Virus record (IMG/VR): IMGVR_UViG_3300032132_000044
Span: 1-22,882 of that record
Length of the DNA stretch: 22,882 nucleotides
Source: a virus
Reading direction: 5' to 3' (one strand)
Numbering within the stretch: position 1 is the first letter of the stretch; the number at the start of each line of letters is the position of its first letter. Under the pieces are notes generated by a model. The model was not told the DNA's origin. It saw only the letters and a program-made list of their open reading frames with translations, and did not search any database. A program made the position numbers and the translations under genes. Positions 1-22,882 of the stretch are shown here, in pieces.

Positions 1-56
1 GTGTTTGCCTGCCAAGTGCTTGACGAAGTTGGCGAGGTAACGGCGACTGAAGCCAT
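1..56 (-). CDS. Distal tail or fibre protein, N-terminus only (partial)
   Basis: The ATG overlaps the stop of the preceding gene (TAATG) and the frame stays open to the window edge, giving about 18 residues that begin MASVAVTSPTSSSTWQAN. The pattern TSP-x4-TW-x-A resembles the first strand of Ser/Thr-rich beta-sandwich repeats (Kre9/Knh1 type, usually TSPNGGETW), which occur in extracellular adhesins and some phage tail proteins. Its position right after the tail tip genes fits a further distal tail or receptor-binding protein. With so little visible, the family assignment is only a suggestion. Confidence 0.5.
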   Translation of the reverse strand, partial: MASVAVTSPTSSSTWQAN

Positions 57-646
57 TAACTAATCGTAATTGTCCAAGTTACACGACAAACATCATTGTC
101 ATCTAAACTGAAAGCAGTAAAATCACCAGAAGCCTCAGCCGTTGCGAAAGTCGTTGAAAAAGATGGGATGTCAGAACCGCTTAACGAAAAATCTTTACCT
201 ATGTGCATCTTGTCAAACGACGACGACGAGACCGTTCCCCCGCCTTGCTGACCTGTCCACGTTCCCTCTGCCTGATAAATCACATTCGTTGAGCCACCAT
301 AGGTCGTTGATTTAGATTCCTCTAATTTCAAATCGAAACCCTCTCCAGACGAAACAGGAGCCTCATAAGATTTAACCTGACTTGCATTATTTGATTGCCA
401 TATAAAAATCCCGTCCTTCCCATCTTCTTCTGCGTGTGAAGCCGTAAACCAGTTTGAGCCTGTATTAAGATGATAACCGCTTGAGCCAGAACCTGATGCT
501 ATATAGGTTACGACCGCATCTTTTAGGTTGTCGTGAATTGCGTTTTCAAAATGTTCTGACTGTTTAGTGAGACCATTTTTGTCGTATATAAGCAAATGTA
601 CTTTTCCGCTTATATCTACATTGAATTTTGGTATAATAATTTCCAT
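56..646 (-). CDS. Tail tip-region structural protein (paralogue of the gene at 655-1104)
   Basis: A protein of about 196 residues, beta-rich with many Ser, Gly and Thr, ending VTWTITIS. The upstream gene ends LTWTITFS. Both start with a short lysine-containing segment (xIxxxGKVHLLIYDKNG here, GELEVSIRKGKKQ there), followed by A(I/V)xxxIxxxIxDxL-like helical sequence and a Gly/Ser-rich beta body, so I infer tandem duplication. The frame extends upstream to a TTG at 676, but the ATG at 646 is preferred: AGGGAG lies 4 nt upstream and overlaps the previous stop. The position after the tail hub suggests a distal tail or baseplate-periphery component. No catalytic motif or signal peptide is visible and the family is not recognised. 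Confidence 0.7.
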   Translation of the reverse strand: MEIIIPKFNVDISGKVHLLIYDKNGLTKQSEHFENAIHDNLKDAVVTYIASGSGSSGYHLNTGSNWFTASHAEEDGKDGIFIWQSNNASQVKSYEAPVSSGEGFDLKLEESKSTTYGGSTNVIYQAEGTWTGQQGGGTVSSSSFDKMHIGKDFSLSGSDIPSFSTTFATAEASGDFTAFSLDDNDVCRVTWTITIS

Positions 647-654
647 TGTACTCC

Positions 655-1104
655 CTAACTGAATGTGATTGTCCAAGTCAAGTCTAATTGCTGTCCATCT
701 GCAACTGCTTGACTAAATGTGGTTGATGCTAACAAATAATCGAAATCATTTGAGCCATACCCGTGTCCCACTTTCGCCTCTGTGAATGTGTAACTCGACC
801 CGTCTGCTCGTGTACTGCTTACAAAAACAACCGTATTTGATGCGGTATTGCCAGTTACGGAAGTCATTTTTGTTTCGTAATATGTTGAAGATTGTTTAAC
901 GACTATTCCATTTTCTCCGCTTGTTGGAGAAGCAAAATTATCTGTTCCAAAAAGACCGCCCCCCATAAAAAATTCTTTAGCCTGTTGTAACGAATCTGCT
1001 ATAACAGTATGAATTTCTGTACTGACTGCGTTCTTTACTTTTTGTTTTTTGCCTTTGCGAATGGATACTTCCAATTCTCCAGACATTTTCATTTTATCTA
1101 TCAT
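655..1104 (-). CDS. Tail tip-region structural protein (paralogue of the gene at 56-646)
   Basis: A 149-residue protein whose first 25 residues are Lys-rich, followed by a short helical stretch (TEIHTVIADSLQQAKEFF) and a beta-rich Ser/Thr/Gly body ending LTWTITFS. The end and the general plan match the next gene, which is longer and has extra sequence in the middle. The ATG at 1104 overlaps the stop of the upstream gene (ATGA), with GGGAG about 11 nt upstream; in-frame ATGs at 1092 and 1086 are alternatives. The location among tail tip genes supports a virion structural role. Its exact function is not recognised. Confidence 0.7.
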   Translation of the reverse strand: MIDKMKMSGELEVSIRKGKKQKVKNAVSTEIHTVIADSLQQAKEFFMGGGLFGTDNFASPTSGENGIVVKQSSTYYETKMTSVTGNTASNTVVFVSSTRADGSSYTFTEAKVGHGYGSNDFDYLLASTTFSQAVADGQQLDLTWTITFS

Positions 1105-1475
1105 GACGGAGAAATCTCCCTTAAATTAATATTTGTTGAAAATCTTTGATAATTATTTTCAGTGAACGATAAAGACGAATCTTCCATCCTGACTGTGTAC
1201 GAAGTCGAACCATCATTATATGTGAACGACTTGAAACTACCCTGAACTACATTCCTGAAATTCTCTAATTCTGTTTTGAAGGATGAACTGATATTGCTCC
1301 AACTCCAAGTAAATGTTTTTTTACCAGAGTGCGCCTGAACAATATACTCAACCCCAGACCAAGATTCATGCATTTGGTTTGCGTATTCTTTGCCTGTTTG
1401 TTTTCCAATATCAGACTCAACCTCAAAAGTTAAATTTGTTCCTGAATCATAATCTGCATGATTGAAATATGCCAT
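1101..1475 (-). CDS. Minor tail protein (tail tip, probable)
   Basis: A 124-residue protein with alternating beta pattern. The C-terminal half reads FKSFTYNDGSTSYTVRMED followed by LSFTENNYQRFSTNINLRE, a pattern typical of small distal tail proteins (lambda gpM-like or Dit-like beta-barrels, where a Y-x-VR strand is followed by a final I-x-LRE strand). It starts at a TAATG overlap with the hub gene, and the purines of the hub's last codons (AAGGGAA) act as its ribosome binding site. The gene order tape measure - hub - this protein supports a tail tip assignment, but the specific lambda equivalent cannot be settled from the sequence alone. Confidence 0.65.
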   Translation of the reverse strand: MAYFNHADYDSGTNLTFEVESDIGKQTGKEYANQMHESWSGVEYIVQAHSGKKTFTWSWSNISSSFKTELENFRNVVQGSFKSFTYNDGSTSYTVRMEDSSLSFTENNYQRFSTNINLREISPS

Positions 1476-3514
1476 TAAATTTCCCTTGCTGTAATATCCA
1501 AAAAACCACCCACCGACCTATTGGTCGAGGTTACAAAATACTTGCTTGACCACGATCCACTTAGGGGGTTCAGTTCCATGCCAGTAAACGACAGAACATC
1601 CCCAACCTCAATGTTGGACTTTTTAGGGTTTACCATTTTAAAATTTATAACCTGTTTTACCGATCCAACCATGTCATCATAATAGTCTAAAAAAGAATCG
1701 TTCCTATTTGTACCAGTGGCTGTTACGTTATCTATAACATAATTTAATTTTTCATCTTTTATGTTTTCTTTGCTGTCTACAACAAAATAATTTGTTCTGC
1801 CAGAAGCAGTTTTTGAAGCAGTCGAATAATAAACATTTTTAGCAGGGTTTCTTTCAAACTGGACATTCCACTTTGTTATTAAATCGCTTAATGATGTGTG
1901 CGAAATTATCAATTCTTTTATATCGCTGTGAGTCAATGACGTTGAACTATCACTAAAAGTTACAGCAGAGGGGCTGTTTGGAATAAAATGATAAATTGGA
2001 GAACCATCGTTTCTAAATCTGAAATTAAACCCACCCTCATAAGACAACCTATTTAACTCATCTTTCATTGGTTTTGTTTTGTTCGGTTCTGTAAAAAATC
2101 TAACAGCACAATTCTTTTCACTGTCAAGAGACGAATAATTTATAGGCGCATCAGTAACTCCTAAAAATCTGTAAAGAATATCCCTGTGAACCTCATGAGC
2201 CTTTGTCGCCGTTCCACTACTCCAACTTTTATCAAAACCATCATTACCACAATATACCACATCCAACTTGCTTTCAATCTCCCCAGATGCGGTTGGTTCA
2301 TTATCAGAATCAACAGTGTGAACAAGATACAGCCACACATCACTAATCCTCGCAGAGGTAGAAATATCATCAAGCGTACTACTTGAAAGCCTTAAAACAA
2401 CACTGTCTGGCAACCTGTTGGTGTTCCCAGTTACGGAACTTAAAATATTAACAGAAGACGAAAGGGCAGTTGTGCCAGTTCCAGAGGAGGTTTGCCTTGA
2501 CGTGATTGTACTCAGCGAACCAAAAGAATAATCATACAATGTAATAGAGCCAGCATCAACAAAAGAACCAATCGTTATGTCTCCTGACAAATATAAAGTG
2601 GCAGAGGTAAATTTTCCTGATATGCTTGGAAGTTCTAATTTTAAATCTGTGGATTGCCCACCACCACTTGTGATTGTGTGAGATACGGTTGCGTAATTAG
2701 AGGAGTTTCCATCTATTGCGTTTTCTGGGTTAGTAAATCCACTTCCAGAAACAACTGCCTGTGGTCTAAACTTATAAGTGGTTAATAACCTTCCAGCAAC
2801 CTCAAAGGAATTTTTAGAATCCTTTGTTACAGTCGCATTTGTGTCGAGGTCGAGATTGGCATACATTTCTGCACGACTATCATAAGTGTTAATAACTGGT
2901 GTGCTTTCACTCTTTGGAGCAAGAAAATAGATATTTCCGTTTGCCGTACTTGTCCTCGGTGATGGATACAGGGCTTTTGAGGTCATAAAATCTGATGTCG
3001 TGTGTCCAGTATAATCACCATAAGCAACTGGTACATATACACCAGTATCGCTTAACTCATTTGGAAGATCAATACCATCCCACGGACGCTTTGCTGTTAT
3101 CTGTAAAGATATTTTTCCATCCTCACGAACACTATACGAAGTAAGCCGACCATTAAATATCTGCAGAGCATCAGACATGGTTGTACTCCCATTAAGAACA
3201 CTGTATACTTTTACATCCTTATTGATATAATAGTTTACGAACAACTCCTTACTCAATACATTAGAACCCGTGGAATGATCAGCTATTTCTAATTGCAGAT
3301 TTCCAGACTGAGAAGTGCCTTCTGTTGTGTTTATACTTTCCCTTATCATGGGTGCGTTTAATATTGCACCAGTATAACTTACAGTATCTGACATAGTAAT
3401 TGTCGCAAATCCTAATCCAATATAATTAGTTGAATCCTTATACAGTCTGACTATCCAGTTTTCTGTGAACTGGCTCTGAAGTGCTGTCGAATAATTTGAC
3501 GGAAGGGTAATCAT
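1475..3514 (-). CDS. Tail hub / central tail tip protein
   Basis: A 679-residue protein encoded soon after the tape measure, where siphophages carry the hub. The N-terminal ~155 residues look like a beta-barrel tail domain (xALQIFNGRLTSYSVREDGK, then a strand ending TAKRPWDG). Residues about 240-400 form an apparent inserted beta-sandwich containing NPENAIDGNSSNYATV, reminiscent of the start of discoidin/F5-8C-like carbohydrate-binding domains. Residues about 400-679 contain the hub-like region and end with a SxYFVTSTNRSVGGFLDITARE-type strand, often seen at the end of gp27-like hub proteins. The start overlaps the previous stop (ATGA). It probably forms the tail end through which tape measure and DNA exit; receptor contact by the inserted domain is inference. 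Confidence 0.72.
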   Translation of the reverse strand: MITLPSNYSTALQSQFTENWIVRLYKDSTNYIGLGFATITMSDTVSYTGAILNAPMIRESINTTEGTSQSGNLQLEIADHSTGSNVLSKELFVNYYINKDVKVYSVLNGSTTMSDALQIFNGRLTSYSVREDGKISLQITAKRPWDGIDLPNELSDTGVYVPVAYGDYTGHTTSDFMTSKALYPSPRTSTANGNIYFLAPKSESTPVINTYDSRAEMYANLDLDTNATVTKDSKNSFEVAGRLLTTYKFRPQAVVSGSGFTNPENAIDGNSSNYATVSHTITSGGGQSTDLKLELPSISGKFTSATLYLSGDITIGSFVDAGSITLYDYSFGSLSTITSRQTSSGTGTTALSSSVNILSSVTGNTNRLPDSVVLRLSSSTLDDISTSARISDVWLYLVHTVDSDNEPTASGEIESKLDVVYCGNDGFDKSWSSGTATKAHEVHRDILYRFLGVTDAPINYSSLDSEKNCAVRFFTEPNKTKPMKDELNRLSYEGGFNFRFRNDGSPIYHFIPNSPSAVTFSDSSTSLTHSDIKELIISHTSLSDLITKWNVQFERNPAKNVYYSTASKTASGRTNYFVVDSKENIKDEKLNYVIDNVTATGTNRNDSFLDYYDDMVGSVKQVINFKMVNPKKSNIEVGDVLSFTGMELNPLSGSWSSKYFVTSTNRSVGGFLDITAREI

Positions 3515-3693
3515 TTCTTCTTTTTCATAAGGCTGTATTCTTCCCTGAGTCCCTTGATTAAACTATTTAAGTCTAAACGGCTACAGTCAATCAAATCTTT
3601 TGCCCCAACGGTGTTTTGCTTAACAAACAAAGAACGTTTAACCCCTATCCCTTTTGGGAAATCCTGCTGTGCTTTAGCAAACACACCAATCAA
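3511..3693 (-). CDS. Small protein of unknown function between tape measure and tail hub
   Basis: About 60 residues, ending in a run of four lysines, with a central xxGVKRSLFVKQNTVGAKDLIDCSR segment that looks globular. I do not recognise the family. The gene occupies the gap between tape measure and hub, and its stop overlaps the hub ATG (AAATGATT), which argues for a real, translationally coupled gene. The start is uncertain: the frame is open upstream into the tape measure 3' end, no ATG is available, and TTG at 3693 or a GTG a few codons on are the candidates. It could be a small tail tip or assembly factor; that is inference from position only. Confidence 0.55.
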   Translation of the reverse strand: MIGVFAKAQQDFPKGIGVKRSLFVKQNTVGAKDLIDCSRLDLNSLIKGLREEYSLMKKKK

Positions 3694-3704
3694 ATCGTAA
3701 TGTG

Positions 3705-5672
3705 CTATGCTAACTCCATTCTTACCGCCCTTTTAATAGCAGGGAGGATAGAGTCCCTAACTGTTTCGTCAACTAATGGTGCGCTGATATTTACAGTGAT
3801 GTTTCTTGAACTTGAACTCTGACCAGCCCCAAGCGGATCAACAGTTACTCGTTCCCTTCCACTTGGATTGTCTCCAACCATTATCATCTGAGAACCATTT
3901 GTTATAAATTCTCCACCCGTAGCAAAAGATGGAATAAACTTATCAAATAATCCTTTTAATGCAATAGCACCAGCACTTGCTCCAGCAAAAGCTAAAATGG
4001 GATTCAGGGTTTTAAAGCTATTAGCTATGAGGTCAGCAATCGCCTGTGCAATTCTTGATTGTACGTAAGACCTAACACCAGCAAGACTGTCTGCATATGA
4101 TTGTTGTTGAACTTTTGCGGTATTTTCGTCCTCATCACCCTGTTTAGCAGTTGCATCTGTTAAGGTTTTAGTTCCTGCTACTAATTTATCAACAACTGGA
4201 TTTGCTTTTTCCCATTCTTCTTTCAAATCAGTCGCCTTAGTAATCACAAAAGTATATCCTTCAGCACCAAGAAGTTTCATTTCTTCTTTAAGTGCCAATA
4301 TTCGAAGTGTGGTCAGATTTATCCCATTATCCCTTAATAACTGTTCACTCGCAACTCTCATCTGACCAGATATTCCACCAGTGATCTGAGCAAAGGCTCG
4401 TGATAATATATCTAATGTTCCAGAAATTTTTGGGAAACCAGCCCTTATGCCTTCGGATATTTCATTGGATATTGTAAGCCCAATAATAGAAGCACCCTTG
4501 CCAGCAATTTGCATCGCAATAGAAAGGACAGCACTGAGGTTTTGTGCTATCGCCTGACCTATAAATTCCCAACCAATGTCCCCAATTTCTTCTAATCTTG
4601 TATTAATCTTTTTTAGGTGAGGAAGAAGTTCTTTCTTTATGGCATCACCAAGACTTACCATAGCATTTTGAAGTTTTGTTTTCAGCATACTTGCCTGAGT
4701 CTCAAACTTTTCATTCATTTTCTCTACTGCGCTTGATGTCGTACCAGAGATATTGTTAAACCCCTCAACGTTTTCTTTGAACTTGCCCATGTTCCCAGCA
4801 AGGGTTTTTACTGCTAACTGTGCAGTGATATTTGGGATCAACTGCCTCATGGCTTCTGGGTTGTTCTCAACAATCTTTTGGAAACTTCCCATAGTTGATA
4901 CAAAGTCAATCATTCCATCATCTGATTTTACGATCTCCACCCCAAATTCTTCCATAGCCTTTTTTGCTCTTGGGGTTGGACTTTGTAATTGAATGAAAGT
5001 ATTTTTTAAAGAAATAACTGCTTCTGAGGTACTGATACCACCTGCAGTGATCGTAGCCAATGATGCTCCAAGCATTTCAATAGAAACACCAGCACCACTT
5101 GCGAATGGCATAACCTGTCCTAAGGCACTACCAAGTTCTGGGATGGTTGTTTTACCTAATTCTACTGTTTTAAAAAGAACATCAGAAACTCTGGTAACAT
5201 CTGTAAGAGAATCCCCATAGGCGTTCAGGGCTGAGGTTAATACATCGGCTGTGGTTGATATGTCTGAAACACCAGCAAGGGCTAATTCTGCAGAAACTTT
5301 TAATACTTCAGCCTGTTGGGATGCTCCTTTGATACCCGCAGATATAATATCATACTGCGCTTTTGCCGTATCAGCAAAATCTAAACCAAAATCATCTGCA
5401 ACATCTCGTAAACTATGGCTTAATCGTTTTAACTCGGTATCTGTTTGCTTGCCAATGGTTTGAATCTCATTAAGCCCCTTGCCAAATTTCATTGACTCCC
5501 TAAGGGCTATAGTGAATACACCACCAACGCCTAATAGTGTTTTCCAGTTTAAAGCAAATCGTTTAATAGTGCCACCAACAGTGCTAACAGCACCAGCGAC
5601 TCTTTTCATTCCATTAATTGTGGGCTTTAGGTTTTTTAGACCTAATCGAATCAGTAGATCATTTTTTGCCAT
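3705..5672 (-). CDS. Tail tape measure protein (TP901 family)
   Basis: A 655-residue protein with the TP901-type core: residues about 60-300 contain FADTAKAQYDIISAGI, ISTTADVLTSALNAYG, TTIPELGSALGQVMPFA and ISTSEAVISLKNTF in the family's usual order. Hydrophobic segments follow (around 355-400 and 570-590), then the common C-terminal signature FATGGEFITNGSQMIMVGDNPSGRERV in two pieces. Tape measure length sets tail length; at about 0.15 nm per residue this predicts a tail of roughly 100 nm (an estimate from known phages). The start overlaps the end of the GT reading frame by 14 nt. It acts inside the tail tube and is ejected during infection. Confidence 0.93.
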   Translation of the reverse strand: MAKNDLLIRLGLKNLKPTINGMKRVAGAVSTVGGTIKRFALNWKTLLGVGGVFTIALRESMKFGKGLNEIQTIGKQTDTELKRLSHSLRDVADDFGLDFADTAKAQYDIISAGIKGASQQAEVLKVSAELALAGVSDISTTADVLTSALNAYGDSLTDVTRVSDVLFKTVELGKTTIPELGSALGQVMPFASGAGVSIEMLGASLATITAGGISTSEAVISLKNTFIQLQSPTPRAKKAMEEFGVEIVKSDDGMIDFVSTMGSFQKIVENNPEAMRQLIPNITAQLAVKTLAGNMGKFKENVEGFNNISGTTSSAVEKMNEKFETQASMLKTKLQNAMVSLGDAIKKELLPHLKKINTRLEEIGDIGWEFIGQAIAQNLSAVLSIAMQIAGKGASIIGLTISNEISEGIRAGFPKISGTLDILSRAFAQITGGISGQMRVASEQLLRDNGINLTTLRILALKEEMKLLGAEGYTFVITKATDLKEEWEKANPVVDKLVAGTKTLTDATAKQGDEDENTAKVQQQSYADSLAGVRSYVQSRIAQAIADLIANSFKTLNPILAFAGASAGAIALKGLFDKFIPSFATGGEFITNGSQMIMVGDNPSGRERVTVDPLGAGQSSSSRNITVNISAPLVDETVRDSILPAIKRAVRMELA

Positions 5673-6072
5673 AATTTTTACTTTCGTATTTCTCTATTGC
5701 ATTATACTCATTATGGATCACAGTAAAACAATTTAAAAGATCAGACGAAATTTCATCTAACACTCCAAGAGATATATTAAAATTTTTCACCATGTTAAAT
5801 TCATTTAATAACGTTATATGCCAACCTTCCAATATGTATTTTGGGTCTGTAAACAAAGGGACAAGATGAAACAAATCCTGACCGATAGTCCTACTTGTTC
5901 TTGCATTGACAATCGCAATCTGTTCAATCTCGTCCCAAATGTCTTCAACCCTGTTGAACTCCCGTTCATTATATGTGAGGGGACTCACCGTTGTATAAGG
6001 GAGGGAATACGGGCTTACATGGTCGGATCGGTAGAGATTCCACCAAACCGAAAAGGCAAGTCCCCTCAGTCT
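5659..6072 (-). CDS. Tail assembly chaperone T extension, expressed as G-T fusion by -1 frameshift
   Basis: This frame is open from the slippery site at 6072-6078 through to the stop at 5659 (137 residues) and should be read as the C-terminal part of a 226-residue G-T fusion (bases 6338-6072, then 6072-5659). The first junction residues are RLRGLAFSVWWNLYRSDHV; the rest contains NEREFNRVEDIWDEIEQIAI and ends NYGKK. In lambda, the GT fusion binds the tape measure and recruits tube subunits; here the gene lies directly between tube and tape measure, as expected. A GTG at 5988 could start a separate 109-residue protein, but it lies within the 3' arm of the predicted stimulatory stem and has no clear ribosome binding site, so I regard it as unlikely to be the main product. 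Confidence 0.8.
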   Translation of the reverse strand, partial: RLRGLAFSVWWNLYRSDHVSPYSLPYTTVSPLTYNEREFNRVEDIWDEIEQIAIVNARTSRTIGQDLFHLVPLFTDPKYILEGWHITLLNEFNMVKNFNISLGVLDEISSDLLNCFTVIHNEYNAIEKYESKNYGKK

Positions 6073-6078
6073 TTTGGG
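5979..6078 (-). promoter_or_regulatory. Programmed -1 ribosomal frameshift signal
   Basis: In the frame of the upstream chaperone, the codons before the stop are AAC CCA AAA GAC TGA, so the heptamer C CCA AAA (6072-6078) is a canonical X XXY YYZ slippery site. Six nucleotides later GGGGACUUGCC (6055-6065) can pair with GGUGAGUCCCC (5979-5989): 11 pairs, two of them G-U. A nested 5-bp stem UCGGU/ACCGA (6047-6051 with 6028-6032) lies inside the loop. After a -1 slip the frame runs without a stop into the downstream frame. Seen directly: site, phase, pairing. Function is inferred from the conserved G/GT arrangement in siphophages. Confidence 0.85.
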
Positions 6079-6338
6079 TTTAACCCAGTGTACTCCATCA
6101 GAATTTGCTGTAAGATAGAATCTACCTGAACCATTGAATATTTTTCGAGTTCAGACTCCTTAATTCCAGACAGAACCCTGCATTCTTCAAGCAGTGCATA
6201 GTATATATCTGGATCAAGACCTTCTCCGTCTTCCTTACCCCAAAATGTTTTAACATTTTTTAGGTGCAACTTCCGAGCCTCTTTGTAATTAATGTCCTTA
6301 ACTTCAAACTCGCCTAACTTAGGCACTACTATTTTCAT
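6066..6338 (-). CDS. Tail assembly chaperone (lambda G-like)
   Basis: A 90-residue protein beginning MKIVVPKLGEFEVKDINYKEARKL in pieces, with a short beta hairpin followed by helices and ending EYTGLNPKD. This is the usual plan for small tail assembly chaperones encoded after the tail tube: an N-terminal beta segment and a helical body. It is not expected to be in the finished virion; it keeps the tape measure soluble and helps tube polymerisation. Its last four sense codons contain the slippery heptamer that yields the longer fusion. A 16-nt gap separates it from the tail tube gene upstream, with GGAGGGAATATG providing a strong ribosome binding site. Confidence 0.82.
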   Translation of the reverse strand: MKIVVPKLGEFEVKDINYKEARKLHLKNVKTFWGKEDGEGLDPDIYYALLEECRVLSGIKESELEKYSMVQVDSILQQILMEYTGLNPKD

Positions 6339-6354
6339 ATTCCCTCCTATTGGA

Positions 6355-7338
6355 CTATGCTGTCGTTATTGAAAAAAGATTTGCACTTCCATCGGCAACA
6401 GCCTCAAAAGGCAACTCAACAAAAACTCCTTCATCACTGTCCCCTAAGTCGAGATTGTATCCAGTGAATATTGCTGTCGGAACTGATATTGCTAATGTCG
6501 GTGTTGAATCAGTAAGAACTAATGCTTTAGGTGTCCCAGCGAGAAAACTGGCGAGTTCCTGATCGGTATTAGCATCATATTTAACATTAAGGCTACCACC
6601 AAGAGCGTATTCACCACTTCTACTGTATTGCTGTGCTTCAGCACCACCACCCTGAAACCCAACTCTTAAAGCTGGGAACGTCCAATTAACAGAACACGAC
6701 TTAAGCACCACATCTGCGCTTGCTATTGTCTTTGTCGTGAAATCATAAATGGTTTTTACATACGCTGTTTGCGCACCATTTGGTGCAACAGCATTTGTAG
6801 CAGGTGCTTCAGGTTTGTATCCTGAATAAAAAGTTCCACCAACAACCATTCTACCACCCTCTGATCCAGAATCCATTGTAAGAGACAATTCTGTTAGCAC
6901 CGCACTGTGCATTACCCTGTCATCCGTACTTCTTGGATTACTAACTATTACAGTTGCAAATTTCCCAACAGTGGCTGTGCCATCGTGGTCATAAGTAAGC
7001 GGTGATGATTCACCTGCCCTTACAAATGGTGTTCCAGTGTCCTCGCTGATTAAAGTCATCAGCATATCAAATCCTTCACGATGGGATACCACCCATTCAA
7101 ACTGAACAGACGCACTTGCACCCTTTTGGGATACGTAGTGATCCGTTGATTTTTTTATTTGTTGTCCACTTCTTAAAGTTCGTTCCTGAACCAAACCGCC
7201 CCCGAAGTCAATATCGGAAACACTAACTACATCCAACTTGACAAAGTCATCATTGGTTGCATTTACTGTCCCCATTTTATCTTGCAGGGCTATGTACAGT
7301 TCAAACTGCTTCGAAGAATAGACATTTCCGTCAGCCAT
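6355..7338 (-). CDS. Major tail protein (tail tube subunit)
   Basis: A 327-residue beta-rich protein starting MADGNVYSSKQFELYIA. The segments VSDIDFGGGLVQERTLRSGQ, ASVQFEWVVSHREGFDMLM and the late SGEYALGGSLNVKYDANTDQELASFL are typical of siphophage tube proteins, which contain a gpV/Hcp-like beta-barrel with polar loops. It lies immediately before the tail assembly chaperones and after the neck genes, the standard location. The region around 145-240 may hold a duplicated half of the fold (its SLTMDSGSEGGRMVVGGTFYSG and SLNVKY sections look alike), which is an inference. It starts at a TAATG overlap with the small upstream gene. Confidence 0.78.
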   Translation of the reverse strand: MADGNVYSSKQFELYIALQDKMGTVNATNDDFVKLDVVSVSDIDFGGGLVQERTLRSGQQIKKSTDHYVSQKGASASVQFEWVVSHREGFDMLMTLISEDTGTPFVRAGESSPLTYDHDGTATVGKFATVIVSNPRSTDDRVMHSAVLTELSLTMDSGSEGGRMVVGGTFYSGYKPEAPATNAVAPNGAQTAYVKTIYDFTTKTIASADVVLKSCSVNWTFPALRVGFQGGGAEAQQYSRSGEYALGGSLNVKYDANTDQELASFLAGTPKALVLTDSTPTLAISVPTAIFTGYNLDLGDSDEGVFVELPFEAVADGSANLFSITTA

Positions 7339-7523
7339 TATTTAGCCTCCTTCTTTGTGTTTTTAACTTCCTTAACATAACCTTCTTCGAGCAGATGGTC
7401 TGATACGTTGTCGTGTTCGACAGTCTTTCCTTGCTCAAGATTAATGTACTTACTCTTTCCAAAACCAGCCCAGTTTCCTCCTGAGCCTAATTCAGAAAAT
7501 CTTTTTGTTGCTTTTATCTTCAT
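7338..7523 (-). CDS. Small virion-operon protein upstream of tail tube
   Basis: A 61-residue Lys-rich protein (MKIKATKRFSELGSGGNWAGF at the N-terminus; a central GKTVEHDNVSDHLLEEGYVKEV). The pattern 'V..HLLE.GYVKEV' is common in small phage proteins encoded beside tail tube or connector genes. It begins and ends in TAATG overlaps, so it is translationally coupled to both neighbours. I cannot assign a specific role; a connector-associated or assembly role is suggested only by position. Confidence 0.62.
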   Translation of the reverse strand: MKIKATKRFSELGSGGNWAGFGKSKYINLEQGKTVEHDNVSDHLLEEGYVKEVKNTKKEAK

Positions 7524-8035
7524 TAGATAAATACCTCCGTTACGATTGCTTCAAATTCAAATTCTACAATATGCAGGTCATCAACTTCCTCTGTGTCATC
7601 TCTACTTGGATCATAGGCTACATCCTCTATCCTTCCGTCGTGGAAGGTGTATGCAACCATAGCACCAAACTGAGCATTAGAGTCTGCAAACGTTGAAAGG
7701 ACACCCTGAAAAAGATCATTCGTTGAAACTGCATTAGACTTATCATTAAAAAGCCTTTGTATCTTTTCACCAGTATCCGTTAAATAATCAATATGCGTGT
7801 GCTTTTCGTAGTTGCCCTTTTGTAAATAATATCGTATATTCACATTGTATCCCCTCGTCGTCCCACCGCTGAAACGTGAAATAATATTAGCAGACGTTGG
7901 CTTTAGATTAAAATATTGGTTTGATCTTGCCTGATAGTCTTTATCAAAATGGATAGGCAATTTCGTTTCATTATATATAATTTCCTTCAAAGCGTTCAAA
8001 ATCTCTTTAAATGCGTTTTGGTAGTTAATTGCCAT
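7523..8035 (-). CDS. Putative tail terminator / tail completion protein
   Basis: A 170-residue protein. The N-terminus is helical (NAFKEILNALKEIIYNETKLP) and then comes a beta-rich body with RGYNVNIRYYLQKGNYEK and a final acidic strand DLHIVEFEFEAIVTEVF. This layout, helix followed by a beta sheet ending in a V-x-F-E-x-E-x-I strand, is that of tail terminator or completion proteins (lambda gpU-like), and the gene sits between the head-tail connector and the tail tube, where such genes are found. The start ATG at 8035 has a weak ribosome binding site, and 69 nt of AT-rich sequence without a recognisable signal separate it from the connector gene. Confidence 0.6.
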   Translation of the reverse strand: MAINYQNAFKEILNALKEIIYNETKLPIHFDKDYQARSNQYFNLKPTSANIISRFSGGTTRGYNVNIRYYLQKGNYEKHTHIDYLTDTGEKIQRLFNDKSNAVSTNDLFQGVLSTFADSNAQFGAMVAYTFHDGRIEDVAYDPSRDDTEEVDDLHIVEFEFEAIVTEVFI

Positions 8036-8104
8036 AAATTTTTGTCTTTAAATTGCCTCTATATGCTCATAAAAAAAGTTTTTGATAGTAAGGTATGCCA
8101 GTAT

Positions 8105-9073
8105 TTAGAACCGATATGCCTGAGCATTCTTAATTGCTCCTGACGTTACAAAGTCCCCATTCACCTCTACGTTCCAAGTATCTGCAACAGTATAAACCCC
8201 TGCGCTGAACCTTACCGAGATTCCCCTGCCAATAGAAATATAAGAACCATCAACAGTTTCAGAAGATGCGAATTTGGTTGTCTGCAATCCTGTGCTATCT
8301 GAAATATATGAATCAACTATAACTGGAGAAGAAGTACCAACTGCAAACGTACCACCAGTGGTTACAACAACTTTAATATTATCATAAGGAACTGTTGCCT
8401 GTCCCCTCGTGTCTACTATTGATCCTGTTGAACTTGAATCTTGTACTATAGTAGTAACAACACCCTGACCCATTCTTTCCTGAGCCTCATTCCAAAGTTT
8501 AATTTCACCACGCTTGACACGATCCAAATAACCCATACCAGTTTCAGGGTTAATTACTCGGCTTTCATAATAATCTCCCTGCTCCCGACTTCTCGGTGAA
8601 ACCAAATAAGAGACTGCCAAAAAGGCACAACTTCTGGTTATAATCTCCTCGTAAGTATCGCCAGTAGCATCAGTCTGGTTAGTGCCTTTTCTTGGTAAAA
8701 TTGGCTTGTTTACATAGGCTCTAATAAAATCACTTGCCCTCGCTATGGCTTCGTTTTGTAAAGTCTTTATATCTATACCAATTTCAATCGTATGATTTGT
8801 AACTGGATTCTGAGTTGACGCTAACCAGAGTAAATCTGCGTTCTCATCATAGTACCATTCACCATCTGAATCAACAGCACCAGAGTTAGCTTGAGCATCC
8901 CCAAGTTCCAATCCATCTCGATAAACCATTGAGACTGACTGCCCAACGTTTGCTGACCTTCTAACTATCCCGCTATATGTAACAAAACTCTGGATCACTG
9001 ATTTTCTATCATACTGACCTATATCTGCTTTAGCAAAAACTAAATCTTCTCTATCACAATAACTTATATTCAT
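8105..9073 (-). CDS. Head-tail connector (neck) protein with C-terminal beta domain
   Basis: A 322-residue protein. Residues 1-15 (MNISYCDREDLVFAK) and about 100-200 (TLQNEAIARASDFIRAYVNK, then a helix with TRSCAFLAVSYLVSPRS) resemble Mu gp36/DUF1320-type and gp6-like head-tail connector proteins: an early (E)DL-F segment, then helices with ASDxIxxYVNKP and a compact helical end. Between them, residues 30-95 are beta-rich, containing VYRDGLELGDAQ. Residues about 225-322 form a second beta domain ending in a strand pattern (VRFSAGVYTVADTWNVEV) often found in phage tail proteins. It would seal the portal and link head to tail. It starts at TAATG with the upstream small gene. Confidence 0.65.
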   Translation of the reverse strand: MNISYCDREDLVFAKADIGQYDRKSVIQSFVTYSGIVRRSANVGQSVSMVYRDGLELGDAQANSGAVDSDGEWYYDENADLLWLASTQNPVTNHTIEIGIDIKTLQNEAIARASDFIRAYVNKPILPRKGTNQTDATGDTYEEIITRSCAFLAVSYLVSPRSREQGDYYESRVINPETGMGYLDRVKRGEIKLWNEAQERMGQGVVTTIVQDSSSTGSIVDTRGQATVPYDNIKVVVTTGGTFAVGTSSPVIVDSYISDSTGLQTTKFASSETVDGSYISIGRGISVRFSAGVYTVADTWNVEVNGDFVTSGAIKNAQAYRF

Positions 9074-9273
9074 TAACTGTACCCTTCGTCCATTTTAATT
9101 GGGACATCCATTCTTTTTATAATCTGTAAAATTTCTAATACTGTTTCAATGTTTCTTGGTGTCAATAGGTCTGTAACATTAACAGTCCTTGAGAGGGTTT
9201 TAAGCCTAACTATCTGCTCATCAAGATGATGAACACCCTCCTCACCTAAGAAATAATTATATTTTTGTTCCAT
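9073..9273 (-). CDS. Small protein of unknown function
   Basis: A 66-residue protein that looks mostly helical (VHHLDEQIVRLKTLSRTVNV and TVLEILQIIKRMDVPIKMDEGY). Family not recognised. The ATG at 9273 lies inside the 3' end of the phosphoesterase gene (17-nt overlap) and its stop overlaps the connector ATG (TAATG). Tight coupling on both sides supports it being a real gene. The position suggests an accessory or neck-associated factor, but nothing in the sequence indicates a reaction or binding partner. Confidence 0.6.
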   Translation of the reverse strand: MEQKYNYFLGEEGVHHLDEQIVRLKTLSRTVNVTDLLTPRNIETVLEILQIIKRMDVPIKMDEGYS

Positions 9274-10033
9274 CTATTAACTCCCCCCAGACGCTTGTAA
9301 CTCCTTTAACAATTTCAACCACCTCTACCTTAAAATTGCCATTACTAAACCAATCAATAATACCAAACCCGTGATTCCAATTAGTAAGCCTTCCTTTGAG
9401 CCACTTATTTCTTTTGGGAGACATATCCTTAAGACATCCCATGCCCCACGCCCCAATCGTTCCACTATCCAACTTAGAAATAGTATGGCGCTGAATATCG
9501 TGAGTATGCCCGTATACAATATTACTTCCATAACATTCAAGATGACGTTTAGCATGGTAGGTTGTGGCGTACGCTCCGTGGATGAAATTGAGTTTCCCAA
9601 TCTTGAGGGGTTCGTTATATTCATAATATTTGTATCCTCTCTGTTTCCAATTACATGCATTTAAAAAAGTATAATCCGTCATGTACGGATACCTTTCGCA
9701 GAATCCGTATGTAAGCCACTCGTCGTGATTCCCAGCTAATATGTGCCGTTCTTTGCATCCTACTTTGTCTAAGACTTCATCAAACTGGTCAATACCATCA
9801 TTGACTTCTTCAATTTCTTTATCAATAAGCGGTAACTGGTATTCAAGAGGTGGTTGCTTCTTTCCCTTCCATCTCCAAGCACTAACTGATTCCCATTCAC
9901 CTACGTCTCCAAGATTTATAAACACAGTTGGTTTTATTTTTTCGATTGCTTTCAGCACAACATTCACTGCCATTTGATCGTGCAGTGGAAAATGCTGATC
10001 TGGGATCACAATACCCCGTTTTTTTAATTCCAT
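9257..10033 (-). CDS. Calcineurin-like metallophosphoesterase
   Basis: A 258-residue protein with the metallophosphoesterase motifs in order: D12-x-H14 (IPDQH), G42-D43-x-x-E46, G101-N102-H103-D104, H152 (FIHG) and G175-H176-x-H178. All expected metal ligands are visible; the second motif reads GDxxE rather than the usual GDxxD. No membrane segment or signal is visible, so it is likely cytosolic. This enzyme class hydrolyses phosphomono- or diesters (protein, nucleotide or nucleic acid); the substrate cannot be inferred. It sits between the endolysin and the neck genes, an accessory location. The start has an exceptionally strong ribosome binding site (GGAGGGG just upstream of the ATG). Confidence 0.92.
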   Translation of the reverse strand: MELKKRGIVIPDQHFPLHDQMAVNVVLKAIEKIKPTVFINLGDVGEWESVSAWRWKGKKQPPLEYQLPLIDKEIEEVNDGIDQFDEVLDKVGCKERHILAGNHDEWLTYGFCERYPYMTDYTFLNACNWKQRGYKYYEYNEPLKIGKLNFIHGAYATTYHAKRHLECYGSNIVYGHTHDIQRHTISKLDSGTIGAWGMGCLKDMSPKRNKWLKGRLTNWNHGFGIIDWFSNGNFKVEVVEIVKGVTSVWGELIDGTKI

Positions 10034-10045
10034 ACCCCTCCATGA

Positions 10046-10537
10046 TTAAGAATGAACCCTTTTATACCACCCATAGTAAAATTTTTCTTGAACTGGGTTC
10101 TTTAGAACTATTCTTGCGTAATAAAGACACTTATAAGCCCTTAGGCGGGTTTCTTCTAACTTTTCCGAAGCCTTTATAGTCATACGACCAATGCGCCCAT
10201 CTACGGCTATTTTATCGCCTTTTGGCAATTTCCCATTACAGGCTTTCTGCAAAACCTTTACTGCATTGCCCTGACCAGCATTAACTACGAAATCAAAATA
10301 CTGGTAACGTAACTCTGGCATTAGCTTTTCGGCTTTACTTGGCGACCAATACAGTCTTCTGTAAATATCCAAAGCACCATCAATGGTAAGGTTCTTTATG
10401 TCAACCTCAGGGTGATTTCGCTTAGAAATTCCAAACTTGGTTTCACCGCCCCTGTCATCAGGATCATTAACATAGCCACCCTCGCTATTAAGGATGTGCT
10501 TCATTATCTGACCAAACGTAGTCCTAACTACTTCCAA
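10046..10537 (-). CDS. Endolysin, glycosyl hydrolase family 108 (N-acetylmuramidase)
   Basis: A 163-residue protein with the GH108 signature SEGGYVNDPDDRGGETKFGI near the N-terminus; the catalytic Glu is residue 19 in EGGY. The following xLTIDGALDIYRRLYWSP segment and the C-terminal part (GRIGRMTIKASEKL, then FYYGWYKR) match the peptidoglycan-binding domain usual in this family. It cleaves the glycan strand of peptidoglycan for lysis. No signal peptide is visible, so release probably needs a holin; several candidates lie just upstream. The full-length frame uses TTG at 10537, overlapping the previous stop by 10 nt; an ATG at 10504 would give 152 residues but truncates the first helix. The complete family N-terminus favours the longer form. 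Confidence 0.95.
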   Translation of the reverse strand: MEVVRTTFGQIMKHILNSEGGYVNDPDDRGGETKFGISKRNHPEVDIKNLTIDGALDIYRRLYWSPSKAEKLMPELRYQYFDFVVNAGQGNAVKVLQKACNGKLPKGDKIAVDGRIGRMTIKASEKLEETRLRAYKCLYYARIVLKNPVQEKFYYGWYKRVHS

Positions 10538-10701
10538 TTAGAATTGATCCATTCCTTTAATTCAGCCCACTGCCTATCATCTGCTTTTGATTTTGTTGCT
10601 TTAACAACCTCATCACCTGCACGAAATATGACCCCTTTAATTCCTAATTTCTTGACTCGTGATTTTACCCACTTGCCCATCATTCCTTTTAATCCTGCCA
10701 T
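10528..10701 (-). CDS. Small basic protein of the lysis cassette
   Basis: A 57-residue protein, MAGLKGMMGKWVKSRVKKLG then IKGVIFRAGDEVVKATKSKADD and a Trp-rich end (RQWAELKEWINSNWK). It starts at TAATG with the upstream membrane protein and its end overlaps the endolysin start. The segment VVKATKSKADD parallels LVKMSPTKADD of the adjacent 50-residue protein, hinting that the two are related or interact. The amphipathic and basic N-terminus could bind membrane, but no transmembrane segment is evident. A holin-cassette accessory role is inferred from position only. Confidence 0.65.
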   Translation of the reverse strand: MAGLKGMMGKWVKSRVKKLGIKGVIFRAGDEVVKATKSKADDRQWAELKEWINSNWK

Positions 10702-10853
10702 TATTTTCCCTTCCCTGCTATTTTCTTAACTCCATCCCAAACTACATCCAATAGAATGTCATCTGCTTTTGTTGGGGACATTTTTACCAATTTCTCAGCA
10801 ACCATAAATCCCAATAAAAGCCATTCCCAATTAAGGGCTAACCATTCTGCCAT
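10701..10853 (-). CDS. Small holin-like membrane protein
   Basis: A 50-residue protein. Residues 4-22 (WLALNWEWLLLGFMVAEKL) form a short hydrophobic segment, followed by VKMSPTKADDILLDVVWDGV and a Lys-rich end. A single N-terminal membrane segment followed by a 'PTKxDD' motif and an amphipathic helix is a common plan for small phage membrane proteins encoded next to endolysins. It is therefore a candidate holin or holin partner for the GH108 enzyme two genes downstream. GGAGAA precedes the ATG, and its stop overlaps the next start (TAATG). Confidence 0.7.
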   Translation of the reverse strand: MAEWLALNWEWLLLGFMVAEKLVKMSPTKADDILLDVVWDGVKKIAGKGK

Positions 10854-10854
10854 T

Positions 10855-11088
10855 TTACATTTCTCCTTTCATCCAAGTTATTAAACCTCCAAACACAAAT
10901 ACTAAAACAGAGCCGACCCCCATAAACCAAGATTGCCTATTTTCAAGCCTACGAACCCTTCCGTTTTGAAACTTAACGTCAACACGGATTTCTTTTGTTA
11001 TTTCAAAATGGGCTTTACCCTTTTCTTCAATACGAGTTATGCGCTCAAGCAATTCCTCCCTATAGATGTCAACCTGTTTTTTATTCAA
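10855..11088 (-). CDS. Coiled-coil protein with C-terminal membrane segment (XhlA-like, holin accessory)
   Basis: A 77-residue protein: residues 1-50 form a charged helix (YREELLERITRIEEKGKAHF and RVRRLENRQ), and residues 54-73 form one membrane span (FMGVGSVLVFVFGGLITWMK). This is the arrangement of haemolysin XhlA-type proteins, which act with a small holin and endolysin to cause lysis. The start is TTG at 11088, justified by the strong site AAGGAGGG eight bases before it and by overlap with the stop of the upstream 34-residue gene (TTGA). The call as XhlA-like rests on topology and context, not on a diagnostic motif. Confidence 0.7.
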   Translation of the reverse strand: MNKKQVDIYREELLERITRIEEKGKAHFEITKEIRVDVKFQNGRVRRLENRQSWFMGVGSVLVFVFGGLITWMKGEM

Positions 11089-11189
11089 CGTTTTTTCCCT
11101 CCTTGACCTCGATAAGATTTGCTCTTACTCTTAGTGCCACGACCAGAGCCTTGTCTTGTTTTTTTAACATTTTTTTTAGCCCTTGCCAC
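11085..11189 (-). CDS. Very small basic Gly/Lys/Arg-rich protein
   Basis: A 34-residue protein beginning MARAKKNVKKTRQGSGRGTK and ending YRGQGGKKR, with about 15 Lys/Arg and no acidic residue. It starts at GTG 11189, 14 nt inside the end of the upstream gene, and its stop overlaps the TTG of the following gene. An alternative ATG frame in the same DNA would encode 29 residues but is less gene-like. The strongly biased composition, the precise overlaps and the SK-x-YRGQG-type ending resemble short basic proteins I recall in other tailed phages. It probably binds nucleic acid or an acidic surface; the role is not known. Confidence 0.55.
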   Translation of the reverse strand: MARAKKNVKKTRQGSGRGTKSKSKSYRGQGGKKR

Positions 11190-11478
11190 TTAACCGCCCT
11201 TTCAAATATGCGAGGTCGTCAGACTGATCGTTCATTTCTTTAATTAAATCTTCGTGTCGTCTATCCCTTATTTCATCAGAGCGATTCCACCTGTCTAACA
11301 TTTTCAGAACAATTCCTTCAACGTTACCCATTTTAGTTTCCAACTTTGCGTTAACTTGCCTAATACTGTCTAAGTCGTCATTCTGTAGCTTTTGACTTTT
11401 CATCAAATTGACTATCATCATAACAAACAAACCGACAATTATTCCCACTGCGCCATATTCAGCATACGCTTCAAACAT
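11176..11478 (-). CDS. Membrane-anchored coiled-coil protein of the lysis cassette
   Basis: A 100-residue protein with one N-terminal membrane span (residues about 8-26, YGAVGIIVGLFVMMIVNLM), then a long charged helix (LDSIRQVNAKLETKMGNVEG and RRHEDLIKEMNDQSDDLAYL) with coiled-coil character. The topology is the reverse of the 77-residue protein downstream: anchor at the N-terminus versus anchor at the C-terminus. No signal peptidase site or lipobox is visible. It may be a holin partner, or a spanin-like component if the coil lies in the periplasm; both are inference. It starts at ATG right after the stop of the 49-residue gene (TAAATG). Confidence 0.7.
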   Translation of the reverse strand: MFEAYAEYGAVGIIVGLFVMMIVNLMKSQKLQNDDLDSIRQVNAKLETKMGNVEGIVLKMLDRWNRSDEIRDRRHEDLIKEMNDQSDDLAYLKGRLSGKG

Positions 11479-11628
11479 TTATTTTTTCTTTTCCTTTTTT
11501 TCATCTGGTTCTTTTTCTTCTTCAATTTGCTGTTGCAATACTGCAATCGCCCCAGCAATCTGATGGAAGTTTACTTCAGCCTGTTTCTGTTGTTCTTGCA
11601 ACTGTGTCAACCGTTCTTGTAGTGTCAT
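11479..11628 (-). CDS. Short coiled-coil protein (49 residues)
   Basis: A 49-residue protein starting MTLQERLTQLQEQQKQAEVN, then FHQIAGAIAVLQQQIEEEKE and a Lys-rich end. It is one continuous Gln/Glu/Leu-rich helix with a short Ala/Ile hydrophobic patch, probably oligomerising as a coiled coil. AGGGAA precedes the ATG at good spacing and the stop lies directly next to the ATG of the following gene. I recall similar short coiled-coil proteins in lysis or tail regions of other phages. Function unknown. Confidence 0.65.
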   Translation of the reverse strand: MTLQERLTQLQEQQKQAEVNFHQIAGAIAVLQQQIEEEKEPDEKKEKKK

Positions 11629-11646
11629 TTCGTATTCCCTTTTTTG

Positions 11647-12039
11647 TTAATAAACTGTTCCCTTTGAGTGCCAACTAATAGCTTTTCGGACTTGTTCTGT
11701 TGTTAATTCAAGTTTACCATCGAAATCTGCTTTCCATACTTTCGCCTTCTTCCCATCTTTAAACAAAACCACACTTGGAAAATTTCTTAATCTTAATTTT
11801 CTCGCAACATCAGGAACTTTTTTAACGGGTACAATCATCATTTGTGTCCCCAGATATGCCGTGTCCCCCTCAATTATAAACTCCCCCATCCAAAAATTGC
11901 TTCCATCTTCCGATGACCAATCAGAAGTAAACCTTACTAAATGCATTCCTTTGTAGATAACACCATAAAAATTAGCATCATTTACCTCCTGTTGTACAGG
12001 CTGGGCAAATACAAATGATAATAATAGTAGCCACCTCAT
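11647..12039 (-). CDS. Exported thioredoxin-like protein lacking the CXXC motif
   Basis: A 130-residue protein with a short signal peptide (MRWLLLLSFVFAQ, likely cleavage after A12). The rest follows the thioredoxin fold: strand HLVRFTSDW, then the position of WCGPC occupied by W41-S-S-E-D45, a later strand, helix KVPDVARKLRLR, the cis-proline segment RNFPSVVLFKDGK (P88) and a final helix LTTEQVRKAI. There is no cysteine anywhere, so it cannot perform disulfide exchange; a binding or structural role is more likely. It overlaps the upstream gene (ATGA) and lies in the lysis cassette, so it may act in the periplasm. The fold assignment is from pattern only. Confidence 0.68.
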   Translation of the reverse strand: MRWLLLLSFVFAQPVQQEVNDANFYGVIYKGMHLVRFTSDWSSEDGSNFWMGEFIIEGDTAYLGTQMMIVPVKKVPDVARKLRLRNFPSVVLFKDGKKAKVWKADFDGKLELTTEQVRKAISWHSKGTVY

Positions 12040-12389
12040 TGGACTGCAATTCTCAAGTTTGTAATCTGTCTATTTAGTTCTTTAATTTCGTCTTGCATTC
12101 CTTCAATAACTTCGTAGAGGTCGTCTTGGTTTTCTTGAAGGTTGCCTACCTGCTGTTTATACTGCTCGTAAGACGGACTCCAGTTAAAATCACTAATGCC
12201 CTTGCTTGGATACTCCTGAGAGAATAACGATAGAGGTACAGGCAATTCCTTAGCCTCTTGTATGTCGGCTTGGAGCATATACCACATTCCGATAAGGCTA
12301 CTAAGTCCCATTCCTCCAGCAATAATTGTTTGGAGACTAAGGGTGAACTTTGACCCTAATATTTTTTCTTCGCTTAATTCTTTAGCCAT
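12036..12389 (-). CDS. Single-span membrane protein with coiled coil
   Basis: A 117-residue protein with one membrane span (residues about 17-39, LSLQTIIAGGMGLSSLIGMW), then ADIQEAKELPVP, a loop, and a C-terminal coiled coil (DLYEVIEGMQDEIKELNRQI). The 'ADIxEAKELP' motif after the span is a pattern I recall from small membrane proteins of other tailed phages. It opens the lysis cassette directly downstream of the fibre genes and overlaps the thioredoxin-like gene (ATGA). A role in lysis or in membrane contact is likely from context; it has no catalytic motif. Confidence 0.68.
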   Translation of the reverse strand: MAKELSEEKILGSKFTLSLQTIIAGGMGLSSLIGMWYMLQADIQEAKELPVPLSLFSQEYPSKGISDFNWSPSYEQYKQQVGNLQENQDDLYEVIEGMQDEIKELNRQITNLRIAVQ

Positions 12390-12395
12390 TAGTTT

Positions 12396-12428
12396 TTAGT
12401 TCCCCAAGATTCTGTTCTTTCCTGCCAT
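12396..12428 (-). other. Mini ORF of 10 codons at the fibre/lysis gene junction
   Basis: The ATG at the conserved junction after the second S74 fibre gene (GGAGAACGCATAATG) opens a frame of only ten codons (MAGKNRILGN) before TAA. The next real gene begins 7 nt later. The ribosome binding site and start are the same as those used at the other fibre junctions, so this is either a leader peptide that couples translation across the gap, or the remnant of a fibre gene start whose body was deleted. Confidence 0.45.
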
Positions 12429-12441
12429 TATGCGTTCTCCA
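12426..12441 (-). repeat. Fibre junction repeat, copy 1
   Basis: The 16-mer TGGAGAACGCATAATG (minus strand) is present here, at 14225-14240 and at 16183-16198, each time at the start of a reading frame. Here it encodes the end of an S74 domain (LENA-stop) and provides GGAG plus ATG for the next frame. Confidence 0.85.
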
Positions 12442-14227
12442 GTGCGGTGACTTTTGCACTTAGTTCTTTTACTGCTTCTATGAGGACAGAAACAATATTA
12501 GTATAAGCAACACCTTTTAAACCGCTTTTTGCATCTTCAGTAACCACCTCTGGTAAAACTTCCTCAGTCTCTTGAGCAATTACTCCCAAGCGTATCTTTT
12601 CCTTATCCCATTGGTCATTTCTTGTATAAGAAACTCCTCTTAATTGATTTATTTTTGATAATCCACCTGAAATAGTTTGTACATTATCCTTCAATGTTTC
12701 ATCTGAATTTTCAGTCACGCTTCCACCAAAGGTAACATCAACCGAATTATACCCCGCAGTTGCAAAAACAACACTTCCATCATTAGTCTTTAACATAAAC
12801 TGTTTAGGTGCTGAAGTACCATAATTGCCAATAGTATAATTGTAATTAGAATATGCGTGGAAATTTATCTGTGGTTCTCCCCAGAGTGTTGTATTAAGCG
12901 TAAGCAGTGAACTGGCATTCGTATTTGTTCCCCCAACTTTTAAGGCTGACTCAAATTGCCCATTAGCACCAAATATACCACTCCCAGCAAATGTGGCGTT
13001 ATTACTCGCATCCAGAGTTAATACTTTAGTTACAGAGCCTCCTGTCATAAAATGCATCTCGCCTTGCCCTGAACCACCTTCAGCAAAAATGACCAAATCA
13101 TTACTTGAGCCAGCACCAGTAACTGTTGCTTCATTACATATTATACCAGCCCTTGCTGTATTCTTAACTTCAAGATAATGTTTACTTGTTATCGCCCCAG
13201 TAGCCGTTATTGACCCAGCAAATGTGGAGGTGCCTGATGTATCTATTGTAAGAAAGTCGTCTGTACCTGCAAAAGAAGAATGCCCTGAAATTTTGAACTT
13301 ATTACTATCTGAGTAATCCATCCCAACACACCAATCATTCCCCCCATTAAAATAAATATATTGGTCATAATTACCATTATTCCCTATTCTCATAACAGTA
13401 TTTTGACCTGCATCAGATACGTGCAGTTTATTGGCTGGACTACTTGTTCCGATGCCGACTTTTCCTGCCTGAGTAATTCTCATTCTCTCGGTTAGTGTTG
13501 CATCAGCATTTGCTGTACCAGATGGTGCAGTAGAAAAATAAAAGTTTCCACTACCCATATTTAATACCGAAGCCTCATCAGTTGAAACATAAGTCCAATC
13601 ACCAGTTGTTACTTCTTCCCTAACATTTTGAGCAATTCGAAATGATGCAGATGCTTGTGTTCCTGTTTCTGAATAGAGAATAGAATTTCCACCAATAGTT
13701 AAACCAGTATAGTTGGCATATAAATTAAAAGGTGTAGCTCCAATACCGATATTGCCTGAAGAGTCAATGGTCATTCTTTTTACTAAAGTTGTTCCATTAG
13801 CACCACTATTAGTTAAGAAATGAAGAGCCCCTGCGTTAAAATATGGTGTTGAGGTTGGTTCTGCATATATTGCCGAAATATTATAATTTGTACCACCAGC
13901 AGAATTTGCAGTTGAAAAATCAATACCATATAAATCATTGATAGAATAGCTTCCAGAGGCTTCCTTAGCAATCAATATTCCCTTATTTGATGTTGTGTGC
14001 GAAGGAGATGGATTTTCAGAAGTATCAAAATCTCCAGCAATTTCTAATCCAGTAAGTGTACCTACTGATTCTAATGAACTTGCAGTTACTCCACTTGCAA
14101 GAGTCGCCCCTGTTAATCCACTTGCGGGAACTGCCGAGGCTACATCAATCGTAATAGTGTCTGGGATATTTGCATCAGGCAAAGTACCTGTGATCATTGA
14201 ATCCAGTTTAATTTTTGTTAGAGCCAT
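12428..14227 (-). CDS. Fibre protein with C-terminal Peptidase_S74 intramolecular chaperone
   Basis: A 599-residue protein. The N-terminus MALTKIKLDSMITGTLPDAN is a common start of modular phage fibres. Residues about 90-500 are beta-rich modules with recurring 'MTIDSSGNIGIG', 'KVGIGTSSPANKLHV' and 'ATFAG' turns, consistent with a trimeric beta-structured shaft. The last 92 residues are a Peptidase_S74 domain: S508-D-E-T-L-K513 (expected Ser-Lys dyad for self-cleavage before Ser), then GVIAQETEEVLPEVV and the final helix ending LSAKVTALENA. Such domains guide trimerisation and are then cut off. It starts and ends at the repeated fibre junctions. Confidence 0.88.
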   Translation of the reverse strand: MALTKIKLDSMITGTLPDANIPDTITIDVASAVPASGLTGATLASGVTASSLESVGTLTGLEIAGDFDTSENPSPSHTTSNKGILIAKEASGSYSINDLYGIDFSTANSAGGTNYNISAIYAEPTSTPYFNAGALHFLTNSGANGTTLVKRMTIDSSGNIGIGATPFNLYANYTGLTIGGNSILYSETGTQASASFRIAQNVREEVTTGDWTYVSTDEASVLNMGSGNFYFSTAPSGTANADATLTERMRITQAGKVGIGTSSPANKLHVSDAGQNTVMRIGNNGNYDQYIYFNGGNDWCVGMDYSDSNKFKISGHSSFAGTDDFLTIDTSGTSTFAGSITATGAITSKHYLEVKNTARAGIICNEATVTGAGSSNDLVIFAEGGSGQGEMHFMTGGSVTKVLTLDASNNATFAGSGIFGANGQFESALKVGGTNTNASSLLTLNTTLWGEPQINFHAYSNYNYTIGNYGTSAPKQFMLKTNDGSVVFATAGYNSVDVTFGGSVTENSDETLKDNVQTISGGLSKINQLRGVSYTRNDQWDKEKIRLGVIAQETEEVLPEVVTEDAKSGLKGVAYTNIVSVLIEAVKELSAKVTALENA

Positions 14228-14240
14228 TATGCGTTCTCCA
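14225..14240 (-). repeat. Fibre junction repeat, copy 2
   Basis: Second copy of TGGAGAACGCATAATG. It encodes LENA-stop of the 652-residue fibre and the ribosome binding site and ATG of the 599-residue fibre (TAATG overlap). Confidence 0.85.
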
Positions 14241-16185
14241 ATGCAGTTACTTTTGCTGAAAGTTCTTGAACTGCTTTAGTTAAGATTGCAACTACACCCA
14301 ATGTATTGATTGCCATTCTATCTTCTTCACCGTGTACTAAGTTTGGAAACTGTTCTTCTACTTCTTGTGCAATAAATCCAATATTATTCCTATCGTGCCT
14401 ATTCAAAGATGCTTTCCATTTAAAGTTTGAAGGCTTTAATAATTCAACTTTATCAAGTGTACTGGAAATTTCTGATATTTCTTTTTTCATTGCTATATCA
14501 GAAGTATCATTAAAATCCCCGTCTATAACACCATCTGAACCATCAAAGAAACAAATTTGACCTTCCTTACCATTCCCAACTCTAAAATCTCTATATTTTG
14601 TAGCCCCATCATTGTACCCTTCATAATTAATCCACATATCGTGGTCTTCTTCATTATAAGCATATCCGCAATTAATCCTATTAGAGTTCAAAGATAATCT
14701 GCCACCATTTGTCCACGCACTGCCGTCAGGAAAAGTAACTCTCCCAGCAAATGTGGCTGAACCATCCTTTTTAAGACTTAAAACTTCTGTAGTATGAGCT
14801 ACTGCATCACGAGCAGATGAAACTCTAAAATCTAATGCTCCCCAATGACTATAATTAGTATATATTCCCCAATTTCTTGCATCAGCAGTAGATGACCCAT
14901 TTGCTAAAACTAAACCTGTAGCATTGTCAGGCATATATAATTGTAAATTTGTATAAGCAGTTTCTAATTGAGTGTCTCCACCAAGAGTAACATCACCAGC
15001 AAATGTGGCTGTGGAACTTGTAAGAGTTAATTGTAATGCGTTATTTACATAAAATCTTTGTTCAGCATCATTCTCAAGAACGTGATTGATATTACTGCCA
15101 GCCAAATCCCAATGAAATTGTGCGCTTGTATCTGATTCTGTCAGATTAATATATGGATTTGTTCCTGTCATAGAAAAGTTGGGTGAACCTCCCCCAGTTG
15201 ATGCTGAAGTCCCAAGAGATAAGGCACTTGCACTCGTACTAACAATCTTCCCAGAGAAGAAACCTTGCCTTGAATTTAAATCCCCAGTTGCTCCAGTAGA
15301 AATATCACCATTAAAAAAAGCAGCTCCACCTGCTGACATATCAAGTTTAAGGGCATCTATTTGTGAACCACCATCATTACCTCTAAAAACTATATCTTCA
15401 TCTTGAGGTACAACTCTAATCTCAAGGTCACTATTATTTCTTACTATTGAGCCATAATGTGTTCCACCATCTTTAAGATGAATATTATCCCCCGCTGTAT
15501 CACCATCAAGTATAATTGTTCCTCCAACATCAAGGGTAAAGTCTCCAGCATCTGATATAGTTGAACCATTAATTGTAATGTCATCTACTGTCAAAGATGT
15601 AAGAGTACCTACTGAAGTAATAGCAGTCTGAGCCTCTTGAGTAACTGTTAGAGCAGTACCACTTGCATTACCAGTAACATTGCCTACAAAAGTGCCTGTG
15701 ATTGTTCCACCATTAGTGACATTCTGACTATTAAGGTCAATAGCTCCTGACATCTGACCACCACCAAGAGGTAAATAATCTTCGGCGTCAGTTGCCCAAG
15801 AGAATGTTCCATCCCCGTCGCTTGTTAAAACTTGCCCGTTTGATCCATCTCCTGAAACCTTTAACTCGTCTGCTCCAATAGTTCCCCCGCCTACACTTGC
15901 AGACTGTCCCATCAGGACTCCATAGAAATCTGCCCCGCTTTGAGGTGCTTCAGTGAATGTGATTGTCGAACCTGATACATTGAATGCAGAAGTCGGTTGC
16001 TGAACAACCCCATCAAGCATTATAAGTAAATTTTGTATGTTCGGTGTTATGCTTACACTTCCAACCTGTAAAGTAAAAGCAACTACATCCGTACCAACGT
16101 CCCCAGAACCATTAAAGGTAGAAGCTATATCATCGAGTTCAATAAAACTTCCTGCGTTGGTTGGATTAAATCCTATATATGGCAT
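14227..16185 (-). CDS. Fibre protein with N-terminal attachment domain and C-terminal Peptidase_S74 domain
   Basis: A 652-residue protein. Residues 1-110 (MPYIGFNPTNAGSFIELDDI, QNLLIMLDGVVQQPTSAFNV, TITFTEAPQSGADFY) form an N-terminal domain widespread in phage fibres, presumably for attachment to the particle. The middle has repeated modules ('SVGTLTSLTVDDITINGSTI', 'ATFAGDV', 'ATFAGRV'). The last 91 residues are Peptidase_S74 with S562-D-I-A-M-K567, then GFIAQEVEEQFPNLV and LSAKVTALENA. The end is nearly identical to that of the next fibre, the rest is not, which suggests exchange of body modules onto a shared C-terminus. It starts with ATG after the third junction repeat. Confidence 0.9.
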   Translation of the reverse strand: MPYIGFNPTNAGSFIELDDIASTFNGSGDVGTDVVAFTLQVGSVSITPNIQNLLIMLDGVVQQPTSAFNVSGSTITFTEAPQSGADFYGVLMGQSASVGGGTIGADELKVSGDGSNGQVLTSDGDGTFSWATDAEDYLPLGGGQMSGAIDLNSQNVTNGGTITGTFVGNVTGNASGTALTVTQEAQTAITSVGTLTSLTVDDITINGSTISDAGDFTLDVGGTIILDGDTAGDNIHLKDGGTHYGSIVRNNSDLEIRVVPQDEDIVFRGNDGGSQIDALKLDMSAGGAAFFNGDISTGATGDLNSRQGFFSGKIVSTSASALSLGTSASTGGGSPNFSMTGTNPYINLTESDTSAQFHWDLAGSNINHVLENDAEQRFYVNNALQLTLTSSTATFAGDVTLGGDTQLETAYTNLQLYMPDNATGLVLANGSSTADARNWGIYTNYSHWGALDFRVSSARDAVAHTTEVLSLKKDGSATFAGRVTFPDGSAWTNGGRLSLNSNRINCGYAYNEEDHDMWINYEGYNDGATKYRDFRVGNGKEGQICFFDGSDGVIDGDFNDTSDIAMKKEISEISSTLDKVELLKPSNFKWKASLNRHDRNNIGFIAQEVEEQFPNLVHGEEDRMAINTLGVVAILTKAVQELSAKVTALENA

Positions 16186-16198
16186 TATGCGTTCTCCA
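16183..16198 (-). repeat. Fibre junction repeat, copy 3 (relic after a non-S74 gene)
   Basis: Third copy of TGGAGAACGCATAATG, but here it lies after the stop of the 613-residue fibre (TAACA, then the repeat) instead of being its last codons. In the repeat's original frame it would read MENA-stop rather than LENA-stop. It still supplies GGAG and ATG for the 652-residue fibre. Confidence 0.8.
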
Positions 16199-16203
16199 TT
16201 ATG

Positions 16204-18045
16204 TTATAATACCCTATCCATAGTTAATGCTTTGGCATTTGACCCTGAACTGTCCATACCCCCACCGCTAACTCTACAAGAAGCCCATCCATTAAAATAT
16301 ACTGATTCATTGTTTGTGCATTTTACAAAAAATGCTCCTGAACCATCATTAACAATAGACCAAGTCCAACTTGATTGAACATTGGTTATAGTATGAAGTA
16401 TAGCACAAGTATCACCAACACTTTCCACAACTACCTGATAAGAGCTATAAGACTTAGCTCCATTATTAGTTAGACCACCACCTTCTACTGTAACTACACA
16501 TACTCCATAATTATCCACAAAGTCTATTTTCCAAAAATTAGTACCTGTATTACCAGCAAGACCTATATGTCTTGAATCGTTGTGATACCCAGTATACTGA
16601 CCGTTCCCTTGTGAAATAATTCCAGTAAATGTGGCGTTTTGTGATGAATCAAGGGTTAGAGCAAGACCTTGTGCCGCTGTATAAAATTTTATATAACCAC
16701 TACTATCAAGTGTAGATAAATTTATGCCAGTGCTGTTATTTGTGATACAGGTGGAACCAGCCTGATATGGACCAGCACTATTATAAGATGCACCTAACTG
16801 AAATATGCTGGTATCATTAGTTCCTGGACAATGAATATGACAACCTGCATACAAAGTAGCAGTATCTGATGTAATTTCAACGGCAGGATTAGCCCCATTA
16901 ACAGCTAATGCGTTCCCAGAAAATGTGGCGTTCCCAGAAAATGTGGCGTTGCCAGTAAAGGAAGATAACCCATAATGATACAATCCACCATCACTTGCTA
17001 TTTCAGTTCTTTTTACACCAGCAGTTGTAAATCCAATATGGTCTGCTTGAGTTCTATACATTCCTGTATTTTTATCTGAATCCCAAGAAAAACTTGGTGC
17101 TGTTACTGAACCATTTACTCCTAAAACTTTTCCTGCAAAGGTAGCATCTTGACCAGTGTCAAGAGTCAAGGCTGTGGTTGAACCATTAGTTTTAATATAT
17201 ATATTTGCTGAAGATTGTGCAATCAAGTCAGACCCAGTTCCATATATTACTTCGGCTGAATCTCCAAATTGAACACCCTCATTAGATGGTAAAACTACTG
17301 CCCCAGCGAATGTGGCTGTGCCACTATCATTTAAAGTCAAAACGGTAGTATGTGTATCTCCAGTATTGACATAAAATCGTAATTGACCCTTCTGGGTATT
17401 TACTTGTGTTAACTTTGCTTCAATCCCAGCATATGTAGTATTCCCCGATTCACCAACTCCACCATTTGGGAAATTACCAACATTAAATAAAATTTTATTT
17501 GTATTATTTACGACATCATCCGTGTTCATCATTAAATTGTGGTCACCACCTGATGCACCACTTCTATGAATAAACAATCCAGTCTCCCCAGCGTGGGTTA
17601 TGTTAAGTATATTACTTGGTGACGCAGTTCCAATTCCTACCTTATTTGCAGATGAGTCAACAACTAAAGTCGTAGTATCCCATACTAAATCACCAGTACC
17701 ACCAGTAAGAGAAGTCAGAGTACCTACTGACTGAATAGCAGATTGAGTTGCACCAGTTACAGTAGCAGAAGAGCCACTTGCGTTTCCAGTTAAGTTTCCA
17801 GTTATCGCCCCTGAGAAACTGGCAGTTCCCGTTACAGTTAATTTCTCAGCACCGCTTACAGCCCCTCCAAGCCCAAGCGTACCCATTTGAAACCCAGTTC
17901 CATCGTCATCAATTTTAGAAGGCGTTACTGCATCGTTTAGAATGTCAATCGTATTGACTGCATCCGTACCCAATTCAACGGAAGTAATAACTCCCTGTCC
18001 AACACTGACGGCAACCTTACTCGGTTCATATCCGTAATATGCCAT
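16204..18045 (-). CDS. Fibre protein without S74 domain
   Basis: A 613-residue protein with N-terminus MAYYGYEPSKVAVSVGQGVI, a common fibre start. Residues about 60-480 hold modules like those of the other fibres ('NLTGNASGSSATVTGATQSA', 'SVGTLTSLTGG', 'KVGIGTASPSNILNI', 'ATFAG', a tandem NATFSG pair). The C-terminal ~130 residues (from YTGYHNDSRHIGLAGNTGTN) are a different, Trp- and Ser-rich beta domain with no S74 motif, probably a receptor-binding or capping tip. It starts at TAATG with the upstream 110-residue gene. The stop is followed by a relic of the S74-gene end, suggesting the C-terminus was replaced. Confidence 0.82.
   Translation of the reverse strand: MAYYGYEPSKVAVSVGQGVITSVELGTDAVNTIDILNDAVTPSKIDDDGTGFQMGTLGLGGAVSGAEKLTVTGTASFSGAITGNLTGNASGSSATVTGATQSAIQSVGTLTSLTGGTGDLVWDTTTLVVDSSANKVGIGTASPSNILNITHAGETGLFIHRSGASGGDHNLMMNTDDVVNNTNKILFNVGNFPNGGVGESGNTTYAGIEAKLTQVNTQKGQLRFYVNTGDTHTTVLTLNDSGTATFAGAVVLPSNEGVQFGDSAEVIYGTGSDLIAQSSANIYIKTNGSTTALTLDTGQDATFAGKVLGVNGSVTAPSFSWDSDKNTGMYRTQADHIGFTTAGVKRTEIASDGGLYHYGLSSFTGNATFSGNATFSGNALAVNGANPAVEITSDTATLYAGCHIHCPGTNDTSIFQLGASYNSAGPYQAGSTCITNNSTGINLSTLDSSGYIKFYTAAQGLALTLDSSQNATFTGIISQGNGQYTGYHNDSRHIGLAGNTGTNFWKIDFVDNYGVCVVTVEGGGLTNNGAKSYSSYQVVVESVGDTCAILHTITNVQSSWTWSIVNDGSGAFFVKCTNNESVYFNGWASCRVSGGGMDSSGSNAKALTMDRVL
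16913..16948 (-). repeat. Perfect 18-bp tandem duplication in fibre gene
   Basis: The 18-bp unit ttcccagaaaatgtggcg (plus-strand reading) occurs twice back to back at 16913-16930 and 16931-16948, encoding NATFSG-NATFSG. The unit length is a multiple of three so the frame is kept. A degenerate third copy follows. Confidence 0.9.
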
Positions 18046-18377
18046 TAGGTTATCTCCATTATCGAAAGCAATACATCAACTGCGTTGCTCTCGGATGCAA
18101 TTACCCGAACCTCCTCATCCTGATTCAGTACGAGTTTATTTCCCGCCATAACTTCCAAAGCCCCTCCTGCGGGAATCGGTGCATCTTTGACTAAATAATA
18201 CTGATCGTTTCCTGAATCGTAAACACTAACTGAGGCAGTCACGGAATTAGTCAATCTATTAGACAGACTACATCCAATCACTATTGTCCTGTACCCTGAA
18301 GTATTGCCAACCGCATATACAGATACCTCGCTTGTCCCTACGAGTCGGGATTTATTGCTTTTGAATGTATTTGCCAT
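18045..18377 (-). CDS. Small beta-sandwich virion protein
   Basis: A 110-residue protein: MANTFKSNKSRLVGTSEVSV, then a strand with TIVIGCSLSNRL, then YYLVKDAPIPAGGALEVMAG, NKLVLNQDEEVRV and a last strand VDVLLSIMEIT. The pattern 'YLVKDAPIPAGGxLxV...G.KLVL...D.V.V.AS' is a recurrent small phage structural protein type, with an all-beta fold, which I recall being encoded near capsid or fibre genes. It could be a capsid decoration or fibre-connecting protein; the exact role is unknown. Its last codons ATG GAG ATA ACC carry the ribosome binding site of the next gene, which starts at TAATG. Confidence 0.65.
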   Translation of the reverse strand: MANTFKSNKSRLVGTSEVSVYAVGNTSGYRTIVIGCSLSNRLTNSVTASVSVYDSGNDQYYLVKDAPIPAGGALEVMAGNKLVLNQDEEVRVIASESNAVDVLLSIMEIT

Positions 18378-18380
18378 ATT

Positions 18381-18596
18381 TTATCCCAATGCTATTGCAA
18401 GAGCAGTTGCCTCATCACTTACAGCATTAGCATCAGGCACTTCACGGATGACACTTGCCGAATCCTTGAAATACATTTTACTAATATCTGCGTGATAGTT
18501 TAGTGCAATCTCCCCGTTAGATAAATCGCCTGTACTCGGCTTGATATTACCCAATGAGGAGTTGCTCTTGTTTTTAATTATTATAGTATTCGCCAC
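18381..18596 (-). CDS. Short fibre-related protein (N-terminal-domain paralogue)
   Basis: A 71-residue protein, MANTIIIKNKSNSSLGNIKP then LSNGEIALNYHADISKMYFKDSAS. It matches the plan of the first ~45 residues of the preceding gene: xxIIIKR/N-x-Ser/Ala...SL..P..G...GE-x-x-x...D-KMYF/FYVA. So it is a stand-alone copy of a small domain commonly found at the N-terminus of phage fibres. It starts at GTG, overlapping the previous stop (TAGTG), with only a weak ribosome binding site GGTGGT. It may be an adapter that joins fibres to the particle. Confidence 0.62.
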   Translation of the reverse strand: MANTIIIKNKSNSSLGNIKPSTGDLSNGEIALNYHADISKMYFKDSASVIREVPDANAVSDEATALAIALG

Positions 18597-19549
18597 TAAA
18601 AAGTACCACCGTCAAGTGTAGCATTATCAACACTTGCACAACTGATCCCTGCTAAGACGTATCCACTTGCACCAGTATTAACAGTATTTGCTGGTTCTGT
18701 ACCTGTGCCTTTAAAGAATGTCCATACATCCGAATTATCCTGATCTGAGAACATCCCCTTGTACTTTGTGCCACTTGATACATATTTACCAAAAAGCCCA
18801 ATGTCAACCGAGTTGGCAGAGTTATCTTTTGCCATCATTATATTGACATCGCCTAATTCAACTTGCTGAGCATTCGCAGTGGTCATCGTACCATTAACTG
18901 TTAAGTCGCCACCGATAGTAACATCGTCTGGCAATCCTACTGTAAAAGTCCCTGCATCTTCTGCTACTGTTACCTCGTTACTTGTACCTTGAATAGTTAA
19001 AGTTCCACCAAGAGCAACAGGCGAAGTATTACTACTATCAGAGACAGTAACTGTACTATTCGCTAATTGAGTGTTCGTTACACCACCAGCCTTGATTGCA
19101 ACTGAACCTGAAGTAACAGCGAAGTCTGTCGTTGGAAAAAATGCAACACCAGCGTTTGATGCCGTTGCCAATTCCCCTGCGATAGTTACTGCCTGTGAGG
19201 AGTGAGTTATATTAACTCCCTCGCCACTTGTGAAAGCAAGAGTTTGTGAATCTAAATCCACAGCCCCCGTTCCAGTGTCAGTAGAGAAATCTAAGTCCTG
19301 AGCAGTTACCTGAGCATCTACATAGGCTTTAATTGATTGTTGAGTTGCGAGAGATGTAGCCGAGTCTGATGAAAGAGTATCTTGGTCGAGAATACTCGCA
19401 CCAACCCATTCAAAATTTCCTGCACTTGTACCACTTGCAACATAGAATTTGTTGTCAGAAGTACCCCAAACTGGCTCACCTATACTGGCAGGTGTAAGCG
19501 AACTGACGTTTGCGTCAGCACCTCTCTTTATTATGATTTTGTTTGCCAT
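18596..19549 (-). CDS. Fibre-like structural protein
   Basis: A 317-residue protein. Residues 1-45 form the small domain MANKIIIKRGADANVSSLTP ... GEPVWGTSDNKFYVASG; then a helical SLATQQSIKAYVDAQV linker, beta repeats (VALGGTLTIQGTSNEVTV, DDVTIGGDLTVNGTM), a domain about 240-295 (VDIGLFGKYVSSGTKYKGMF, WTFFKGTGTEP) and the end ATLDGGTF. The domain around 240-295 resembles one frequent in marine phage fibres. No S74 domain and no catalytic motif. It starts at TAATG, where the previous gene's DGGTF codons contain the perfect ribosome binding site GGAGGT. Confidence 0.75.
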   Translation of the reverse strand: MANKIIIKRGADANVSSLTPASIGEPVWGTSDNKFYVASGTSAGNFEWVGASILDQDTLSSDSATSLATQQSIKAYVDAQVTAQDLDFSTDTGTGAVDLDSQTLAFTSGEGVNITHSSQAVTIAGELATASNAGVAFFPTTDFAVTSGSVAIKAGGVTNTQLANSTVTVSDSSNTSPVALGGTLTIQGTSNEVTVAEDAGTFTVGLPDDVTIGGDLTVNGTMTTANAQQVELGDVNIMMAKDNSANSVDIGLFGKYVSSGTKYKGMFSDQDNSDVWTFFKGTGTEPANTVNTGASGYVLAGISCASVDNATLDGGTF

Positions 19550-19875
19550 TAGAACGTACCTCCGTCAATGGTTTTGTTATTTAATGATTGAGTCGTTGCA
19601 ATATCCACAATGTCGTCAGCGTTTGTACCGCCAACTTCTTTGTCGTCCAACTGATTCAATTCGTTTGCTGTTGCCGAAATCCCACTCCCCGAAATCTTTA
19701 ATTGTGTTTTGACGTTTATAGAATTGCCACTTAATTCCAAATCTGTGGCTGTTCCATCCCCATCATATAAAATTCTATTAGTTGTAGCGTGAACTCCATC
19801 TGAGTCCCCAACGTGGATTAATTGCTTATATCCGTCTGCAACTGCAATAGCGGATAGATCAGTCCTTTGTGCCAT
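19549..19875 (-). CDS. Short fibre-like structural protein
   Basis: A 108-residue protein, MAQRTDLSAIAVADGYKQLI then NRILYDGDGTATDLELSGNS and TQSLNNKTIDGGTF at the end. The last module (TANELNQLDDKEVGGTNADDI, then TQSLNNKTIDGGTF) is a repeat type found in long phage fibres, but here it is a separate short protein whose end matches the end of the next gene (DGGTF). GGAG lies 7 nt before the ATG, immediately downstream of the compound hairpin after the capsid gene. It may be a decoration, head-fibre or fibre-attachment protein. Confidence 0.68.
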   Translation of the reverse strand: MAQRTDLSAIAVADGYKQLIHVGDSDGVHATTNRILYDGDGTATDLELSGNSINVKTQLKISGSGISATANELNQLDDKEVGGTNADDIVDIATTQSLNNKTIDGGTF

Positions 19876-19894
19876 AAAGTCTCCGTATCTTGGC

Positions 19895-19943
19895 GATTAG
19901 GGGGCTTAAACGTGATTCCGTAGAACCACCAGCCCCCATAATC
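19895..19943 (-). terminator. Compound RNA hairpin after the major capsid gene
   Basis: In the transcript GAUUAUGGGGGCU (19931-19943) pairs with AGCCCCCUAAUC (19895-19906): 12 pairs with one bulged U. Inside, GUGGUUC and GAAUCAC form a further 7-bp stem closed by a C(UACG)G tetraloop, a member of the very stable UNCG class. No U-tract follows, so it is not a textbook rho-independent terminator. It sits 22 nt after the capsid stop and just before the next ribosome binding site. Partial termination (as with T7 Tphi after gene 10), 3'-end protection or an RNase processing site are possible. Confidence 0.6.
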
Positions 19944-19964
19944 AACCATACAACCTAAATCAGA

Positions 19965-20831
19965 TTAGGAAGCGTTAGTGAATTTGTACCCACGAGTCGG
20001 ATGAATAATTTTCGATCCGTAAACGGCGTCAAAAACTACCTTCGTCGCTAAGTAATCAATATCATACTGAGCCTGAGAACGAACGCCTTGCTGAAAAGCA
20101 ACCGCACCACAAGATTTATGAAAGATCACACCACTAACGGCAGTCCCGCCTGTACCAAGAGCATTAGACATTTCGACGGGTAGCCCGTACATTTCGCCCA
20201 AACGCCCTGATCCGATAGCCGATCCATCACCACGAGAGTCATATCTAATGAATTTCGAGTTGTTTAATAGATCAGCATACAGAGTCGGATTAACCACGAA
20301 GGTTAAATTTCCATCTCTATAATCGAGATCGGCTTCTCCGAGTGAAGCAAGAGCCGTTTCAATTTCCGCATCTGTTAAGGTGTCATCAGTACCTAAAGTT
20401 GCACCACTTGTTACACCAGCACTAACCATTGTGGCAATATCGCCATCAATTTGTTTTGCCATTGCATAACCGAGAGCCTGAGCGTACTGAGCCATTAAAG
20501 CCCCATTCGCCTGAACCATCGCAATATCTTCAAACATTTTACTTGCGTATTTATGTTTGTCAACAACGAGTGTTACTTTAGATTCCGTAGTGGCATCATA
20601 TTGAACCACTGTATTTTCCGCTTTGTCTTCAACAGTTACTTCAGTAATGGAAGGGACGTGAATCCGATCACCAGACCCTGAGACCATAGACGAATAATCA
20701 TCTATCAATGGTTTCCAACGTAAGGCTCTTTCCAAATAACCAAAGACGGCATCAGACCAGATTTCAGGAATAAAGACATCAACTTCCGTTAAGCCTGTTA
20801 TACCAGCACCTGTATTTACACCATAAGCCAT
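19965..20831 (-). CDS. Major capsid protein
   Basis: A 288-residue protein beginning MAYGVNTGAGITGLTEVDVF, with IPEIWSDAVFGYLERALRWK, then GDRIHVPSITEVTVEDKAE, a long helix FEDIAMVQANGALMAQYAQA, a beta segment DLDYRDGNLTFVVNPTLYAD and the end KIIHPTRGYKFTNAS. The layout (N-arm, E-loop, spine helix, P-domain sheet, A-domain) is that of the HK97-fold capsid family. It follows the scaffold gene by 5 nt, and AGGAAA is well placed before the ATG. No long N-terminal delta domain is present, consistent with the separately encoded scaffold. Confidence 0.93.
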   Translation of the reverse strand: MAYGVNTGAGITGLTEVDVFIPEIWSDAVFGYLERALRWKPLIDDYSSMVSGSGDRIHVPSITEVTVEDKAENTVVQYDATTESKVTLVVDKHKYASKMFEDIAMVQANGALMAQYAQALGYAMAKQIDGDIATMVSAGVTSGATLGTDDTLTDAEIETALASLGEADLDYRDGNLTFVVNPTLYADLLNNSKFIRYDSRGDGSAIGSGRLGEMYGLPVEMSNALGTGGTAVSGVIFHKSCGAVAFQQGVRSQAQYDIDYLATKVVFDAVYGSKIIHPTRGYKFTNAS

Positions 20832-20836
20832 TTATA

Positions 20837-21376
20837 TTATTTCCTTTTGAAAGAAGATAGGTAACTCTGCCATGTAGCGGGATCAGACTTCTCATCCATA
20901 GACATTTCGTGAAATGCTTTTGGTGGATTCATTGATGTACCGCCCCGAGACGTATCCACACCTATCTTTTTGTTTAGTAATTCTTCACGTTCTTGGACTA
21001 TGTCTCGCAGAGCCACAAGATCAACGTTAGTATATTTTTCCCTTTTCTCCTCGGGCAGTGCGGATAACAGCCTATCCCGTTCATCAATAACGTAACTACT
21101 GAGAGTATCATTATCTTTTTTCATAGCAGATATTTCTGCCTTGAGATTGGCAATAACATCATCCTTCTTACCTTCTTTGATTAGTATATCTTCTTTCATC
21201 GAATTGATTTCAGAAGACAAACTGTCATTTTCAGATGCAGAAGATTTCAGTTTATCGTTCACTTCCTTAAAGCGAGAATAAGGGACTTCGTGTTTTACGT
21301 CTTCATTGACTTGCTGATTGGTTACGTCCTCAGTGGACTGACTTTCCTGTTTTACGTCTGTTTGACTTTCGTTCAT
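20837..21376 (-). CDS. Capsid scaffolding protein (probable)
   Basis: A 179-residue highly charged protein: a Gln/Glu-rich N-terminus, VPYSRFKEVNDKLKSSASEN, then a long coiled coil (LSSEINSMKEDILIKEGKKD, NLKAEISAMKKDNDTLSSYV) and a C-terminal basic tail (PATWQSYLSSFKRK). 'VPYSRFKEVNDK' followed by a coil is common in phage scaffold proteins that precede the capsid gene; the basic C-terminal helix would contact the capsid protein. It is followed at once by the capsid gene. AGAGG precedes the ATG at 21376. No catalytic Ser/His/Asp motif suggests a protease. Confidence 0.8.
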   Translation of the reverse strand: MNESQTDVKQESQSTEDVTNQQVNEDVKHEVPYSRFKEVNDKLKSSASENDSLSSEINSMKEDILIKEGKKDDVIANLKAEISAMKKDNDTLSSYVIDERDRLLSALPEEKREKYTNVDLVALRDIVQEREELLNKKIGVDTSRGGTSMNPPKAFHEMSMDEKSDPATWQSYLSSFKRK

Positions 21377-21377
21377 T

Positions 21378-21908
21378 TTAACCTCTTGTTTGAGTTTCGT
21401 TTCCTGTTTCTATGGGAACTTTCATTGGGTCTTTAACCCATTGATCCGTTGGGACTAAATCGCAATTACAGTGTAAACCGCAAACAGAAAACCCACTTTG
21501 AGGTAATCCTGCGAACTCCCATTCATCCCAACTTGCTAATCGCCCATGCCTAATAAGACAATCTGAGCAAATATTTGTACCAACTGACTGCCATTTGAAT
21601 TGTTGCACACCCTTTTGATCGTATTCATATTTCGACCCATAGGTAGACATTCTCCCTATTCCAAATTCAGCAGTAGTTTTAAAATGATTCTTGAGACCCC
21701 CGAATATTCTCCCCCCATTTTCAAGATCGTTAAGCAATACTTCCCTGATAGCATCATCAGTAGCCCCACTTGCCCGTAACGTTGCTATAAGGGTTTCTAT
21801 GTCCATTACAGTCCTTCCAACGCCATTCTGTATCTGTATTGCTATCACAAGGTTTGCCTTTTCAACCTGATCTGATATGCTTTCTAATGCTTCTTGATTA
21901 CTTGGCAA
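21378..21908 (-). CDS. Minor head protein (Mu gpF / SPP1 gp7-like C-terminal domain)
   Basis: A 176-residue protein. Residues 60-90 (NDLENGGRIFGGLKNHFKTT) form helices, then KWQSVGTNICSDCLIRHGRL, and SVCGLHCNCDLVP at the end. Cysteines 114, 117, 143, 147 and 149 form a cluster with H121 and H146, fitting the 'D/N-x-C-x2-C-x4-G ... H-C-x-C-x-L-x-P' end of Phage_Mu_F domains and possibly binding a metal. These minor head proteins sit inside the capsid near the portal. At 176 residues it is shorter than most family members, which have a longer N-terminus. The start is TTG at 21908, inside the end of the upstream gene; no ATG is available nearby. Confidence 0.78.
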   Translation of the reverse strand: MPSNQEALESISDQVEKANLVIAIQIQNGVGRTVMDIETLIATLRASGATDDAIREVLLNDLENGGRIFGGLKNHFKTTAEFGIGRMSTYGSKYEYDQKGVQQFKWQSVGTNICSDCLIRHGRLASWDEWEFAGLPQSGFSVCGLHCNCDLVPTDQWVKDPMKVPIETGNETQTRG

Positions 21909-22389
21909 GGAGTCTCTTAATCCTTCGCTTCATGTTTTTAAGTATTTCTTTTTCAGCTTCCCTTGATATGCCGAACCATTTACGTTTCGGTAGAGAAGAC
22001 CCACCATCCTGATGGTAAATCCCATATGGTGCTTTAACATTTGGTGCTGATATTATAGCTTCCTGATTTCTTGCGGTTGCCTTCGTCTTTAAATACGATC
22101 CACCAAAGCCTAAAGCCCCCGTCATAGCCCCTGTTCTTATCAATGGATACGATGCAAACTGACCAACTGCCTCAGGATCAGTTTTCTTTTGCTTAATCGT
22201 TGCTTCTAATAGTGGCGTAAAAGACTTCCCATCAATATCTACTTTCCTGCCTACCCTTTTAGCAATATCATTAATCACATGACCAGCACTATCATTAATT
22301 TCATCAGCTAAAGAAACAGCAAGACCATTTTTAATTAGTCTATTCAGTTTCTTTTGAAGTTTCTTCGCTGACAGCGACATTGCTATCAC
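21898..22389 (-). CDS. Phage virion morphogenesis protein (Mu gpG / tail completion S-like)
   Basis: A 163-residue basic protein: helix AKKLQKKLNRLIKNGLAV, then FTPLLEATIKQKKTDP, YPLIRTGAMTGALGF, and APYGIYHQDGGSSLPKRKWF followed by a final basic helix. The order 'F-PL-x-x-x-T-I-x-x-K ... PLI-x-TGAM ... Y-x-x-x-HQ-x-G ... P-x-R-x-x-x-G' is the signature of the virion morphogenesis family, which helps head-tail joining. It precedes the gpF-like gene, whereas in Mu gpF comes before gpG. Start GTG at 22389 or ATG at 22380; neither has a strong ribosome binding site. Confidence 0.82.
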   Translation of the reverse strand: MIAMSLSAKKLQKKLNRLIKNGLAVSLADEINDSAGHVINDIAKRVGRKVDIDGKSFTPLLEATIKQKKTDPEAVGQFASYPLIRTGAMTGALGFGGSYLKTKATARNQEAIISAPNVKAPYGIYHQDGGSSLPKRKWFGISREAEKEILKNMKRRIKRLLAK

Positions 22390-22618
22390 TTAACTTTGCC
22401 CCATGTTTTCTTCCCATATCAAAAGCAGTAATGAATTTGTCTTGGTGCTTTTCAACAAAAGCAGTCCCAAGCATTTCTAAATACTGATTTGGGTTTTCTA
22501 AAAGTTTATCTAAATCAATAGCATTTAATATCACAGTAGCGTCTTCCCTTATTTGCAGGGTCAATTCGTGTTTATCGTTATGATATTTTGCGATGTGTTT
22601 AGGTATTGCCATTATCAC
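22340..22618 (-). CDS. Small protein between portal and gpG-like gene
   Basis: A 92-residue protein with MAIPKHIAKYHNDKHELTLQ then ATVILNAIDLDKLLENPNQY and a Ser/Glu-rich end. Family not recognised. It overlaps the portal 3' end by 20 nt and its own end overlaps the next gene by 50 nt. Start is GTG at 22618 (AAAGG about six bases before) or ATG at 22612 (AGGTGA before it). The helical core 'DLDKLLENPNQYLEMLGTAF' and the position suggest a head assembly or portal-associated protein, without direct evidence. Confidence 0.6.
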   Translation of the reverse strand: MIMAIPKHIAKYHNDKHELTLQIREDATVILNAIDLDKLLENPNQYLEMLGTAFVEKHQDKFITAFDMGRKHGAKLSDSNVAVSEETSKETE

Positions 22619-22882
22619 CTATCGCCTTTTTAAGATCAAATTTGGTGCTTTCCCTTGCCCGTTCTTCCTCTGTTTGTGGCGTACCCTCATCATCTACCCT
22701 TGACTCCATTTCTTCCAGCATATCGTCGTCGGCATCGGGATTATATTTTCTAAACCAATCCTTCTTAGATGACAAGCCATTCTGCCATTCCCAATCCCAT
22801 TGCGCCCTTTCTTCTTGAGCCGTTAATGGAAATCTTGGTTCTGTAAAGTCTACTGAGTAGTCCTCATTAATAGCCGACCCAG
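22599..22882 (-). CDS. Portal protein, C-terminal end (partial)
   Basis: The frame is open from the window edge to TAA at 22599, giving 93 residues: YSVDFTEPRFPLTAQEERAQ, then WDWEWQNGLSSKKDWFRKYN followed by PDADDDMLEEMESRVDDE and an acidic/basic tail. The sequence 'LTAQEERAQ...W....LSSKKDWFRKYNPDAD.DMLEEME' is characteristic of the C-terminus of phage portal proteins (SPP1 gp6-like), where the mutation-tolerant tail follows the stem. It is followed by head assembly genes, as expected. The main body and the terminase genes must lie beyond the window. Confidence 0.8.
   Translation of the reverse strand, partial: GSAINEDYSVDFTEPRFPLTAQEERAQWDWEWQNGLSSKKDWFRKYNPDADDDMLEEMESRVDDEGTPQTEEERARESTKFDLKKAIGDNGNT

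Follow-up and report, generated by a model that had tools for sequence, protein, structure and literature searches.

Translational coupling across a -1 nt overlap of stop and start codon (TAATG), with the Shine–Dalgarno sequence inside the upstream gene, is well established (for a review, see PMC12548453; for the distance dependence, PMC10666635). Phage mosaicism is less settled, as conserved boundary sequences and blind joining are both under debate (PMC3029335, PMC3233612). Tail fibres are built from exchangeable modules, and whether their joints reflect conserved boundaries or blind joining plus selection is an open question. One class of fibres carries the Peptidase_S74 intramolecular chaperone. 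In the excerpts consulted, this domain is described in terms of folding and self-cleavage (Schwarzer 2007, cited in PMC11058221); these excerpts of the S74 literature do not mention the last codons as a start signal for the next gene.

The fibre array described here resembles coupling by -1 overlap in that it shows TAATG, with GGAG 8 nt before the start in upstream coding sequence, between genes of one structure. It differs from the described cases in that one exact 16-nt word recurs at S74-ended fibres of many distantly related phages and outlives its coding role. As with short conserved boundary sequences, interchangeable modules meet at an identical word, and similarity breaks there; unlike these, the word is coding sequence with an evident, though predicted, role in translation. 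As far as we have searched, and within the excerpts of the S74 literature, it is new that one exact coding word marks S74 joints across distantly related phages and is kept as non-coding sequence once S74 is lost.

In the window—the whole stretch of DNA analysed, a marine phage record of 22,882 bases—the minus strand encodes head and tail proteins as well as the fibres. An earlier note on this DNA had described three identical 16-bp copies of one word at fibre gene junctions, two of them coding and the third behind the stop of a gene without S74. A scan of the window recovers TGGAGAACGCATAATG—the seam in the following—as exact minus-strand copies at 12426–12441, 14225–14240, and 16183–16198; allowing up to three mismatches adds no fourth copy. 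At the same tolerance, shuffled versions of the window contained the word 0.21 times on average, twice at most and never three times, which rules out chance as the origin of the three copies. The features of the array are listed below; L numbers denote loci outside the window, the locus being traced in relatives via the 110-aa gene, the 117-aa gene, and the second fibre, and L124 is contig 3300034980_000289, which has the same three-fibre order and all three seams.

12036–12389, minus strand: 117-aa gene on the downstream side of the array, with 97% identity in L124; also used as an anchor for locating the locus
12396–12428, minus strand: 10-codon open reading frame, MAGKNRILGN-stop; what is left of the 108-aa gene seen in L124, frame broken
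12426–12441, minus strand: seam 1, TGGAGAACGCATAATG; LENA-stop of the 599-aa fibre and ATG of the 10-codon frame
12428–14227, minus strand: 599-aa fibre with C-terminal S74 (PF13884, residues 508–563, about 12539–12706, 57.4 bits)
14225–14240, minus strand: seam 2; LENA-stop of the 652-aa S74 fibre, TAATG overlap, 8 nt between GGAG and the start codon of the 599-aa fibre
14227–16185, minus strand: 652-aa fibre of the MPYIG family with C-terminal S74 (PF13884, residues 562–618, about 14332–14502, 49.9 bits)
16171–16202, minus strand: 32 bp without a mismatch to L124, made up of ATAATGGAGAACGCATAATG and the opening codons of the MPYIG gene
16183–16198, minus strand: seam 3, non-coding; holds the start codon of the 652-aa fibre and its predicted ribosome-binding site
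16204–16614, minus strand: candidate replacement module at the C-terminus of the 613-aa fibre (about residues 478–613), unmatched in the loci compared
16204–18045, minus strand: 613-aa fibre without S74, stop at 16204–16206; shares N-terminal homology with fibres that end in S74 and occupy this locus in other phages
18043–18058, minus strand: junction into the 613-aa fibre, TGGAGATAACCTAATG, with TGGAG, 8 nt, and ATG; kept in relatives
18045–18377, minus strand: 110-aa gene upstream of the array, anchor for locating the locus

The description of the three copies given in the earlier note is borne out. The 599-aa and 652-aa fibres both match Pfam Peptidase_S74 (PF13884; curated cut-off 22 bits) and, as in known fibres with this chaperone, a coiled coil, ELSAKVTALENA, comes after S74 at the C-terminus, the last five codons of both genes being the seam. 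The 613-aa fibre in front of seam 3 shows no S74, no Pfam match above cut-off, and no PHROG match. The further claim that the seam unites S74 end, ribosome-binding site, and start codon at three junctions holds for the geometry, as GGAG lies 8 nt before ATG in all three copies; it does not hold for the gene that follows, since the TAATG overlap leads into a real downstream gene at seam 2 and into a mere 10-codon stub at seam 1. The junction into the 613-aa fibre shows the same geometry with a different spacer.

Seam 3 is a non-coding leader, an arrangement that recurs in L082/L124 and L126; in the window, 18 nt separate its start codon from the stop of the 613-aa gene. The TAA at 16199–16201 is out of frame in the window, 3 nt past the used stop; in L124 and L126 it is the used stop and abuts the seam. 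Searching by protein, MPYIG-family genes were found in several settings. Eight follow an S74-type fibre with the exact coding seam, and three—in the window, L468/L126, and L477/L124—follow a non-S74 fibre with the exact non-coding seam in between. In L476, a partial seam, GAACGCATAATG, is fused to another leader in front of the MPYIG gene, and the MPYIG genes of L465 and L466 have neither S74 nor seam. The C-termini in front of the three non-coding seams are mutually unrelated, that of L124 matching C1q (33.9 bits).

The earlier note had proposed that the 613-aa fibre once ended in S74 and had its C-terminus replaced, and had suggested looking for homologues that keep the S74 end. Such homologues exist. 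The 603-aa fibre of L213/L473 is 66% identical to the 613-aa fibre over its first 128 residues, carries S74 (Pfam, 33.9 bits), and ends in the seam, behind which the next fibre gene follows. The 731-aa fibre of L471 aligns to residues 3–477 of the 613-aa fibre, with homology ending at residue 477, and likewise has S74 (49.7 bits) and then the seam; L469 is 64% identical over 81 residues. The C-terminal 143 residues of the 613-aa fibre have no relative in any locus compared; tblastn of the fibre against named phages returned no match, and single-sequence structure prediction of residues 471–613 gave a pLDDT of 34.7 and no usable fold. These homologues support the proposal, whereby we infer the order of events, that is, that S74 was lost and not gained. 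As L465 and L466 are non-S74 homologues without the seam, the S74 state is not demonstrably ancestral. Between relatives, the gene ends at this locus differ and the 16-mer is present, in line with the earlier note. Other loci display further forms of erosion: the S74 genes of L052 and L078 end short of the coiled coil, their stops lying 0 and 1 nt ahead of an intact seam, and in L028 the entire fibre is reduced to 31 residues ending in LENA and the seam.

The other end of the array bears a second case. In L124, the last seam starts a 108-aa gene, homologues of which are present in several relatives. Compared with L124, the window lacks 286 bp between two AAAG repeats, and ATG GCA GGA AAG is joined out of frame to the last codons. 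Owing to this deletion at seam 1, its start codon (12428) is a second relic.

A codon-blind sample was drawn from viral ends matching K-V-x-A-L-E-N-A-stop in degenerate form. It holds 104 distinct ends, with related sequences counted separately, of which 33 overlap an ATG (TAATG) and 71 do not, the latter being in part AAT-GC ends with an embedded ATG. TGGAGAACGCA is found in 29 of the 33 TAATG ends and in 3 of the 71 others (Fisher p ~4e-18, whereby the 33 TAATG ends are not independent). AAC is used in 32/33 TAATG ends versus 43/71 others, and GCA in 32/33 versus 29/71. Further upstream, synonymous sites are free to vary, and the two groups hardly differ in the diversity of codons -6 to -15. 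S74 ends without ATG overlap provide a natural control: where no ATG follows, the peptide is kept and the DNA word is not. Among 194 TAATG junctions from protein-selected loci, 8 nt is the commonest spacing from GGAG to ATG, and the seam is the commonest word, with 10 copies. The Shine–Dalgarno core as sole cause of the whole word has to be rejected, since AAC and GCA are fixed too. For AAC, a reason can be given: AAT-GC would create a competing out-of-frame ATG, and in AAT-GC ends the embedded ATG opens a frame of at least 50 codons in 13 of 28 cases. TAATG-linked S74 ends in LENK or LENR, which have the same geometry, use AAT, a codon that does no harm in that context. Neither the Shine–Dalgarno core nor the avoidance of ATG accounts for the A before YTG—the third base of codon -5 is A in 33/33 TAATG ends, and not so in phage HTVC100P—or for the choice of GCA.

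The seam is hence best read as a putative ribosome-binding site—GGAG, an 8-nt spacer, and ATG—written into the end of a gene. We consider it likely that it acts as a translation-initiation and coupling element within S74 fibre ends, and that in the window one S74 end was replaced while the seam was kept as a leader. YTG-GAG (Leu-Glu) would provide the GGAG core and AAC-GCA-TA the spacer. With the stop TAA sharing its A with the next ATG, a ribosome ending the fibre would be placed to start the next gene, and the two genes would thereby be translationally coupled—judging from the arrangement of the sequence. Most likely, the gene ancestral to the 613-aa fibre had S74 and the seam at its end. 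Its C-terminal module would then have been swapped for one with its own stop, and the old seam would have persisted as the plain leader of the 652-aa gene, since selection would maintain a word on which the next gene depends even after loss of its upstream coding role. Seam 1, at the opposite end, would have lost its next gene through the internal deletion.

Three other explanations have to be weighed against this one. The seam might have been the leader of the 652-aa (MPYIG) gene from the outset, with no S74 end ever at this place, so that gene and leader were placed together behind a resident fibre. Indeed, GGAGAACGCATAATG alone has working leader geometry, ATAATGGAGAACGCATAATGCCATATATAGG is common to three phages with differing upstream genes, and in L056 the 16-mer lies intergenically after a hairpin, unconnected with S74. 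However, the eight MPYIG-family genes mentioned above are preceded by the exact word in coding form, where an S74-type fibre gene ends, the MPYIG genes of L465 and L466 do without such a leader, and S74-ended homologues of the 613-aa fibre occupy the same position. Moreover, a leader requires just GGAG and a spacer, not AACGCA. Such an origin is thus unlikely, whereas the related possibility that a whole gene was placed in front of an existing seam is, strictly speaking, compatible with these data. Recent common descent only—all copies being recent duplicates with nothing selected—could draw on the identical copies within one array and on the paralogy of the S74 ends. Against this, the 45 nt preceding the seam in the two S74 genes of the window are identical at only 31/45 positions; the identity is confined to the seam, and recent duplication of whole gene ends is ruled out. 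Over the viral sample, moreover, codons lying further upstream show no less diversity than those of unlinked ends, and the natural control described above loses the word while keeping the peptide. We regard this explanation as highly improbable.

The remaining explanation takes the seam as a 16–20 bp boundary at which fibre modules are shuffled by homologous recombination, this being the main cause of its conservation; the model is already in the literature (PMC3029335, PMC3233612). Exchange at the seam is found. The second fibre of L213 is 85% identical to that of L222/L124 over 399 bp, the upstream ends are unrelated, and the break lies at the seam. In 12 locus pairs, the S74 end is 80–87% identical over at least 150 bp and the next genes are unrelated; in 2 pairs, the next gene is common and the upstream ends are unrelated. 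L476 resembles a crossover inside the seam, and a 398-bp fibre segment is 99% identical between the window and L124, which indicates recent exchange between these phages. A short identical word is thus present at the joints of differing module combinations. The gain, loss, or exchange with breaks at the seam that the earlier note had suggested looking for is therefore found in L213 versus L222/L124 and in the 12 pairs; its claim that the seam permits exchange or loss of whole genes is supported by these breaks, but S74 ends without the seam behave likewise. Pairs with similar upstream DNA lack strong downstream similarity at 5/5 seams versus 41/69 other ends (Fisher p = 0.15). In addition, 16–20 bp is short for general homologous recombination, and the restriction of the word to TAATG junctions is accounted for by coupling, but not by recombination. 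Recombination as the main cause is hence doubtful. Nothing in these comparisons points to a role of the seam as preferred breakpoint beyond that of a gene end, and an exchange there would leave a start signal that is predicted to work.

The word also occurs outside the window. A scan of IMG/VR for the 16-mer yielded at least 124 matches in at least 120 stretches; among the 124 matches listed, 78 belong to S74-type fibres with a coiled coil ending in LENA, and in 69 of these cases a gene of at least 50 codons follows directly. Also among the matches listed, 13–16 from enterobacterial prophages beside an antitermination Q-like gene, 8 of an EYTLENA family, and about 20 scattered ones were set aside as unrelated occurrences. 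Isolates with a coding seam are the Pelagibacter phages HTVC106P and HTVC100P and the Methylophilales phage MEP401; in all three, the -1 overlap is annotated and the fibre has an S74 domain. With regard to the open question on joints, the seam offers one with a clear, if predicted, translation role, and distantly related phages have it base for base. In practice, non-coding TGGAGAACGCATAATG may serve to mark sites where an S74 end was lost. One might go further and see a shared plug standard of aquatic phages, in which one coding word serves as chaperone tail, ribosome-binding site, and exchange joint. This is rather speculative and probably not the case; if true, fibre genes and C-terminal modules of unrelated phages could be combined and be translated in step at once. 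Beyond viruses, a scan of 84,980 prokaryote genomes with the 20-mer returned one contig, from a Flavobacteriaceae MAG, where it follows an EQALENA end.

Within the central part of the first fibre, the 613-residue protein without an S74 domain, positions 16933-17327 of the window align with 5990-6387 of L124, a locus from another phage with the same three-fibre order, at 99% identity over 398 bp. As this near-identity exists although the head genes of L124 show no relationship to those of the window, the shared segment points to a recent exchange within the fibre gene. The peptide motif ATFAG/ATFSG is repeated in the window fibres (12993-13240, 14740, 15000, 16633, 16920-16950, and 17305), and its DNA (CCAGCAAATGTGGC and close forms) is very similar among the paralogues.

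A conserved word of its own (18043-18058; TATGGAGATAACCTAATG and variants) marks where the first fibre starts; this word sits at the end of the upstream 110-residue gene and bears the TGGAG-8-ATG geometry of the seam—the 16-bp word that unites the S74 LENA-stop end, the ribosome-binding site, and the next ATG. The corresponding junction, with this word or its variants, is found in L467, L468, L471, L473, L474, L476, and L478. In L476, at about 4960-5003, the leader TTAATTAACAGGAGATA, present in L369 too, is fused to GAACGCATAATG, and this fusion looks as if a crossover had happened within the seam.

LENA ends spelled GAA-AAT-GCN hold an embedded ATG (L127, L136, L140, L361, L364, and others). 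This ATG opens the next gene with an overlap of 8 nt and constitutes a second mode of linkage between an S74 end and the following gene. The last residues of tail-gene products are DGGTF, DGGTY, or DGGSY (window 19549-19560 and 18596-18610; also L124 and L126), encoded, for example, by GACGGAGGTACGTTCTAATG; this is a further C-terminal peptide motif containing the putative ribosome-binding site of the next gene.
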